A DNA stretch of 64,000 bases from Oscillospiraceae bacterium (GTDB taxonomy: Bacteria; Bacillota; Clostridia; Oscillospirales; Oscillospiraceae), in NCBI GenBank assembly GCA_902779945.1, contig CACZDN010000014.1:45931-109930 (forward strand). The letters are read 5' to 3'. The position numbers were made by a program, and so were the translations under genes. The notes under the pieces are model-generated. The model made no database searches. It had not been told where the DNA came from and saw only the letters and a program-made list of their open reading frames with translations. Positions 1 to 64,000 of the stretch are shown piece after piece. Each line of letters starts with the position of its first letter. Position 1 is the stretch's first letter.

Positions 1-834
1 ATACTGATTCAGCGACTCCGGGTTGTTGGACAGAAGCTCCACATCCGCCAGCTCCTCCGGGGAGAAGGCCTCTGCGATGCGATGAAACTGAGCCCTTGTG
101 CGGATGCTGAAGCGGAGCGCGGCCTGCCGGCGCAGACGGTCCGCCCCGATCCGGCACATCAGACGGCGCACCCGCTCTGTGTCCCGCTCTGCTATGGCGG
201 TGGTCGTCTGCGGAAGCTGCCCGGTGACGTCCTCAAAATCCGCGAGAAAGCGCTCGTAATCCGGGTTATCCAGCGGCTCGGTCGCGAGGTAACAGGGCGA
301 GCTTCCGGCGACCGGCCCCAGCAGCTCGACGCTGCTTTGCAGCACCCCCCGCCAGAGCACGGCGTTTTCCGGCGTGTACCGGAAATCCGCCTGCCAGCGC
401 GGGGCGTCCAGCCCGCAGAAGGGACACTGGACCGAGCAGCCCAGACTCAGCTCAAAACAGAGAGGGAAATAGCGGATGTTGTCGTGAAAGCGCAGAAGCC
501 CGCTCTCCATCCGGCAGCGGTTGCGGGTCGTGTCGGAAAAACGGAAAAGCGCTTCGTTCGCGAAGGCCGCCCTGCCGTGAGAGTGCGCGACAAACTCACT
601 CACAACGCGGTTGCGGCGCATGTATTCGGCAACATAGGGGTTTTCGGCTTCACCAGCCGCGCAGCCGCGGGCGATGACCGTGAACCCCCGCAGCGCGAGG
701 GCAGGATCACCGAGCGTGAAGCCGAGACTCCCGGCAGCGCCGGCGGGGTCCTCCGCCGCGTGCCGCCGGAAATCGGGATCGACGCGGTAGAAGTCCGCCG
801 CACGTTTGAAGCGGGCGTATTCTGAGTCGTTCAC
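1..834 (-). CDS. Radical SAM RiPP amino-acid epimerase, PoyD-like (partial, runs off window)
   Basis: Last visible gene of the RiPP operon; 278 codons are readable and the frame stays open to base 1, so the C-terminus is missing. It starts at a GTG whose GTGA overlaps the stop of the SPASM gene. The radical SAM cluster motif CX3CX2C is seen at residues 133-140 (C133, C137, C140), preceded by FELSLG. Downstream segments such as ENAVLWRGVL, DNPDYERF and QLPQTTTA match my memory of the RiPP-maturation epimerase family that converts L- to D-residues in proteusin cores. The N-terminal YRVDPDFRR stretch also fits. Epimerase activity is inferred from family resemblance; the rest of the gene is needed to confirm it. 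Confidence 0.82.
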   Translation of the reverse strand, partial: MNDSEYARFKRAADFYRVDPDFRRHAAEDPAGAAGSLGFTLGDPALALRGFTVIARGCAAGEAENPYVAEYMRRNRVVSEFVAHSHGRAAFANEALFRFSDTTRNRCRMESGLLRFHDNIRYFPLCFELSLGCSVQCPFCGLDAPRWQADFRYTPENAVLWRGVLQSSVELLGPVAGSSPCYLATEPLDNPDYERFLADFEDVTGQLPQTTTAIAERDTERVRRLMCRIGADRLRRQAALRFSIRTRAQFHRIAEAFSPEELADVELLSNNPESLNQY

Positions 835-2186
835 GGCTTTTGCTCCCGCTTTTGCCGCGCAAGCTCCTTCTTCCGCTCAAAGTGCAGCTCCAGCAGGTTT
901 TCCAGATTCTCCTTGAAATAGGAGCAGGAGCTCTGCGGCTGCGTGCTGTGCAGATTGTTCTGACGGATCCGGTGGCAGCCGCCGTCGCAGATGGGGAAAT
1001 AGAAGCACTCCCGGCACTCCTGCGAGTCGAGGTAGCTGCAGCCCGTCATGCCCTCGGCAATGAGCGCCATGTTCCAGTCTCTGAGATTGTCCACATTGCC
1101 GACCACGCGCTCCGGGATGCCCACATCGTCCCAGCACTTGTATACCTCGCCCTCCGGCCCAATGACGAAGGCGTTGCGCCGCGTCAGGATGCAGCCCTGC
1201 ATCCGTCTCTCGGGGAAGAGGGAGAACGGGGCGATCTGGTATTTCTCCATCATATGGGTCAGAAACTCGCCCTGCTGCACCGGATCGAAGAAGCAGCTGT
1301 GGTCCGGGTGATCGTCGCCCTTTACAAAGCCGGGATATACGGTGATGCGCTTTCCGAAGTCCGCAGGGTAGCGCTCGCGGATCAGATTGTAGACCTGCGC
1401 AAACTCATCCTCGTTGCGGCTGTCCACATTCACGCGGACGTGGAGCGTCCCGCGGAAATCGGAGGCCATGACACCGTCGATATTCTCCAGGATGCGGTCA
1501 TAGGTTTCGCCGCCGCCGCGCAGAAAGCGGCGGGAATTGTGCGTCTCCCGCGCCCCGTCCAGCGTGATCTGCAGATAGCTGACCCGCAGCTCGTTGAGGC
1601 GGTCCGCCTTGTCCCGCGTCAGGAGATAGCCGTTGGTGATCATGGAGGCGCTGTAGTTTTTGCCCATGTCCTGGAGCCTGCGGTTGATGCTCACGATGCG
1701 GTCAAAGGCCAGCAGCGGCTCCCCGCCGTACCAGGTGATGGACAGATTATCCGCCTTGAATTTCTGGATGAAGCGCATGACCCTGTCCTCGGTCTCCTGC
1801 GTCATGACGGGGCCGCTGTGGCTGCTCTCGAAGCAATAGCTGCAATCAAAGTTGCAGGCCAGGGACAGCGCGAAGGTGATCATCAGGCTCCGGTTGCCGT
1901 ACAGGAAGGACAGCGTGCGCATCTTGTGTATGTTGTAAAAATCGTCGTCCTTGGAGTCCTCCACAAGAAAGCCCAGAGAACGAAGCTGCATATACAGCAT
2001 GGGGAAGGGAGAATAGTCAAAGCCCTCCGGATCGGCCATGATGGCGCGGATGGCGGGCAGCTGCGCCTCCCCCACGGTCAGGAACGATCTGGACACCGTG
2101 TTGAACAGCAGCCAGCCGTTGCGTTTGGATTCAAACAGAATGCTGTATCTGGACCATTTCATGAAGCAAGCCCCCAGCTCTGTCAT
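831..2186 (-). CDS. SPASM-domain radical SAM peptide maturase
   Basis: Predicted 451-residue radical SAM enzyme that would modify the peptide encoded immediately upstream. The CX3CX2C motif that ligates the SAM-cleaving cluster is C111, C115 and C118. The C-terminal third carries the cysteine pattern of a SPASM domain with auxiliary clusters: GCILTRR, VYKCWDD, then ECRECFYFPICDGGC and a final CSYF. The first ~90 residues look like a substrate-recognition region. I chose the ATG at 2186, whose ATGA overlaps the precursor stop; an ATG at 2162 behind a GGGGG run is an alternative. SPASM enzymes of this kind make thioether or C-C crosslinks; which one is made here is not visible. Confidence 0.9.
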   Translation of the reverse strand: MTELGACFMKWSRYSILFESKRNGWLLFNTVSRSFLTVGEAQLPAIRAIMADPEGFDYSPFPMLYMQLRSLGFLVEDSKDDDFYNIHKMRTLSFLYGNRSLMITFALSLACNFDCSYCFESSHSGPVMTQETEDRVMRFIQKFKADNLSITWYGGEPLLAFDRIVSINRRLQDMGKNYSASMITNGYLLTRDKADRLNELRVSYLQITLDGARETHNSRRFLRGGGETYDRILENIDGVMASDFRGTLHVRVNVDSRNEDEFAQVYNLIRERYPADFGKRITVYPGFVKGDDHPDHSCFFDPVQQGEFLTHMMEKYQIAPFSLFPERRMQGCILTRRNAFVIGPEGEVYKCWDDVGIPERVVGNVDNLRDWNMALIAEGMTGCSYLDSQECRECFYFPICDGGCHRIRQNNLHSTQPQSSCSYFKENLENLLELHFERKKELARQKREQKP

Positions 2187-2683
2187 ATCCCAAAGCCGGA
2201 ACCGCCGGTGCTGGCAAGCGCGGCGCAGCCGACGTCGGAGGGGCAGGGGTTGTATGGATTGCACGGCACAAACACGGAGCAGCCGGAATCGTAGGGACAG
2301 CCGCCGTAGGCACCGCATGGGGTACCGTAAACGGCACACGGGGAGCTGTCGGCGCCGCAGGGGGTCGAATAGGCTCCGCACGAGAGCCTGGCTGCGCAGG
2401 TGTTCGCGGAGACAGTCCTCACGTTCCTGCCGCCGGCGATCGTGTCCAGCTCGTGCAGCTCGAGCTCCTGTCCGACAAAGTCGGGCAGCACATACGTTTC
2501 ACCGTAACGCGCGTCCTGCTCGATGAAATCCAGGCGGAAGCCCTCCTCCAGCGGCCTGCCGGCCAGCTCTTCCACAGCGGCTCTCGCGTCCTTTTGCACC
2601 TTCTCACGGAAGGCGGGGTCCTCGGCCAGCGCTTTGTTTATCTTCTGATAAAGCGCTTCCAGTTCCTTTTGTGTACGACTCAT
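2183..2683 (-). CDS. NHLP-type RiPP precursor with Cys-periodic core
   Basis: A 166-residue precursor. Residues 1-85 resemble nitrile-hydratase-like leader peptides (EDPAFREKV near the start, then an acidic ELDTIAGG). The double glycine at 84-85 is the expected C39 peptidase cut site, leaving an 81-residue core. The core has ten cysteines at 96, 102, 109, 116, 123, 129, 135, 141, 147 and 153, a spacing of 6-7 throughout. In eight of them the +3 residue is Tyr, Asp or Phe (C102 to C147). A strong AAGGAGG site precedes the ATG, and the gene overlaps its neighbours by 4 bp on both sides. The mature structure and target are unknown. Confidence 0.9.
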   Translation of the reverse strand: MSRTQKELEALYQKINKALAEDPAFREKVQKDARAAVEELAGRPLEEGFRLDFIEQDARYGETYVLPDFVGQELELHELDTIAGGRNVRTVSANTCAARLSCGAYSTPCGADSSPCAVYGTPCGAYGGCPYDSGCSVFVPCNPYNPCPSDVGCAALASTGGSGFGI

Positions 2684-4926
2684 GTGTATTCCTCCTTTTT
2701 TAGTGCCCCATTCTCCTGTGCCAGCTCTGCGATCTGGCGGGTGGCCATCTGCCAGAAGAGGCCCCTTTTCTCCATAAGATTCTCATAGCTGCCCTCCTCC
2801 GCGATCTGCCCCCGGTCCATCACCAGAATGCGGTCGCAATGCCGCACCGTGGACAGGCGATGGGCGACCACGATGCGCGTGGCCCGCAGCCCGGCGAGGT
2901 TTTGTACGATCCTGTCCTGCAGAAGGTTATCCAGCGAGCTGGTAGCCTCGTCCAGAAACAGGACGGAGGGGCGGTTCACAACCGCCCTGGCCAGCAGGAT
3001 ACGCTGCTTCTGGCCGCCGGAGACGGTCTGTCTCTCCTCGGATACGATCGTATGCAGACCCATGGGCATGGCGCTTACGTCGTCCGTCAGACAGGCGTTG
3101 TCAACGGCCTCCCACACGCGTTCCGGCGAAATATCCGGCGCGCCGATGCTGATGTTTTTATAGATCGTGCCAGAGAACAGACACCCGTCCTGCAGCACCG
3201 TGCCGATTTTTCTTCTCAGCTCCGGCATGTTCAGCTGCTTGATGGGGATGCCGTCGTAGCAGATCACACCGCTTTTGGGGGCGTCAAAGCCCAGAAGGAG
3301 ACGCAGCAGTGTGGATTTCCCGCTGCCGGAATGCCCGACGATACCAATATACTCGCCGGGATGGATGTGTACGGAAATGTCCTTCAAAGCGGTTTGGCTC
3401 TGGCCGCTGTAGGCGAAGGAGACGTTGGAGAGCAGAATATCGCCCTTGAGATTTTGCAGGACAGTCCCGCCCTGACTTCTCTCCTCCCTGCTCTGGAGAA
3501 CGTCGGAGGAATAGCGCAGGACCGGAATCATGGAGATCAGATCGGCGCAGGAGGAGGCCGTCTGGAGCATGGCGGCGGCAAAGAAGCTGAAGGCGGTCAG
3601 AAAGCTCATAAACGTGCCGAGCGTGATCCCCGCCGTTCCGCTGCCCATCTGATGGTACAGCAGGAGTATCGCGACAGAGTTGCCCAGGGCCATTGCTTGG
3701 GTGCCGAAAAGCGAAGCGGTGCTGTTTTTTCGGTCGTTCCGGCTCAGTGCCGCCTCCTGCTGCATATACCGGTCGAGCACCACATCCTCAGCCCCGGCGG
3801 TCCGCACGGTGGCGATGCCGCCGAAGATCTGAAACAGGAAGGATTGTACCCGTCCGGTCAGCCGTGCGCGTTTGGACGAGTAGGAGCGCATGACCATGCT
3901 CATGACGACGGTCGCTGCCATCTCCAGCGCCACGACCGAAAAGCCGATTCTGGATAGAGCGGGGGAGAGCGCCAGCATTCGGCCGCAGTAGAAGAGGGAA
4001 AACCCGCTCTGCAGCACGGCCGTGAGAGCGTTTTGAAACATGCCGACAAAGGTCCCGGACAGGTTCGAAGCCTGAAAAGCCAGCACGCCGCTCTCCTTAC
4101 CGGCGGTAAAGCTCTCCTCCAGATGGAACAGCCGGTCATATACGGCGGCCTGCAGCGCGTAGCGCAGCCGGTCGGTCAGACCCTGCTGGGACAGCCTCTG
4201 AATGAGTGTGAACAGAATATTTGCCAGAAGCACCGCCAGAAACAGCCCGCCCACCTCGTACATCACAAGGGCGTTGCCCATGGGGATGATCTTGTCATAG
4301 ATGGCCTTGCTCAGCGCGGAGATCGCAAGCCCCACCTGGGAGACAAGGAGCATGGCTGTGAGCATCAGCAGGACGTGCCCCGGGGACAGCTCCCGCAGCG
4401 AAAAACCGAGCAGCTCCCGGGGACCTATCCGGGAGGATGTGAAGGAGCGGCACACGACCCAGGCCTGTCTGCCGAGCTTTTTGCGCTCGGCTTCCGACAT
4501 GGGCCGGATAGACTCGTCCCTTGGATCAAAGACGGACAGACGGCCCGGGAAGCTCCAGAAGCACACCACCGGGGTTTCGATCACGCTGCCGGCGGAGTCC
4601 GTATCTCTGAGAAACGCCAGCACCGGCTCATATCGCCGGGAGGGCCAGGCGTCGGGAAGGGTGACCTCCCGGCAGGTAAAGCCGGACAGGCGCGCGATGT
4701 CCGAAAACCTGCGATGCTCAGGACAGGCGCGCTTCAGACGCTCATAGCGGCAGATCGGGATACCGCGCTTCTGGCATAGAAACTGGGCGGCGTCGAACAG
4801 TGGGTCGCCCGTCCACTGGCCAGGGTCGAGACTCTTGTTCCGCTCCGAGACGAAGACTGTCTGAAACCATGCCGAGAGCCGTGCGGTCTGCCGAGCTCTC
4901 TCCGGGGATAGATTTTTGGTTATCAC
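2680..4926 (-). CDS. NHLM-type ABC transporter, permease/ATP-binding protein
   Basis: 748-residue half-transporter. An unusual ~170-residue N-terminal region without catalytic motifs precedes a six-helix ABC exporter domain (about 180-480). The ATPase has Walker A GHSGSGKST from residue 531, signature VSGGQKQR near 635, Walker B VLFLDEATS near 655 and a switch histidine in VAHRLST. It begins with GTG, overlapping the upstream exporter stop by GTGA. NHLM operons typically carry two such ABC proteins, one with and one without a peptidase, and this is the one without. It probably works with the C39 exporter in moving the modified peptide across the membrane. Confidence 0.88.
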   Translation of the reverse strand: MITKNLSPERARQTARLSAWFQTVFVSERNKSLDPGQWTGDPLFDAAQFLCQKRGIPICRYERLKRACPEHRRFSDIARLSGFTCREVTLPDAWPSRRYEPVLAFLRDTDSAGSVIETPVVCFWSFPGRLSVFDPRDESIRPMSEAERKKLGRQAWVVCRSFTSSRIGPRELLGFSLRELSPGHVLLMLTAMLLVSQVGLAISALSKAIYDKIIPMGNALVMYEVGGLFLAVLLANILFTLIQRLSQQGLTDRLRYALQAAVYDRLFHLEESFTAGKESGVLAFQASNLSGTFVGMFQNALTAVLQSGFSLFYCGRMLALSPALSRIGFSVVALEMAATVVMSMVMRSYSSKRARLTGRVQSFLFQIFGGIATVRTAGAEDVVLDRYMQQEAALSRNDRKNSTASLFGTQAMALGNSVAILLLYHQMGSGTAGITLGTFMSFLTAFSFFAAAMLQTASSCADLISMIPVLRYSSDVLQSREERSQGGTVLQNLKGDILLSNVSFAYSGQSQTALKDISVHIHPGEYIGIVGHSGSGKSTLLRLLLGFDAPKSGVICYDGIPIKQLNMPELRRKIGTVLQDGCLFSGTIYKNISIGAPDISPERVWEAVDNACLTDDVSAMPMGLHTIVSEERQTVSGGQKQRILLARAVVNRPSVLFLDEATSSLDNLLQDRIVQNLAGLRATRIVVAHRLSTVRHCDRILVMDRGQIAEEGSYENLMEKRGLFWQMATRQIAELAQENGALKKEEYT

Positions 4927-7112
4927 GGCAGCGTGCTCCCTCCTCCCGCAGAGCTGTACATGCCAGCGTACAGCCCGTTTCGTGCCATCAGGCTCTCATG
5001 TGTGCCGGCCTCCGCGATGCGCCCGTGATCCAGAACCAGGATCAGATCGCAGTCCCGGACGGCGGACAGCCTGTGTGCGACGATCAGACAGGTGCAGGAT
5101 CTCCGGCGCAGCTTGTCCATGACGGCCTTCTCCGTCAGCGGGTCCATGGCGCTGGTGGCCTCGTCCAGAAACAGGAGCGCGGGTTCCTGCAGCAGGGCGC
5201 GGGCAATGGCCAGCTGCTGCCGCTGACCGCCGGAGAGGTTTTTGCCGCCCTCTGTCAGCTCATAGTCCAGCGTACCCGGAAGCGAGCTGACAAGCTCAAG
5301 CGCGCCCGCATCCTCCAGAGCCCGGAGCACGAGCCCCTCGCTGACGTTCCGGTTCCAGAGCGTCAGATTGTTTTCCACGGTATCGGCAAAAAACGCCTCG
5401 CTTTGATTCACCATCGCCACGGCGCGCGTCAGAACCGGCCCGGGCAGGGAGGAGAGCGGGATGCCGTCCAACAGGATCTCTCCCTGCCGGGGAACGAGCA
5501 GACCGGCGGCAAGCTTCAAAAGCGTGCTCTTCCCGCAGCCGGAGGTCCCGACGATCGCGACGCGGGCGCCCGGCTCGATCAGGGCGGAAATGCCCTGAAT
5601 CACAGGCGCGGCAAGACGGTCGTACCCGAACACAAGATCGCGCAGCTCCAGCTTTCCCGAGCAGGAGAGCCCGGTATGACCGCTGTCCTCCGGAATCGTG
5701 AAGCGCGGATCGGGGGCGGCCTCCTCCACGTCCATCACGTTCATCATGTCCGCGCGCATGATCTGCGTCTGCTGCTCCATGGAGATCAGCGTGTTGATCG
5801 GGGAGGTGAAGCTGTTGTAGATCTGGCAGAAGGCAGTGAGCACGCCGACGGAAAAGCGGCCCCGGATCACCTGGGCGCTGCCGATGATCAGCATCAGCGT
5901 TGTGAAGAGGGAGCTGATCGCGTCGGGGATGGAGGAGAGGACCTGCTGGAGTCGGGTCAGGCGCAGGTCGCTGTCCGCATAGTTTACATAATATCCAAGC
6001 AGCTCGGCGGTATAGTCGTTTTCCGTTCCGCCGGCCTTGATCGACGAAAACACGGAGAGGCCGGCGCACAGCCTGCCGTACAGCCAGTTTTCGTCCAGCT
6101 GGTGCTTCATGGAGAGGTTTTTCAGCGGCTCCAGCGTCAGCCGCAGCGCAAGCAGAGAGGCGGCCACGCCCACAAGACCCAACAGGGTCAGCAGGGGGCT
6201 GTACAGCAGCATCAGGCCGAGATAGAACACACTGATCACCAGGTTCATCAGCGTCATGAGATAGCTGCCCGCCAGATGCGCGTTGACGGCGTTGCTGCTT
6301 TGCTCGCGCTGCGAGAGCTCCCCCGCGTAGCGCTGTTCAAAAAAGGCGATGGGCAGCCGCAGCATCCGGCCGACAAGCTTGTAGTTCTCCGACAGATTCA
6401 GCTTCAGCCGGAGCCTTGCGAGAAGCTGGGAGCGCAGCACGTTCATCAAAAAGGTCGATGCGTAGACCACGCCCATCGCGAGCAGGACGAGACTCAGCCA
6501 TTCCGAATTTCTCGCGGTCATGACGTTGTCCATGAAAATCTGCGTCAGGATCGGCGCCGAAAGACTGGCCGCCAGCAGCAGAACACTGAGCAGCAGGAGA
6601 TAGAGCATCAGGCTTTTTTCGGGCCTGAGCCGTTCCGAGGCCATGGAAAAAAGGCTCTCCCTCCGGCCGCGGGGCTGAAAGTCCCTGCCGGGCTCCATGC
6701 AGAGCATGACGCCGGAGTAGCAGGCTTCCAGCTCCGCCTCACTGATACGCCGATGCCCGATGATGGGGTCGTTGATCAGAACCCTGTTTTTCCGAAAGCC
6801 CTCAAGCACGACAAAGTGGTCGTCGTTCCAGAAGAGGATGCAGGGCAGCGGGGCCTTTCTGAGCTTTTGCGCCGTGGTCCGATAGCCGCCTCCCTTGAGC
6901 CCGTACTGCCTCGCGGCCGCAAGGACCCCGGACGCGGTACAGCCGTTGCGGGAGACGCCGCAGGCCTGGCGCAGTTCCTCCAGCGAGACCCGGCAGCCGT
7001 AATAGCGCAGGATCATGGAGAGGGAGGCGGCTCCGCATTCGGCGGCCTCCATCTGCAAAACCTCCGGTGTGCGTACAACGCGCTTTTTCTCAGCGCTTCC
7101 GACAGTCGTCAT
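4923..7112 (-). CDS. C39 peptidase-containing ABC exporter (PCAT) for the RiPP
   Basis: 729 residues. The N-terminal ~135 residues are a C39 cysteine protease: nucleophile C26 in AAECGAAS, H99 in DDHFVVLEG and D115 in NDP form the expected triad. A membrane domain (about 165-450) and an ATPase follow, with Walker A GTSGCGKST, signature LSGGQRQQ and Walker B LLFLDEATS. Such proteins cut leaders after a double glycine while exporting the core, which fits the GG at residues 84-85 of the co-transcribed precursor. The ATG overlaps the stop of the HlyD-like gene by 4 bp. All catalytic motifs look intact. Confidence 0.93.
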   Translation of the reverse strand: MTTVGSAEKKRVVRTPEVLQMEAAECGAASLSMILRYYGCRVSLEELRQACGVSRNGCTASGVLAAARQYGLKGGGYRTTAQKLRKAPLPCILFWNDDHFVVLEGFRKNRVLINDPIIGHRRISEAELEACYSGVMLCMEPGRDFQPRGRRESLFSMASERLRPEKSLMLYLLLLSVLLLAASLSAPILTQIFMDNVMTARNSEWLSLVLLAMGVVYASTFLMNVLRSQLLARLRLKLNLSENYKLVGRMLRLPIAFFEQRYAGELSQREQSSNAVNAHLAGSYLMTLMNLVISVFYLGLMLLYSPLLTLLGLVGVAASLLALRLTLEPLKNLSMKHQLDENWLYGRLCAGLSVFSSIKAGGTENDYTAELLGYYVNYADSDLRLTRLQQVLSSIPDAISSLFTTLMLIIGSAQVIRGRFSVGVLTAFCQIYNSFTSPINTLISMEQQTQIMRADMMNVMDVEEAAPDPRFTIPEDSGHTGLSCSGKLELRDLVFGYDRLAAPVIQGISALIEPGARVAIVGTSGCGKSTLLKLAAGLLVPRQGEILLDGIPLSSLPGPVLTRAVAMVNQSEAFFADTVENNLTLWNRNVSEGLVLRALEDAGALELVSSLPGTLDYELTEGGKNLSGGQRQQLAIARALLQEPALLFLDEATSAMDPLTEKAVMDKLRRRSCTCLIVAHRLSAVRDCDLILVLDHGRIAEAGTHESLMARNGLYAGMYSSAGGGSTLP

Positions 7113-7714
7113 GACGCAAAAAACCTGCTCAGCTGGGGGATACCCAGCGTGATGGGGTGTACGGTCTCCTGAATGATGGTGAGCGAGGCCCAGGTCCCGT
7201 CGTGGAGCTTCAGTGTCCTGCCCTTTTCGTTGGTCCAGAAGAAGCCGTTTTCCGATTCCGCGTCCTCCTTCAGCTTGCAGATCACCGTCACGCAGGGGCC
7301 GTTCGCCGCGAAGGCGTTGACGATGAGATCATCGCTGAAGAGCTTCTGCATACTGTCGACGGAGGCGGTATACGGATCAATATAGGTAATGCTTCCGCGC
7401 ATGTTTCCGTACTCTTCGAGGTTGTAGCCTGTCAGGTTCACGACTACGTCCATGCCGGTATCCAGCGTTTTCCCCGTGGTCAGGGGGACGAGCGCGATGA
7501 TCTCGCCGCAGTTGGAGCTGCCGGGATGGTAGAGGGCGGTCGCGCTGACGGTGCGGCTGAGACTGCCGAAGCAGGCCCAGACCGTAAAGCCGACAAAAAC
7601 GAGAAACAGACCCGTCAGCATGAGCCAGTGAACCGGCGCCGTGACGGCGAACATCCGGTCGATCCGGTCCGATTCGTTCTCGCGGGAAATTCCGTTTGGA
7701 AGATCCTGTGCCAT
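7109..7714 (-). CDS. Short HlyD-like NHLM secretion protein
   Basis: 201-residue membrane-anchored protein with a single transmembrane helix at about residues 30-50 (HWLMLTGLFLVFVGF) and the remainder extracytoplasmic. Position between the radical SAM gene and the C39 exporter, and the beta-rich C-terminal part ending in HPITLGIPQL, suit the membrane fusion/secretion protein of NHLM loci. It is only about half the length I expect for that family and I see no coiled-coil hairpin, so it may be a minimal adaptor. A TAAGGAG site lies before the ATG, and its stop overlaps the exporter start. Confidence 0.72.
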   Translation of the reverse strand: MAQDLPNGISRENESDRIDRMFAVTAPVHWLMLTGLFLVFVGFTVWACFGSLSRTVSATALYHPGSSNCGEIIALVPLTTGKTLDTGMDVVVNLTGYNLEEYGNMRGSITYIDPYTASVDSMQKLFSDDLIVNAFAANGPCVTVICKLKEDAESENGFFWTNEKGRTLKLHDGTWASLTIIQETVHPITLGIPQLSRFFAS

Positions 7715-7725
7715 TTCGCGTCTCC

Positions 7726-9624
7726 TTATTGTTCACTCCCGTCCCTGCCCGGCAGGGCCACAAGAAGGTATTTTCCGCTGAGACAGATCAGAAAGCCGCG
7801 CTGCGTGAGCCAGTCCAGGGCGCGGTGAAGCCTCGCTTCCGACCAGGCGCCGGAAAGGCTTTCCGTAATATGAGCCGGGGAGACGGGGCGAACGCACGCC
7901 CTGCACAGCGCGGCTTCCGCCCCGCTGAGAAAGGACACGGAGCTCACTCTGCATGGCCGCGAATCGAGCATCATGATATACTCGCCCCGGTCCAGCATGA
8001 CGAGCCGCGCAGGCTCACCGCGCTTCCAGCTGTCAAGCCAGTCCTGAACGACGCGCCTGAGCTTTTCGTACAGGGGAAGATGCGCCTGAAACGCTTCAAA
8101 GGCTTCGCCGCCTGTCAGGTCGTAATAGAGGGCCGTGTCACGGATCAGATCCTGACTGTTCCCATACAGGAAGGGGTAGAGGGCGTTGGGACGCAGAACG
8201 AGGCCGTAGCGCTCCGGGTCCGTCAGATAGCGGCTGTATCGCTGAAAGGCGATCCGCGTGGCAATCTGCGGCGGCGGCAGGTGCGCGAGCTTCGGCAGAA
8301 GGGCCAACAGCTCCTCATAATCGGCGGCGCTCTCTCCGGGAATGGCGTAGAGGATGTTCCACATGAGGGACACATCGTTTTGCGCGCAGGAGATCATGAA
8401 CGCCACATTCTGAACCGCGCTGCCGCCCTTTCCCATGAGCTGCAGCAGATGATCCTGCAGGCTCTCGACGCCGGCCTGTACGCTGACAAAGCCGGCCCTG
8501 CGCAGGGCGGCGAGCTCCGCGTCTGTCAGATTGGTCTTCACCTCGGCCACAAAACGGTACGGCGTATGCTCCGACTCCAGGAGGGCGGGCAGCTCGCGCA
8601 CCACATTGCGGCTCAGCACGTTGTCTGTCAGCTCAAAGAGGGTCGAGCCGGTCTTCCTGGAGATCTCATGAAGCTCCGCCAGCAGGCGCTGCGGCGTCTT
8701 GGCCCGGTATTTGTTCTTCTCCCCGTTGAGGCCGCAAAAGCTGCACGGGTGCTTTTCGCCCCACCAGCACCCGCGGGAGCCCTCCACGAGAAGCAGCGGC
8801 TCCAGATCCGGCCCGTAAAAGGGACTGTTGCGCAGCAGCTCCGGCAGCTCCGGCGTCATGGCCTGCGCGAGCTGAGAGCTGAAATCGCTGAAATCAGGGA
8901 CCGGCACCCGATTCATGTCCCGCGTCATGGCGTAGGGCAGCGGGTCGGGCAGGGGAGTGCCCCGACAAATGACCCCGCAGGGCAGCGCATCCGCATCACC
9001 TGCGGCCAGGGCGCGGCAGGCCTGGGCCATGCCCTCGTCCCCCTCGCCGAGATACACGGCGTCGACCTGCGGACAAAAGCGCAGGATGGCGGCCCCGGCG
9101 CTGCCGGAACAGTTGGGCCCGCCCATCAGCGTGCGGATCTCCGGCGCCAGCTCCTTCACTCTGCGGAGGATGGCCAGCGTTCCGTTGTTCTGGGTAAAAA
9201 CGGAGCTTGCCGCGAGGACTGAAGGCCGCAGCGCCGCGATCTCACGGGCGGTCTCCTCCGTACAGAGCCCGGCGGCCCGCATCGCCCGGCGGATCAGCCC
9301 GGCAAAGACCGCAGGGTCCAGAAAAGGGTCCCGTTCGGCGGCGAGAGCGGCGTATTCGTCCACGCTCCGGGGCTCCCCGATCCCGGTCAGATGGGAAAAA
9401 ATGAACTCCTCATACAGCGACATGCTCTGCAGGTTGTTCAGCCGCAGACAGAGCTCCGCCCCCATGAGCCGCACCATCCGCAGCATGGGATACAAAACCA
9501 CCGAGGAAATGCCCTCCTGTGCAAGGCAGGACTTGAAGATGGACAGGGCGAGCGACTGCCGGGGAGGAAAGACATAGGGCGCGGAAAGAAAGACGACCTC
9601 CGGCCGCCGATTTGCGCTTGGCAT
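7726..9624 (-). CDS. RiPP maturation radical SAM protein 1 (B12-binding type)
   Basis: First gene of the RiPP operon. The start at 9624 (MPSANRR) is preferred over the ATG at 9639 because GGGGGAAGGA sits just before it, giving 632 residues. Residues 1-220 look like a cobalamin-binding Rossmann domain (LMGGPNCSG, VYLGEGDEG). The radical SAM cluster ligands lie in an unusual CX7CX2C arrangement, GCWWGEKHPCSFC, with C286, C294 and C297; this spacing is the hallmark of the ocin_1 maturase family in NHLP bacteriocin loci. Related enzymes methylate or otherwise alkylate peptide residues, but the reaction here is inference. A small C-terminal winged-helix-like part (about 560-625) follows. Confidence 0.9.
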   Translation of the reverse strand: MPSANRRPEVVFLSAPYVFPPRQSLALSIFKSCLAQEGISSVVLYPMLRMVRLMGAELCLRLNNLQSMSLYEEFIFSHLTGIGEPRSVDEYAALAAERDPFLDPAVFAGLIRRAMRAAGLCTEETAREIAALRPSVLAASSVFTQNNGTLAILRRVKELAPEIRTLMGGPNCSGSAGAAILRFCPQVDAVYLGEGDEGMAQACRALAAGDADALPCGVICRGTPLPDPLPYAMTRDMNRVPVPDFSDFSSQLAQAMTPELPELLRNSPFYGPDLEPLLLVEGSRGCWWGEKHPCSFCGLNGEKNKYRAKTPQRLLAELHEISRKTGSTLFELTDNVLSRNVVRELPALLESEHTPYRFVAEVKTNLTDAELAALRRAGFVSVQAGVESLQDHLLQLMGKGGSAVQNVAFMISCAQNDVSLMWNILYAIPGESAADYEELLALLPKLAHLPPPQIATRIAFQRYSRYLTDPERYGLVLRPNALYPFLYGNSQDLIRDTALYYDLTGGEAFEAFQAHLPLYEKLRRVVQDWLDSWKRGEPARLVMLDRGEYIMMLDSRPCRVSSVSFLSGAEAALCRACVRPVSPAHITESLSGAWSEARLHRALDWLTQRGFLICLSGKYLLVALPGRDGSEQ

Positions 9625-9719
9625 GTTTCCTTCCCCCATAGGTAAGGGCCTCTCTTTCCGGACTACATAGACCGTTTCGGGCCGGACAGGATGTGGCCCA
9701 AAATTGACTGCTTTATTCC

Positions 9720-9748
9720 AGTATAAACCGAAACAAACTGAATTGCAA
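9720..9748 (-). promoter_or_regulatory. Promoter of the RiPP operon
   Basis: On the minus strand, -35 TTGCAA (9743-9748) and -10 TATACT (9720-9725) are 17 bp apart. Transcription would begin near 9713, about 90 nt before the first radical SAM gene. It is the only good promoter seen for genes 1-9624, which overlap or nearly touch. Confidence 0.7.
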
Positions 9749-9828
9749 TGTTATTCGATGCGCGATTTCCTCAACCGATTTTCCGACACGCTGCGGGGTT
9801 TCCCGCACGGTCTTCGCTCGAACCAGCC

Positions 9829-10650
9829 TCAGACCTGCGCGTCCCGGTCCAGGGATTTCCGGAGCTCATCCCGCAAAACGCGCAGCTGCGCACACTGCTT
9901 TTCGCTCCACAGGGGCTTGCCGTCGCCTCCGCGCTCTTCCAGCAGGCGGTCGAGATAGCCCTGCTCCTTTGCGATGCGCCGGCTCTCCGGAAAGACCAGC
10001 TCAAAGGCCATGCAGCAGTGGGCGATATGTCCTTCAAAGCGGGTCTTTCGGAGCCGGCTCGGCACGCAGCGGTGTGCGCGCACGCAGTCCATCACCGCCT
10101 CGTTCGCCTCGTCCCCCTCGACAATCAGGGCCAGGCTTGTGCCGATGCGCTGCTCGAAAGGCAGCTCCGAGACAACACGGAAGATGTCGAGCTTGTCCGC
10201 ATCCCGGATGAGCTCACAGAAGCGGCGTGTGCGGGCGTCCTGATCCGCGGGCAGCGTGAGCTTGTTGTGCAGGCGTATCGCTGTCTCCAGCAGGAGCAGT
10301 TCCTCCGGCGGGAGTGATTCGGCGGGAAAGGCGTCGATCAGCTTTTCCCGAAACAGCAGATCGGCGCCGAATTCGGCGTGATCCACGGAGGCGGAGTCGA
10401 TGAAGGTGCCGTAGCGCTTCACCTGCTCAAAGCGCCCGATGTCGTGCAGCAGGCCGAGAAACCAGGCAAACGTCACGTCGCCGCTGCCCATCCCGAGGCT
10501 CTCGGCGATCCGCTCGCAGTTTTCGGCGACGCGCAGCGTGTGCTCCACCTTGTGCCGGATCATGATGTTGCCGGTATCGTAATGTGCGGTATATGCATAG
10601 AACGCCGCTTCGGCTTGCTTTTTGTCCACCACGGTCATCTCCCATTTCAT
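9829..10650 (-). CDS. HD-domain phosphohydrolase
   Basis: 273-residue soluble protein with a metal-dependent HD fold. The visible ligands are the histidine of HKVEHTLRV, the HD doublet in GLLHDIGRFE, a further histidine in VDHAEFG and an aspartate in RDADKLDIF. This arrangement fits nucleotide or phosphoester hydrolases of the HD superfamily; the substrate cannot be told. It is transcribed alone on the minus strand, upstream of the RiPP promoter and divergent from the serine dehydratase genes. The first ATG is used, though its ribosome-binding site is poor and an ATG at 10638 is possible. Confidence 0.82.
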   Translation of the reverse strand: MKWEMTVVDKKQAEAAFYAYTAHYDTGNIMIRHKVEHTLRVAENCERIAESLGMGSGDVTFAWFLGLLHDIGRFEQVKRYGTFIDSASVDHAEFGADLLFREKLIDAFPAESLPPEELLLLETAIRLHNKLTLPADQDARTRRFCELIRDADKLDIFRVVSELPFEQRIGTSLALIVEGDEANEAVMDCVRAHRCVPSRLRKTRFEGHIAHCCMAFELVFPESRRIAKEQGYLDRLLEERGGDGKPLWSEKQCAQLRVLRDELRKSLDRDAQV

Positions 10651-10777
10651 ACTATAACACTTACTATATCACAGACTCTCGCATAGTTCCATCACAAAAC
10701 GAGAAAAACGGAAAATCAGGGGCTTTCCGCGCTTATGAAAGGGAGAGGCGGTAAGAGCAAAATTGCATGTCTGCGGC

Positions 10778-10806
10778 TTGCATGAACGCGGCGCTTGACG
10801 TATAAT
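10778..10806 (+). promoter_or_regulatory. Promoter of sdaAB-sdaAA
   Basis: -35 TTGCAT (10778-10783), a 17 bp spacer and a perfect -10 TATAAT (10801-10806). The predicted start near 10813 leaves a leader of about 205 nt before sdaAB. Confidence 0.72.
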
Positions 10807-10812
10807 CAGATT

Positions 10813-11018
10813 GCCGACGCGGTCGGTTTTACCGCCGCGGACACGGACGGCGAAGCGGAAGCAGAAGATAAGAGATGGCGTATGAGTTCGACGTGTGCTG
10901 AAACGAGGGGCCGGCGTGATTCCCGGGACAGGCAGCTATATGGCCGGCCGGGATGAAGTCCTTCCCCTGCGCGCACGGCGCCCGGGCTGGCGGAGCAAGA
11001 CCGCATAAGGAGAAGAGC
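10813..11018 (+). other. Long GC-rich leader of the serine dehydratase operon
   Basis: Untranslated stretch between the promoter and sdaAB. It can fold locally (TCCCGG near 10920 with CCGGGA near 10945, enclosing GGC/GCC). I compared it by eye with glycine, cobalamin, FMN, ZTP and T-box motifs and found no match. It may be structured, but no known element is supported. Confidence 0.3.
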
Positions 11019-11687
11019 ATGAACGTATTTGACATCATCGGGCCTGTCATGATCGGCCCGTCGAGTTCCCATACGGCGGGCGCCGTGCGCATCGGCCGTG
11101 TGGTCAATAAGCTAATGGACGGGCAGACGCCGGAAAAGCTGGAGATCACCCTCTCCGGCTCCTTCGCCGAGACCTATCGCGGGCATGGCACGGATCGGGC
11201 GCTGCTGGCCGGGATCATGGGCTATCACAGCTATTCAGAGGAGATCCGCGACGCGCTGGAGATCGCAAGAGGCAGGGGCATTGAATATGCCTTTATCAAG
11301 AAGAACCTGCCCGGCGCGCACCCCAACACTGCCCGCATCCTGTACACCCTGGCCGACGGCTCCACCGGATCGGTCCAGGGGGCCAGCATCGGCGGCGGCA
11401 ATATCCGCGTCGATCTGATCAACGACATGCGTGTGGATTTCAGCGGCGAGAGCAACACTCTGCTGGTCATGCATCTGGACCGCCCCGGCGTCATCGCCGC
11501 GGTCACGACGCTGATGCGCTGGGAATACGCGGACCTGAATATCTGCAACTTCCACCTGTCCCGCGAGCGGCGCGGCGGAAACGCCATCATGACGATCGAG
11601 ATCGACAATATGCCCCCCTCGACGCTGATCCACGACATCCGCGAGCTGGAGCATGTCACCAACGCGCTGCTGATCCGGCGCCTGTAA
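11019..11687 (+). CDS. sdaAB: L-serine dehydratase, iron-sulfur type, beta subunit
   Basis: 222 residues starting at the ATG behind AAGGAGAAGAGC; the open frame upstream is leader. The opening segment FDIIGPVMIGPSSSHTAGA is diagnostic of the beta subunit of the oxygen-sensitive [4Fe-4S] serine dehydratase, which turns L-serine into pyruvate and ammonia. The C-terminal ~75 residues (LVMHLDRPGVIAAV onward) form an ACT domain that normally binds serine as a regulator. The alpha subunit follows 15 bp downstream, giving the two-gene Bacillota arrangement. The released ammonia links it to the nitrogen genes further right. Confidence 0.95.
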   Translation: MNVFDIIGPVMIGPSSSHTAGAVRIGRVVNKLMDGQTPEKLEITLSGSFAETYRGHGTDRALLAGIMGYHSYSEEIRDALEIARGRGIEYAFIKKNLPGAHPNTARILYTLADGSTGSVQGASIGGGNIRVDLINDMRVDFSGESNTLLVMHLDRPGVIAAVTTLMRWEYADLNICNFHLSRERRGGNAIMTIEIDNMPPSTLIHDIRELEHVTNALLIRRL

Positions 11688-11702
11688 GAGAGGGAAAACA
11701 AA

Positions 11703-12626
11703 ATGCTGAAATACGAATCCATACACGAGCTTGTGAGCGCCGCCGGGGAGCGGGGCCTCAAAATCAGCGAGCTGGTGCTTCAGGACCAGGCCGAGGCCAT
11801 GGAGAAGACGCCGGAGGAGCTCTATGAGCGGATGCGCAGGAGCTTCGAGGTCATGCGCGAGTCCGTTGCCGCAGGACAGAAGGAGGAGCAGCGCTCCATG
11901 TCCGGTCTCACCGGCGGTGAGGGCTATAAAATGAAGCGGTATGCGGACGAGCAGGGCGGCCTTTGCGGTACGTTCCTGTCTCACGCCATCGCCCGCGCCC
12001 TGGCCGTGGCGGGCTGCAATGCCTCCATGGGCCGCATCGTCGCCGCCCCCACCGCCGGAAGCTGCGGCATCCTGCCCGGCTGCCTGGTTTCCCTCTACGA
12101 AGACCGCGGTTTGCCGGAGAAGGACATCGTCATGTCCATCTTTACCGCAGGCGCTTTCGGCATGGTCATCGCCGCAAACGCCGGCATCGCCGGGGCACAG
12201 GGCGGCTGCCAGGCCGAGTGCGGCAGCGCTGCCGGCATGGCTGCGGCATCCCTGGTCGAGCTGATAGGCGGCACGCCCGCTCAGTGTGCCGACGCCTGCG
12301 CCATCGCCATCGCAAACCAGCTCGGGCTGGTGTGCGACCCTGTGGCGGGTCTGGTGGAGATCCCCTGCATCAAAAGAAACGTCTCCGGCCTGGTAATTGC
12401 TTTCTCCAGCGCCGATCTGGCTCTGGCGGGCATCGGGCCGAAGATCCCCGCGGACGAATGCATCGACGCCATGCGTGAGGTCGGAAATGCCATGCCTGCC
12501 GCCCTTCGGGAGACGGCGGGCGGCGGTCTCGCTGCGACGCCGACAGGCCTGAAGCTGCGCGAGCAGGTGTTCGGAAAGCAGAACGGCCGCGGCGATTCCG
12601 CGCCGTCCGCGCTTTCTCAGAGGTGA
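11703..12626 (+). CDS. sdaAA: L-serine dehydratase, iron-sulfur type, alpha subunit
   Basis: 307-residue catalytic subunit partnering sdaAB. The cysteines in GSCGILPGC and CDPVAGLVEIPC provide the [4Fe-4S] ligands, and the glycine-rich APTAGSCGI and GGLAATPTGL segments are family signatures. The enzyme catalyses iron-sulfur-assisted elimination of water and then ammonia from serine in the cytoplasm. Length and motifs are complete. It is co-transcribed with sdaAB, with a GAGAGGG site before the ATG. Confidence 0.95.
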   Translation: MLKYESIHELVSAAGERGLKISELVLQDQAEAMEKTPEELYERMRRSFEVMRESVAAGQKEEQRSMSGLTGGEGYKMKRYADEQGGLCGTFLSHAIARALAVAGCNASMGRIVAAPTAGSCGILPGCLVSLYEDRGLPEKDIVMSIFTAGAFGMVIAANAGIAGAQGGCQAECGSAAGMAAASLVELIGGTPAQCADACAIAIANQLGLVCDPVAGLVEIPCIKRNVSGLVIAFSSADLALAGIGPKIPADECIDAMREVGNAMPAALRETAGGGLAATPTGLKLREQVFGKQNGRGDSAPSALSQR

Positions 12627-12699
12627 CTGAAGCCGCATGTGCGAGCAGGCGGCCTTTCGGAAAATGCCTGAAAAAGCTCCGGCATACGCAAACCGGCTC

Positions 12700-12728
12700 T
12701 TGCCGTGTCCTGCTGACGCTGATATACT
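12700..12728 (+). promoter_or_regulatory. Possible promoter of the AspT-family gene
   Basis: -35 TTGCCG (12700-12705), 17 bp spacer and extended -10 TGA-TATACT (12723-12728). It implies a leader of nearly 400 nt that contains a MITE-like element. Confidence 0.5.
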
Positions 12729-12952
12729 GTAAATATAAGCAAACATGAGATGACGTTGAGGCCTGCCTGATCTGCCTTGTGATCACGCTCCTGCGAAAAC
12801 CGCGCCCCGCCATGAGACACAGATTCGGATTTGACAGGACGGGAGAGCGCGTCCTTCGGCGGATATACCACCGCAGCGTTCTTTACACGTTCTCGAGCGC
12901 CTTTACCGTGATGAGGAACACGGCTGTCGTAAGAGCTGTATGTTTTTGTTAG
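12729..12952 (+). other. Gene-free leader region before MITE copy 1
   Basis: No convincing reading frame. It includes a short hairpin (GGACGGGAGAGCGCGTCC, around 12837-12855). I looked for glycine and guanidine riboswitch cores and found none. The function of this unusually long leader, if it is one, is open. Confidence 0.3.
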
Positions 12953-13110
12953 GGCAACACCGCATAATTCGGCGAGAGCGAATCCTGAGAAAATTTGGGT
13001 TCTGATGAAGGCTTTTTTTGCAGGAATACTTTGTGTATTTCAAGAAAAAGTGACAAAATCAGAGCGCGAATTTTCCAGGAGGTGCCGAAGGCGAATTGCG
13101 CGGTGTTGCC
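12953..13110 (+). mobile_element. MITE-like element, copy 1 (158 bp)
   Basis: Begins GGCAACACCGCATAATTCGGC and ends with GCGGTGTTGCC, an imperfect ~21 bp terminal inverted repeat whose outer 11 bp are nearly exact. It is flanked on both sides by TTAG, a 4 bp target duplication. The right end lies 22 bp before the AspT-family start codon, so the element is inside that gene's 5' leader. It encodes no protein: a stop interrupts the short frame seen in other copies. Confidence 0.85.
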
Positions 13111-13132
13111 TTAGAGAGAGGAGTAGAAATAA

Positions 13133-14431
13133 ATGAGTTTGTTCAACGGCGTAATCCAGATCACCGGGATCACTTATCAGCTTTTTGTCGTTTTCGCGGT
13201 CATTCTCGTCGGGTATCTGATCGGAAGGATCGAGGTCAAGGGCGTCAGTCTGGGGACGGCGGGCGTGTTCATTGCAGCGCTCATATTCGGCGCACTGTTC
13301 AGCGCGGAGCTCCATAAGACCATGACCCTGAGCGGGGACGACATCACCTCCAACGCTTTCAAGATCATCGAAAACGCGGGCCTGATCCTGTTCGTGGGCT
13401 CTGTCGGCATGATCGCCGGGCCGAGCTTTTTCAGAAATCTGAAAAAGAACTACAAATCCTACATCCTGATCGGGGTCGTCATCATCCTCGGCGGCGCGCT
13501 CGCGTCGATCGCGTGCTACTATGTGGGCCTCGGCGCTGCGGAGCTTCCCGCCGAGATCGCCGAGCTCGGGATCACGAAAAAGCAGTATATGATCTCCGTG
13601 ATCACGGGCATCATGTCCGGCGCGCTCACCTCCACGCCGGCGTTTTCCGCCGCGCAGGCCACCGCAGCCTCGCTCGTTGCCCCGGAGGCGGCGGACGCCA
13701 TTCAGGACATCATCACCATCGGACACGCTATCGCCTATATCTTCGGTGTTATCGGCGTCGTGCTGTTCATTCAGCTCGTCCCCAGGTTCCTCAAGGCCGA
13801 CATGGCGAAGGAGCGGGAGCTGATCGCCATGGTAGACACCGGAGTGCGCGCGGACGAGAAAAAGAGCAGATTCCGGATAGACCCAAGCGGCTACGCTGCC
13901 TTCGGCTTTGTCGTGGTCGCCGGGATCTTCCTCGGCATGATCCGGGTGCCGCTGTCCTCAAAGGGACTCTCGGGCACCTCGTTCAGCCTGACGACCACGG
14001 GCGGCGTCCTGCTCTCGGGTCTCATCCTCTCCCACTTCGGGCATATCGGGCCTGTCAGCCTGTCGGCGGACCGGCGTATGATGGAGGTCTTTCAGGAGTT
14101 CGGCCTTATCCTGTTTCTTATCGGCGCGGGCATCCCCGGCGGCGCTTCCTTCGTGAAGTATTTCCACGCGGTCTATTTCCTGTACGGCGTAATCATCACT
14201 GTGATCCCGATGATCATCGGCTACTTTGTCGCAAAGCATCTGCTCAGGCTCCCGCTTCTGAACACACTCGGCTCCATTACGGGCGGGATGACGTCTACGC
14301 CGGCCCTCGGCGCGCTCATCAAAACGGCCGGGTCTGACGACGTCGCGTCCTCCTATGCCTCCACCTATCCGATCGCGCTCATCTGCGTGGTGCTGGCGTC
14401 CCAGTTTCTGCTGCTGCTTTTTGGATCGTGA
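13133..14431 (+). CDS. AspT/YidE-family anion exchanger
   Basis: 432-residue membrane protein with about ten to eleven helices in two homologous halves. Each half carries a copy of the family's GxxTSTPA motif: GALTSTPAF in the first and GGMTSTPAL in the second. The family includes the aspartate:alanine exchanger AspT and related YidE/YbjL proteins; the central RCK-type domains of longer members are absent here. The substrate is probably a small carboxylate or amino acid, and following serine dehydratase hints at amino-acid metabolism. A GAGAGGAGT site lies 5' of the ATG. Confidence 0.85.
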   Translation: MSLFNGVIQITGITYQLFVVFAVILVGYLIGRIEVKGVSLGTAGVFIAALIFGALFSAELHKTMTLSGDDITSNAFKIIENAGLILFVGSVGMIAGPSFFRNLKKNYKSYILIGVVIILGGALASIACYYVGLGAAELPAEIAELGITKKQYMISVITGIMSGALTSTPAFSAAQATAASLVAPEAADAIQDIITIGHAIAYIFGVIGVVLFIQLVPRFLKADMAKERELIAMVDTGVRADEKKSRFRIDPSGYAAFGFVVVAGIFLGMIRVPLSSKGLSGTSFSLTTTGGVLLSGLILSHFGHIGPVSLSADRRMMEVFQEFGLILFLIGAGIPGGASFVKYFHAVYFLYGVIITVIPMIIGYFVAKHLLRLPLLNTLGSITGGMTSTPALGALIKTAGSDDVASSYASTYPIALICVVLASQFLLLLFGS

Positions 14432-14498
14432 GACTCTGTCCCCCGATCAAAAGCGTGTCTTTTGCCTGAACCGGAATCGAGTACAAGGAGAGTAAACC

Positions 14499-16283
14499 AT
14501 GAGCATGGAAACAACGCCGCGCATATCCTCAGACCTCGGACTGCAAACGAAGATTTACTTCCGCCTGCTGCCCTATCAGATCCTTCTGGCCGTGATCAAC
14601 GCGATCAACGGCATCGTCGACGGCCTCTATGCCAGCAACGCCATCGGCGTGACGGCGATGAGTGCCATCGGGCTCTTTAACCCCTTCAACCTTTTCCTGT
14701 ACGCGGCGAGCATGATGCTGGTCAGCGGCTCGCAGATCCTGTACGGGCGCTATCTGGCAAAGGAGCGCGAGCGTATCCACAGTGTGTTCAGCGTGGACCT
14801 CGTCCTCTCGACCGGGCTCTCGGTCCTGACGGCTCTGGTGCTGGCGCTGGGTGCACTGACCGGCGCGACGCGTGTGATGATCGCGGAAGAAGCGGTCCTG
14901 CCGGTCTTCAACCAATATCTTCTGGGGCAGTCGGTCGGCATCCCGGCGCTGGTGCTGGGCCAGCAGCTCTTTGCTTTCCTGTCCCTCGAAAACCAGACGA
15001 AGCGGACCATGGCCGCCAGCCTCGTCTGCATCGCTGCGAAAGCAGCCATGAACCAGGTGCTTGTCGTCTTCTTCAACATGGGGAGCTTCGGCCTGGGCCT
15101 TGCCTCCTCGGTTGCGATGTGGCTGTTTCTCATTATTCAGGCCATGTATTATCTGCGGGGCAGATCGGAGTGGCACTTCTCCCTTCGGGCCTGCCGGTGG
15201 AAGGATGCGCTCCAGATCGTCGGCCTTGGCTACCCCGGGGCGATGCCCCGCTTTTTCGAGATGCTTCGCGGCTTCATTGTGAACGTGGTGGTGCTCAGGT
15301 ATGTGGGCAGCGTGGGGCTGTCGGCCTTCGCGGCGTCCGGCTCGCTGCTGGGTGTTGTCTGGGCCTATCCCTTCGGCCTGATGGCGGTCGAGCGTATCCT
15401 CTACAGCATCAGCTGGGGTGAGGAGGACCGGAGAAGCGTGACGGACACCATGCGCATCACGCTCACACGCGGCGTGCTCATCATGTTCGGCATCGCGGCT
15501 CTCCTGGTCCTCGCGGCGGTGCCGCTGACGCACCTTTTCTATCGGGACCCCTCGGATCCGGTCTACACCATGACTGTCATGGGCTTTCGCCTGCTGCCGT
15601 GCTGTATGCCGCTGTCCGTGTTCAGCCTGAGCTACAGCTGCTATGCCCAGGTCGCGGAGAAACGGCTGATGGCCAATCTCCTCCCGATCGTGGACGGCGC
15701 GCTGGGCGTCGTCAGCTGCAGCGTGGTCCTGATCCCGCTTATCGGGATGAATGGCCTGTATATCGCGAACATCCTCAACGGCGTGATTTGTCTTCTGATG
15801 GTCGTCATCTGCGTCTGGATCTCAAAGAAGCGCTTCCCTCGTACGCTGGAGGATCTGATGGCGTATCCGGACAGCTTCGGCGTGGACGAGAAGAAACGGC
15901 TTGACGTGACGGTGCGCAGTGTGGAGGACGTGCTGGCCGTTTCCGAGAGCGTGATGGCCTTCTGCGAGGCGAGGGGCGTCGACCGGCGCCGCTCGGCCCT
16001 GTCGGGGCTGTGTCTGGAGGAGATGGCGGGCAATGTGGTGCAGCACGGCTTTACAAAGGATCACAAGCCGCACTCACTGGATATCCGCGTCTCGCTCAAG
16101 GATGACGACGTGATCCTACGCCTCCGGGACGACTGCATCGCTTTTGACCCCGTCTCGCGCGCCAAGGCGAACGAATCCGACGACGGGATCCGAAACCTGG
16201 GTATCGGCCTGGTAAACGCCATCGCAAAGGAGGAGCAGTACCAGAACCTCCTGGGCCTCAATGTTCTGATGATCCGCATTTGA
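14499..16283 (+). CDS. MATE-family transporter fused to a HATPase_c (RsbW-like) domain
   Basis: 594 residues in two parts. Residues 1-450 form a twelve-helix MATE/polysaccharide-flippase-type transporter. Residues about 455-594 are a soluble GHKL ATP-binding domain of the anti-sigma RsbW/SpoIIAB kind: the N-box is seen in CLEEMAGNVVQHG, the G1-like aspartate in LRDDCIAFDP and the glycine box in GIGLVNAIA. No histidine-kinase H-box is present, so the domain may act as a protein serine kinase or nucleotide sensor. A continuous frame through the junction argues against an error. Function is inferred only from the parts. Confidence 0.85.
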   Translation: MSMETTPRISSDLGLQTKIYFRLLPYQILLAVINAINGIVDGLYASNAIGVTAMSAIGLFNPFNLFLYAASMMLVSGSQILYGRYLAKERERIHSVFSVDLVLSTGLSVLTALVLALGALTGATRVMIAEEAVLPVFNQYLLGQSVGIPALVLGQQLFAFLSLENQTKRTMAASLVCIAAKAAMNQVLVVFFNMGSFGLGLASSVAMWLFLIIQAMYYLRGRSEWHFSLRACRWKDALQIVGLGYPGAMPRFFEMLRGFIVNVVVLRYVGSVGLSAFAASGSLLGVVWAYPFGLMAVERILYSISWGEEDRRSVTDTMRITLTRGVLIMFGIAALLVLAAVPLTHLFYRDPSDPVYTMTVMGFRLLPCCMPLSVFSLSYSCYAQVAEKRLMANLLPIVDGALGVVSCSVVLIPLIGMNGLYIANILNGVICLLMVVICVWISKKRFPRTLEDLMAYPDSFGVDEKKRLDVTVRSVEDVLAVSESVMAFCEARGVDRRRSALSGLCLEEMAGNVVQHGFTKDHKPHSLDIRVSLKDDDVILRLRDDCIAFDPVSRAKANESDDGIRNLGIGLVNAIAKEEQYQNLLGLNVLMIRI

Positions 16284-16360
16284 ACTTCGCGCCCGGCCCT
16301 GCGGGATCGCTTGAGAGAGAGGGCCGCTCCTGAAACCGGAATGCGAGGGAGGAAAGAAAA

Positions 16361-16780
16361 ATGGTACCCTATATTCGGACAGTCCAGTACTATGAGACAG
16401 ATATGATGGGTGTGACCCATCATGCAAACTATATCCGCTGGATGGAGGAGGCGAGAGTCGACTTCATGGTCCAGCTCGGGTTCCCGTATACCCGGATGGA
16501 GGCCGAGGGCGTCAGCTCTCCTGTCATCGCCGTATCGTGCGAATATAAGAAACCGTGTACCTTCGGCGACGAGATCACCATCACGGTTGCGGTGGAGTCG
16601 TTCAGCAATGTGCGGCTTGCGATCGCGTATGAGATGCGAAAGCAGACGGGCGAGCTCGTTTGCATTGCACGGTCCGAGCATACGTTTCTGAACCGCGAAG
16701 GCCGCATCGTGAGCATCAAACGCACGTTGCCGGAATTCTGCAAAGCCGTTGAGAAAGCCATGGGAGAGAAAGACGGATGA
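16361..16780 (+). CDS. Acyl-CoA thioesterase, 4HBT/YbgC type
   Basis: 139-residue single hotdog-fold protein. The sequence YYETDMMGVTHHANYIRW carries the acidic residue and conserved histidine/asparagine of the 4-hydroxybenzoyl-CoA thioesterase active site. Length is typical of YbgC/FadM enzymes, which hydrolyse short or branched acyl-CoAs in the cytoplasm. GAGGGAGGAAAG precedes the ATG. The stop overlaps the next start by ATGA, so the two are translationally coupled. Confidence 0.9.
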   Translation: MVPYIRTVQYYETDMMGVTHHANYIRWMEEARVDFMVQLGFPYTRMEAEGVSSPVIAVSCEYKKPCTFGDEITITVAVESFSNVRLAIAYEMRKQTGELVCIARSEHTFLNREGRIVSIKRTLPEFCKAVEKAMGEKDG

Positions 16781-17403
16781 AGATCATCCTGATACGGCAG
16801 GCGGAGCCGGATATAATGCGGGAAGAGAGCTGTGACGCGGAAGGATTTTCCCGCGCGCTCGCGAGTGCAAAAAATCGGAGCACAGTGGTTAAACCGCTCC
16901 GCCGCAGCGACGCCGCGGCCTATCGCGTCTATACCGGCACGTCCCGGGCTGCAGCGGAGACGGCGGAACTGCTGTTTGAGCTGGCTGAGCCGCCTGTGAA
17001 AACGCCCTCAATCGACGATGTGAAGCTGCGCCCCTGTCGGGATACGGACAAAAAGTATCCGCTATGGCAATGGCGGACAATGGGCTGCATACAGTGGGCT
17101 TTCGGCAGCGACAGACAGGCGGAATCGGGGAGGGAAACGCTGGCGCGTCTGAGAGGATTTCTGGACCGGCTTGAAGCGGAAAACCAGGATTGCATCGTGA
17201 TCTGCGGCGGCCTGATCCTGATACTATTGAAAATGATCCTTCGATTCCGCGGCTACTGTCTCGAGGGCGGAGAACTGGTGCCGAGGCCGCTGGACCGTAT
17301 CCGGGCCACAAAGCAATCGCTTCACTGCGGCGGCTGCCATCACAACTGCCTGCTGTCTGCGCCTAAATGCCGGATCGGACAGAACAAGGCGGTGAACAGA
17401 TAA
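16777..17403 (+). CDS. Degenerate histidine-phosphatase-like protein with C-terminal Cys cluster
   Basis: 208 residues resembling the phosphoglycerate-mutase/histidine phosphatase fold: an opening beta strand IILIRQAEP stands where LxRHGE is expected, and CIVICGGLILILL where VSHGG is expected. Both catalytic histidines are therefore missing (replaced by Q and C). The last 30 residues hold CGGCHHNC then PKC, a CX2CX3CX6C cluster that could bind metal. Translation is coupled to the thioesterase by an ATGA overlap. It is probably a non-catalytic member; its role is unknown. Confidence 0.68.
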   Translation: MKIILIRQAEPDIMREESCDAEGFSRALASAKNRSTVVKPLRRSDAAAYRVYTGTSRAAAETAELLFELAEPPVKTPSIDDVKLRPCRDTDKKYPLWQWRTMGCIQWAFGSDRQAESGRETLARLRGFLDRLEAENQDCIVICGGLILILLKMILRFRGYCLEGGELVPRPLDRIRATKQSLHCGGCHHNCLLSAPKCRIGQNKAVNR

Positions 17404-17524
17404 AGAGCAGAACTTAAGTAGTTTGCCCATGCCTGCAATCCCATCCTGTTTCACGATAATGTCTTCAGGGCATTTTCGCGAAACGACCGTGAGGTAAACA
17501 AAGCGGCATTGCAGCGATGAAAGG

Positions 17525-19057
17525 GTGAGAATCATAATCAAAAGATATTTAACAACGAAAGAAAAAACGGCCACCGTTCTTCTTCTGTTTGCAAATGTGG
17601 TGTTATTGCTTACGCTCTGGTTAGACCATACCTATGACCAGATCAGCTTTGACCAACTCCTGTTTCAGATGAAATCCACTTCTAAAGGTGTGAATCCAGA
17701 CCTTTTAAACAACGCCGTTTTGTACGTGGGGTTATTCTCCATGATCATCACAATCATCGAAGGTTGGATTTATCATCTGATTACCGAAAAACAAAGCATC
17801 AGAAACTGTTCGCTTTTCAGGCGTCGCCTTTGCTCTGATTCGCATGTATCCCTGTTGATCAGAAAGCATGTTTTATCCATTGTATCCGTCGTGCTGGCAG
17901 TATCCCTTCTTATCTGCGGTACAAATACCCGCGTCTTTGCCTTTATGAAGGTAGATGCCATGAAATCTGAGTTCATACGCCATAACTATGTGAAGCCGGA
18001 TCAGGCACTCCTCAGCTTCCCGGAGCAAAAGCGAAATCTGATCTATATTTTTCTGGAGTCCATGGAGAGCACCTATGCGGATTCTTCATCGGGTGGGACG
18101 ATAACAGACTGCGTTATACCGGAGCTAGTGTCGCTGGCCGAACACAATTTGAATTTCTCCCACAACACCGGCCTCGGCGGCGCGCTGTCCTATCCCGGAA
18201 CGACGTGGACGGCAGCCGCTATGGTGGCGCAAACCGCCGGAGTGCCCGTGAAGGTTTCGCTGGGGGCAGACGCCTATGGCGCGGCCGGATCTTTTTTGCC
18301 CGGAGTAGTCTCGATCGGACAGATTTTGAAGGAGCAGGGATACACGCAGGTGCTGCTTCTCGGCTCCGACGCTGAATTTCATGGTCGTGAGGCTTACTTT
18401 ACAGAGCATGGAGACTATGAAATCATTGACACCTGTTCGCTGAAGGAAGCCGGAAGGCTGCCCGAGGACTATGAAGCGTGGTGGGGCTTCGAGGATGAAA
18501 AGCTGTTCTCCTATGCGCGGGAGGAGTTGACGCGCCTGGCGGAAGCCGGCGAACCGTTTAATTTTACGATGCTTACGGCGGACACCCACTTCCCGGACGG
18601 CTGTCAGTGCAGCCTGTGCAGAAATGATTTTGCCAATCAGTATGCCAACGTTCTGGCCTGCTCATCGCGACAGGTTGCCGGATTCATCTCCTGGATTCAG
18701 GAGCAGCCGTTCTATGACAACACAACTGTTGTGATAAGCGGAGATCATCTGACGATGGATGCCGGCTTTATGGAAGAGATCAACCCGCAGTTTACCAGGA
18801 CCGTCTACAACTGCTTTATCAATGCAGCGGAAACACCGGCGCGAGAAAAGAATCGCCGGTTTGGGACCTTTGATCTGTTCCCGACAACGCTGGCCGCGTT
18901 GGGGGTAAGAATAGACGGCGATCGGCTTGCCCTTGGCACAAATCTGTTCTCCGACCAGGAAACCCTGACGGAGCGCTTCGGTTACGATTATCTCTCAGAG
19001 GAGCTGCAGAAACAGTCCGAGTTTTATGATTCAGAACTGCTGCGGGTAAAAGACTGA
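17525..19057 (+). CDS. LtaS/MdoB-like sulfatase-fold membrane protein
   Basis: 510 residues. About four hydrophobic segments lie in the first 150 residues, followed by an extracellular alkaline-phosphatase/sulfatase-fold domain. Signature parts include YIFLESMESTYAD, GTTWTAAAM and VISGDHLTMD, which place metal-binding and nucleophile residues as in lipoteichoic-acid synthases and phosphoglycerol transferases. A CQCSLC motif precedes NQYANVL. It likely transfers phosphoglycerol or phosphoethanolamine to a surface glycan or lipid. It starts at GTG 17525. The first ~450 bases are distinctly AT-richer than the neighbourhood, suggesting acquisition. Confidence 0.83.
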   Translation: MRIIIKRYLTTKEKTATVLLLFANVVLLLTLWLDHTYDQISFDQLLFQMKSTSKGVNPDLLNNAVLYVGLFSMIITIIEGWIYHLITEKQSIRNCSLFRRRLCSDSHVSLLIRKHVLSIVSVVLAVSLLICGTNTRVFAFMKVDAMKSEFIRHNYVKPDQALLSFPEQKRNLIYIFLESMESTYADSSSGGTITDCVIPELVSLAEHNLNFSHNTGLGGALSYPGTTWTAAAMVAQTAGVPVKVSLGADAYGAAGSFLPGVVSIGQILKEQGYTQVLLLGSDAEFHGREAYFTEHGDYEIIDTCSLKEAGRLPEDYEAWWGFEDEKLFSYAREELTRLAEAGEPFNFTMLTADTHFPDGCQCSLCRNDFANQYANVLACSSRQVAGFISWIQEQPFYDNTTVVISGDHLTMDAGFMEEINPQFTRTVYNCFINAAETPAREKNRRFGTFDLFPTTLAALGVRIDGDRLALGTNLFSDQETLTERFGYDYLSEELQKQSEFYDSELLRVKD

Positions 19058-19078
19058 TATTCTCCCATATACAAAAGC

Positions 19079-19111
19079 GAGCCGGTACCGCGCAGATTGC
19101 GGTACCGGCTC
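19079..19111 (-). terminator. Strong hairpin between convergent genes
   Basis: Perfect 13 bp stem GAGCCGGTACCGC / GCGGTACCGGCTC with a 7 nt loop. A TTTT run follows on the minus strand only, suggesting a terminator for transcripts coming from the TIR-LRR gene. Confidence 0.55.
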
Positions 19112-19149
19112 AAGACTGTATCAGTATTGTGCATGTGGTCTTGCTTTAA

Positions 19150-19308
19150 GGCAATACCGCATAATTCGGCAAGAGCAGATCCTGAGAAAATCTGGGTTCT
19201 GATAAAGGCAGTTTTTCGCAGATGTACTTTGTGTACCTCAAGAAAAAGGCTCGAAATCAGGGCGCAATTTTTCCAGGAGATGCCGCAGGCGGATTGTGCG
19301 GTGTTGCC
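19150..19308 (+). mobile_element. MITE-like element, copy 2 (159 bp)
   Basis: Ends GGCAATACCGC and GCGGTGTTGCC, flanked by TTAA on both sides (4 bp target duplication). It lies in the gap between the convergent sulfatase and TIR-LRR genes. Internal sequence GCAGATGTACTTTGTGTACC is shared with copies 6 and 7, defining a subfamily. Confidence 0.87.
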
Positions 19309-19338
19309 TTAAGGGAAGCCGCCGCCTGCGGCTTCTCT

Positions 19339-20763
19339 CTATTCCGTCACAAGAAGCGCAGTCAAATTCTTCGAATCTGCCAGCGCCTCGCGCAAAACAG
19401 GCTCCATGCTCCTGTCAGCCGTAACGGTGCGCAGGCTATCAAGTCCCGCCAGCGCCGACCAGTCGAGCTTTTCTCCGCTGCGAATCAGCGTAAGCTCCCG
19501 CAGGCCTGTGAAGTCCTCCAGGTTTTTTGTGGAGTTGAGCTTGCAGTCCGTAAGATTCAGTGTCACGATGTTCCACTCCCGGTCAAAACGCTTGAAGAAG
19601 CGCCCGCGCAGATCACAGTTTGTAAAGCGCAGATCGGAGAGACTGCTCAGGCGCATGAGGGGCCGCAGCTCGTTGATGGCGGCGTTGTCGATCTCCACCT
19701 CCGCCAGCACCGTCATGGTTTTGAGCGGCGCATAGGAGCTCACATCCGCCCCTGCCAGGCGAAGCCGCCGAAGCTGGAGGCAGTGGGACAGATCCCCGAG
19801 CAGACGGATGGGGCAGTTTTCCGTGTCAAGCTCCCGCAGAAGCTGCAGCTTCCCCACGCCGCTGAGATTGACGATACCGCAGTCGCGCAGGACAAGCGTC
19901 TCCACGGAACAGACCGGCAGCGCCTCCAGATCCTCCTCCTCATACCCGGTCAGCGTCAGCTTCCTGAGATCGGGAAACCAGCGCAGCTCGGAGAGCTCCA
20001 CGGCCTCCGGGGCGTTCAGGGAAAGCTCACTCAGCCCCGTGAGATCGGACACGGTAAGCGCCCCGTCCGTCAGCCCCGCATGTGCGCGCGCAGCGCTCTC
20101 CAGACGGGTGCTTGTGAAGTTGATCTCCGTTTCCCCGGGGAAAACCGGGATCTCCGACTGGTGATGCATGTAGTAAATGCGCTGGGCATAACCTGTGGAC
20201 CAGCCGACTATGCCGAGGGTCGTGAGGGCTGCGAGCAGCGCAAGCGATACGCACAGCGCCGCGATGCGTCTGCCCGTCCAACGCTTTTTCTTTTTTAACG
20301 GCGCCGCATGAAACACAAATAAATGCTTCTCCCGGCCCAGAAACGGGGCAAGCTGCGGCGCGTCCAGGAGCTTTTGATAGAAGCTGTCCTCGTCCATGCT
20401 GTACTTCATCAGCGCGAACAGGGGGCCGATCTGCATCTCCATGCCGGGGGTGAGGGCGGTCTCCTCCAGAAAGATGTTGACCGTTTTGATCTTCCGTGTC
20501 TGGGCAAAGTGCATCTCCTTGCGGCAGTTGTCCGAACCGACATAGGCGTTGGAGAGAAAGGCCAGCATCACAGAGGCGCCGTCGAGGTGCGCGGCAATAT
20601 ACTCCGGCCACTCGCTGCCGACCTCTATGCCGCCGTCATACCAGATACGGCAGCCTACGCTCTGCAGCCGCGCAGCGATCTCCATGACCGCATGGGCGTC
20701 CGCATGGGCGTAGCTGAGAAAAATATAGGGTTCGCTGCCTTCGTAGGGCTTGACTGTATCCAC
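19339..20763 (-). CDS. TIR-transmembrane-LRR protein
   Basis: 474 residues in three parts. Residues 10-140 are a TIR domain: FLSYAHADA, WYDGGIEVG, LAFLSNAYVGS and a DNCRKEMHFA segment with the glutamate of NAD-cleaving TIRs. One membrane helix (about 168-190) follows a KKKKRW basic stretch, so the TIR should be cytoplasmic and the rest outside. Residues 225-470 are irregular leucine-rich repeats. It starts at GTG with AGGAGG 8 nt upstream. The architecture mirrors a Toll-like receptor in reversed order. A sensing or defence role is inference; a surface role is equally possible. Confidence 0.85.
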   Translation of the reverse strand: MDTVKPYEGSEPYIFLSYAHADAHAVMEIAARLQSVGCRIWYDGGIEVGSEWPEYIAAHLDGASVMLAFLSNAYVGSDNCRKEMHFAQTRKIKTVNIFLEETALTPGMEMQIGPLFALMKYSMDEDSFYQKLLDAPQLAPFLGREKHLFVFHAAPLKKKKRWTGRRIAALCVSLALLAALTTLGIVGWSTGYAQRIYYMHHQSEIPVFPGETEINFTSTRLESAARAHAGLTDGALTVSDLTGLSELSLNAPEAVELSELRWFPDLRKLTLTGYEEEDLEALPVCSVETLVLRDCGIVNLSGVGKLQLLRELDTENCPIRLLGDLSHCLQLRRLRLAGADVSSYAPLKTMTVLAEVEIDNAAINELRPLMRLSSLSDLRFTNCDLRGRFFKRFDREWNIVTLNLTDCKLNSTKNLEDFTGLRELTLIRSGEKLDWSALAGLDSLRTVTADRSMEPVLREALADSKNLTALLVTE

Positions 20764-20796
20764 ACCCGATTCCTCCTGTTGATCCGTTTGAGGTGG

Positions 20797-20825
20797 ATTA
20801 TACCACGGCGCGCAGAAAATGAAAA
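20797..20825 (-). promoter_or_regulatory. Promoter of the TIR-LRR gene
   Basis: Minus strand: extended -10 TGG-TATAAT (20797-20802) with -35 TTTTCA (20820-20825), 17 bp apart, about 35 bp before the start codon. Confidence 0.65.
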
Positions 20826-20912
20826 GTGCAAGCCGCGCCGCGGGCTGGGTCGTCTCATAAAACTCCCGCCGGGTTCGGAGGGCTCCCGCTGATTATTCAC
20901 CTCGCAAGGCAG

Positions 20913-20944
20913 AAAAGAGCGCCTCCTCCGAAAAAGAGACGCTC
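20913..20944 (-). terminator. Terminator after traX-like gene
   Basis: Minus strand GAGCGTCTC ... GGAGGCGCTC hairpin followed by TTTT, about 50 nt beyond the TraX-like stop codon. Confidence 0.6.
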
Positions 20945-20995
20945 GATTATTTGTCACGATAAACTGCTGTTTACCATACCAAGCCCCGGTGTGAG

Positions 20996-21745
20996 TCAGG
21001 AAAAGACAGTATGCGTGACCAGACCGATCAAAGCCAAATGGGCGGGATAATACAAGTAGAAGATCTTTCCCAGCCAACGCAGCTTGCCCCGGCGGCCGTT
21101 GTATATGGAGAGCAGCGGAACTGAAAACCAGCTGGCCATGTGCACCATCCCGTATGTCGGATTCTTGAAAATGTAAAAAGCAACCGCGTACAGTGTGATG
21201 ATTGCCATAAGCCAGAGCATCTGTTTATGAAATTTGCCTCGATTGCGTCCTATCATCAGAATGGCCAGAGGTGCGGCACAACTCCAGTCGGATGTAACCG
21301 TCAGTATGCAGCCAACCACGGAAATCAGCATTTTCAGCCAGATATCCGTTTTTTCCATGTCCCAGACTCTCAGAAAAATCAATCCCCACATCAAAGGCCA
21401 GGCGATGCTCGTAGCATTGAAGAGCTCATTTTTAAAAGGGTTAAAGCTTTGATAAGCAAAATAGCAGAAAGCAAAATGACTGATTGCCGCCAGCGCTGCC
21501 ATTCGACCCAGATACTTCCAATAATCCCGGGTGTGGTGATAGCCTTCGGCCACGAAGAAGAACATGATTGGTGCGGTCAACCGCCCTATACAGTGCAAAA
21601 AGATTTGCGCCGGAGTCTCTGCCTGACTGTATTCTGCGATGCCCATCCAGGCCAGATGATCTATGGTCATGGCGATGATGGCGATAACTTTCAGTACATT
21701 TCCGCTAAGAGATATTTTATCTTTCAGTGATGACACTTTTGTCAT
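20996..21745 (-). CDS. TraX-family integral membrane protein
   Basis: 249 residues with about seven to eight membrane helices. MTIDHLAWMG near residue 27, IGRLTAPIMFFFVAEGYHHTRD and the closing FYLYYPAHL are signatures of TraX, the F-pilin N-acetyltransferase, and its many chromosomal relatives. No pilin or conjugation gene accompanies it, so acylation of some other surface molecule is more likely. A GAGGAAAAGG site precedes the ATG. It has its own promoter and terminator and is AT-richer than its neighbours. Confidence 0.85.
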   Translation of the reverse strand: MTKVSSLKDKISLSGNVLKVIAIIAMTIDHLAWMGIAEYSQAETPAQIFLHCIGRLTAPIMFFFVAEGYHHTRDYWKYLGRMAALAAISHFAFCYFAYQSFNPFKNELFNATSIAWPLMWGLIFLRVWDMEKTDIWLKMLISVVGCILTVTSDWSCAAPLAILMIGRNRGKFHKQMLWLMAIITLYAVAFYIFKNPTYGMVHMASWFSVPLLSIYNGRRGKLRWLGKIFYLYYPAHLALIGLVTHTVFS

Positions 21746-21813
21746 GGTTAACAGACCTTTTCCTCAATAAGTCCCGATTTATCGCCTGAGCAGACGCTCA
21801 CATACCCCGAATC

Positions 21814-21842
21814 ATTATAATTCCGCCATGCCCCGGATTCAA
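21814..21842 (-). promoter_or_regulatory. Promoter of traX-like gene
   Basis: Minus strand -35 TTGAAT (21837-21842), 17 bp, perfect -10 TATAAT (21814-21819). It lies just beyond the decayed end of the pyrG remnant. Confidence 0.7.
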
Positions 21843-21962
21843 GATGCAATCTGTGAATATGAAAAGAAGCGCTGCCAGACTGTAACATCCGGCAGGGCCT
21901 CGATGTTCTCGATGAAACGCTCCGGCTTCCTGCGCTCCTTTTCCGGCGCCGTGGCGCCGCAC

Positions 21963-22127
21963 GTCCTTCTGAAGCGCCGCTTCGATGAGGCCGACAAACA
22001 GCGGGTGCGGCCTGTTCGGGCGGCTTTTAAACTCCGGATGATACTGCACGCCCACATTAAACGGCCGATCACTCAGCTCCATGGCCTCCACCGGATGTCC
22101 GTCCGGCAACATGCCGGAGAGCGTTAT
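21963..22127 (-). pseudogene. pyrG: CTP synthase C-terminal remnant
   Basis: About 50 codons match the end of the glutamine amidotransferase domain of CTP synthase: VEAMEL, then [19 protein letters not shown], including the HPE triad residues. Two in-frame TGA stops lie just upstream, and the synthetase domain and catalytic cysteine are absent. The frame continues to 21798 without further resemblance. It is a dead fragment, left by deletion or rearrangement beside repeats and MITE copy 3; a working pyrG must lie elsewhere. Confidence 0.82.
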
Positions 22128-22168
22128 GGGCTGATGCCCTCATCAGCCTGCCGCATGATGTATGACAC

Positions 22169-22195
22169 GGGTCGATCTGGGGATCGACCCCTACG
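22169..22195 (+). repeat. GGGTCGATC palindrome, copy A
   Basis: Arms GGGTCGATC and GATCGACCC around TGGG, then CTACG. The same 27 bases occur as an exact reverse complement at 38329-38355. Confidence 0.8.
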
Positions 22196-22197
22196 AG

Positions 22198-22329
22198 GGC
22201 AACACCGCACAATCCGCCTTCGGCGCCTCCTGGAAAATTCGCGCTCTGATTTTGTCACTTTTTCTTGAAATACACAAAGTATTCCTGCAAAAAACAGGAT
22301 TCGCTCTCGCCGAATTATGCGGTGTTGCC
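22198..22329 (-). mobile_element. MITE-like element, copy 3 (132 bp, internally deleted)
   Basis: Inverted orientation. Both ends are intact (GGCAACACCGC / GCGGTGTTGCC) and flanked by CGAG, a 4 bp target duplication. Compared with copy 1 it lacks 26 internal bases after GCGAATCCTG, yet otherwise is nearly identical to it. It inserted directly beside the GGGTCGATC palindrome. Confidence 0.87.
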
Positions 22330-22420
22330 CGAGGGAAAAAGACACCCATCCGGGGGGATAGTTATCCCAGATAAACGTCTTTGTTCAACACGGTGAGAAT
22401 ACACCGCGAAGGTCGCTTTA

Positions 22421-23005
22421 TCAAGAATAGGTTTTGATGATGTTCTCCGCGACCCGGCGCTTGGTGATGCGCTGATCCATGCTCTGCCGTTCGATATAGC
22501 GCTGGGCGTCCGCCTCTGTCATGCTCAGACATTCGATCAGCAGCCATTTGGCCCGGTTTACAAGGCGGATCTCCTCGATCTTATCCTCCACGCTCTGCTG
22601 CTTCTGCTCCATGCGCCGGAGTCTTTCCCGCTGAGCGCAGAGCATACGCAGGCTCTGGCTCACGAGGGGGCTGGCGCTGGGCATCGAGAGCGTCACCACG
22701 CCGTATTCCATCACACGCGCGTTTACACTGTCATAGAGCTCGGCCTTGACAAAGAGCAGCGCGCCTGCCGCACTGTCAACACAGACATCGATGGCAAGCT
22801 GCGTACCGAAGTCGTCCTTCAGCGGCGTATGGATGAGCACCAGATCAAAGCTCGTACCCAGCAGCAGACGCCGCGCTTCGCCGACGCTCCTTGCGCTCTG
22901 CACCGGGTAGTACTCCGTCCCGGGAAGGAGGCTGCGCAGCTGATTATCCAGTTTTTCGGACGCGGAAACGATCAAAACGGAATAGGTCCGTTCCTGAAAG
23001 ATCAC
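22421..23005 (-). CDS. ANTAR-domain antiterminator with pseudo-receiver
   Basis: 194 residues from a GTG at 23005 behind AAAGGAGG. The N-terminal ~120 residues have a response-regulator fold (YSVLIVSASE, FDLVLIHTP), but the phospho-acceptor aspartate is replaced by histidine and the acidic pocket is lost. A coiled linker (RRMEQKQQSVEDKIEE) leads to a C-terminal ANTAR domain of about 55 residues ending EADAQRYIERQSMDQ...AENIIKTYS, which binds paired hairpins in nascent RNA. It sits 145 bp downstream of glnA on the same strand. The obvious target is the attenuator before glnN. The activating signal is unknown, perhaps protein-protein contact with glutamine synthetase or PII. Confidence 0.88.
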   Translation of the reverse strand: MIFQERTYSVLIVSASEKLDNQLRSLLPGTEYYPVQSARSVGEARRLLLGTSFDLVLIHTPLKDDFGTQLAIDVCVDSAAGALLFVKAELYDSVNARVMEYGVVTLSMPSASPLVSQSLRMLCAQRERLRRMEQKQQSVEDKIEEIRLVNRAKWLLIECLSMTEADAQRYIERQSMDQRITKRRVAENIIKTYS

Positions 23006-23030
23006 GCGCAAACCTCCTTTCAACGCTATA

Positions 23031-23138
23031 AGCTCCCTTTGCGAAAGGGAGCTGTCGCAGCGCGTGTCCGCCCGCGCTGTGACTGAGGGATCGATCCCGC
23101 CACCGCAAGCGGTCCCCCTCCCTTTTTCCAAAGGGAGG
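23031..23138. repeat. CTCCCTTT double-hairpin intergenic repeat
   Basis: Two palindromes, AGCTCCCTTTGCGAAAGGGAGCT (23031-23053) and CCTCCCTTT-TTCC-AAAGGGAGG (23117-23138), bracket TGACTGAGGGATCGATCC. This resembles a dispersed intergenic repeat I associate with gut Clostridia. It lies between glnA and the ANTAR gene. Confidence 0.7.
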
Positions 23139-23150
23139 CAAGCGCAGCAT

Positions 23151-24365
23151 TTATCGCTCGCAGTACGCGGCGATGATCGCCTCGGGGACATAGCGCCGGA
23201 CAAAGCCGCTCTCGAGGGCGAGGACATTCGCCTCCTTGAGCGAGGTCGGCAGACGCTCGAAGCCGCGCAGGATCTCCTCCGGTGCCGTAAAGAGGTTGAG
23301 ATCGGCGCTCGGCGGCAGGGGCAGTCCCGCCTCAATGCCGTCAAGCCCCGCGTGGATCAGCAGGGCAAAAGCCAGATAGGGATTCACGCCGGGATCGGCG
23401 GAGCGCAGCTCTGCCCGTTTGTGTAGACCCGGAGCTGCGGGAATACGGATGAGCTGAGAGCGGTTTTCACTCGACCAGGAGATATAGCCCGGCGCTTTCC
23501 GGCTGCCGAGGCGGAGATAAGAGTTCTCCGTCGGGTTGAGAAAGGCCGTGATCTCCCGGATGCGCGCCATGATGCCCGCAATCATCTGCGGGAGCAAATC
23601 GCGCCCGTCACTGCTTTCCACGGAGATGTTGATGTGCATCCCGTTTCCCGCCTGATCCGGCAGCGGCTTGGGGGAAAAGTCCGCCGCCAGGCCGTTTCGC
23701 GAGACGATGGCCTCCACCACGGCACGGAAGGTCAGGGCGTTGTCGGCGGCAGACAGCGGATCGGAGTAGCGAAAGTCGATCTCGTTCTGTCCCGGCCCCT
23801 CCTCGTGGTGGGAGCATTCCGGCCGGATGCCCATCTGACTGAGCGTCAGGCAGATCTCGCGCCGCACATTTTCACCCCTGTCCTTGGGGGCGATGTCCAT
23901 GTAACCCGCCCGGTCAAAGGGGATATTCGTTGCCTCGCCGTCCTCGTCGGTCTTGAACAGATAAAACTCCATCTCCGTGCCGAAGGCAAAGGAGATTCCG
24001 CTTTTCACCGCACGCTCCACGGCCTTTTGGAGCAGGGCGCGGGAGTCCGTCTCCAGAGTCGTTCCGTCCGGGTGGGCAACCCCGCAGAACATGCGCACCA
24101 CCTGCCCGTTTTCGCCCCGCCAGGGCAGGGAGGCGAGCGTGGCGGGATCGGGATGCAGGAAGAGGTCGGAGCGTACCTCGCCCCCGAAGCCGGCGATGGC
24201 GGAGGCATCTATGGCGATGCCGTGCCGAAAGGCGCGATCCAGCTCCGTCGGCAGGATGGCGATGTTTTTCTGCTTTCCGAAGACATCACAGAAGGCCAGG
24301 CGGATGAAGCGCACATCCTCCTGCTCCACATATTGGCGTACTTCCTGTTCGGTAAAGTCCGGCAT
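23151..24365 (-). CDS. glnA: Glutamine synthetase, type I-like
   Basis: 404 residues from the ATG preceded by AAAGGAG. Cytoplasmic ATP-dependent ligation of ammonia to glutamate. FIRLAFCDVFGKQKN marks the N-terminal beta-grasp domain; GTEMEFYLF, NEIDFRYSD, NGMHINIS and RSQLIRIPAA supply metal, ammonia and glutamate site residues; NPYLAFALLIHAGLDG is also typical. It is somewhat shorter than the usual ~440, mainly at the C-terminus. Its own divergent promoter and the downstream ANTAR regulator tie it to nitrogen control. It is separate from the larger type III enzyme across the intergenic region. Confidence 0.92.
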   Translation of the reverse strand: MPDFTEQEVRQYVEQEDVRFIRLAFCDVFGKQKNIAILPTELDRAFRHGIAIDASAIAGFGGEVRSDLFLHPDPATLASLPWRGENGQVVRMFCGVAHPDGTTLETDSRALLQKAVERAVKSGISFAFGTEMEFYLFKTDEDGEATNIPFDRAGYMDIAPKDRGENVRREICLTLSQMGIRPECSHHEEGPGQNEIDFRYSDPLSAADNALTFRAVVEAIVSRNGLAADFSPKPLPDQAGNGMHINISVESSDGRDLLPQMIAGIMARIREITAFLNPTENSYLRLGSRKAPGYISWSSENRSQLIRIPAAPGLHKRAELRSADPGVNPYLAFALLIHAGLDGIEAGLPLPPSADLNLFTAPEEILRGFERLPTSLKEANVLALESGFVRRYVPEAIIAAYCER

Positions 24366-24405
24366 GTTTGGCTCCTTTCCGATTTGCATCTATTCGTTAC
24401 TGTAT

Positions 24406-24487
24406 GTCATCCTGCGCGCCAGCGAAGGATCTTTTGGCATCATTAGAAAGAGAGAAGATTCTTCATCGCCATGCTCCTCAGAATGAC
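24406..24487. repeat. GTCATCCTG inverted repeat, copy A
   Basis: Imperfect inverted repeat starting GTCATCCTG and ending CAGAATGAC, with inner arms GAAGGATCTT and GAAGATTCTTC. It is related to the element at 42908-43006 and falls in the leader of glnA. Confidence 0.65.
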
Positions 24488-24525
24488 AAAGTGAATAAGG
24501 CGTCCCGATTCGTTCAATATGCTGA

Positions 24526-24555
24526 AAGATAACATCCGGGAGATTCTTTTGTCAA
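24526..24555 (-). promoter_or_regulatory. Promoter of glnA
   Basis: Minus strand: consensus -35 TTGACA (24550-24555), 18 bp spacer and -10 TATCTT (24526-24531). The leader is about 155 nt and includes the GTCATCCTG repeat. Confidence 0.55.
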
Positions 24556-24584
24556 TGCAAATCGGTGAAAATTTTTGAAGAAAC

Positions 24585-24613
24585 TTGACAAAGATCTCAA
24601 ACAGGTCTATACT
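24585..24613 (+). promoter_or_regulatory. Promoter of glnN
   Basis: Consensus -35 TTGACA (24585-24590), 17 bp, -10 TATACT (24608-24613). The transcript would begin near 24620, directly at the attenuator. It is divergent from the glnA promoter 30 bp away. Confidence 0.85.
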
Positions 24614-24624
24614 CGCGAGCGTCT

Positions 24625-24681
24625 TGAGACAACGACGTCTCAGTGGGCCAGGTGCCCCTGTACGTCGTTGTCTCTTTTTTT
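24625..24681 (+). promoter_or_regulatory. ANTAR-type attenuator of glnN (hairpin P1 versus terminator)
   Basis: A 13 bp perfect terminator stem pairs GAGACAACGACGT (24626-24638) with ACGTCGTTGTCTC (24662-24674), followed by seven T. The 5' arm also forms a competing hairpin, TGAGAC-AACGAC-GTCTCA (24625-24642). Its six-base loop has A at position 1 and G at position 4, the ANTAR recognition pattern. A second small hairpin (CAG, GGGC/GCCC, CTG; 24641-24660) follows, but its loop appears to be five bases. Binding by the ANTAR protein would hold P1 and prevent termination before glnN. Confidence 0.82.
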
Positions 24682-24702
24682 ATTCTGAAAGGGTGAATCG
24701 AA

Positions 24703-26796
24703 ATGAAATCCGTACCGGAAACATTCGGCAGTCTTGTATTTGACGACCGCACCATGAAAGCCCGCCTCTCCGGCGAGGTCTACCACGCCATGAAGCAGAC
24801 CATGAAAAAGGGCCAGCCCCTTGATCCCAAGGTGGCAAACGCTGTCGCGACCAGTATGCGCGACTGGGCCGTGGAGCACGGCGCCACACACTTTACCCAC
24901 TGGTTCCAGCCCCTCACCGGCGTCACAGCGGAAAAGCACGACGGGTTCATCTCCCCGGCGCCCGACGGCGGCGTCATCATGGAGTTTTCCGGCAAGGAGC
25001 TCATTCGCGGCGAGCCTGATGCCAGCTCCTTCCCCTCCGGCGGCCTGCGCGCCACCTTTGAGGCGAGAGGCTACACAGCCTGGGACCCCACCTCCTACGC
25101 TTTTATCAAGGGCAAGGTGCTCTGCATCCCGACGGCCTTTTGCTCCTACGGCGGCGAAGCCCTGGACAAGAAGACCCCGCTTCTGCGCTCCATGGAGGCA
25201 CTGAACCGCGAGGCGCTGCGTATCCTGCGGCTCTTCGGAAACCTTGATGTGCAGCACGTCACCTGCTCGGTAGGGCCGGAGCAGGAGTACTTCCTTGTGG
25301 ACCGCGAGCTGTATAAAAAACGCCGCGATCTCATCTATACCGGGCGCACGCTCTTCGGTGCAAAGCCGCCCAAGGGCCAGGAGCTGGACGACCACTACTT
25401 CGGCGTCATCAAGCCGCGGGTGCAGGCCTATATGGAGGAACTGAACGAGGAGCTCTGGAAGCTCGGCATCCTCGCCAAGACCGAACATAACGAGGTCGCC
25501 CCCTGCCAGCATGAGCTTGCGCCGATCTATTCCACCACCAATATTGCAACCGACCACAACCAGCTCACCATGGAGATCATGCAGAAGGTCGCGGAAAAGC
25601 ACGGTCTGATGTGCCTGCTGCATGAAAAGCCCTTTGCGGGGGTCAACGGTTCCGGCAAGCACAACAACTGGTCGATCGCCACCGATACGGGCGTGAACCT
25701 GCTCTCTCCCGGCGAATCCCCCTATGAAAACGCGCAGTTTCTGCTGTTTCTGATCGCGGTCATCGAAGCCGTGGATGAGTACGCCGATCTCCTGCGGGCA
25801 AGCGTCGCCACCGCCGGGAACGACCACCGCCTGGGTGCCAACGAAGCGCCGCCCGCTGTGGTGTCCGTCTTCCTGGGTGACGAGCTGACAGCGGTGCTGG
25901 AGGCACTTGAGAAGGAAGAGCCCTACGCCGGCACTACGAGGTCCGAGATGATGCTGGGCGTGCTGACTTTGCCGCGCTTTCTGCGCGACACCACCGACCG
26001 CAACCGCACTTCGCCCTTCGCCTTTACGGGCAACAAGTTTGAGTTCCGCATGGTGGGCTCGTCCAACTCCATTGCCTGCGCCAACATCATGCTTAATTCC
26101 GCCGTGGCGGATACCCTGCGGCGCTTTGCCGATGAGCTGGAGAAGAGCACAGACTTTGATGTGACGCTCCACGCCCTGCTGATCGGGAGCCTCAAGGCCC
26201 ACAAACGCATCCTCTTCAACGGCAACGGCTATGATGACGCCTGGATCGAGGAGGCGACGAAGGTGCGCGGCCTGCACAACCTGCGCACCACACCCGACGC
26301 CATGAAGGCCCTGCTGGAACCGAAAAACAGGGAGATGCTGCTGCGGCAGAAGGTCTATACCGAAACGGAGCTGTGCTCCCGCTATGAGATCATGCTGGAA
26401 AACTACTGCAAGACCATCGTCATCGAGGCCAACACCATGGCGGAGATGACGCGCAAGGAGATCCTGCCCGCCGTGACAAAGTACTGCGCCGCCGTGGCGG
26501 AGGGCGCGGGCAAGAAGCGCGCTCTTGTGCCGACGCTGCCCTGCGCTTATGAGACGGGACTTGTGGAAAAGCTCTCGGTGCTGTCCGATCAGATCGAAAA
26601 GAGCGAGGAGGCGCTGGAGGGTACGCTCGTGAAGCTCTCCACCGTGACCGAAACCGCTGCGCTTTCCGAAGCAATACGCGACATGCTGCTGCCGAGGATG
26701 GCGGAGCTGCGTGCCGTGGCAGACGAGGCGGAGGTCATGACGGCAAAGGAATACTGGCCCTTCCCAACCTACGGCGACTTGCTGTTCGCCATATAA
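24703..26796 (+). CDS. glnN: Glutamine synthetase type III
   Basis: 697 residues, the size of dodecameric GSIII. Signatures include [47 protein letters not shown] and [10 protein letters not shown], which carry the ATP, metal and glutamate ligands. [14 protein letters not shown] and [14 protein letters not shown] are also family-typical. The enzyme makes glutamine from glutamate, ammonia and ATP. Expression appears controlled by attenuation just upstream. The gene stands first in a rightward run of glutamine-using enzymes. Confidence 0.97.
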
Positions 26797-26804
26797 AACC
26801 CTCT

Positions 26805-26905
26805 CTGTCACCAGTGCGGGCACTGGTGACAGCTCCCCCAAAGGGGAGCCGAGAAACCTGCCTCTCCCTCTGGGAGAGGTGCCCCGGTGCCGCAACACTG
26901 GGGCG
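26805..26905. repeat. Cluster of four hairpins between glnN and glmS
   Basis: Successive palindromes: CTGTCACCAGTGC/GCACTGGTGACAG (26805-26832), GCTCCCC/GGGGAGC (26832-26849), CCTCTCCC/GGGAGAGG (26861-26879) and GCCCCGGTG/CACTGGGGC (26881-26904, one wobble). No U-tract follows. It is probably a dispersed palindromic repeat, possibly stabilising or attenuating read-through. Confidence 0.65.
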
Positions 26906-26945
26906 GAGCGGGTCTGCACAAATTTAAGGATGAAGGAGAAGCATC

Positions 26946-28769
26946 ATGTGTGGGATCGTTGGATTTACGGGAGCGCGCGCCGCGGCGCCCGTATTGCTCG
27001 GCGGACTGGAGAGACTGGAGTACCGGGGCTATGACTCCGCCGGGATCGCGGTGCTCCATGACGGGACAATTCAGGTGGAGAAGGTCAGCGGACGCATCGC
27101 CAAGCTGCGCGAGAAGACGGAGGACGGCGCTTTGACACAGGGCTTCGCGGGGATCGGTCACACCCGCTGGGCAACCCACGGCGCGCCGACGGACCTGAAC
27201 GCCCATCCGCATCTGTCAAACGACGGGCGCTTCGCCGTGGTTCACAACGGCATCATTGAAAACTATCTGGAGCTTCGCAGGGAGCTTATCCGGGACGGCT
27301 ATGTCTTTCAGAGCGAGACCGACACGGAGACCATCGTCCACCTGCTGGAAAAATACTATGACGGAGACATCAAAACCGCCGTCATGAAAACCGCCGCGCG
27401 GCTGGAAGGCTCCTACGCCCTCGGCATCGTCTGTACCGACACGCCGGACGCCCTCTATGTCGTGCGTGAGTCAAGCCCGCTGATCCTCGGCGTTGGGGTG
27501 GGGGAGAACTACTTTGCCTCGGATGTGACGGCACTGGTGTCCCACACGAAAAACGTGATCTATCTGGAGGACGGCGAGTTTGCAAGGCTCACGCCGGACA
27601 GCATCACAGTCTGCGACTGCGCCGGACAGGAAGTAAAAAAGCCCATCAGCCGCGTGACCTGGAGTGTCGAGGCGGCGGAAAAGGGCGGCTACGAGCACTT
27701 CATGCTCAAGGAGATCATGGAGCAGCCCGCCGCCGTCAAGGCAGCCCTCGCCCCGAGAATCCATGAGGGGCGCGTACAGCTCGACGGCTTCGAGCTGAGC
27801 GCGGAAGAGCTCCGGGACGTCAGCAAAATCATCATCACCGCCTGCGGCTCTGCCTATTACGCGGGCTGCTCGGGCCGCTACGCCATCGAACGCCTCTGCC
27901 GCATCCCGGTCCAGGTGGAGCTTGCCAGCGAGCTGCGCTACTCTGACCCAATGGTGGATGAGCACACCCTGGTGCTGGTGATCTCCCAGTCCGGCGAGAC
28001 GGCGGATACCATCGCCGCACTCCGGGAGTGCAGGGCGCGCGGGGCAAGGGTGATCGGCATTGTAAACGTGGTGGGCAGCACCATCGCAAAACTCTCCGAT
28101 CATGTGCTCTATACCTTCGCGGGGCCGGAGATCGCCGTCGCCACTACCAAGGGCTACACCACGCAGCTCACCGTGTTGTATCTCTTCGCCCTGTACCTGG
28201 CCGAAAAGCTCGGGCGCATCGACGCGGAGAGCTATGCCGCCTTGGTAAAGGAGCTTCTGCATCTGCCGCGGCGCATCCAGCAGACCATTGACATGAACTG
28301 GCAGCTACCGAAGCTTGCAAGCCGCTATGCAAGCCATTCGCTTTTCTTTATCGGGCGCAATACAGACTACGCCGTGGCGTTGGAGGGCGCGCTCAAAATG
28401 AAGGAGATCTCCTACCTCCACGCCGAATCCTATGCGGCCGGAGAGCTCAAGCACGGCACCATCGCCCTCATTGAAGAAAATCAGCCGGTCATCGCGGTGT
28501 GCTGCAACGAGGCGCTCATGGATAAGACGCTCTCGAACATCGTGGAGGTCAAGGCTCGCGGGGCGAAGGTGCTGGCCCTGTCCTTCAAGGGCAATAAAAA
28601 AATCGTCTCCCAGGCGGACGACGTGATCTTCATCCCGCGCGTGGAAACGGTGTTTTCGGCAGCGCTCGCGGTCGTGCCGCTTCAATTGCTGGCCTATTAT
28701 GCAGCCAAAGAAAAGGGCTGCGATATCGACAAGCCGAAGAATCTCGCAAAATCCGTGACGGTGGAGTAG
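26946..28769 (+). CDS. glmS: Glutamine-fructose-6-phosphate aminotransferase
   Basis: 607 residues. MCGIVGFTG supplies the N-terminal cysteine nucleophile of a class II amidotransferase (1 to ~220, with HTRWATHG and HNGIIENY). Two SIS isomerase domains follow (ITACGSAYYAG; SQSGETADT; LKMKEISYLHAESYAAGELKHG), ending in KPKNLAKSVTVE. It uses glutamine to make glucosamine-6-phosphate, the first step to peptidoglycan and amino sugars. GAAGGAGAAG precedes the ATG. Its place after two glutamine synthetases suits its substrate. I saw no glmS ribozyme in the 150 bp leader. Confidence 0.97.
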   Translation: MCGIVGFTGARAAAPVLLGGLERLEYRGYDSAGIAVLHDGTIQVEKVSGRIAKLREKTEDGALTQGFAGIGHTRWATHGAPTDLNAHPHLSNDGRFAVVHNGIIENYLELRRELIRDGYVFQSETDTETIVHLLEKYYDGDIKTAVMKTAARLEGSYALGIVCTDTPDALYVVRESSPLILGVGVGENYFASDVTALVSHTKNVIYLEDGEFARLTPDSITVCDCAGQEVKKPISRVTWSVEAAEKGGYEHFMLKEIMEQPAAVKAALAPRIHEGRVQLDGFELSAEELRDVSKIIITACGSAYYAGCSGRYAIERLCRIPVQVELASELRYSDPMVDEHTLVLVISQSGETADTIAALRECRARGARVIGIVNVVGSTIAKLSDHVLYTFAGPEIAVATTKGYTTQLTVLYLFALYLAEKLGRIDAESYAALVKELLHLPRRIQQTIDMNWQLPKLASRYASHSLFFIGRNTDYAVALEGALKMKEISYLHAESYAAGELKHGTIALIEENQPVIAVCCNEALMDKTLSNIVEVKARGAKVLALSFKGNKKIVSQADDVIFIPRVETVFSAALAVVPLQLLAYYAAKEKGCDIDKPKNLAKSVTVE

Positions 28770-28868
28770 TTCGTCGATTGCGCATCTCGTGCAAGGCCTC
28801 GGCCCGGCTCAAGGGGTTTTTTAGGCGGCAAAGCTGCCTTGAGGCAAATTTGTAAAACGGAGAGTGTT

Positions 28869-30404
28869 ATGCAGGAAAAAATACTCGTTCTGGACTTCGG
28901 CGGCCAGTACAATCTGCTGATCGCCAGGCGCATCCGGCAGCAGCATGTCTATGCCGAGGTGAAATCGTATAACAGCATTACCCCAGAGCAGATACAGCGG
29001 GAAGGCTACAAGGGCATCGTCTTTACCGGCGGGCCGAACAGCGTCTATGATCCTGCCTCGCCGCACTTTGACCCTGGGATCCTCAGCCTTGGTATCCCGA
29101 TCCTCGGCATCTGCTACGGCCACCAGCTTCTGGCCTGGATGGCGGACGGCGAAATTCAGGCCGCCGAGAACGCCAGCGAGTACGGCAGGGTAACGCTCAG
29201 GTCTGCCGGAGGCGTATTGTTTGACGGGGTTCCGACCGAAAGCATCTGCTGGATGAGTCACACGGATTTCGTGAAAAGCGTACCCGACGGCTTTGCCGTG
29301 ACCGCCTCCACGGATAATTGCCCCTGTGCCGCCATGGCGGACGATGCCCGAAAGCTCTACGGCGTGCAGTTTCACCCGGAAGTGACGCACACCGCCTGCG
29401 GAAATCAAATTCTCAAAAACTTTCTTTTCAAGGTCTGCACATGCCGGGGAGACTGGACAATGGAGGATTTTGTCTCCGCATCCATAGAAAAGCTCCGCCG
29501 GGAGCTGGCCGGCAAGCGCGCCCTGTGCGCCCTGTCCGGCGGGGTGGACTCCGCCGTGGCGGCGGTGCTGCTGCACCGGGCCATAGGGAATCGCCTGACC
29601 TGTGTTTTCGTGGATCACGGCCTGCTGCGCAAGGGAGAGCGTGAGCAGGTGGAGCGGGTCTTTCGGCAGCGCTTTCAGATGAATCTGATCGTTGCCCAAG
29701 CGCGGGAGCGCTTTCTTGCAAGGCTCAAGGGCGTCACGGAGCCGGAGCGAAAAAGGAAAATCATCGGCGAAGAGTTTATCCGCGTCTTTGAGGAAGAAGC
29801 GAAAAAGCTCGAAAAGCAGGACGTACTGGTGCAGGGCACCATTTACCCCGACGTGGTGGAATCCGGCGCGGGCAGCGCGGCGGTGATCAAGAGCCACCAC
29901 AATGTGGGCGGCCTGCCGGAGAAGATCGGCTTTGAGCGCATCGTCGAGCCCCTGCGGGAGCTTTTCAAGGATGAGGTTCGCGCCGTGGGACTAAAGCTCG
30001 GCATCCCGGAGGAGCTCGTCATGCGCCAGCCGTTTCCGGGCCCGGGCCTCGCCATCCGCGTGATGGGCGAGATCACGGAGGAAAAGCTCACGGTGCTCCG
30101 GGAGGCGGACGCCATTTTCCGGGAGGAGATCATGAACGCCGGACCTGCGGATGCGCCGAGCCAGTATTTCGCCGTGCTGACGGATAACCGCAGCGTCGGC
30201 GTCATGGGTGACGCCCGCACCTACGGATGGGTCGTCGCCCTGCGCGCGGTGTCCACCGACGACTTCATGACCGCCGACTGGTCGCGCCTGCCCTGGGAGC
30301 TTCTTGCGAGGGCTTCGTCCCGCATCACAAACGAGGTCCCCAATGTCAGCCGCGTGGTCTATGACATCACGTCCAAACCGCCCGCGACGGTGGAATGGGA
30401 ATAA
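28869..30404 (+). CDS. guaA: GMP synthase (glutamine-hydrolysing)
   Basis: 511 residues from the ATG behind ACGGAGAG. The first ~190 form a class I glutamine amidotransferase: nucleophile cysteine in GICYGHQL and HPEV for the His/Glu pair. The ATP-pyrophosphatase domain follows with the PP-loop [11 protein letters not shown], and the C-terminal dimerisation domain ends KPPATVEWE. It aminates XMP to GMP. Together with purA and purB downstream it places both purine branch enzymes in this island. Confidence 0.97.
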
Positions 30405-30454
30405 AAAAGACAGTCGCCACCCTGGAAAAGTTACGGCTGCCTTTATAGAGGTAA

Positions 30455-30486
30455 TGGAGGGCAAAAGCACTCATCACCGCCCTCCA
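30455..30486 (+). other. Hairpin in the leader of the ammonium transporter gene
   Basis: TGGAGGGC and GCCCTCCA form an 8 bp stem with a 16 nt loop, followed by ACTTT. It could be a weak terminator after guaA or an attenuator before amt. The loop does not match the ANTAR pattern. Confidence 0.4.
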
Positions 30487-30526
30487 CTTTAACAAAGAAA
30501 TACGGAGAAGTCAAGGAGGGCTTTCA

Positions 30527-32251
30527 ATGTCTGTTGAATTTTGGTATCTGATAGGCGCGGCACTGGTTTTCTGGATGCAGGCGGGCTTTGCAATGGTCGA
30601 GACAGGATTTACCCGAGCCAAGAACGCGGGAAACATCATCATGAAAAACCTGATGGATTTCTGCATCGGCACCGTGGTGTTCTCGCTCTTGGGATATACG
30701 CTGATGATGGGGGAGGACACCTTTTTCGGCCTCATCGGCAAACCGAATCTACAGCTGTTCACGCACTATAAGGAGTTCATTGCCTCTCCGACAGAGGGCT
30801 TCACCGGCGCAAGCACCTTCGTGTTTAACCTCGTGTTCTGCGCCACGACAGCGACGATTGTCTCCGGCGCAATGGCGGAGCGCACAAAGTTTTCCGCCTA
30901 CTGCATCTATTCCGGTGTCATCAGCCTCGTGGTATACCCCATCGAGGCGCACTGGATCTGGGGCGGCGGCTGGCTCAGCAAGCTCGGCTTTCACGATTAC
31001 GCGGGCTCCTGCGCGATCCATATGGTGGGCGGCATCGCAGCCCTGATCGGCGCTATCCTGCTGGGCGCGAGAATCGGAAAATATGTGAAAGGCCCGGACG
31101 GTAAGGTTGTCAAGATCAACGCCATTCCCGGCCACTCGATCCCGCTCGGCGCCCTGGGCGTGTTTATCCTCTGGCTCGGCTGGTACGGGTTTAACGGCGC
31201 GGCGGCGACCACTCCTTCGGAACTCTCGTCCATCTTCCTCACAACGACCATCGCCCCGGCTGTCGCTACCTGCACCACCATGATCTACACCTGGAAGAAG
31301 AACGGGAAACCGGATGTGTCCATGTGCCTCAACGCATCTCTTGCCGGCCTTGTTGCCATTACGGCGGGCTGCGACGCAATGGACGCCCTGGGAGCAATCA
31401 TCGTGGGTATTGTTTCGGGCGTTCTGGTCGTTGTGGTCGTGGAAACTCTGGATCTGAAGCTGCATGTCGATGACCCTGTCGGTGCTGTGGGTGTCCATAT
31501 GGCAAACGGCATGTGGGGAACAATAGCGGTCGGCCTGCTTGCAAATCCCGATGCTCCTGCCGGACTGAAGGGACTTTTCTATACCGGGTCTTTTACACAG
31601 CTCGGCATCCAGACGCTGGGACTTGTGACAGTCGCTGTTTATACGACGGTATTGCTGTTTATTACCTTCAGACTCATTGAAAAGACAAATGGCCTGCGCG
31701 CCGATCCCGCGGACGAAATGATCGGCTTGGACGTGAGTGAACACGGTTTGCCAAGTGCTTATGCGGACTTCGTCCCCGCGGTGAACAAATACGCAGAGTA
31801 TGGCTTGACCAGTGCTGACAGCGTCGTAACCGGGACTGTTCCTCCGGCAGAGGCCGTTCCGGTCAGGCGTGAGGCCGCCTTGCGCCTGGACGGTCATAAG
31901 TTTACCAAGATTGAAATCGTCTTCAAGGAAGAAAAGCTCTATGCCCTCAAGGATGCCATGAGCAGACTCGGCATCACCGGCATGACAGTTTCCCACGTCA
32001 TGGGCTACGGTATCCAGAAAGGGCAGGTGGAGTATTACCGCGGTGTTGCGGTGGAAACCGACCTGCGGCCCAAGGTGCAGGTGGATATCGTGGTCAGCGC
32101 CATCCCGGTGCGGGATGTGATCGAAACCGCAAAGAAGGTGCTGTATACCGGACATATCGGGGACGGCAAGATCTTTGTCTACGATGTGGAGAACGTTGTG
32201 AAGGTGCGCACCGGCGAAGAAGGATATGACGCCCTGCAGGATGTGGAATAA
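30527..32251 (+). CDS. amt: Ammonium transporter-PII fusion protein
   Basis: 574 residues. Residues 1 to ~395 are an Amt channel with eleven helices; FAMVETGFTRAKNAGNI, GAMAERTKFSAY and the HMVGG and HMANGMWG histidine segments are recognisable. After a ~60-residue linker, residues 459-574 are a complete PII signalling protein (FTKIEIVFKEEKL, a T-loop around GYGIQKGQVEYYRG, and the IGDGKIFV C-loop region). In most bacteria these are separate GlnK and AmtB proteins that plug on demand; here the plug is tethered. AAGGAGGGC precedes the ATG. Confidence 0.95.
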   Translation: MSVEFWYLIGAALVFWMQAGFAMVETGFTRAKNAGNIIMKNLMDFCIGTVVFSLLGYTLMMGEDTFFGLIGKPNLQLFTHYKEFIASPTEGFTGASTFVFNLVFCATTATIVSGAMAERTKFSAYCIYSGVISLVVYPIEAHWIWGGGWLSKLGFHDYAGSCAIHMVGGIAALIGAILLGARIGKYVKGPDGKVVKINAIPGHSIPLGALGVFILWLGWYGFNGAAATTPSELSSIFLTTTIAPAVATCTTMIYTWKKNGKPDVSMCLNASLAGLVAITAGCDAMDALGAIIVGIVSGVLVVVVVETLDLKLHVDDPVGAVGVHMANGMWGTIAVGLLANPDAPAGLKGLFYTGSFTQLGIQTLGLVTVAVYTTVLLFITFRLIEKTNGLRADPADEMIGLDVSEHGLPSAYADFVPAVNKYAEYGLTSADSVVTGTVPPAEAVPVRREAALRLDGHKFTKIEIVFKEEKLYALKDAMSRLGITGMTVSHVMGYGIQKGQVEYYRGVAVETDLRPKVQVDIVVSAIPVRDVIETAKKVLYTGHIGDGKIFVYDVENVVKVRTGEEGYDALQDVE

Positions 32252-32298
32252 GCATTCCCTGTTTGCGTGTATCAATACAGTTAGATAGGAGAATCATC

Positions 32299-33882
32299 AT
32301 GTGTTCGATTATGGGCTTCACTTCCGGCAGCTTGACGCCGGAGCAATTCATGCCGTTTTTTGAGCGCACGGTCTCCCGCGGCCCGGATATGAGCCGTGTG
32401 GAGCGGGCCGGGGAGGGGTATCTCTGCTTCCACCGCCTCGCCATCATGGGCCTGCATGAGGAGGGAATGCAGCCCTTCCACCTCAAGGGCGATATGTGTG
32501 TCTGCAACGGAGAACTGTACCTTTTCCGCCCGCTCAAAAAGGAGCTGGAGGATGAGGGCTACGTCTTTCAGAGCGATTCCGACTGCGAGATCATCCTGCC
32601 GCTCTACCACCGGTACGGCGTGGAGATGTTCGCAAAGCTGGACGCGGAGTTTGCCATGATCCTCTATGATGCCGAAACAAACAGCTTCATTGCCGCCCGT
32701 GACCCGATCGGCATTCGACCGCTGTTTTACGGAGCCCTCACCGACGGCAGCCTGGTCTTTGCCAGCGAGGCCAAAAACCTCGTGGGACTCTGCGCGGAGG
32801 TCAAACCCTTCCCGCCGGGACACTACTGGAAGGACGGAAAATTCGTCCGCTATGCCGATCTCACCACCGTCGATTCCTGCATCGACGGGGATCTGGACGA
32901 GATCTGCGCGGGGATACGGGAAAAGCTGATCCTCGGCGTGGACAAGCGCCTGGACGCGGACGCGCCTCTGGGCTTCCTGCTCTCCGGCGGCCTGGATTCG
33001 AGCCTGGTCTGCGCCATCTCTGCCAAGATTCTCGGCAGGCATGTGCGCACCTTTGCCATCGGCATGGATGTGGACGCCATCGACCTCAAATACGCCCGCA
33101 CGGCGGCAGACTTCATCGGGGCCGAGCATACCGAGGTGTACATGACCCGCCGGCAGGTGCTGGACTCTCTGGAGGAGGTCATCGCCGCTCTCGGTACCTG
33201 GGACATCACCACGATCCGGGCCAGCATGGGCATGTACCTCTGCTGCAAGGCCATCCACGAGCGGACGGATGTGCGCGTCCTGCTGACCGGTGAGATCAGC
33301 GACGAGCTCTTCGGCTACAAGTACACGGACTTTGCGCCGAGCCCGGAGGAATTCCAGCGGGAGGCCAAAAAACGCATTGACGAAATCTACATGTACGACG
33401 TGCTCCGCGCTGACCGCTGCATCTCGGTAAACTCTCTGGAAGCCCGCGTCCCCTTCGGCGATCTGGAATTTGTGAAATACGTCATGTCCATTGACCCCGC
33501 CCTCAAGATGAACCGCTACAACATGGGAAAATACCTGCTGCGACATGCTTTTGAAAAGGATCACCTTCTGCCTGACGAGATCCTGTGGCGCCAGAAGGCG
33601 GCCTTCTCCGACGCGGTGGGTCATTCCATGGTGGACGATCTGAAAGCCTATGCCGAGAGCCTGTACTCCGACGAGGAATTTGAGCGGAAACGGATGGTCT
33701 ATGACTATGGCCGTCCCTTCACCAAGGAGAGCTTGCTGTACCGTGAAATCTTCGAGAAATACTACCCCGGTCAGGCGGAAATGATCGCGGACTTCTGGAT
33801 GCCGAACAAGAGCTGGCCGGGCTGCGATGTGAACGACCCCTCCGCCCGTGTCCTTGCAAACTACGGCGCAAGCGGAACCTGA
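32299..33882 (+). CDS. asnB: Asparagine synthase (glutamine-hydrolysing)
   Basis: 527 residues from the ATG behind ATAGGAG; processing after Met would expose cysteine 2 (MCSIMGF) as the class II amidotransferase nucleophile. The C-terminal synthetase has the PP-loop LLSGGLDSSLV and EISDELFGYKYTDF. It transfers the glutamine amide to aspartate. Length and motifs are complete, ending in the WPGCDVNDPSAR stretch. It follows amt by 47 bp and precedes purB by 18 bp, so the set is probably one operon. Confidence 0.95.
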   Translation: MCSIMGFTSGSLTPEQFMPFFERTVSRGPDMSRVERAGEGYLCFHRLAIMGLHEEGMQPFHLKGDMCVCNGELYLFRPLKKELEDEGYVFQSDSDCEIILPLYHRYGVEMFAKLDAEFAMILYDAETNSFIAARDPIGIRPLFYGALTDGSLVFASEAKNLVGLCAEVKPFPPGHYWKDGKFVRYADLTTVDSCIDGDLDEICAGIREKLILGVDKRLDADAPLGFLLSGGLDSSLVCAISAKILGRHVRTFAIGMDVDAIDLKYARTAADFIGAEHTEVYMTRRQVLDSLEEVIAALGTWDITTIRASMGMYLCCKAIHERTDVRVLLTGEISDELFGYKYTDFAPSPEEFQREAKKRIDEIYMYDVLRADRCISVNSLEARVPFGDLEFVKYVMSIDPALKMNRYNMGKYLLRHAFEKDHLLPDEILWRQKAAFSDAVGHSMVDDLKAYAESLYSDEEFERKRMVYDYGRPFTKESLLYREIFEKYYPGQAEMIADFWMPNKSWPGCDVNDPSARVLANYGASGT

Positions 33883-33900
33883 GCGGGAACGGAGAGAGAC

Positions 33901-35334
33901 ATGCACGACAGTTATCAAAATCCGCTCTGTACCCGCTATGCGGGGAAGGAGATGCAGCGGATCTTCTCGGATCAGCAAAAGTTTTCCACATGGCGAAGGC
34001 TTTGGCTCGCGCTGGCCGAGAGCGAACAGGCCCTCGGCCTTCCCATCACGGACGCGCAGCTTGACGAGATGCGCCTCCATCTGGATGACATCGACTACGA
34101 CCTGGCCCACCGCAAGGAAATGGAGCTGCGCCATGACGTGATGGCGCATGTGCATACCTTTGCCGCCGCCTGCCCGAAGGCCGCGCCCATCATCCATCTG
34201 GGCGCCACCTCCTGCTATGTGGGGGACAACACGGACGTTCTCAATCAGCGCAATGCACTGCTGCTCATCCGCGGCAAGCTCCTGTCCGTCATGCGGGCGC
34301 TCGCAGATTTCGCCGGGAAGAACAGGGATTTCCCGACGCTGGCCTTTACCCACTTTCAGGCAGCCCAGCCCAGCACGGTGGGAAAACGTGCCTGTCTCTG
34401 GCTTCAGGATCTGGAGATGGATCTCAAACAGTTGGATTTTGCATTATCCCAGCTGCGGCTTCTGGGCTGCAAGGGTACGACCGGTACGGCGGCGAGCTTT
34501 CTGAAGCTCTTTGACGGGGACGAGGAAAAGGTGCTGGCGCTCGAGCGCATGATCGCGGAGAAAATGGACATGAAAGCCTGCCAGCAGGTAAGCGGACAGA
34601 CCTATTCCCGCAAGCAGGATTTCGCCGTGCTGCAGGTTCTCAGCGGCATTGCCCAGAGCGCCTGCAAATTTGCCGGCGATATCCGGCTTCTGAGCCATCT
34701 CAAAGAGCTGGAGGAGCCCTTTGAGAGCGGGCAGATCGGCTCGTCCGCCATGGCCTACAAACGCAACCCCATGCGCAGCGAACGCATTGCGGCGCTGGCA
34801 CGCTATGTGATGTGCGACCTTCAAAATGCGGCTTTTACAGCGTCCTCCCAGTGGCTGGAGCGCACGCTGGACGATTCCGCCAACCGCCGCATCGCCATCC
34901 CGGAGGCGTTTCTGGCCTGTGACGGGATTTTGAACCTGTATGAGAACATTGTCTCCGGCCTGCGCCTGTTCCCTGCGGTGATGCAAAAGCATCTCAGCGA
35001 GGAACTGCCGTTTCTCGCCACCGAGAATATTTTGATGGCCTGCGTAAAGGAGAAGCACGGAGACCGCCAGCTTCTACATGAACGCCTTCGTCTCCACGCC
35101 ATCGCGGCGGCAGAGCAGGTCAAGGTATATGGCAGGGACAACGACCTGCTGCAGCGGATCGCGGAGGACCCGGCATTCGATCTGACGGCGGAGGAACTGG
35201 AAGCGCTTGCCCATCCCTCGGCCTTTACCGGCATGGCAGGAGCGCAATGCGCACGTTATCTCGAGAATGTGATCGGACCGATACTCGAACAAAACCGGGC
35301 AAACATGCAGAAGGCAGACGAAATCAATGTGTAA
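33901..35334 (+). CDS. purB: Adenylosuccinate lyase
   Basis: 477-residue fumarase/aspartase-superfamily enzyme acting twice in purine synthesis (SAICAR and adenylosuccinate cleavage). The signature loop GSSAMAYKRNPMRSE is present, with HLGATSCYVGDNTD and THFQAAQPSTVGKR supplying substrate-binding histidines. It resembles the longer, animal-like PurB forms common in Clostridia. GGAGAGAG precedes the ATG. purA starts 12 bp downstream. Confidence 0.96.
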   Translation: MHDSYQNPLCTRYAGKEMQRIFSDQQKFSTWRRLWLALAESEQALGLPITDAQLDEMRLHLDDIDYDLAHRKEMELRHDVMAHVHTFAAACPKAAPIIHLGATSCYVGDNTDVLNQRNALLLIRGKLLSVMRALADFAGKNRDFPTLAFTHFQAAQPSTVGKRACLWLQDLEMDLKQLDFALSQLRLLGCKGTTGTAASFLKLFDGDEEKVLALERMIAEKMDMKACQQVSGQTYSRKQDFAVLQVLSGIAQSACKFAGDIRLLSHLKELEEPFESGQIGSSAMAYKRNPMRSERIAALARYVMCDLQNAAFTASSQWLERTLDDSANRRIAIPEAFLACDGILNLYENIVSGLRLFPAVMQKHLSEELPFLATENILMACVKEKHGDRQLLHERLRLHAIAAAEQVKVYGRDNDLLQRIAEDPAFDLTAEELEALAHPSAFTGMAGAQCARYLENVIGPILEQNRANMQKADEINV

Positions 35335-35346
35335 GGGGAGATATAA

Positions 35347-36624
35347 ATGCTGACATCTGTAGTAGGGACAAACTGGGGCGACGAGGGGAAGGGCCGCATG
35401 GTCGATATGCTCAGCGAGGCGTATGACGTCGTTGTGCGCTATCAGGGCGGCAACAACGCCGGTCACACAGTCGTGAATGAATACGGAAAGACGGTGCTGA
35501 ACCTGCTGCCCTCCGGCATCATGCGGAAGAATACCGCGAATATTCTCGGCCCCGGCATGGTCGTCGACCTTGAACATCTTTCCAAGGAGACCGACGCGAT
35601 CCGAAAGCGCGGCGTGCCGATCAGTCCGGAAAACCTGATCCTCAGCTCCCGCGCGACGATCTGCCTGCCGTATCATCGACTTCTGGATGTGCTGGAGGAG
35701 GAACGCCTCGGCAGCAAAAGCTTTGGCTCCACCCGGCGGGGGATTTCTCCGGTCTATGCGGATAAGTATATGAAAAAGACGCTGCGCATGGGAGATCTGC
35801 TGTACCCGACTACGCTCAGAAAAAAGGTCGAGGAACTGCTTGCGTGGAAGAACCTCACTGTCGAAAAGGGCTACGGACACAGCCCGGTCAAGACGGATGA
35901 GATCATGGACTGGCTCATCGCCTACGGAAAGCCCTTTGTACCGTATATTCGGGATACCGGGCTCTATCTGCAAAATGCGATAAACGAAGGAAAATCCGTT
36001 CTGTTTGAAGCGCAGCTCGGCGCGCTGCGGGACATAGACTTCGGCATCTATCCCTTTACCTCCGCATCCTCAACGCTCTCCGCCTATGCCCCTATCGGCG
36101 CGGGGGTACCCTTTGCGCATCTGGATCAGGTGATCGGGATCATGAAAGCGTATTCCAGTTGTGTCGGCGCAGGTCCCTTTCCCTGTGAGCTTTTCGGAGA
36201 AGAGGGGAGCACACTGCGGGAAGCCGGGGCGGAATACGGCGCCGCCACCGGCAGACCACGCAGAGTCGGCGGCTTCGACGTTGTCGCCTCCCGCTACGGG
36301 ACCAAAATGCAGGGCTGCACTTTACTTGCACTGACCAAGCTGGACGTGTTGTCCTATATGGAAAAAATCCCGGTGTGCGTTGCCTATGAGCTGAGAGGGG
36401 AGCGTGTTGAAGATTTCCCCACCGTGATCGATGACCTGAATGCGGCAAAACCGATCTATGAGTATCTGCCCGGGTTTCACTGTGACATCAGCGCCTGCCG
36501 ACATCTTGAAGACCTGCCGCAGAGTGCGCGGGACTATATTGCCTTCGTGGAATCCGCGGTGGGCTGTCCGATCCGCTATGTCTCCGTCGGCGCAGAGAGG
36601 GACGCAATCATATGGATCCCGTAA
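35347..36624 (+). CDS. purA: Adenylosuccinate synthetase
   Basis: 425 residues. NWGDEGKGRMVD is the GTP-binding P-loop, with the catalytic aspartate just before the lysine-containing loop; NNAGHTV, GSTRRGISPVY and LTKLDVL are further family blocks. It condenses IMP and aspartate with GTP hydrolysis, the step before purB. Translational signals are AAGGGGAGAT then ATG. A hairpin 15 bp beyond the stop ends the purine/nitrogen run. Confidence 0.96.
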   Translation: MLTSVVGTNWGDEGKGRMVDMLSEAYDVVVRYQGGNNAGHTVVNEYGKTVLNLLPSGIMRKNTANILGPGMVVDLEHLSKETDAIRKRGVPISPENLILSSRATICLPYHRLLDVLEEERLGSKSFGSTRRGISPVYADKYMKKTLRMGDLLYPTTLRKKVEELLAWKNLTVEKGYGHSPVKTDEIMDWLIAYGKPFVPYIRDTGLYLQNAINEGKSVLFEAQLGALRDIDFGIYPFTSASSTLSAYAPIGAGVPFAHLDQVIGIMKAYSSCVGAGPFPCELFGEEGSTLREAGAEYGAATGRPRRVGGFDVVASRYGTKMQGCTLLALTKLDVLSYMEKIPVCVAYELRGERVEDFPTVIDDLNAAKPIYEYLPGFHCDISACRHLEDLPQSARDYIAFVESAVGCPIRYVSVGAERDAIIWIP

Positions 36625-36638
36625 CCGGGCAACAATAA

Positions 36639-36676
36639 GGGCATGTTGATGCGGTGCAATCCCGCACAACATGCCC
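36639..36676 (+). terminator. Hairpin after purA
   Basis: GGGCATGTTG pairs with CAACATGCCC around an 18 nt loop. No T-run follows, so termination is uncertain. Confidence 0.45.
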
Positions 36677-36780
36677 ATAATCATCCATATATCAAGATCA
36701 TACGAATCTCAGATGCGAGGCTTTCATGGATTCAGCATAATTGACGTCAGACAGGGTATCCTGGCGTCCGCGCAAGCTCC

Positions 36781-37673
36781 GATTCAACGCGCTTCCGTCA
36801 ATGGGAATCAAAGGCTGACAAAACCAGAATAAAAGTTGGAGAGTTGAAAGAAGGCAGCGCTCTCAATCAGGTCGGTTTTCCTGTGGCTGGAATGTGGTTT
36901 GATGTTGGTAAAATCAGGAAAGACTTTGACAAACACAGTGACCATTTTTCAAAAGAAATCCTGAAAGATATTCCTGCGCTTTTGAATAATCCAATTGCTA
37001 TTACTGAATACAGAGGTCCCAAAGGGAATATTAACAATACCGTAACTGTTTGGGGGCTTGTGATCCCAGATACCAATATTCCTGTTGCGGTTGGTGTCAT
37101 GATGGTTCGTGGCGAAGGTAACAGGATGATCGTCAATAAAATTCTGACGGTTCACGCAGACAGCCATGCAGCAATCAATGACGGGAACATACTTTATCTG
37201 AACGAAGATAAAAAAAGAACCCGCAATTGGTTCCAAGTCTGCGGCATCTCCGTGCCGTTAAACGGAACATCCTTCGGGTTCATTCGTAGTATATCATTTG
37301 TAGACAAGAAAAGCAATACCCAAAACGGCAAGCTCTCTGTCAAGGATGAATCCGATCAGACGCAAACCGAGGCTTTCAAGCGCTGGTTTGGTGACAGCAA
37401 GGTCGTCAACGCAGACGGGACGCCGAAGGTGATGTATCACGGTACGGCGGCAGTTATCAGGACTTCGCAAAGGCGCTTATCCATATCGACCAGGTCCTCC
37501 AGGACGCCGTTCTTGTGGAAAAGCACACGGACAAGTACAAGGGGACAGTGCGTGAAGATCCGACTCTTGAAAGTGTATCTGTTCTGCTCGGCGCATTCCG
37601 TGACGGCAACTCCATTATCCCAGTACAGTTTGAAATAAAAAATCCTCCAACTATGGAGGAAGACTATACATGA
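36781..37673 (+). pseudogene. Decayed phage/ICE polyvalent protein fragment (frameshifted)
   Basis: An open stretch without a credible start encodes a globular part (VGFPVAGMWFDVGKI..., about 36844-37310) and then GKLSVKDESDQTQTEAFKRW and KVMYHGT, typical of the ART/MuF-C-like modules of large phage proteins. Near 37445 the similarity jumps frame: DFAKALIHIDQVL to IIPVQFEIK reads in another frame up to the TGA at 37671. This looks like a deletion or frameshift joining two modules. It is AT-richer than its surroundings. No capsid, integrase or replication gene is nearby. Confidence 0.7.
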
Positions 37674-38064
37674 CCGTCGCTATGACAAAAATAGGAGCTG
37701 ACGTCTTTGGGAGGGCTATCGAGGATTACCCGACACATCCCTCTCTGGTATCAGCTCCCAATAAAGCCGATTTATCAGTTTCCTATATATTAGCAGATAT
37801 TGTACGGGAAATCAACCCCACGGATGCACATTTCTTGAAATATATACCCGACAAGATGCTCAGTGAGGAACAGCTAACGGCAAAGCAGGCGGCTATTGCC
37901 GAGGATGAAAAGCGGATTGCGGCTTACGCGAAGAAGCAACCAAACGGCAAGCTCTCTGTCAAGGAGGAAACTCAGCAGACCCAAGAAGCTATGGCTAATC
38001 CTGACAGTAAAATTAGAACGCCAGACGGGAAACACCGCGTGGTCTATCACGGCACAAGCTCTAA
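37670..38064 (+). pseudogene. Second polyvalent-protein fragment, truncated by MITE copy 4
   Basis: Starts ATGA-coupled to the previous frame (MTVAMTKIGADVF). After about 90 unrecognised residues it again shows NGKLSVKEETQQTQ and RVVYHGTSSK, a second copy of the module boundary seen at 37320-37445. The frame is broken at 38065 by a MITE-like element, immediately after the YHGT motif. It is a relic of the same mobile-element gene family; no function is expected. Confidence 0.7.
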
Positions 38065-38223
38065 GGCAACACCGCATGATTCGGCAAGAGCGAATCCCGA
38101 GAAAAATCAGGTTCCGAGAAAGGCAATTATTCACAGGAATACTACGTGCATTGCAAGAAAAAAGGACGAAGTCAGGGTGCAATTTTTCCAGGAGGCGCCG
38201 ATGGCGGATCGCGCGGTGCTGCC
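38065..38223 (+). mobile_element. MITE-like element, copy 4 (159 bp)
   Basis: Starts GGCAACACCGC and ends GCGGTGCTGCC (one change in the right repeat). The flanks CTAA and CTGA match at three of four bases, an eroded target duplication. It interrupts the phage-like fragment, showing insertion into a reading frame. The internal sequence is the most diverged of the set together with copy 5. Confidence 0.82.
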
Positions 38224-38485
38224 CTGATACGAAACTGCCGGAAAGGCAGAAAGAAATATTTGACAGCGAAAGCCTGATTGAATATACTTGTTTATGGGTA
38301 TCGGCTTTAATCAGCAAACCGCCCATTTCGTAGGGGTCGATCCCCAGATCGACCCGAACACCGGGGCATTGTACAAGTCATAAGGTTTCCCGATACGCAT
38401 ATACTTGTTTTAACCGAGGTATATATTGCCGGATAGAGGAGTCAGACAAACTGTACGGACATTGAGCCGGATGAAAAGAGACCGA
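38224..38485. other. Gene-free remnant region between MITE copies 4 and 5
   Basis: No credible gene. It is AT-rich, contains the GGGTCGATC palindrome and may include further debris of the interrupted phage-like gene (GAAATATTTGACAGCG near 38255). Nothing else is recognisable. Confidence 0.4.
38329..38355 (-). repeat. GGGTCGATC palindrome, copy B
   Basis: Exact reverse complement of 22169-22195 (27 of 27 bases). Both copies stand close to a MITE-like element and to gene debris. Confidence 0.8.
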
Positions 38486-38641
38486 GGCAATACCGCATGA
38501 TGCGGTAAGAGCGAATCCTGCGAAAAACGGGTTCTGATAAAGGCAATTTTTCACTGAAATACTTTGTGTATGGCAAGAAACAGACTCAAAAAAGGGCAAA
38601 TTTTCCCGGGAGGCACCGATGGCGGATTGCGCGGTTTTGCC
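38486..38641 (+). mobile_element. MITE-like element, copy 5 (156 bp)
   Basis: GGCAATACCGC at the left and GCGGTTTTGCC at the right. The flanks CCGA/CTGA are no longer an exact duplication. The remaining 89 bp to the next gene hold no clear promoter. Confidence 0.8.
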
Positions 38642-38730
38642 CTGAATAAGCAAGGATTACACAGGAAAACACGTATGGGCAATCAATTAAACCATCTCTT
38701 TGCGGAAGAAAAAATACGGGGTTATATGAG

Positions 38731-39063
38731 ATGAACATTCAAATATTCGGAAAATCAAAATGCTTTGATACGAAAAAAGCGGAGCGCTGGTTCAAGGAAC
38801 GCCGAATCAAGTATCAGTATATCGACGTGATCAAATACGGCATGAGCAGGGGAGAGCTGGCGAGCGTAAAAAGCGCCGTGGGGCTCGACGCCATGGTCGA
38901 CCCGAAGGATGAGGATTACGCTCTGTTCCAGTACCTCGCCTCAACGGAGGCGAAGATGGAGAAGCTCTTTGAAGTCCCCTGGCTCATCAGGACCCCGGTC
39001 GTGCGAAATGGGAAGCAGGCCACCGTCGGCTTCTGCCCGGATATCTGGAAGGACTGGAAATAA
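38731..39063 (+). CDS. ArsC/Spx-family thioredoxin-fold protein
   Basis: 110 residues. The opening MNIQIFGKSKCFDTKKAERWFKER has the ArsC-family layout with a single cysteine in the loop where arsenate reductases keep the catalytic one. PWLIRTPVVRNGK carries the cis-proline strand. Spx regulators are longer and usually have CXXC, so a YffB/ArsC-like reductase of unknown substrate fits best. It is monocistronic, with a terminator right after the stop. Confidence 0.82.
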   Translation: MNIQIFGKSKCFDTKKAERWFKERRIKYQYIDVIKYGMSRGELASVKSAVGLDAMVDPKDEDYALFQYLASTEAKMEKLFEVPWLIRTPVVRNGKQATVGFCPDIWKDWK

Positions 39064-39095
39064 AAAAGACGCTCTTTCGAGCGTCTTTTTTATTT
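39062..39095. terminator. Bidirectional terminator
   Basis: AAAAAAGACGCTC-TTTC-GAGCGTCTTTTTT: GC-rich stem with A-run and T-run on either side. It serves the ArsC-like gene (plus) and secG (minus), which converge here. Confidence 0.9.
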
Positions 39096-39100
39096 TGAAA

Positions 39101-39337
39101 TCAGATCAGGTTGAGGATCAGGGTCAGAAGAACGAAGGCCAGGGCGAACCACTTGGTGGCCTTTGCGAGCTTAGCGTCCAGCGTCTTGGCCTTTCCCTTG
39201 GCGAGGAAGGTATCCGCACCGCCGGAAATGGAACCGGAGAGGCCGGCGCTCTTGCCGCTCTGCATGAGCACGATGGTGGTCACAGCGAGACCGGAGAGAA
39301 CCTGAAGAATGGTGAAAATGATGGTAAGAGCAGACAT
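39101..39337 (-). CDS. secG: Preprotein translocase subunit SecG
   Basis: 78 residues with two membrane helices (about 5-24 and 55-76) around a glycine/serine loop LMQSGKSAGLSGSISGGADTF, the SecG signature. It assists SecYEA-dependent export. I start it at the ATG of MSALTII because AAAGGA lies 9 nt upstream; a TTG nine bases earlier directly abuts that site. It is monocistronic. Confidence 0.95.
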   Translation of the reverse strand: MSALTIIFTILQVLSGLAVTTIVLMQSGKSAGLSGSISGGADTFLAKGKAKTLDAKLAKATKWFALAFVLLTLILNLI

Positions 39338-39381
39338 GTATTTCAATCCTTTCGAGATTTGTATTACTTAGAAGCTTAGAT

Positions 39382-39410
39382 AATATAACACAGGCAACGG
39401 AACATTTCAA
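39382..39410 (-). promoter_or_regulatory. Promoter of secG
   Basis: Minus strand -35 TTGAAA (39405-39410), 17 bp, -10 TATATT (39382-39387). Confidence 0.7.
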
Positions 39411-39460
39411 GTGTTTTTTTCTTTTTCGCGCAAGATTTTGCGATGGAAGACAGCGGCACA

Positions 39461-39955
39461 CTACAGATATGGCGTCAGATGCTCCCGCCACGCCTGCGTC
39501 AGACGCTCCAGCGACCATACGGCGTTGGCGGGACTGGTCGAAGGCAGGCAGACGGCGCCGCGTCCCACCTCGGGCTCGATGTACCGCCTGTACATCTCCC
39601 AGGACTTTTTGCCGTTGCAGAAGACCTGGCGGATCTCTGCGGTCTCAAATATCGGTGTCAGATCGTTCGGCACGACGTGTTCGATGCTCGCGTCGGAGGA
39701 GCCCTCGATCTCACAGCGGGCGATGGAATCCCAGAGCGCGATCCCGTGGGACAGGAGCATACGCTTCTTCTCCGGAATGTCCGTCGGCACGGGACAGCTC
39801 AGTACGCCGGCGAGCACCTTCCAGAAGCGGTTTTGCGGGTGCCCGTAGAAAAAACGCTGCTCTCTCGATTTGACGGAGGGAAACGAACCGAGGATCAGCA
39901 CGCGGGCGTTTTCGTCATACAGCGGGGGAAAGGGATGGGTGATCGTCGTCTTCAT
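39461..39955 (-). CDS. DNA-deoxyinosine (hypoxanthine) glycosylase, UDG superfamily
   Basis: 164 residues. The motifs ILGSFPSVKSRE, FFYGHPQNRFWKVL and LPSTSPANA mark the uracil-DNA-glycosylase superfamily branch described as hypoxanthine-DNA glycosylase. The asparagine-lacking GSFPS loop and the SPANA motif surround the base pocket. It would remove deaminated adenine from DNA to start base-excision repair. GGAGGAG lies just before the ATG. It is a single gene with its own promoter. Confidence 0.87.
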   Translation of the reverse strand: MKTTITHPFPPLYDENARVLILGSFPSVKSREQRFFYGHPQNRFWKVLAGVLSCPVPTDIPEKKRMLLSHGIALWDSIARCEIEGSSDASIEHVVPNDLTPIFETAEIRQVFCNGKKSWEMYRRYIEPEVGRGAVCLPSTSPANAVWSLERLTQAWREHLTPYL

Positions 39956-39996
39956 AGCTCCTCCGGAATAAAAAACATTGGCGCGGCCTGCTTGTT

Positions 39997-40025
39997 ATTA
40001 TAGCGTGCTTCGACGGCGATTGCAA
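39997..40025 (-). promoter_or_regulatory. Promoter of the DNA glycosylase gene
   Basis: Minus strand -35 TTGCAA (40020-40025), 17 bp, perfect -10 TATAAT (39997-40002). Confidence 0.75.
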
Positions 40026-40061
40026 GCGGGACAAAAACCTGCGCGGCAAGCCACGCGCGCG

Positions 40062-40090
40062 TTGACAAAAAGCGCTGCGCGTCGTAAAAT
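40062..40090 (+). promoter_or_regulatory. Promoter of the EPS initiating transferase gene
   Basis: -35 TTGACA (40062-40067), 17 bp, -10 TAAAAT (40085-40090). It is divergent from the glycosylase promoter and gives a leader of about 75 nt. Confidence 0.72.
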
Positions 40091-40174
40091 CAAAGTGCAG
40101 GAGATAGCCTCCTTCTCGTGAATCGGTCGGCTTTCTCCGACTGTATCAATCTCAAGACCGGGCAGGGATGAATC

Positions 40175-41659
40175 GTGTATAAAATGGCGCTGCGCAGCTG
40201 GGTGAAACATCTGGATTTTATATTGCTGGACCTCTCCTCACTTCTGTTTTCAATGCTCATCGTCTTCCGGCTCAGCGGGAGACTCGGGCGTAACTTCATG
40301 ACCACCGATCCCTCAGGCTTTATCGCAATGCTGCTGTTGATCGATCTTGTCGTCATCATCTCGTTTGACAGCTTCAACTGCGTGGTCACGCGCGGCTACT
40401 ATGTGGAATTTACCAGCACGCTTCGGCATGAGATGCTTCTGTTTGGGTTTTCCGTGCTCGCGGTGATGATCCGCGCGGAGCATATTACCCATCACAAGGT
40501 CCTGATCGCCATGTCCTGCGCGATCTATTTCTTCCTGTCTTACAGCACGCGCGTTGCCTGGAAGTGGGTTCTGCGCCGCCAGCCCATCGCGGGCGAGGTG
40601 CAGCGCCCCATCCTGATCGTGACGGACAGCGCCCGCACGCACGAGATTCTGGACCGTATGCGGCATTACTCCTTCATCCGCTATAAGCTGGTCGGCCTGG
40701 TCCTGGCTGACCGCGACGCGAAAGGGGAGGAGATCGAGGGCGTGCCGGTGGTCGCAAACCTGGATGACGCCGCAGAATTCCTGTGCCGGGAGTGGGTGGA
40801 CGAGGTCTTCTTTTTCCACGCCTCCATGGACAAGCGCACGGAGAATCTGCTCCTGCAGTGCCGCGAGATGGCGCTGACGATCCATGTATCCGTGGCGATC
40901 CAGGGCATCGACGAGAGAAAACAGACCATCGGCTATATCGCGGGGTACGAGGTCGTGACCGCAAACGTCAATCTTATGGAGCCCCGGGACGCGTTTCTCA
41001 AACGCAGCTTTGACATCGTGGTCGGCCTTTTCGGCAGCCTCTGCGCGCTGATCGTGCTGATCCTTATCGGCCCGCTCATCTACATCGCGTCGCCCGGCCC
41101 GCTGATCTTCTGCCAGGAGCGGATCGGCGAAAACGGTCACAAGTTCAGAATGTACAAGATCCGTTCCATGTATCTCGACGCCGAGGAGAGAAAGGCCGCC
41201 CTCGCCAAGGAGAGCACGCACGAGGACGGGATGATGTTCAAGATGGATTTCGACCCCCGCGTCATCGGCAACCGCATCCTGCCGGACGGACGGCAGAAAA
41301 AGGGGATCGGTGCCTTTATCCGCTCAACGAGCCTGGACGAGTTTCCGCAGTTTTTCAACGTCCTCAAGGGGGACATGAGCGTTGTCGGAACACGCCCGCC
41401 CACGCCGGACGAGTGGGAGAAATACCAGCTCCGCCACCGCGCGCGCATGTCGGTCAAGCCCGGCATGACCGGCCTGTGGCAGATCAACCCTGACAAGGAT
41501 TACATGTCCTTCGACGACGTGGTACGGCTGGACACGGAATACATCTCAAACTGGGGCACGGGTGTGGACATAAGGATCGTCTTTATGACGGCGATGAAAT
41601 TCCTGCGGGGCCTGATCCCCGGCAAGCAGGAGGAGAAGCAGCACGCCAAAGTGAAGTGA
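40175..41659 (+). CDS. EPS polyprenyl glycosylphosphotransferase (initiating enzyme)
   Basis: 494 residues of the WbaP/CpsE type. There are four N-terminal helices (to ~125), a Rossmann-like middle part (RPILIVTDSA..., VVANLDDAAEF) and a C-terminal catalytic domain entered by a helix. The catalytic domain shows KRSFDIVVGLFGS, FCQERIGENGHKFRMYKIRSM, FIRSTSLDEFPQFFNVLKGDMSVVGTRPP and KPGMTGLWQI. It moves a sugar phosphate onto undecaprenyl phosphate to start the repeat unit. It starts at GTG 40175 (ATG 40184 is possible). Confidence 0.93.
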   Translation: MYKMALRSWVKHLDFILLDLSSLLFSMLIVFRLSGRLGRNFMTTDPSGFIAMLLLIDLVVIISFDSFNCVVTRGYYVEFTSTLRHEMLLFGFSVLAVMIRAEHITHHKVLIAMSCAIYFFLSYSTRVAWKWVLRRQPIAGEVQRPILIVTDSARTHEILDRMRHYSFIRYKLVGLVLADRDAKGEEIEGVPVVANLDDAAEFLCREWVDEVFFFHASMDKRTENLLLQCREMALTIHVSVAIQGIDERKQTIGYIAGYEVVTANVNLMEPRDAFLKRSFDIVVGLFGSLCALIVLILIGPLIYIASPGPLIFCQERIGENGHKFRMYKIRSMYLDAEERKAALAKESTHEDGMMFKMDFDPRVIGNRILPDGRQKKGIGAFIRSTSLDEFPQFFNVLKGDMSVVGTRPPTPDEWEKYQLRHRARMSVKPGMTGLWQINPDKDYMSFDDVVRLDTEYISNWGTGVDIRIVFMTAMKFLRGLIPGKQEEKQHAKVK

Positions 41660-41699
41660 TACGCCTCCCGTCAGGGAAGCGTATGAAAGGAGCGTACAC

Positions 41700-42689
41700 A
41701 TGGATGCCATCAGGCTCGGCACGATCGGCTCCGGCATGATCGTCCATGAGATTCTGGACAGCGTTATGCTGACGGACGGCATAACGCTTGAGGCGGTCTA
41801 CTCGCGAAGCGCGGAGAAGGGCGCGGAGCTTGCAAAGCGCTACGGCTGCGGGAAGTGCTATACCGGGCTCGACAGCTTGTTCGCGGATACGGACGTGAAT
41901 GTAGTCTATATTGCGTCACCGAATCTTCTGCATTACCCCCAGGCGAAGCGCGCGCTTCTGGCCGGGAAAAGCGTGATCTGCGAAAAACCCTTCGTCACAA
42001 GACTTGAGCAGGCGCAGGAGCTGCGCAGCCTCGCCGCGGAGCGCGGACTCTTTCTGATCGAAGCCGCGCCCACGGCCTGGCTCCCGAACTTTGCCGTTTT
42101 GAGACGGGAGCTGCCAAAGCTGGGCCGCGTGCATCTCGTGATGGCCAACTACAGCCAGTATTCGTCCCGTTACGATCTGCTTCTGCGGGGAGAGACGCCC
42201 AACGTCTTCAACCCGGCGTTTGCGGGCGGCGCGCTGATGGATCTGAATTTCTACAACATCCTTCTGAACGTGCTCCTCTTCGGCACCCCAAAGGCGGCGA
42301 AATACTACGCCAACCGTTTTCGGGACCTGGCCGACACCTCCGGCACGGTCATCCTGGAATACGACGGCTTCATCTCCGCCAACAGCGCCGCGAAGGACAG
42401 CCGGGGAGTCAACAGCTTCCAGATTGAGGGGGAGCAGGGCTTCCTCTACATCGAGGACGGATCGAACGGCCTCAAGTCCATACGCGTTGTGACCGAAGTG
42501 GGGGAGGCGCTCTACAACGAGCAGCCGGACCCCAACCGCTGGCACTACGAGATCAGGGCGCTGACCGCGCATCTCCTTCGGGAGGACCGCGAGCTCTTCT
42601 GCGAGCGGCTGGACACGACCATCGAGACGGTCGCCCTTATGGAGCGGATACGCCGCGGCGCAGGACTCGTCTTCCCCGGCGATGCATGA
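41700..42689 (+). CDS. Gfo/Idh/MocA-family oxidoreductase (first)
   Basis: 329 residues. The N-terminal Rossmann fold begins RLGTIGSGMIVHEI, and VICEKPFVTRLEQA contains the EKP catalytic lysine. The C-terminal alpha/beta domain includes GGALMDLNFYNI. Enzymes of this type oxidise or reduce sugars or sugar nucleotides with NAD(P). It follows the initiating transferase by 40 bp and is likely co-transcribed, so modification of an EPS sugar is probable; the substrate is not predictable. Confidence 0.88.
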   Translation: MDAIRLGTIGSGMIVHEILDSVMLTDGITLEAVYSRSAEKGAELAKRYGCGKCYTGLDSLFADTDVNVVYIASPNLLHYPQAKRALLAGKSVICEKPFVTRLEQAQELRSLAAERGLFLIEAAPTAWLPNFAVLRRELPKLGRVHLVMANYSQYSSRYDLLLRGETPNVFNPAFAGGALMDLNFYNILLNVLLFGTPKAAKYYANRFRDLADTSGTVILEYDGFISANSAAKDSRGVNSFQIEGEQGFLYIEDGSNGLKSIRVVTEVGEALYNEQPDPNRWHYEIRALTAHLLREDRELFCERLDTTIETVALMERIRRGAGLVFPGDA

Positions 42690-42751
42690 TACTCTTCCTT
42701 GATAGAAAGCCCCTTATCAGGGAAGAGCAGGACTGATCACAAAATGATAAA

Positions 42752-42906
42752 GGCAATACCGCATAATTCGGCAAGAGCAGATCCTGAGAAAAATTGGGTT
42801 CTGATAAAGGCACTTTTTCGCAGATGTACTTTGTGTACCTCAAGGAAAAGTGACGAAATCAGAGCGCAAATTTTCCAGGAGATGCCGAAGGCTGTGCGGT
42901 GTTGCC
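42752..42906 (+). mobile_element. MITE-like element, copy 6 (155 bp)
   Basis: GGCAATACCGC at the left, GCGGTGTTGCC at the right, exact TAAA duplication on both flanks (42748-42751, 42907-42910). The right TAAA forms the edge of the 19 bp inverted repeat that follows. It lies between two convergent EPS gene blocks. Confidence 0.87.
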
Positions 42907-42907
42907 T

Positions 42908-43006
42908 AAAAGCCGTGTCATCCTGAACGCAGAGAAGGATCTGTCCCCGCAGGCATGAGAACATGCACGAGGAAAGATCCTTCGTCATCAGGATGACACG
43001 GCTTTT
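42908..43006. repeat. GTCATCCTG inverted repeat, copy B; also bidirectional terminator
   Basis: Perfect 19 bp arms: AAAAGCCGTGTCATCCTGA (42908-42926) and its reverse complement (42988-43006), with inner AAGGATC/GATCCTT pairs. A T-run follows the stem on each strand, so it can terminate both the oxidoreductase gene and the converging WecG-like gene. Related to 24406-24487. Confidence 0.8.
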
Positions 43007-43015
43007 ATTACGCTT

Positions 43016-43822
43016 CTATTTCTTCAGCACATATGCATGCAGCAGAAAGCGCGGAATGTTGTAGAAATAGCGCTTGAAGAGACGCTTCGGCTCCTGAAAG
43101 ATGCGGTACAGCCACTCGAGATCGTGGTCCTGCATCCACTTCGGGGCGCGTCTGATGTTGCCGGCGAAGTAGTCAAAGCCCGCGCCGACGCTGATGAGCA
43201 GGCCCTCCATGACGCCCTGGTGGTTTGCGGTAAAATAGCAGCCCTTCGGCGCGCCGAGACAGAACCATACAAAATCCGGGTGCGTTTCGTTGATCTTCGC
43301 AACGAGCTCGCGGTCCTCCTCCTCTGTGAGATCGCGGTAGCGGGAGGGGGACATGCCCGCAATCCGGAGGCGGGGGTAGTCCTTTTCCAGCCGGGCGCGC
43401 ATACGATCCAGCGTCTCCTCCCGGTTGCCGTAGAAATAGTGGCGAAAACCCTTTTCCTCGGAGACCTTGAAAAGCTCGATCATCAGGTCCGGGCCGGTGA
43501 TGCGCTCCATGTCGCGGCGCCCGTGCAGCTTCCCGTAGGTGACCAGTGGCCCGCCGTCCGGGATGTTGATCGCCGCGCCGTTCATACAGCGCAAAAAATC
43601 CTCACTCTGGCAGGCCATGACGATCTCGTTTGTGGCGCTGACCATGAGATAGTCGCCCGAGAGCTCCCGGATATGCGCGGACAGAAAGTCGACGAGCTCC
43701 GACATGGTGCTCACCAGGATCTCGCAGCCCGCGATGGTGCAGGTCTCAAGCGCCGACACGTCAAGCTTTCTCTGAAAGGCGGGACGATAAACCGGGCGCT
43801 CCGCGCTGTTTTGGCCGCTCAT
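43016..43822 (-). CDS. WecG/TagA/CpsF-family glycosyltransferase
   Basis: 268 residues of GT26. Family blocks seen: NEIVMACQSEDF, NIPDGGPLVTYGKLHG, RITGPDLMIEL, HYFYGNREETL, WFCLGAPKGCYFTANH and SVGAGFDYFAGNIRRAPKWMQ. Relatives add N-acetylmannosamine or similar sugars to lipid-linked intermediates at the cytoplasmic face. The ATG overlaps the stop of the isomerase gene by 4 bp. It is the last gene of the 46.6-43 kb sub-operon. Confidence 0.92.
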   Translation of the reverse strand: MSGQNSAERPVYRPAFQRKLDVSALETCTIAGCEILVSTMSELVDFLSAHIRELSGDYLMVSATNEIVMACQSEDFLRCMNGAAINIPDGGPLVTYGKLHGRRDMERITGPDLMIELFKVSEEKGFRHYFYGNREETLDRMRARLEKDYPRLRIAGMSPSRYRDLTEEEDRELVAKINETHPDFVWFCLGAPKGCYFTANHQGVMEGLLISVGAGFDYFAGNIRRAPKWMQDHDLEWLYRIFQEPKRLFKRYFYNIPRFLLHAYVLKK

Positions 43823-44622
43823 CCGTCGATCTCGGCCAGCAGGCCGTGGACGTAATCGACGATGGCGAGCACCTTGTCCGCGTCCTCCTGGTTGCGCATT
43901 TCAATGGAGACGCAGCGCTCATAGCCGCCGTCCCGCAGTGCCCGCAGAAATGTACGGTGCTCCTCGCGCCGCTCGATCCCGACAAGCTGGTTCTCACTGA
44001 TGTGGACATGGTTCACCCAGGGGATGAAGCGGGCAATGTCGCCGACGTCCTCTCCGTTTACCAGCATAGTGCCGAAGTCAAGATTCATTTTGAGCCCCTT
44101 GGAGCCGACCATCCGGACGTAATCACAGAGATCATCGGTGCGATTCAGGAAATTGGTCCCGTAGGACACGGGTACCGCTTCAAGCGCGATGGCTGCGCCG
44201 TGCTCGGCCGCAAAGTCGCCGATTGCGCGGAAGAAGCCGGCCGCCTCTTCGCCCTTCCTGCCCTCGGGCACGATACGGTTTTTCGGGCTGCCGAACACCA
44301 GGTTGGGACATCCGACCGCCTCGGCGAACAGGACGGCCTCCTTTGTATACTCGATCAGCGCGTCGATCTCCCCGGGTGTGCCAAAGATGCTTTCGCCGCG
44401 GCGGTACCAGATGGACTGCATGGAGCAGACGGAAAGCCCCGTCTCCTCCAGCAGCTTTTTCGCAAAGGCGCGCGCCTCGGGCAGACGCTTGTACGGCGTC
44501 TCCGGCAGAACACGGGTCGGGGCAATCTCAAGCGCCTGGCAGCCGTGCGAAGGCAGCGCGCTCAAAACGCAGGGATCGTCCTCGGCTCCCCACGCGATAT
44601 TGGAAATCGCAAAACGCATCAT
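43819..44622 (-). CDS. Sugar phosphate isomerase/epimerase (TIM barrel)
   Basis: 267 residues of the xylose-isomerase-like/AP-endonuclease-2 superfamily. ALEAVPVSYGTNFLN, KMNLDFGTM, WVNHVHISENQLV and CVSIEMRNQ place the Glu/Asp/His metal ligands at strand ends. The protein probably isomerises or epimerises a sugar intermediate for the polymer. It lies between the epimerase/dehydratase gene and WecG-like gene in one operon, with AGGAGGACG before the start. Confidence 0.85.
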   Translation of the reverse strand: MMRFAISNIAWGAEDDPCVLSALPSHGCQALEIAPTRVLPETPYKRLPEARAFAKKLLEETGLSVCSMQSIWYRRGESIFGTPGEIDALIEYTKEAVLFAEAVGCPNLVFGSPKNRIVPEGRKGEEAAGFFRAIGDFAAEHGAAIALEAVPVSYGTNFLNRTDDLCDYVRMVGSKGLKMNLDFGTMLVNGEDVGDIARFIPWVNHVHISENQLVGIERREEHRTFLRALRDGGYERCVSIEMRNQEDADKVLAIVDYVHGLLAEIDG

Positions 44623-44661
44623 CCATCGTCCTCCTGTTAGTCTGTATCCGCTCAGGGTGCG

Positions 44662-45582
44662 TCAGTTGCTCGAAAGAATAAACTGCTTGAGGTCGGGCAG
44701 AACGCTCTCCTTGTCCATCATGTAGGGAATGGCGCTGTGGAAAAGCGCGCCGTATTTGGTGCGGATATCGTAGATCGCCGGGGCCTTGTTCATCTCGTTG
44801 ACAAAGTGCTTGCCGGTCACATACGCATAGACCTCCGCGGCGGTGGCCGGCTCCGTCACGATGTTGACGAGCTTGAGACCGTTTTTGCGTATGGTCTGAA
44901 TATCGTCCCAGAGGCGGGCGAGGGGGTAAAACTGGAACTGGCTGCGGCTGTCCGTGAACTGCAGCGCCGAAAAGCCGATGCGCTCAAAATACGCCTTGAG
45001 TGCGAGACGCTCGTCCTCGCTCGCATAATGGCACTGGTAGAAGCCGTTGCCCTGATCCGTGTAGTAGGGCTTGATAAAATCATCGGTCGCGACAAGCTCG
45101 GCAAACTTTTTTTCCGTCAACATAAAGGGGATGCGCTTGATGAAATCATAGACGAAATTCTTCTTGATGCCGACACCGTAGAGCGCGGGCAGGCGGACGA
45201 TGGAAGCCTCGGGATACGCCTCGCGTACCCACTGCTCCAGATAATAGCGGTTCAGTCCGTAGGCGTGGAGCTCCTCGGTGTCGACCGGCGTGTCCTCATC
45301 CACGCCGACGGGGACCTTGTATACGTCGGAGGTGGAGATCAGAACCAGCTCCTTGGGGTCGATTTTGCGGATGTTGTCAAAGGCCTCGCGGATGCTTTCG
45401 AGATCCTTATCCGGCTGCTTGTTGGCCAGGTATTTCTCCGCCCGCAGCCCGGCATAGACCAGCAGGTCCGGACGGGTCCCAAAGGCGTCGGCGATATTTT
45501 TGGAGTTGTAGCGCGCGTCAAAATCCGCTTTGCGGTCGATGTTGCCGCCGACAAAGCCGGTGTATCCTACAAGTGCTTTCAT
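44662..45582 (-). CDS. NAD-dependent epimerase/dehydratase-like protein
   Basis: 306 residues from the ATG after GAGGGAGAGGACAGC. It is an extended short-chain dehydrogenase: GYTGFVGGNI stands for the nucleotide-binding loop, LISTSDVY and YGLNRYYLEQWV give a Ser/Tyr/Lys-like set with the lysine replaced by arginine (YGLNR for YxxxK). The catalytic change makes activity uncertain. It is probably a sugar-nucleotide modifying or binding protein for the EPS pathway. Confidence 0.78.
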   Translation of the reverse strand: MKALVGYTGFVGGNIDRKADFDARYNSKNIADAFGTRPDLLVYAGLRAEKYLANKQPDKDLESIREAFDNIRKIDPKELVLISTSDVYKVPVGVDEDTPVDTEELHAYGLNRYYLEQWVREAYPEASIVRLPALYGVGIKKNFVYDFIKRIPFMLTEKKFAELVATDDFIKPYYTDQGNGFYQCHYASEDERLALKAYFERIGFSALQFTDSRSQFQFYPLARLWDDIQTIRKNGLKLVNIVTEPATAAEVYAYVTGKHFVNEMNKAPAIYDIRTKYGALFHSAIPYMMDKESVLPDLKQFILSSN

Positions 45583-45595
45583 GCTGTCCTCTCCC

Positions 45596-46642
45596 TCAAA
45601 TTTTGGTCTTGATGACCTGGTTGCTTTTTGCGCTTTCAAACGCGAGATCAACGATCTTCATCGCACGGCGCATCTCGTCGAACGTGACGAAAGGCGTCTC
45701 AAGCCCCTCGCAGGCGGCGATGAGATTGCGATGGTAAGCCAGGGGATCGCTCTCTGCCGTGGGGAGCGGAAGCTCCTCGATAAACTCCGGCTGGAGCGGA
45801 GCCATGGTGCGGCTCGGTCCGATGTCGTGTTTGCCGAAGACGCTGTCAAAGCCGGAGACAGCGTCCCGGATGCGGGCCATGCCGCCGTTGACGCCGGTAA
45901 AATCATCCAGCCGCAGGGTGCCGCGGTCGCCGTAGACAAACCAGCGGGGAAGACTCTGCAAGCTGAAGGTGCCCACATGGACGATGGCGCAGGTCTCGTT
46001 GTCGAAGGTCATCTGCAGTTCGAAGCTGTCGTCCACGGCCGGCGTCAGGATCGACAGGAGCCGCGCGTAGACACTGATCACCTTATGACCGCGGAACATG
46101 CAGAGAAACTGGTCGATCAGGTGAATGCCCCAGTCGTAAAGCATACCGCCGCCGCGAGAGGGGTCGGCGCGCCAGCCGAAGCAGACGCCCCGCTGTCCGT
46201 AGACGCGCGAGTTGATGGTCGTGATTCTGCCGATCTCCCCGGAATCGACCGCCGCCTTGACGGTCAGATAGTCGACATCCCAGCGCCGGTTCTGGTGCGC
46301 GGTGAAAATGCGGTTGTTTTTCTCCGCCGCCGCGATGCAGGCATCAAGCTCCGCAGCGTTCATGGTCACGGGCTTTTCGCACATGACGTGCTTGCCCGTC
46401 TCGAGACATGCGATGGCGAGCTCGGCGTGTACGTCGTTGGGGGTGCATATGTAGACCAGAGAAAAACGGTCGTCTGCCAGAAACGCGTCCAGCGTATCGT
46501 AGGCCGTGATCCCCTCGGCCCGCGCCTCAGCCAGCTTCGGTGAGGGCGTATTGTATACGGCCGCCACCTCGATACCGAGTTCGCGGCATTTCTTCAAATG
46601 ATAGTGGCCCATATAGCCAAATCCGATAATACCAGCTTTCAT
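45596..46642 (-). CDS. Gfo/Idh/MocA-family oxidoreductase (second)
   Basis: 348 residues. GIIGFGYMGHYH is the Rossmann loop, VMCEKPVTMNAAEL has the EKP lysine, and GGGMLYDWGIHLIDQ gives the conserved DxGxH-like motif of the substrate domain. It is a better match to standard inositol/sugar dehydrogenases than the copy at 41700. It is first in the minus-strand set 46642-43016, which has its own promoter. Confidence 0.9.
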   Translation of the reverse strand: MKAGIIGFGYMGHYHLKKCRELGIEVAAVYNTPSPKLAEARAEGITAYDTLDAFLADDRFSLVYICTPNDVHAELAIACLETGKHVMCEKPVTMNAAELDACIAAAEKNNRIFTAHQNRRWDVDYLTVKAAVDSGEIGRITTINSRVYGQRGVCFGWRADPSRGGGMLYDWGIHLIDQFLCMFRGHKVISVYARLLSILTPAVDDSFELQMTFDNETCAIVHVGTFSLQSLPRWFVYGDRGTLRLDDFTGVNGGMARIRDAVSGFDSVFGKHDIGPSRTMAPLQPEFIEELPLPTAESDPLAYHRNLIAACEGLETPFVTFDEMRRAMKIVDLAFESAKSNQVIKTKI

Positions 46643-46723
46643 GAATGCAGCTCATCCTCCTGCCTGCCTGCGTGTATTCGGCGGCATGTAAAAAAATTCC
46701 ACGCCGCTTCTTTATAAACTGAT

Positions 46724-46729
46724 TTATTA
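46724..46729 (-). promoter_or_regulatory. Extended -10 promoter of the oxidoreductase-to-WecG operon
   Basis: Minus strand TGA-TATAAT, an extended -10 element, in an AT-rich gap. No good -35 sits 17 bp upstream, as is common for extended -10 promoters. Confidence 0.5.
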
Positions 46730-46838
46730 TATCACGGTTTTTCAAGAAACGCCAGTGGAATATGAGATTTTTTTATAAACCGCGTGCAACTTTATTATCA
46801 CCAGATATTGACAGCGGTCAGCGGTCGGCAAGGCATAA

Positions 46839-46876
46839 AAGGCTGTCCGGCATACAGAACGCTGAGGCGCAGCCTT
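46839..46876 (-). terminator. Weak hairpin after the glycosyltransferase gene
   Basis: Minus strand AAGGCTG ... CAGCCTTTT with a 24 nt loop, about 20 nt beyond the stop of the 46895-48019 gene. It would end the large EPS operon. Confidence 0.35.
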
Positions 46877-46894
46877 AAATCCAGTGCGACGGGG

Positions 46895-48019
46895 TTACCC
46901 GCGCGGCTTTTTGATCAGGTCCAGGAACGCGGACGCCGTGCGCTCCCAGGAGAATTCCCGGATCATCTTCTCCGCGCTCTCAGCGAGGTCGCGCTCGTCG
47001 GGATAGGGGCCCAGGATCCAGTCGATGATCTCCTCGTCGCTGTCACAGAGCAGATGGCCCTTTTTGCCCTTGAGCGTCAGCGACGGGCCGATCGCCCGGA
47101 TCGCGGCGACGGAGGTATGGTAATACACGGCCTCCATGATCGCCATGCCGAAGATCTCCGTCCGGCTCAGGTTTAGGTAGTAGTCGGACATGGTGTAGAC
47201 CTTCCACATGTCCTGATAGGGCACGCGGTCGAGGATCCTGACCTCGTCTCCGAGCCCGTATTCGGCGATCTTCTCGTCTACGGCGGGGCGGAGCTCCCCC
47301 TCGCCGACGATGAGCAGGCGGAACTTCTTCCTTCCGCGCACTGTGTTGAACAGCTGCAGCAGTTCGAGAGTGCGCTTGTCGTGGTCGAGGCGCGCCACGT
47401 TGCAGAGGATCACATCGTCCGTCTCAAAGCCGAACTCCCGCCGCAGCGCCGCGCGGTCTTCGTGCAGGAAATCCTTTTTCAAAACCGAGGCGTCGATCCC
47501 GACGGGGGAGACGGTGATGTTCTCCAACGGGACACCCAGGGCCTCCAGCTCCTTCTTCGCGGCATCTGTCTTGGCCAGCACGGGCATTTTCCGATACAGA
47601 GGCAGCGTGGTGTGGGCGAAAACGAAATTCATCACGTCCCCGCGGAAGGTGTTCACATAGAGGCTGTAGGTGGTGCCGACATAGGGCACGAAGACGATTC
47701 CGTTTTCCCGGCAGAAGCGGACCACATGCGGCAGAAAGATCTGCTGGTCGGAAAAGCAGAGCATCCCGTCAAAGTCCCGATCCATGCGTGCGGGGTCAAT
47801 GTAGCCGTGCGCGCCCAGATAGGGCATGAACATGTAGTGGACGATGAGCCCGTCCTCAAGCCGCACGTCTTCGACCTGACGCTTGTCGTTCGTCCCCTTG
47901 TATATGACAACGGTATGGCCCATGGCTGTCAGCGCCCGGGCGAGACCGATCTCCTGACTGTTGTAAAAGCCCTTGCGCCCGAAGCGCTTGACCATGGTGC
48001 AGAGAATAGCGAGCTTCAT
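46895..48019 (-). CDS. Glycosyltransferase family 4
   Basis: 374 residues of GT-B fold. The C-terminal half has VARLDHDKRTLELLQ, LLIVGEGELRP, RVPYQDMWKVY and the EX7E-type segment SRTEIFGMAIMEAV, which hold nucleotide-sugar contacts. Retaining transferase adding a sugar to the lipid-linked repeat unit. It is the last gene of the minus-strand EPS operon, 42 bp after the flippase. Confidence 0.92.
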   Translation of the reverse strand: MKLAILCTMVKRFGRKGFYNSQEIGLARALTAMGHTVVIYKGTNDKRQVEDVRLEDGLIVHYMFMPYLGAHGYIDPARMDRDFDGMLCFSDQQIFLPHVVRFCRENGIVFVPYVGTTYSLYVNTFRGDVMNFVFAHTTLPLYRKMPVLAKTDAAKKELEALGVPLENITVSPVGIDASVLKKDFLHEDRAALRREFGFETDDVILCNVARLDHDKRTLELLQLFNTVRGRKKFRLLIVGEGELRPAVDEKIAEYGLGDEVRILDRVPYQDMWKVYTMSDYYLNLSRTEIFGMAIMEAVYYHTSVAAIRAIGPSLTLKGKKGHLLCDSDEEIIDWILGPYPDERDLAESAEKMIREFSWERTASAFLDLIKKPRG

Positions 48020-48061
48020 AACGTCCCTCTTCTTCTCAGGGACTGTGTCCCTGTGATTTTT

Positions 48062-49606
48062 TCACGTTTTGTTCAGAAACCTGCGGCACATGCCGAAAAG
48101 CTTTTTCCGCTCCCGGGCGTCGCAGACGATGAACGTATGCAGAACGGCTCCGAGGAGAGCGTAGCACAGAATGCAGGCAAAAAGGGAAATCCAGCCCCCG
48201 GGCATGCAGCACTTTGTCAGCAAGCGGAACAGCGCTGTCATCAGAGCGGCGGAGAGAAAATTGCGCAGAATGATGGGGTAAAAGGTCCGGAGCGGAAGCC
48301 CGAGCACATGGGCCATGTACATCGGATTCGATACAAAGTCCATGAAAAAGGTGACGACCACCGTCGTAAGGATCACGGCGTAGGCCTCCAGCGAGGTATG
48401 CCGGATCAGAATGTACATGCTGAGGACATTGATCGCCCCGCCGCCGAGCGTGATCAGACAGGGCAGCTTGCGTTTCAGCGTGAGAATGTAGATATAGTAC
48501 AGAGGCTGCATACAGCCGCTTGTGATCAGCGTCACGCAATTGAGTACGGTCAGGCGGAAGATGAGCTGCACATCCTGATCCGGGATCCAGAGCTGATAGT
48601 AGCGCAGACCGAGAGCGGCAAAGCCCGCAAACAGAATACTTCCTGCCATGCCGGAAATCTTCATCGCCGTCTTCAGCTCGCTCAAAAGCGTCTCGCGGTC
48701 GTTCTCTGCATAGCTCTTGAGCAGCATGGGCTGAAAGGCGGGGTTGAGTATGACAAATATGCCGCACAGCATCGTGTGGATGGTCTTCGCGACGGCCACC
48801 TGCCCCATGCGCAGCGGCGTGAGCATGAGATTGCAGACGATCAGATCGAGCCCGCTGTTCAGGATATTGCCAAGGCTGTTGAGAGAGGTCCAAACGCCGT
48901 CGAGGACGAGCTTTTTGACAGCCTGCCAGGAGAACAGCCTGTGATCGATCGACAGCTCCGGCGTCTCTTTCCGGCTGATCAGGAGATCGCCGAGCACAAC
49001 GACAACGGAGGCCGCGATCAGCCCCGCGCCAACATAGGCGATAGACGGCGGCAGGCGGGTAAAGAGCAGGTAGAGCACAAGCGCTTCAGTCAGGTAGGAC
49101 AGGGCCTTGATCAGCCCCAGCAGATCGAGCTTGCTCTTGATATACGCCGTTGACTCAAACGCGCAGCCGAGCGTGACCAGCCAGAAGTTCAGAAAGACGA
49201 AAAAGAACAGGAGCTTTACATCCGCGACGATAGCAGGAGAGATGTTCAAAAAACGCTCCAGCAGCAGGATAACGGGTATCGCGATCAGGAGGAGTCCCGT
49301 TCCCAGAGCCAGATCCCCCCAGAATACGGAAGAAAAGAAGGTGTTCGCGCCGTCGATGTCGTGCTCGTGATAGGAGACGGCGATGTAGCGCGCCGCAAAG
49401 GAATTCAGCGCCGCTGTGATGATCGCCGCGTACTGGGCAAAATTTTTTGCCAGCGCGACGAAGCCGTAGGCCTCGGTGCCGACCGTCCTGGTAATATACG
49501 GCGTGAGAATGAGCTGGATCAGATAATTGACCACAAAGGCGAGACCGGTGGTAAAGATCGCGCGGGCGAGCTTTGCGTATTTGCTGTCTCTGAGCGCTGT
49601 GTTCAT
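48062..49606 (-). CDS. Wzx-type polysaccharide flippase
   Basis: 514 residues with about twelve to fourteen membrane helices, opening FTTGLAFVVNYLIQLILTPYITRTVGTEAYGFVALAKNF as in the MATE/MOP polysaccharide-export branch. It flips undecaprenyl-linked repeat units to the outer face. The ATG overlaps the upstream glycosyltransferase stop by 4 bp. Together with the 50737 polymerase/ligase and the autokinase it makes this a Wzx/Wzy-type system. Confidence 0.92.
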   Translation of the reverse strand: MNTALRDSKYAKLARAIFTTGLAFVVNYLIQLILTPYITRTVGTEAYGFVALAKNFAQYAAIITAALNSFAARYIAVSYHEHDIDGANTFFSSVFWGDLALGTGLLLIAIPVILLLERFLNISPAIVADVKLLFFFVFLNFWLVTLGCAFESTAYIKSKLDLLGLIKALSYLTEALVLYLLFTRLPPSIAYVGAGLIAASVVVVLGDLLISRKETPELSIDHRLFSWQAVKKLVLDGVWTSLNSLGNILNSGLDLIVCNLMLTPLRMGQVAVAKTIHTMLCGIFVILNPAFQPMLLKSYAENDRETLLSELKTAMKISGMAGSILFAGFAALGLRYYQLWIPDQDVQLIFRLTVLNCVTLITSGCMQPLYYIYILTLKRKLPCLITLGGGAINVLSMYILIRHTSLEAYAVILTTVVVTFFMDFVSNPMYMAHVLGLPLRTFYPIILRNFLSAALMTALFRLLTKCCMPGGWISLFACILCYALLGAVLHTFIVCDARERKKLFGMCRRFLNKT

Positions 49607-50715
49607 CGTTTCAGCGCCTCTTCAAAAGCCGTCTTCAGGATACGTGCGGCCCGATCCCAGCTGTATTTCTCACGGATCATGCGGCGGATATGCGTCCGGT
49701 ACGCGGCATGGTCCTCCTCGCCCCACGAGAGCGCTTTCACCAGCGCGTCCGCAAGGGCCTGCGGATCGTTCTTCTCAAACAGCAGTCCGGTCTGCCCGTC
49801 GTCGGTTTCCTCGCGAAAGATGGGGTCCTCGCTTACAATAACGGGCTTTTCATAGGTATACGCCATGAGCAGCGCACCGCTGCCGTACAGCTCCTTGTAT
49901 GGGAATACGCAGATGTCCGCCTTCGCAAAGAGCGCCGGATGCTCCTCCGGGGGGATGTGCCGCCGGATAAAGGAGACGCAGTCCTCCACGCCAAGGGAGC
50001 GCGCCATGCCCTCATAGTCCGTGTCGTCGATCTTGGTGTACTGCGGCCCTGCGACGGTCACATGCAGCTTCGCCCGCGCCTCCGGGGGCAGAAGCGCCAG
50101 CGCCCGGAGCATGATGTCGATGCCCTTGTATTTGCGCATCTGGCCGAAGAGCAGAAACTCCGTCCTCCCGGATTTCTCCCCGGAAGACGTGGGGAGGGCA
50201 CAGTCCCTCGTATAGACGCCGTGCGGGATCACACAGATTTTCTCTGCGGGTACGTGGTAATCGGCCGCCACCTGACGTTTGCAGGGGGTGTTGTGCACAA
50301 TCTGGAGATCGCACATGTCATAGAGCTGCTGATGCAGAGCGACGTCCTTCTGCGTGGCCTCGTGGGGAAGTATCGTGTGGATCGTGTTGACCATGATGCC
50401 GCAGTGCTTTTTGAGGGCGCGGAAAAACGGGATCTCGTACTTCGGGTCCCGCATGTACTGGATATTGACCACGTCGTAATGCCCGCTGCGGATCTCGTGT
50501 GCGAGCTGCAGAAGACTCAGGCCGTACAGAAACGGCGCGGTGAGTCTGCTGTGATACCCCTCGTAGACCAGACCCTTCCAGTGCACGTTGTCATGCGGCA
50601 GCTCGACCCGCTTTTTACAGGCGATGGTCACGTCCATGTACTCGCTCAGTGCGTTACCGAGCTCCTGAGTATAGGTGTTCTCGGGAAAGAAATACTCGAT
50701 CATCAAAATTTTCAT
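49603..50715 (-). CDS. Glycosyltransferase family 4
   Basis: 370 residues, GT-B. FLLFGQMRKYKGIDIMLRAL, VTVAGPQY, IPPEEHPALFAKADICVFPYKELYGSGALLMAYTYEKPVI and DPQALADAL are typical donor-site blocks. It acts on the EPS repeat unit in the cytoplasm and is translationally coupled to the flippase. AAGGAAGG precedes the ATG. Confidence 0.92.
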   Translation of the reverse strand: MKILMIEYFFPENTYTQELGNALSEYMDVTIACKKRVELPHDNVHWKGLVYEGYHSRLTAPFLYGLSLLQLAHEIRSGHYDVVNIQYMRDPKYEIPFFRALKKHCGIMVNTIHTILPHEATQKDVALHQQLYDMCDLQIVHNTPCKRQVAADYHVPAEKICVIPHGVYTRDCALPTSSGEKSGRTEFLLFGQMRKYKGIDIMLRALALLPPEARAKLHVTVAGPQYTKIDDTDYEGMARSLGVEDCVSFIRRHIPPEEHPALFAKADICVFPYKELYGSGALLMAYTYEKPVIVSEDPIFREETDDGQTGLLFEKNDPQALADALVKALSWGEEDHAAYRTHIRRMIREKYSWDRAARILKTAFEEALKR

Positions 50716-50736
50716 CTGGATGGAACCTTCCTTCCG

Positions 50737-52086
50737 CTATGCGGTCTCAGACGGGCGGCCCTGCGTGCTGCGGCCCGGTACGGCACTGCCGACAGGCTGA
50801 TAGCGCCGCAGTCGGGACGGCCTGACCGCCCCGTAGCGCGAGCAGCTGATCCCCGCGCACAGGAACAGAAACAGCGTTTGATAGTTGAACGGGATATAGG
50901 AGCGCTCCGTAAACCCCTTCAGAGTCTGCCAGAGGATATAGGAGCTGCAAAACTCGTACTGCATATCGGTGAGCTGCTCCGGATGCCGAAAGGCGAGCAG
51001 GAGCATCCCGAAATAGGCCGCAATGCCGAGCAGCCCGACGTCGAGCCAGATCTCCAGAAGCGCGTTGTGCGCGCCGTAGGTCATGGTGTTGCCCCAGGAG
51101 CCCCGGCTGAAGCCGCTGTGAAACAGCTTGACAGCAGCCGGGTCTTTCCAGAACATGGAAAACCCAAAGCCGGTGAAGGAGTTATGCTCCGTCATGACCG
51201 TGATGAGCTGCCGCCACATCGGCGTGCGCCCGGTCAGCGTCGCGTCCTTGCCCATGGCCTCAAACACGGGAGCAAAGAGCGGGATAATGGTCAGCGAGAA
51301 GATGAGGAAGCCGACGCTCGCCGTGATGTACACGATGCCCAGATGCAGACGCAGCCGGGGATTATTCTGCCGACGCAGGAAAAGCAGGTAGGCGATCGGG
51401 ATGAACGCGCAGAAGATGGCTCCCGTCGATTTGCACAGGAGCAGCAGCACAATATGGATTGACATATAGGTCACAAAGAAGCTGGGGAACGAACGCCGCC
51501 TGCCCCTGTACGCGCCCTGCAGCATGGTGCCGATCATCAGCCCGATGGCAAGCTCCGACGCGCAGGGGTTCTTCGTCGTGAACAGGCCGCAGAAGGTCTT
51601 TTCCCCGGCCTCATACGAGAAGCTGCGCCCCGGCATGAGAACCAGGGCAACGAGCGTGAAAAAGAGCATGGCAAGACACGCGTAATAACAGATTTCGAGG
51701 ATATGTCTCACGTCGTACTGATCCACCATCCAGAGGGCAAACAGGCCCGTGACGGCGAAGCGGATGCAGGCGATCAGCTGCTCCTTCGGAAAGCGGGTGA
51801 CCGGCATGGACACCGCGCACCACATGAAGATCATCAGATAGACCGGCAGATAGCAACGCTTGAGATCGAGGATCTTGATGTCCATGATGTCGTCTCCGCT
51901 GGAGAGAAGCATCAGCACGATCTGGAGCAGAAAGGGGCCGTACTGGAACACCAGATTCACCGCGCCGGGGATCAGCCGCTCCAGATTGCCGGGAAAGCCG
52001 AGGCTGCACAGGACCGTGATGAAGCAGCAGAAATCCCAGAGCATATCCATCTCACTGCGTCTTTTGATTTCTCTTCTGTTGTCCAC
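50737..52086 (-). CDS. O-antigen ligase/polymerase-family membrane protein (Wzy-like)
   Basis: 449 residues with ten to twelve helices. The long external loop has TLTGRTPMWRQLITVMTEHNSFTGFGFSMFW and, further on, GAHNALLEIWLDVGLLG. The arginine and histidine of these segments are the conserved functional residues of WaaL/Wzy proteins. It probably polymerises repeat units outside the membrane. It starts at GTG behind GGAGG. The last ~25 residues are a basic tail rich in Arg and Pro. Confidence 0.9.
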   Translation of the reverse strand: MDNRREIKRRSEMDMLWDFCCFITVLCSLGFPGNLERLIPGAVNLVFQYGPFLLQIVLMLLSSGDDIMDIKILDLKRCYLPVYLMIFMWCAVSMPVTRFPKEQLIACIRFAVTGLFALWMVDQYDVRHILEICYYACLAMLFFTLVALVLMPGRSFSYEAGEKTFCGLFTTKNPCASELAIGLMIGTMLQGAYRGRRRSFPSFFVTYMSIHIVLLLLCKSTGAIFCAFIPIAYLLFLRRQNNPRLRLHLGIVYITASVGFLIFSLTIIPLFAPVFEAMGKDATLTGRTPMWRQLITVMTEHNSFTGFGFSMFWKDPAAVKLFHSGFSRGSWGNTMTYGAHNALLEIWLDVGLLGIAAYFGMLLLAFRHPEQLTDMQYEFCSSYILWQTLKGFTERSYIPFNYQTLFLFLCAGISCSRYGAVRPSRLRRYQPVGSAVPGRSTQGRPSETA

Positions 52087-52110
52087 GGCGTCTCACCTCC
52101 AGGGTACGCG

Positions 52111-52806
52111 CTAATCCGGATCATCCCTCCGGAACCTTCTGAATATCGCGTAAAACAAAAATCCAAGCAAGGTCCCCAGGGTGTTGGCAATAATATCGTC
52201 GATGTCACAGTTCCCAAGACGCAGGATGAGCTGCAGCGATTCGATCAGCGTCGTGAACATCATGCCCATGGGCAGCACAAAGAAGATCGTCGAGAGCTTT
52301 TCCGGATAAATCATCGGAAAGAGCAGTCCCATCGGGACAAAAAGCGCCACGTTCAGCAGCATGTGGTTGAGCTTCTCTGAGGAGCGGGAGCGCATCGCGT
52401 CCGTCAATGAGGCGAAGGGGACCATTTTGATCACCGTCTGGCTTCTGGTTTCCCGCGAGAGAAACGTGATATACGTGAGCGCGAGCAGATACACGAGGAA
52501 GACAGCCAGGATCCCCTTGTTCAGCTTTCGGAAATCCCGGAGCATCCCGTAGACGGCCATGCACAGCGCGACGGTGGCAAACAGCAGCAGCAGCGCCATC
52601 AGAATCAGCTCAACGGAGCCCAGCGTGCTGAGAATCAGGATCAGCGCGCCGGAGAGGACCGTGTAAATCATGAGCAGCACGATCGCCACAAGGGTCAGCG
52701 AATTCTTGTTCGGCGTCCGCCGCGTCACGACCTGCAAGAGATAGAGATAGCCGCAGAGCATCAGGATCACGATCAGAATGCTCTGCATCAGAACCGGTGT
52801 ACGCAA
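52111..52806 (-). CDS. VanZ-family membrane protein
   Basis: 231 residues. Three to four N-terminal helices precede a VanZ-like domain: NVALFVPMGLLFPMI, TLIESLQLILRLGNCDIDDIIANTLGTLLGFL. VanZ-like proteins often sit in surface-polymer loci and affect glycopeptide resistance, but their activity is unknown. The start is TTG with AAGGAGG upstream. Confidence 0.87.
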   Translation of the reverse strand: MRTPVLMQSILIVILMLCGYLYLLQVVTRRTPNKNSLTLVAIVLLMIYTVLSGALILILSTLGSVELILMALLLLFATVALCMAVYGMLRDFRKLNKGILAVFLVYLLALTYITFLSRETRSQTVIKMVPFASLTDAMRSRSSEKLNHMLLNVALFVPMGLLFPMIYPEKLSTIFFVLPMGMMFTTLIESLQLILRLGNCDIDDIIANTLGTLLGFLFYAIFRRFRRDDPD

Positions 52807-52840
52807 TGCTCTGCCTCCTTCTGATAAGATGAGCGCCTGC

Positions 52841-53047
52841 TCAGGCCTGGAGCGCGGTGGACGTAGCCGTCAGGTCCTGCGCGCTTCGGAAGAAATCAAA
52901 TCTGCCTTGCACGGAGGTCTCCTGCACGATGGTTTTCAAAATCTGGATCGGATGCGCGCCGAGGAACATACCGACAACGACGCCCACCGCACCCAGCGCC
53001 AGCACGATCAGGAGGATGATGACGACCGCTTTTTTCAGCTTGTTCAT
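52841..53047 (-). CDS. Small single-helix membrane protein, unknown
   Basis: 68 residues starting MNKLKKAVVIILL, with one membrane helix (about 6-30) and a 38-residue tail rich in Gln, Thr and Ser. Translation is coupled to the autokinase by an ATGA overlap, with GGGAGG upstream. I do not recognise a family. Its position suggests an accessory of the kinase/chain-length complex; that is only inference from context. Confidence 0.7.
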   Translation of the reverse strand: MNKLKKAVVIILLIVLALGAVGVVVGMFLGAHPIQILKTIVQETSVQGRFDFFRSAQDLTATSTALQA

Positions 53048-55116
53048 TGTTTTTCCTCCCGATAGCACCATTTGCGGCAAAGCGCGAATACACTGCGGAC
53101 GAACGCCGGGAGCGCCCTCAGAAGCATGAGGATGAAGAGCCAGAGCAGCGCGGCGCTCAGAGCCAGGATGATCGCGGACCAGCCGACGGCGCACAGCTTG
53201 TCCGCAAGCGTGGTAAAGGTCTGATACGTGGCGATGAGTCCGTTGGCGCACAGCGCAAAGCCCAGCGTCGCACCGCCCAGAGATGCGCCCGCGGCAGCGG
53301 CCAGCACAGCAACGCCCAGCGCCGTAACGGGAATTGCAAGCAGAATGTACAGCGGGAGTATGCCGCGCGCCTTCCGCCTGCCGCCGCTTTGCCTGTCGGC
53401 CTGCCTGAGGGCAAGCTCGGCGGCCCTGAGCGCATCGGCCGCGGCGGGCTCTTTGTCGATATTGAGCTGCGGGGACGGGGCGCTCTGAACCTGCAGCGTC
53501 TCCAACGGGGTATCCGCCGCTTCGCTCTCATCCATAAAGGCCGGGCTTACGCTTTCTTCAAAGGCGTTTCGCAGCGGCGAGGAGACGGGCGCTTCATACT
53601 GCGCCGTGCCATTGACCCGGGGCCCGGAATTGAACTGCCTGCCGCCGTTTTCGTTCGGGCCTGCGGCGCCGGCTTCGTTTCCGTTCGGGATAAAGTATGC
53701 CTGCTCCGGCGTTGTTTTCTTCCTTCTGCGGTAGTCCTTCGTCTCGTCCTTGCCGCTGCCCTTGCTCTTTCCGGTCTGTGCGGCGTTGACGATGCAGCCC
53801 AGCACCCGCACACCGGTCTTGTCCAGCTTGTCCAGAGAGCTCTGGATTTCGGGGATCGTGGCCATATCGTAGCCGACGACGAACAGCGCCGTGCCGCAGA
53901 TCTGGTTCAGGCTCAGCGTACCCGACACCTCGCCGACGGGCGGGGCGTCGATGACGATATACTCATACTGCTCCTTGAGCTTTTCAAAGAGCTCCACGAC
54001 CGAGCTGTCCATGCAGACGGCGATGTTGCCGATCAGGGAGGGCAGGATGTCGAGATAGCCTGTGAGCGTGGTGACGGCCTCCTGCACCGTGGCGTCGCCA
54101 CTGTAGAGAGCGTTGAAGGAGCGGTAATAATCCACATTTTCGAGGAACATGCTGCCGAGGCGCGGGTTGCGCATGTCGAAATCGACCAGCAGCGTCCGGT
54201 GCTCCATGTCCGACAGCTGGATCGCGAGATTCGCCGCCACGGTGGACTTGCCCTCCTGTGCAGTGGCGGAGGTGACATAGAAGCAGTGATGTTTCTCCTT
54301 CGTCCCGAGGCGGTTGCGGAGGATATAGGCCGCGGCCGAGAAGTTCTGCACGACCTCGCTCGAGGAAATATCGTCCTGCACGAGGAAGGAGGTCTTCCTG
54401 CGGTAATAGGCGTTGTCGCGCGGGATAACGCCGATGGTCTCCATACCGAAGACGGTCTCGACATCCTTGAGGTTCGTGAGTGTCGGATGCATCAGAAGCT
54501 CCATTACGGCAAAGCCGATACCCGACAAAAAGCCGAGGACCGTGAGCGCAATCCAGAGCTTGCCTGTAGCGCCGCCCGCACCGACCATGACGGCCTCAGG
54601 CTCGTTGATCACGGAGAGAGAGCCGATCTGAAGCACTCTCGGAATGGTCTCGTTCGCCACCTCGATCATCGTGTTCCAGATATCGACGCCCTCCTCCGCA
54701 TCGTTCCAGTCGACCTGCATCTCCACGATCTGGGTGGCGTTGTACTGGGTGAGCGTGAGTTCCTTGCGCAGAAGCGTCGGTGACATGCCGAGGAGATTCC
54801 TGCGGTTGATGACCTCGTTGAGAACATGGTCGCTCTGGACGACGTAGTTGACCGCGTCCACCATCTCCGGGGGCAGCATGAAATCGTTGTACGCGGGATT
54901 CGGGTTGCCGTCCAGGTGCATTTCGTTCGTCAGCGTATTGATCGCGAATGCGCCGGTGACTTCAAAGCTCTGCAGGCCGCTCTGCACATAGGTGACGCCC
55001 GAGAGCAGAAGACCGAACATCAGTCCGACGAAGGTCAGCGACAGGATGAGCTTCCATCTTTTCTGGATCGAAAACAGGAAATCACCGACGCGCAGTTGAA
55101 TTCCACTACTTCGCAT
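53044..55116 (-). CDS. Polysaccharide co-polymerase/tyrosine autokinase with extra C-terminal membrane domain
   Basis: 690 residues. Residues 20-210 are a Wzz-like chain-length part bounded by two helices. Residues about 265-460 are a BY-kinase with Walker A AQEGKSTVAANLA, A' LLVDFDMRNPR and Walker B YIVIDAPPVGE. A low-complexity linker with a few tyrosines (EQAYFIP, AQYEAP) follows. The last ~130 residues are hydrophobic (LPLYILLAIPVTALGVAV..., LFILMLLRALPAF), unlike ordinary BY-kinases that end in a tyrosine cluster. It controls EPS length by phosphorylation cycling. Confidence 0.9.
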   Translation of the reverse strand: MRSSGIQLRVGDFLFSIQKRWKLILSLTFVGLMFGLLLSGVTYVQSGLQSFEVTGAFAINTLTNEMHLDGNPNPAYNDFMLPPEMVDAVNYVVQSDHVLNEVINRRNLLGMSPTLLRKELTLTQYNATQIVEMQVDWNDAEEGVDIWNTMIEVANETIPRVLQIGSLSVINEPEAVMVGAGGATGKLWIALTVLGFLSGIGFAVMELLMHPTLTNLKDVETVFGMETIGVIPRDNAYYRRKTSFLVQDDISSSEVVQNFSAAAYILRNRLGTKEKHHCFYVTSATAQEGKSTVAANLAIQLSDMEHRTLLVDFDMRNPRLGSMFLENVDYYRSFNALYSGDATVQEAVTTLTGYLDILPSLIGNIAVCMDSSVVELFEKLKEQYEYIVIDAPPVGEVSGTLSLNQICGTALFVVGYDMATIPEIQSSLDKLDKTGVRVLGCIVNAAQTGKSKGSGKDETKDYRRRKKTTPEQAYFIPNGNEAGAAGPNENGGRQFNSGPRVNGTAQYEAPVSSPLRNAFEESVSPAFMDESEAADTPLETLQVQSAPSPQLNIDKEPAAADALRAAELALRQADRQSGGRRKARGILPLYILLAIPVTALGVAVLAAAAGASLGGATLGFALCANGLIATYQTFTTLADKLCAVGWSAIILALSAALLWLFILMLLRALPAFVRSVFALCRKWCYREEKQ

Positions 55117-55131
55117 GTTCCATACCCCATG

Positions 55132-56802
55132 TTACAGGCCCGTCTGAGCCCGCGCTTTTTTCTTCCTCCTGCGCACCACGAACGTGATGCAGGCGGCGCA
55201 GACGGCCGCGGCTGCGGCGGATGTGCCGACGATCACGTACTGCAATACGTAGGTCGTGTGAATGTTGATTTTCTGGATCTCAGCCTGATCGGCGACATTG
55301 ATGTCATAGCGCTGGGCCGGGTCCAGGTTCTTGATCAGATAGTAGCTGCCAGCCCGGAGCTCGGTGAACGTCTGAGGGTTGCCGGAGGTATTCCAGGTGC
55401 GGATCAGCGCGCCGTCCATATCGAACAGCGCCAGGTTGACGTTCGGGATCTGCACGCTGCTCAGCTCGTCCGTGATGCCGATCAAAACGCGCAGCATACG
55501 GTTTGTCGCCTCGATATGCACCTCGCTGGAGCCATCGATGTATCCGGCCGCGTCGACCGTGACCGTGTAATCCGCGGCACTCGGCTGATAATCTCCGGGC
55601 GCGGTGAGCTGGCGGATGCGGTATGTGGCGCCCCTCGGCAGCCCGTCAAGCACAAAGCTGCCGTCCGCGTCTGTGCTCACGTCCAGAGGCGTAAAGCTGC
55701 CGCGGTCCGCTGTGACGCGAAACACTGCGCCGGCGACGGCCTTCGTTGGATACAGCTCGTCCGTCAGGGAGAAACGGACGCGGGTGCGCAGGTTCGACAC
55801 CATATAGGGAGTCGGCGGGTCCCCGGATCCCTTTTCGGCTACAACGGGGATATCCTCTCTCAGCGCCGCGCAGAACTCGGGAATGTCATGCTGGCGCAGG
55901 ATATACCTGCCGAGATAGACGGGCTCACTCGTGCCGAAGCCCTCCTCGTCCACTGCGATCCGCGCGGCGACCTGTCCCTTGCGCAAGCGCACGGAGCCGT
56001 CCGCCGTGACGATGTCCTCGTCCGCGATCACGTCGAAGCTGCCGCCGGACACAAGGCCGCCGGTCTCGGCGTCTGTCATCTGGACGCGGATCACGCTGCG
56101 CGAGGCGAAGACCGGCACAGAGACCACAAGGGGATCGGACCAGTCATGCACGGCTTCCACAGAAAAGCGCTGGTACTCAGCCGTATCGTAGCCCTCCTGC
56201 CCGCTGAGCTGATGCAGAAAGTAGACGCCGGCTTTCAGCTTTTCCGGGAAGAAAAAGCCGCCTGTTTCCGCCGTCTCGTAGGTTTGAAGCACGGTATGCT
56301 CGGGATAATAGGTGTCCATAATCCGGAGCGCGCCGTCCTCCCCGTAGAGCTCGAACCGGACGCCGGACTCCCTGACGGTGAGGCCGGTCTCGGCGTCGGT
56401 CAGCATGACGTATACGGCGCCCTTCGGAGCTTCGCCATCCACAGCGCCCGGGCCGTCGCCGGTTTCGCCGCCGGGATCGTCAGGCGTCGCAGCGGACGTC
56501 GGTATCGGGGGGCTGTCGGGGAACGGCGCTGTCACTGGGACGGGCGTGGCCGGAACAGGCGCGGCCGGGACAGAATCGGCTTCGCTGTCCGCCTCATCCG
56601 TCAGGACCGATTCATCCACAGTCGCGATGTCGACAGGGCTGTCGACCGTATTCGGGTCGGGGAGGGGATGCTCCGGGACAGATGACTGATTCAGTCCGGG
56701 AAGAAGGACCAGGAGCAGGGAAACCAGAAACAGGGCGCTGAACAAAGCCGAGGCCGGCTGCCAGAAATTCAGTTCCTCCCCCTTTTTCCACTTGCTTCTC
56801 AT
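55132..56802 (-). CDS. Cna-B/SpaA-repeat surface protein
   Basis: 556 residues. A membrane helix at about 17-37 (signal anchor) is followed by a Pro/Asp/Thr-rich stretch to about 125. Then come three to four prealbumin-like repeats: VYVMLTDAETGLTV, VIRVQMTDAETGG, VRFSLTDELYPTKAVAG, LRVLIGITDELSSVQIPN. The C-terminus has another helix with a basic RRRKKK tail but no LPXTG motif. It would stay membrane-tethered at both ends. A structural or adhesive role for the EPS assembly is plausible. Confidence 0.83.
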   Translation of the reverse strand: MRSKWKKGEELNFWQPASALFSALFLVSLLLVLLPGLNQSSVPEHPLPDPNTVDSPVDIATVDESVLTDEADSEADSVPAAPVPATPVPVTAPFPDSPPIPTSAATPDDPGGETGDGPGAVDGEAPKGAVYVMLTDAETGLTVRESGVRFELYGEDGALRIMDTYYPEHTVLQTYETAETGGFFFPEKLKAGVYFLHQLSGQEGYDTAEYQRFSVEAVHDWSDPLVVSVPVFASRSVIRVQMTDAETGGLVSGGSFDVIADEDIVTADGSVRLRKGQVAARIAVDEEGFGTSEPVYLGRYILRQHDIPEFCAALREDIPVVAEKGSGDPPTPYMVSNLRTRVRFSLTDELYPTKAVAGAVFRVTADRGSFTPLDVSTDADGSFVLDGLPRGATYRIRQLTAPGDYQPSAADYTVTVDAAGYIDGSSEVHIEATNRMLRVLIGITDELSSVQIPNVNLALFDMDGALIRTWNTSGNPQTFTELRAGSYYLIKNLDPAQRYDINVADQAEIQKINIHTTYVLQYVIVGTSAAAAAVCAACITFVVRRRKKKARAQTGL

Positions 56803-58367
56803 TTCTTGCTATCCCCACTCAGCAATCCCTCAAACTTTTCAAGCGTAATGGGCTTGGACAGGAAGAAGCCCTGACCCTCGGAGCAGCCGCACTTGCGCAG
56901 CATACCGAGCTGCTCCATGTTCTCGATGCCCTCGACGGCCAGATCGAGCCCCAGCTTGCGCGCCTGGTCGAACGCGGCGTTCAGCGACGCCTGGTTCTGG
57001 TTCCCGGCGAAATAGCGCAGGTCGAGCTTCAAGGTGTCGGCAGACATGCCCTCGATGGAGCTGAGGGCCAGATAGTCGCCGTTGAAGCTGTCGACGATCA
57101 CACGGAAGCCCGCCTGGCGGAGCTTTTCTTCCACCTCGATCACGGCGCTGCCGGACTGGAGATAGGCGTTTTCCGCAATTTCGATCTCCAGAATGCGCGA
57201 AGGGATGCGGTACTTTTTGACCATATTCATGAAGAAATCCGCAACGTCCAGTGCGAGCACGTCGGTCTTTGTCACGTTAATGGCCAGCGGAAGGGGACGA
57301 ATGCCCCTGTCGATCCACCGGCGTAAGGTGATGCAGACCTGCTCCCAGATATACTGGTCGAGCTTCGTGATATAGCCGTTGCTCTCGAGCAGGGGGATGA
57401 AGACTGCAGGAGAGACCATGCCGAGCTTGCCGTGGTTCCAGCGCACAAGCACCTCGCTGCCGATGGCCTTTTTGGTGATCAGGTTAAACTTGGGCTGGAG
57501 CTGGAAAAAAAACTCACCGTTGCGCAGGCCCTCGAGGATCTGCGGCATGAGGATCTGTTCGTTCCCGCCGCTCTGCTGCCCGCCGGCGCCGCCCCCGCCG
57601 GAGACGGAGAAGCCCGTGTCCTTGGGAAGGTGTTCCAGAAGCTCCGTGATCTGCTGCAGGTCCTTCTTCTCACGATAGCGCAGCTGTTCCTCCACGGAAG
57701 GGATGACATGCTTGTGAAATTTGTCGCTGAAAAGCGCCATGTTGCGCAGCATGATGTTCCAGGCGATGCGGTACAGAAGGTTGAACAGCAGGGAGAGGAA
57801 GACACCGGCAATGGATGCGTAGAAGGCGACCTGAATCCCGTTAAGCAGGGCTTGCACGCCGGAGATGGCCGCGTTGACGGTATTGACGCCGATGCCGCGG
57901 AGCCCGACGATCAGGCCGACAAAGGTGCCCAGTATGCCGAAACCGGTCAGCGTGCCCGGAATCTGGTGGATGAGATTCTGCCAGCTTCGCACGGCGAGAA
58001 CATCGTCGTTGATGTAGTCGTCGATGTCGCTCAGAACCTGACCGGACTGCTGCTGCAGCCTGACCTTCTCCCTGTAGTCGGAGAGGAGCCGATCCATCGT
58101 GCGCTGTTGAAAAAAAACCGGCGCCTGTGCGATGCCAGACCACACCGAGACCGCCTGCGAGTCAAGGATACGGTCGATCCCGTCTGATCCGTTCTGAAAA
58201 GCTTTCGCATACTGCAGCACCGGCAGAATGCCGAAGACGACGCCGACCACGCACACCGCCTCCATCACGGCGGTGAACCCGATGGAGATAACATCGGGCG
58301 AAAAGACAATCAGAAAAATGCCGCTGATCAGAAGTATCAGGATCAGAATATAGCTCACACTACGCAT
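56799..58367 (-). CDS. MotA/TolQ/ExbB-like channel domain fused to a degenerate EAL domain
   Basis: 522 residues, first gene of the EPS operon. Two N-terminal helices, then residues ~130-215 with PGTLTGFGILGTFVGLIVGL and a following helix pair, match the MotA/TolQ/ExbB proton-channel domain. After a glycine-rich linker (GGGGAGGQQSGG) comes an EAL domain (~285-515). SEVLVRW, INVTKTD and VEGIEN are kept, but DDFGTG has become DSFNGD, losing a catalytic aspartate. It may therefore sense c-di-GMP rather than cleave it. Stop and next start overlap (ATGA). Confidence 0.85.
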   Translation of the reverse strand: MRSVSYILILILLISGIFLIVFSPDVISIGFTAVMEAVCVVGVVFGILPVLQYAKAFQNGSDGIDRILDSQAVSVWSGIAQAPVFFQQRTMDRLLSDYREKVRLQQQSGQVLSDIDDYINDDVLAVRSWQNLIHQIPGTLTGFGILGTFVGLIVGLRGIGVNTVNAAISGVQALLNGIQVAFYASIAGVFLSLLFNLLYRIAWNIMLRNMALFSDKFHKHVIPSVEEQLRYREKKDLQQITELLEHLPKDTGFSVSGGGGAGGQQSGGNEQILMPQILEGLRNGEFFFQLQPKFNLITKKAIGSEVLVRWNHGKLGMVSPAVFIPLLESNGYITKLDQYIWEQVCITLRRWIDRGIRPLPLAINVTKTDVLALDVADFFMNMVKKYRIPSRILEIEIAENAYLQSGSAVIEVEEKLRQAGFRVIVDSFNGDYLALSSIEGMSADTLKLDLRYFAGNQNQASLNAAFDQARKLGLDLAVEGIENMEQLGMLRKCGCSEGQGFFLSKPITLEKFEGLLSGDSKK

Positions 58368-58427
58368 AATACAGCCTCTTTATAGAATCAGGTATTATTT
58401 ACCAGAATACAATTCTCTTTATCTTAT

Positions 58428-58456
58428 AATATAACATGGCGGTCAAAAGAATTCAA
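58428..58456 (-). promoter_or_regulatory. Promoter of the main EPS operon
   Basis: Minus strand -35 TTGAAT (58451-58456), 17 bp, -10 TATATT (58428-58433), about 60 bp before the channel-EAL gene. Confidence 0.7.
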
Positions 58457-58647
58457 GCACAGATTTGTCATTGCTATGTAATAATCCGATGGCTTATGTT
58501 CCCAAATTGAAACCGGGCCCCACCCCGAAACAGGGACTGTGAAAAAGACCGAATATCTGACAAAGCAAAGCGCATGACAAGGGGGGAAGCCACCTCATCC
58601 TGCAGACGTTGATATACCGGCTTTTTTCACAGCCCCTGCATAAGCGA

Positions 58648-59181
58648 TCAGGTAGGGACATGCTCCTGTCCGGGGGGCGTCCCGCGAAACAGAGACAGAA
58701 GCGCAAGCGCGGCGGAAGCGCTGTCGACCGCGCAGGCGACAAAGTCCATGATGAAAAAATCATAGACGGCCCAGAGCGCCAGGTTGACGAAGATATTGAG
58801 CTTTACAGCCCGGATGCGCCGCACATACAGACAGGCCACGGAATAGACCGCCGTCGTAACGACGGGGAGCAGGCCGATGAGCCCCCGGTTGTTGGAAGCG
58901 ATGCCCAGCAGGGACACGAGCAGCACAAGAAACCAGCAGAGCGGTTTTGTCAGACGGTCGTAGGCCAGCAGGACGTTTCGCAGGGTACAGAGTGCGAAGG
59001 TGGTCACGCCGCTCAAGGAGCAGAAGAAGATGTTGGCGACACCCGCAAGCAGACACTGCCCCGCCTGAAAGAGGTAGATCAGTTTTCTGTCCCGGCTCCA
59101 CGAGCTTGCGAAGGTGAAGCAGGCGGCGCCCAGAGAGACTGCATTTCCCAGCAGAAGATTCGGCTGCATGGCGCTGCTCAC
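58648..59181 (-). CDS. YgjV-family membrane protein
   Basis: 177 residues with five to six helices. The layout NLLLGNAVSLGAACFTFASSWSRDRKLIYLFQ and SNNRGLIGLLPVV resembles the Imp-YgjV family of inner-membrane proteins of unknown function. Translation starts at a GTG overlapping the stop of the EAL gene (GTGA), so the two are coupled. A link to c-di-GMP signalling is suggested only by that coupling. Confidence 0.75.
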   Translation of the reverse strand: MSSAMQPNLLLGNAVSLGAACFTFASSWSRDRKLIYLFQAGQCLLAGVANIFFCSLSGVTTFALCTLRNVLLAYDRLTKPLCWFLVLLVSLLGIASNNRGLIGLLPVVTTAVYSVACLYVRRIRAVKLNIFVNLALWAVYDFFIMDFVACAVDSASAALALLSLFRGTPPGQEHVPT

Positions 59182-62090
59182 TCGGTGCCCGGTTCAATGG
59201 GCCTGCCCTGGCTGTCGAGCTCCTGATAGGTAAAGCAGCAGTAGCCGGGATGGATGATCTGGTGGGCGGTGATGTAATACTGCTTTTCATCGGACGGGTT
59301 GCGGATACTGCCGGTCACCGTTTCCCCGTGCAGCGCGGAGCGTCTCGCAATATCGTGCCAGCTCTCGTCAAGCTGCGGGAAAAGATCTCTCACGCTGAGG
59401 CCCAGCATGTCCTTCAGAGGTCTGCCGGCGCGGCGCTCGAAGACATGGTTTGCGTAGAAGAGCACGGCGTCCGTGTGTTTCGCCCCGCGGCTGGTCCGGA
59501 TCCTGTAGACCGCATAGGCAATGGGGAGATCGTCGTACAGACGGAAGAAGCCGGAGGAGACGGAGCGGTAGCTTCCGACAGGGGCGTGATCGTCATGGTC
59601 AGCCAGCAGGCGCATCTGCGCGCTCTGCATCAGCTCGTCGGCATCCTCGGATTCGGAGAAGAGGGCATAACCGAGGGAGAGGTAGATCGTGATGGGTGTG
59701 CCGTCGATCTCCTTGATGCTGTCGGAAATCTGCCGCACGGCGGACGGGATCTCCTCCAGCTCCCTGCGGTCCCGGATCTGGTGCAGGAGCACAAACTCAT
59801 AACCGTTGATGCGGCCGATCGCGGAGCTTGTTCCGAAGCTCTTTTTGAGCCGCACGCCGAGGGCGGCGATCATCCTGTCGCCAAAGTCGAAGCCGTATTC
59901 CCGGTTGATCTCCGAGAGATCGTCGATGGAGATGTGCAGGCGCATGAAGTCGGTATTGCGCAGAAAATACTCGTCCTTGAAGGCGTGGACCTGCTCTGAC
60001 AGGCCGCGGGAGTTCAGAAGCCCCGTCAGCTCGTCGCGGCTGGAGGTCTCGACGCCGCGCTTGTCGTTCATGTTCAGAAGATCCCTGTCGATAAAGCAGC
60101 CCAGCAGGCCGATGATGCTGCCCTCCTCGTTGTACAGGGGCGTCTTGTTCGCCAGGATCTCCCGGTTCTCGCCGTTGGAGATGCAGCGGCCTGGGATGTT
60201 GTGCGTGGTGACGCCCTCGTGGATGACGCGCAGCTCGTCGTTCATATAGGGATCGGGGTGGACATGCCAGCCGAGATCCTCGTCTGTCTTCCCGACAAGC
60301 TCCTGCGCGGAAGCGAAGCCGTAGTAATCCAGAAAGCCCTGATTCGCGCCGAGAAAGCGGCGCGCCCTGTCTTTCCAGAACATGCGCACCACGTCGGAAC
60401 GCACCAGGTTTTTCCACAGGAGCGCCGGGAGGCGGCCTTCCTCCGGGGGGACGGAAGGGGACTCGTCACGCAGCTCAAAGGGCGCAAGCTCCCGGTGCGC
60501 GTCGCGGATCAGCTCAAAGTAGACGTCCGGGCGGTAGCGCAGCAGGACGATCTGCTTCCACTCATATTCTCCGTTTACGACAAGGCAGCGGATGAAGCCG
60601 CAGACCGAGGTGCTGTGAGCCGCGTCGATACGCTCCGCGAGCGTGTCCGTATCCAGCAGCGCGAGGTATTTCTCCCGATCCTCGGGAAAGACCCAGCGTT
60701 CGGCAAATTCGATCGCCAGCCTTTTGACGTCCGTATACCCTGTGGTAAAATAGTCCATCAGACCGACATAAAGCGGCTTGATGCGGTTTGTGTTCAGATC
60801 GACCAGCGTGATGCGATCAAACAGCGTATACATCTGGCGCAGCCCCTCGTCGAGATGGGAGGTGCTCGCCGCGCGGGATACCTCGGACAGGTTGTTCAGC
60901 TGGAGCAGGACGCAGAACGCGTCGCTGCGCGAGGTGATGAGCTTGGTCTTCACCTCGTAGTACTCATCGTGCGAGACGAAGATCATGTGACCCGTGCCCC
61001 GGTCGCGCGTGCTGTCAAGGAGCTTGCGCACACGCACGGGGAGCGCCGACAGCGAGAAAACGCCGCCATGCGGGTCTTTTTGAAGAACGGTCCATGCCTC
61101 AAGCCGGGTGAGGTTCTGCTCAAAGGCGGCGTTGATGAAGAGTACGGCCATGGCGTCCGGCCGGAGCTCCACAAGAGCCAGCGGGATACTGTTGAGCTGG
61201 CGGCCGCTTATCAGCCGCTGCTTCTCCAGGCGGTCCATAAAGGGCACGGAGCTGAGGAAGTTCACAGCGCCGATCTCGTCATAATACCGGCGGTGGCGGG
61301 GAAGCTCTATGTCGATGCCTCTCTCCCTCAGGTCTGCAAGCGCCTCGTCGTAGGGCTTCGGAGCGCCGAAGTAGTAGCCCTGCACTTTTTCACAGCCGAT
61401 GTTGCGCAGATATTGAAACTGCTCCTCGGTCTCCACGCCCTCGGCCAGGGTGTGGATGTCGATCTCCTTGGCCATATGGATGACGGAGGTCAGGATACGG
61501 CGCGAGCGCTGGTTGAAGGAGCTCAGAAAGCGCATATCCAGCTTGAGCTCGTCGAAGGAGTAGTCCTTCAGCATATTGAGAGAGGAGTAGCCGCTGCCAA
61601 AATCGTCCATCCAGACCTGGTAGCCGGCCTCGTGAAAGCGGTCGACCACGGAGTGCATATGTCCCTCCTGCTCGGCAAGCACGCTCTCCGTGATCTCGAT
61701 ATACAGAAAGTCGTGCGGGATCTGGCAGGCGCGGACATTCTCATCCACCAGGGAAAAGATATCGCACAGCGAGAAATCGAGTCGCGAGAGATTGATGGAC
61801 ACGGGGATGGGCGTCTCGCCCGCAATGACGGTGCGGCGCAGCCGGGCGCAGACCTGGCGGATGATGGATACGTCGAGGAGGTGGATGCGCTTTTCCTGCT
61901 CCAGGACGGGGATAAAATCACGCGGAAGCAGGAGACCGCGCTCGGGATCGACCCAGCGCGCCAGGGCTTCAAAGCTGCAAAGCTGCCCGGAGATCGAACG
62001 GATCACGGGCTGATAGTAGGCCTGAATATGCCCCTGCGCAAGGGCGTTATCAAAATGTTCGCTGATATAGCGTTTCAGGCTCTCTTCCAT
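59178..62090 (-). CDS. EAL-PAS-GGDEF-like c-di-GMP phosphodiesterase
   Basis: 970 soluble residues. The EAL domain is N-terminal (about 10-265) and intact: SFEALARW, PVSINLS, YIEITES, DDFGSGYSSL, ELKLDM, LAEGVET and QGYYFGAP. Middle sensor regions follow, with a PAS-type part near 560-670 (RFLGANQGFLDYYGF, NGENREILANKTPLYNEEG). A GGDEF domain near 690-850 has its signature reduced to INGYEF, so cyclase activity is unlikely. A last PAS-like part closes the protein. It would degrade c-di-GMP. Confidence 0.9.
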   Translation of the reverse strand: MEESLKRYISEHFDNALAQGHIQAYYQPVIRSISGQLCSFEALARWVDPERGLLLPRDFIPVLEQEKRIHLLDVSIIRQVCARLRRTVIAGETPIPVSINLSRLDFSLCDIFSLVDENVRACQIPHDFLYIEITESVLAEQEGHMHSVVDRFHEAGYQVWMDDFGSGYSSLNMLKDYSFDELKLDMRFLSSFNQRSRRILTSVIHMAKEIDIHTLAEGVETEEQFQYLRNIGCEKVQGYYFGAPKPYDEALADLRERGIDIELPRHRRYYDEIGAVNFLSSVPFMDRLEKQRLISGRQLNSIPLALVELRPDAMAVLFINAAFEQNLTRLEAWTVLQKDPHGGVFSLSALPVRVRKLLDSTRDRGTGHMIFVSHDEYYEVKTKLITSRSDAFCVLLQLNNLSEVSRAASTSHLDEGLRQMYTLFDRITLVDLNTNRIKPLYVGLMDYFTTGYTDVKRLAIEFAERWVFPEDREKYLALLDTDTLAERIDAAHSTSVCGFIRCLVVNGEYEWKQIVLLRYRPDVYFELIRDAHRELAPFELRDESPSVPPEEGRLPALLWKNLVRSDVVRMFWKDRARRFLGANQGFLDYYGFASAQELVGKTDEDLGWHVHPDPYMNDELRVIHEGVTTHNIPGRCISNGENREILANKTPLYNEEGSIIGLLGCFIDRDLLNMNDKRGVETSSRDELTGLLNSRGLSEQVHAFKDEYFLRNTDFMRLHISIDDLSEINREYGFDFGDRMIAALGVRLKKSFGTSSAIGRINGYEFVLLHQIRDRRELEEIPSAVRQISDSIKEIDGTPITIYLSLGYALFSESEDADELMQSAQMRLLADHDDHAPVGSYRSVSSGFFRLYDDLPIAYAVYRIRTSRGAKHTDAVLFYANHVFERRAGRPLKDMLGLSVRDLFPQLDESWHDIARRSALHGETVTGSIRNPSDEKQYYITAHQIIHPGYCCFTYQELDSQGRPIEPGTE

Positions 62091-62277
62091 GGGATGCTCC
62101 TTTCAAAAGCATGGCTGCAAGGGCGTCTGAGAGTTTGCGCGTCAAAAATGAAACAAAGGCATCATACAGGATAAAACGGGGCGTGTCAACGAAAAAGACA
62201 GGGATACGCACGGATGTTTCAAAAAACGGGTATCCTGTGAGTCGGGAGGGGGCCGGCAGGATTTCAAGAGAAAGGAA

Positions 62278-62311
62278 ACGGACCGCAGCGCTGTCGGAAG
62301 CTGCGGTCCGT
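62278..62311 (-). terminator. Terminator of the diguanylate cyclase gene
   Basis: Minus strand 12 bp stem ACGGACCGCAGC/GCTGCGGTCCGT, then TTCCTTTCT. Confidence 0.75.
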
Positions 62312-62318
62312 ATTGCTT

Positions 62319-63677
62319 TCACAGCAGAGCGGAGTAGAAGGTATAGCCCTTGCGCCCGGTCTGCTTGGTGTGGTAAAGCGCCTTGTCCGCGCAGTCGAAG
62401 AGATCCTCGCCCGCAGGGACCTCCGATCCGTGCGCGATGCCCGCGCTGATCGAGATGGCGGGAAGGTTGTCCGAGGTGTCGGTAAGCTCTGCGTTGATCT
62501 GGCGTATCTTCGAGCGGATGAGCTGGTCCTGCTGGTGGTCCGCGTGGACCATGAAGACGATGAACTCGTCCCCCCCGATGCGGCACGCATAGTCGTCTGA
62601 ACGGAAGCTGTGCCGTATCGCATTGGCGATCTTCTGGAGGATCCTGTCGCCGGTCTCGTGCCCGTAGGTATCGTTGACCTCCTTGAAATGGTCAGCGTCG
62701 AACAGGAGCATGAAGGTGGTCTTGAGATCCAGGCTTGAGAGCAAAAGCTCGTACCCCGATCGGTTGTACAGCTTGGTCAGCTCGTCATGGGAGGCTTTGT
62801 AGTTCAGATGCTCGATGCTCTTTTTATAGACGTTGTACATCTTGTTATAGGTTTTCGCGAGATAGCGGAATTCGTTGGCGCCGATGACCGGGATCGGGCT
62901 GTCTTCGCGGATATTGTCCACGGCCTTCAAAACGGGATTGATGCCGAGGCGGGCGGTCAGCCAGATCATGAACATGATGCCGACAGCCTGGATGATGATG
63001 ACCGCGCGGACAATGGACAGCTCCACCTTCATATCGGACTCAGACTGGAGCTGCGCCGTGCGCGTGATCTCCTCCAGCTCCAAGACGCTGGCCTTCATGT
63101 TGGCGCGTATCGACTCCTTCTGTGTGTAATAGACGTTGTCGACCAGCATACTCTGCGCCAGATGAAGCTTCTCCGCGGCCGGGAGAGCAGCGTCCTCCTC
63201 TTTAAGCCGGACGTCGCGCAGCACATCGGGATAGTCCTGCAGGCCCTTCGAATCGATCACAAGCTTCATCGCATAGTATTCGCGTTCCATGAGAAGCAGG
63301 GAGCTGTTCATCGCCTCCTGAAGCTTATCATGCGCAGCTCGGTAATCCGGGTTATGGGAGAGCTTTTCAATAGATTCCTCGCGCCTGCGATTCTCAAACG
63401 CCTCGCGAAAGTAGTTGTCCATGTATTCGACCTCGCCGTCGATGGCAAACATCTGCACCTGATCGGTCAGATAGTCGGAGGCATCCATCAGCTGCTGCGT
63501 GCCCTCCTGCATTTCGATGAACTCATTGGTGGCATTGGAAAGCTGCTGGAAGGTAGACGAGGCGTGGAAGGTGGCATAGATCAGAATGGCGGAGGCGATA
63601 GCGGCAAATACAATCAGGCAGGTATTTACGGTCCGCAGCGAAATCCCGTCCGTTTTCATTTTTTTCAGTGACGTCAT
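62319..63677 (-). CDS. Membrane-bound GGDEF diguanylate cyclase
   Basis: 452 residues. Helices at about 18-40 and 225-245 flank a ~180-residue helical external sensor (FQQLSNATNEFIEMQEG..., EESIEKLSHNP). A cytoplasmic GGDEF domain follows (290-452) with RIGGDEF intact, and RSDD five residues before it gives the RxxD inhibitory site. It should make c-di-GMP in response to an outside signal and limit itself by product binding. It is the natural counterpart of the EAL proteins next door. Confidence 0.93.
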   Translation of the reverse strand: MTSLKKMKTDGISLRTVNTCLIVFAAIASAILIYATFHASSTFQQLSNATNEFIEMQEGTQQLMDASDYLTDQVQMFAIDGEVEYMDNYFREAFENRRREESIEKLSHNPDYRAAHDKLQEAMNSSLLLMEREYYAMKLVIDSKGLQDYPDVLRDVRLKEEDAALPAAEKLHLAQSMLVDNVYYTQKESIRANMKASVLELEEITRTAQLQSESDMKVELSIVRAVIIIQAVGIMFMIWLTARLGINPVLKAVDNIREDSPIPVIGANEFRYLAKTYNKMYNVYKKSIEHLNYKASHDELTKLYNRSGYELLLSSLDLKTTFMLLFDADHFKEVNDTYGHETGDRILQKIANAIRHSFRSDDYACRIGGDEFIVFMVHADHQQDQLIRSKIRQINAELTDTSDNLPAISISAGIAHGSEVPAGEDLFDCADKALYHTKQTGRKGYTFYSALL

Positions 63678-63785
63678 GGTAAAAACTGCATCCTCTCTCT
63701 ATCAGGTACCGCGTATCAATGCTTGCTGCCGGGAATACGCCCGGGGTTTGCAGGCATCTCATATTACCCCCATATAATAAAATCC

Positions 63786-63813
63786 AGTATATACATTTTT
63801 TTGAAATTAGCAA
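63786..63813 (-). promoter_or_regulatory. Possible promoter of the diguanylate cyclase gene
   Basis: Minus strand -10 TATACT (63786-63791) with -35 TTGCTA (63808-63813), 16 bp apart, in an AT-rich stretch. No other gene is seen between 63678 and 64000. Confidence 0.45.
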
Positions 63814-63903
63814 GCACAAGTTTTTGATAAGGAAGCAGCCGTTTCCGAAAACTCCCGGCGCAAGGTACCGAGAGGATACCCGCTTGTTTTTTTCCCTTGC
63901 AAG

Positions 63904-64000
63904 GGCAACACCGCACAATCCGCCTGCGGCATCTCCTGGAAAATTTGCGCCCTGATTTCGAGCCTTTTTCTTGAGGTACACAAAGTACATCTGCGAAAAA
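63904..64000 (-). mobile_element. MITE-like element, copy 7 (cut by window end)
   Basis: Inverted orientation. The end GGCAACACCGCACAATCCGCC and the next ~75 bases match copies 2 and 6 closely. The far terminal repeat lies outside the window, so the target duplication cannot be checked. Confidence 0.82.

Follow-up and report, generated by a model that had tools for sequence, protein, structure and literature searches.

The gene cluster at one end of the DNA analyzed here, a stretch of 64,000 nucleotides from an Oscillospiraceae bacterium (the window), is, judged by its sequence, a proteusin-leader branch of NCBI's "Cys-every-fifth" (Cef) RiPPs, in which a CefB-like SPASM radical SAM enzyme is accompanied by a PoyD-type epimerase and a B12 C-methyltransferase. 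Its two precursors, A and B, appear to share with 16 precursors of related clusters and with two CefA peptides a common unit that reads Cys, small, small, variable. These features suggest an uncharacterised peptide product, possibly stapled many times along its length, and the most likely product of the SPASM enzyme, at a little under an even chance, would be a series of in-line thioether rings that join each Cys to the residue three positions downstream (+3).

Organization of the Gene Cluster

On the minus strand, the genes follow one another in the order B12 C-methyltransferase, HlyD-like protein, two ABC transporter genes, precursor A, SPASM enzyme, PoyD-type epimerase and precursor B, the last of which (301 aa; contig C14:44163-45068) belongs to the same row and lies just outside the window. 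The close spacing and shared strand of the eight genes suggest a single transcript, and precursor A is likely one of the two substrates of this RiPP row.

The B12-binding radical SAM protein (7726-9639) passes the cut-off of the RiPP C-methyltransferase family TIGR03975 (490 vs. 282 bits). The short HlyD-like secretion protein (7109-7714, 201 aa) scores 106 bits with TIGR03794, for which the cut-off is 156; it spans less than half of the length of this model and matches its C-terminal third only (model positions 295-420 of 421). Subunit 1 of the NHLM-type ABC transporter (4923-7112) carries a C39 peptidase domain that passes its cut-off (Peptidase_C39, 129 vs. 22 bits). Both subunit 1 (TIGR03796, 790 bits, cut-off 853) and subunit 2 (2680-4926; TIGR03797, 616 bits, cut-off 709) match NHLM models best, under the equivalog cut-offs. 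The SPASM radical SAM maturase (831-2162, 443 aa) is CefB-like and contains the motif CNFDCSYC.

The N-terminal part of the PoyD-type radical SAM epimerase occupies positions 1-834 of the window, the whole gene (445 aa) being located at contig C14:45427-46764. It scores 310 bits with the PoyD model TIGR04517 (cut-off 325), and its homologue in the related cluster L003 scores 340. Both have a Cys at position 372 of the window epimerase, which agrees with Cys372, the conserved residue that PoyD homologues are reported to require for their in vivo activity (PMC8326336), by residue number alone and not by an alignment to PoyD. The PoyD model matches one of 300 genomes from the family to which the window belongs, namely that of the window itself, so that the gene cluster looks acquired.

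Other genes and repeats were recorded in and around the window. Just left of it on contig C14 (L004:2734-5997), a plus-strand row coding for a Condensation-domain protein, an acyl carrier protein and an AMP-binding ligase converges on precursor B. A MatE transporter fused with a histidine-kinase-like ATPase domain is encoded on the plus strand (14499-16283), and the minus strand codes for a protein that carries a TIR domain at its N-terminus and leucine-rich repeats at its C-terminus (19339-20763). A dispersed repeat of about 60-150 bases occurs in both orientations at 12943-13110, 19148-19308, 22188-22339, 38063-38225, 38529-38591, 42750-42892, and 63894-64000, the best pair of copies being 99% complementary.

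Precursor A

The open reading frame of precursor A extends on the minus strand from an ATG at 2683 to the end of its stop codon at 2183 and encodes 166 aa. It looks like a real gene because an AAGGAGG stretch precedes the ATG, its start overlaps the end of the upstream ABC transporter frame by 4 bases, and its NHLP-like leader (residues 1-85, ending in IAGG with the GG at residues 84-85) resembles TIGR03793 (leader_NHLP; 25.5 bits, E 8.6e-6, which is below the curated cut-off of 50.9). An initial annotation had taken this frame for a RiPP precursor with a SPASM radical SAM gene next to it, and this reading is supported. Translation of the minus strand also bears out the GG and the ten core cysteines that it had placed at residues 96, 102, 109, 116, 123, 129, 135, 141, 147, and 153, with spacings of 6, 7, 7, 7, 6, 6, 6, 6, and 6 residues.

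The residues at +3 of the ten cysteines are, in order, R, Y, D, Y, Y, D, F, Y, D, and L, so that the series Y, D, Y, Y, D, F, Y, D proposed from C102 to C147 holds as described. Eight of the ten Y, D or F residues found among the 61 non-Cys positions of the tail sit at +3, and none of 200,000 shuffles of the tail reached the observed pattern, even with the best of eight offsets allowed. With eight CX2[YDF] units, precursor A ranks first among the 514 stop-to-stop frames of at least 60 aa in the window; the runner-up has six, in a frame of 633 residues.

Precursor B

The leaders of A and B are identical at 70 of 85 residues and 212 of 255 bases, and on this evidence the two genes look like duplicates with different cores. 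The leader of B scores 25.4 bits with leader_NHLP (cut-off 50.9). Its core contains 31 cysteines, the first interval being of 9 residues and the following 29 repeating 5, 5, 6 without fault. D, K, Q, E, A, H, Y, N, and F all occur at +3. Over the ten 16-residue repeats, K stands at +3 of the first unit in four, D at that of the second in six, and H, Y, Q, N or F at that of the third in eight. The DNA of B shows repeats of 48 and 96 bases; for A, none were reported. Precursor B passes the CefA model NF038108 (48 bits, cut-off 30), whereas A gives no match to it at E up to 10. A Val/Ile/Leu-rich stretch between the GG and the first Cys (e.g., SVVVIIS, SMLLIVS) is present in B and in the class-a relatives described below and is missing in A. 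A solenoid fold of B was considered and set aside, as the AlphaFold model (mean pLDDT 40) offers no basis for such a reading; the structure models of the cores (pLDDT about 28-39) are unusable.

Related Clusters

Among the genomes sampled, the SPASM enzyme has few near relatives. Apart from the window's own genome, there was one match among 98 relatives at 1e-40 (G062, 32% identical), at least one among 390 members of the class at 1e-55 (G305, 34%) and, among the matches listed, none in 397 members of the phylum at 1e-70; in the class and phylum searches these comprised at most four candidates per genome, so that misses are possible. The maturases of G305 and G062 match the Clo7bot model best, below its cut-off, and the leader profile described below (E 1) matched no open reading frame in these two stretches. 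Seven plasmid records carry relatives of the SPASM enzyme (28-31% identical), and one of the three examined supplied a CefA peptide; viral contigs yielded three weak matches at 30%. Matches to the CefA model in G155 (with an internal stop) and G459 (a short frame) remained below cut-off.

A pattern scan of species genomes led to a single locus, in a Lachnospiraceae metagenome-assembled genome (MAG), with a SPASM enzyme 58% identical to that of the window. Around this MAG, the enzyme was found at 1e-70 in nine places in 8 of 244 genomes (the MAG included). Seven of the clusters (L003 and L035 to L040) encode a SPASM enzyme 55-59% identical to the window's, and the stretch also includes one gene of PoyD type (42-45%) and one for a B12 radical SAM protein (31-32%). 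A leader profile derived from A, B and both precursors of L003, which therefore match by construction, revealed 16 precursors beyond A and B: seven of class a, seven of class b, plus a single one in each of L041 and L042. In every one of the seven clusters, the three radical SAM genes recur with two unlike precursors and the SPASM gene directly follows the class-b precursor, as it follows A in the window. Five core cysteines are kept in all seven class-a precursors and two in all seven of class b. The four class-a relatives tested pass leader_NHLP (57-59 bits, cut-off 50.9), and the one class-b precursor tested scored 49.2.

The remaining two places, L041 and L042, belong to one genome (G1378) and encode SPASM enzymes 44-45% identical to the window's, with no tblastn match to its PoyD or B12 genes. 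The single neighboring frame of L041 that was scanned against families gave no match. In L042 (6114-13372), the SPASM gene adjoins a homologue of the YydG-type epimerase (194 bits, cut-off 300); beyond the precursor, whose NHLP leader is followed by the core GCSLSIFRMC, lies an ApyD-like B12 radical SAM gene (275 bits, cut-off 750); one more SPASM-like gene is also present. By sequence similarity, the pairing of an epimerase with a B12 enzyme thus seems to recur in L042 with unlike proteins, as though the mix of functions were kept.

The recurrence of paired precursors bears on the possibility that A is a drifting, unprocessed copy of B and that B is the sole substrate. In keeping with such decay, A alone fails the CefA model, its cysteines are more widely spaced, the hydrophobic stretch is absent, and searches of plasmid and phage collections returned no match to it. 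However, its frame is intact, with a good ribosome site and the ABC gene overlap, its +3 pattern is far tighter than chance, and each of the seven related clusters likewise keeps two unlike precursors, which together make this explanation quite improbable.

The Cys-Small-Small-Variable Unit

When G, A, S, P, T, and V (Val included) are counted as small, the +3 residue is non-small in 10 of 10 units of A, 28 of 31 of B, 18 of the 25 unique units of the relatives, 14 of 27 in the CefA peptide of genome G157 and 17 of 28 in that of a Methylomagnum plasmid. The share of non-small residues at +1, +2, and +4 never exceeds 22% in any of these sets, and +3 is the offset at which it is highest in A, in B, in a pooled sample of the relatives and in both CefA peptides. 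For these counts, units of fewer than four letters were dropped (those at the final Cys of L041 and L042), duplicates among the class-a and class-b units were collapsed, which left 25 units from 16 precursors, and only the repeat part of each CefA was considered (27 of the 31 Cys of G157). In a pooled shuffle of 7 of the 16 relatives, 17 of 22 residues at +3 were non-small, a figure that none of 5,000 shuffles equaled. Some results speak against the rule: a size test was not significant for the relative core L3a alone (p 0.42, best offset -2) and gave p 0.09 for the G157 CefA, and the L042 core (CSLS) falls outside the unit pattern. Whether a unit of A or B has 5, 6 or 7 residues, the large residue keeps its place at +3, and its position relative to the next Cys shifts; the register is therefore set by the preceding Cys and not by the next one. 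CefA alone cannot fix it, because +3 and -2 coincide in strict 5-residue repeats.

The initial annotation had defined the unit as CX2(Y/D/F), and of this the four-residue length and the +3 register with the preceding Cys are real, whereas the identity of the +3 residue is not a defining trait. Precursor B and the 16 relatives carry D, K, E, Q, N, H, Y, F, A or S at this position, which rules out CX2[YDF] as a strict motif. Residue-specific acceptors, also part of the original proposal, have to be abandoned, as equally spaced class-a relatives exchange K/D, E/D, E/N or A/K at one and the same +3 site. Ala or Ser occupies +3 in 3 of 31 units of B, 7 of the 25 unique units of the relatives, and 13 of 27 and 11 of 28 units of the two CefA peptides (G157 and Methylomagnum, respectively). 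Two other motifs were rejected: a freyrasin-type CX3D is excluded by the +4 residues of A (S, G, V, L, N, and A), and acceptors of the NXXC type, at -3, would fit only the 6-residue units of A.

The same distribution of residues could arise if the SPASM enzyme crosslinked Cys to backbone carbons of small residues (e.g., Gly, Ala or Pro at -1, +1, +2 or +4) and +3 were an outward-facing display site. Small residues do prevail at +1, +2, +4, and -1 of A, of B and of the CefA from G157, as they do at +1, +2, and +4 of the relatives, and a display site would be expected to differ among relatives, as +3 does. In B, however, Tyr, Phe or His is found at +3 in 4 of 9 six-residue units vs. 0 of 20 five-residue units (p 0.005 for a comparison chosen post hoc), so that +3 is not independent of the geometry of the unit; crosslinking to small residues is rated a serious though rather unlikely alternative. 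The Tyr-rich precursor A is built from 6- and 7-residue units only, and bulky +3 residues may need a longer unit.

The SPASM Enzyme

The maturase carries the CX3CX2C motif and a SPASM domain (TIGR04085, 53 bits, cut-off 27). Its scores are 208 bits with CefB (NF038107, cut-off 600), 198 with TIGR04463 (cut-off 525) and 193 with the Clo7bot model TIGR04334 (cut-off 600); the PapB ranthipeptide model (115 bits, cut-off 340) and SCIFF (92 bits) are both far under cut-off. In a tree, the enzymes of the window and of the seven clusters group together (8 rows, support 100/100), and the ten NHLP-linked SPASM enzymes fall into a single clade (100/100) separate from two TIGR04463 enzymes, some outgroup branches being long and unsure in their placement. 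The tree thus indicates that the NHLP-linked maturase is a clade distinct from the TIGR04463 enzymes. An RRE domain at residues 1-68 is a lead only, with strands and helices predicted there in a model whose pLDDT block means are 58-83 and whose overall mean is 50. Foldseek searches with this poor model placed 5why and 5wgg on top, and 5wgg is also the nearest solved structure by sequence (E 1.4e-15). We take 5wgg to be CteB. It comes from a study whose title refers to thioether bond formation, and CteB is described as forming a bond between Cys and the gamma carbon of Thr (PMC11002830).

The SPASM enzyme lies under the cut-off of every peptide-maturase model among the matches listed (25 of 76 families), and its chemistry can therefore not be read from its family. 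This leaves room for another bond or oxidation (e.g., a carbon-carbon bond or one to an aromatic ring) with the cysteines free, in disulfides or bound to metal, and at +3 of A, Tyr and Phe are frequent. Against such chemistry stand the conservation of the core cysteines in all class-a and class-b precursors, the lack of aromatic residues in most of their units, and the nearest solved structure, which is that of a thioether enzyme; we regard it as improbable.

A Model for Maturation

In the favored scheme, the SPASM enzyme would bind the leader and join the sulfur of each Cys to the residue at +3, producing a row of separate four-residue rings in which almost any residue could serve as acceptor, through its alpha carbon, as in streptosactin, or its beta or gamma carbon, as in freyrasin. 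This proposal is founded on 5wgg as the nearest structure and on streptosactin and PapB as precedents for in-line rings. The occurrence of Ala or Ser at some +3 sites fits poorly with a bond to the beta carbon. A fully permissive acceptor would be unusual, which counts against the scheme.

The PoyD-type epimerase would probably act ahead of the first Cys, on the Val/Ile/Leu-rich stretch of B and of the class-a precursors, a stretch that A does not have; it is the likely target because Val and Ile are reported to be epimerised in the proteusin PlpA (PMC8326336). We further infer that the B12 enzyme would add methyl groups and that the C39 transporter would cut after the GG and export the peptide, for which a role as an antibacterial or signaling molecule is a guess. 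A more far-reaching version, doubtful when taken as a whole, is that one SPASM enzyme lays a ladder of i to i+3 thioethers with almost any acceptor, aromatic residues included, forming up to 10 rings in A and up to 31 in B; that B, and perhaps A, also receives D-residues and C-methyl groups and becomes a stapled rod; and that the Cys-small-small-variable unit is a common Cef code from Bacillota to Pseudomonadota.

Comparison with Known Peptide Families

The Cef peptides (CefA/CefB, NF038108 and NF038107) and the TIGR04463 systems likewise combine a SPASM maturase with extended arrays of the Cys, small, small, variable unit. We file B as a Cef member by score; A shares the unit and fails the model, and the maturase constitutes a separate clade under the CefB and TIGR04463 cut-offs. 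A TIGR03975 C-methyltransferase also adjoins the Cef genes in G157 and on the Methylomagnum plasmid, where CefA, a TIGR04463 maturase and the methyltransferase are annotated in a row (L032:5870-11383), as in G157. In contrast to the window precursors, which have an NHLP-like leader, the G157 core begins at residue 349, and the leader profile (E 1) matched no open reading frame in the G157 or Methylomagnum stretch. The units also differ in length (5-6 residues in B and 6-7 in A, vs. 5 and 10 in Cef), and the PoyD-type epimerase of the window cluster has no counterpart in G157.

Proteusins such as polytheonamide also have an NHLP-like leader and a PoyD-type epimerase (PMC8326336); they differ from the window cluster, in which the cores are Cys repeats served by a SPASM maturase. 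Ranthipeptides (e.g., freyrasin, with its CX3D units modified by PapB) resemble the window system in their many in-line Cys units and in a SPASM enzyme that is partly similar. PapB is described as forming in-line thioethers in Cys-Xn-Asp with n from 0 to 6 and as accepting D-residues at Cys or Asp (PMC9413430), its acceptors being Asp, Glu and some non-natural ones (PMC9413430; PMC11002830). The window units are CX2X instead of CX3D, and their +3 residue is not limited to Asp or Glu. The streptosactins, which are unnested sactipeptides, share the arrangement in separate rings, one of which is an S-C-alpha bond from Cys31 to Gly34, i.e., i to i+3; the second bond appears in print as Cys15-Ser28, a spacing other than i to i+3 that we suspect to be a misprint, the product being called a 14mer (PMC8172795). 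This 14mer has two rings, and the passages on it mention neither an NHLP leader nor an epimerase (PMC8172795).

A 2014 survey of anaerobes describes radical SAM genes in NHLP clusters (PMC4289311). In the literature searched, which mostly excludes subscription journals, no mix of proteusin leader, Cys-repeat core and SPASM maturase stood out, and TIGR04463, TIGR04334, Clo7bot, NF038107 and "Cys-every-fifth" were not named. Polytheonamide maturation involves a B12 radical SAM methyltransferase, as well.

Significance

Cef peptides already have family models, and the window locus and its relatives add short, expressible substrates, from class-b cores of two units to precursor A with its eight clear ones. 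Three kinds of radical SAM enzyme stand here beside one type of leader. If the +3 rule is true, the SPASM enzyme would offer a means of peptide stapling that tolerates different acceptor residues.
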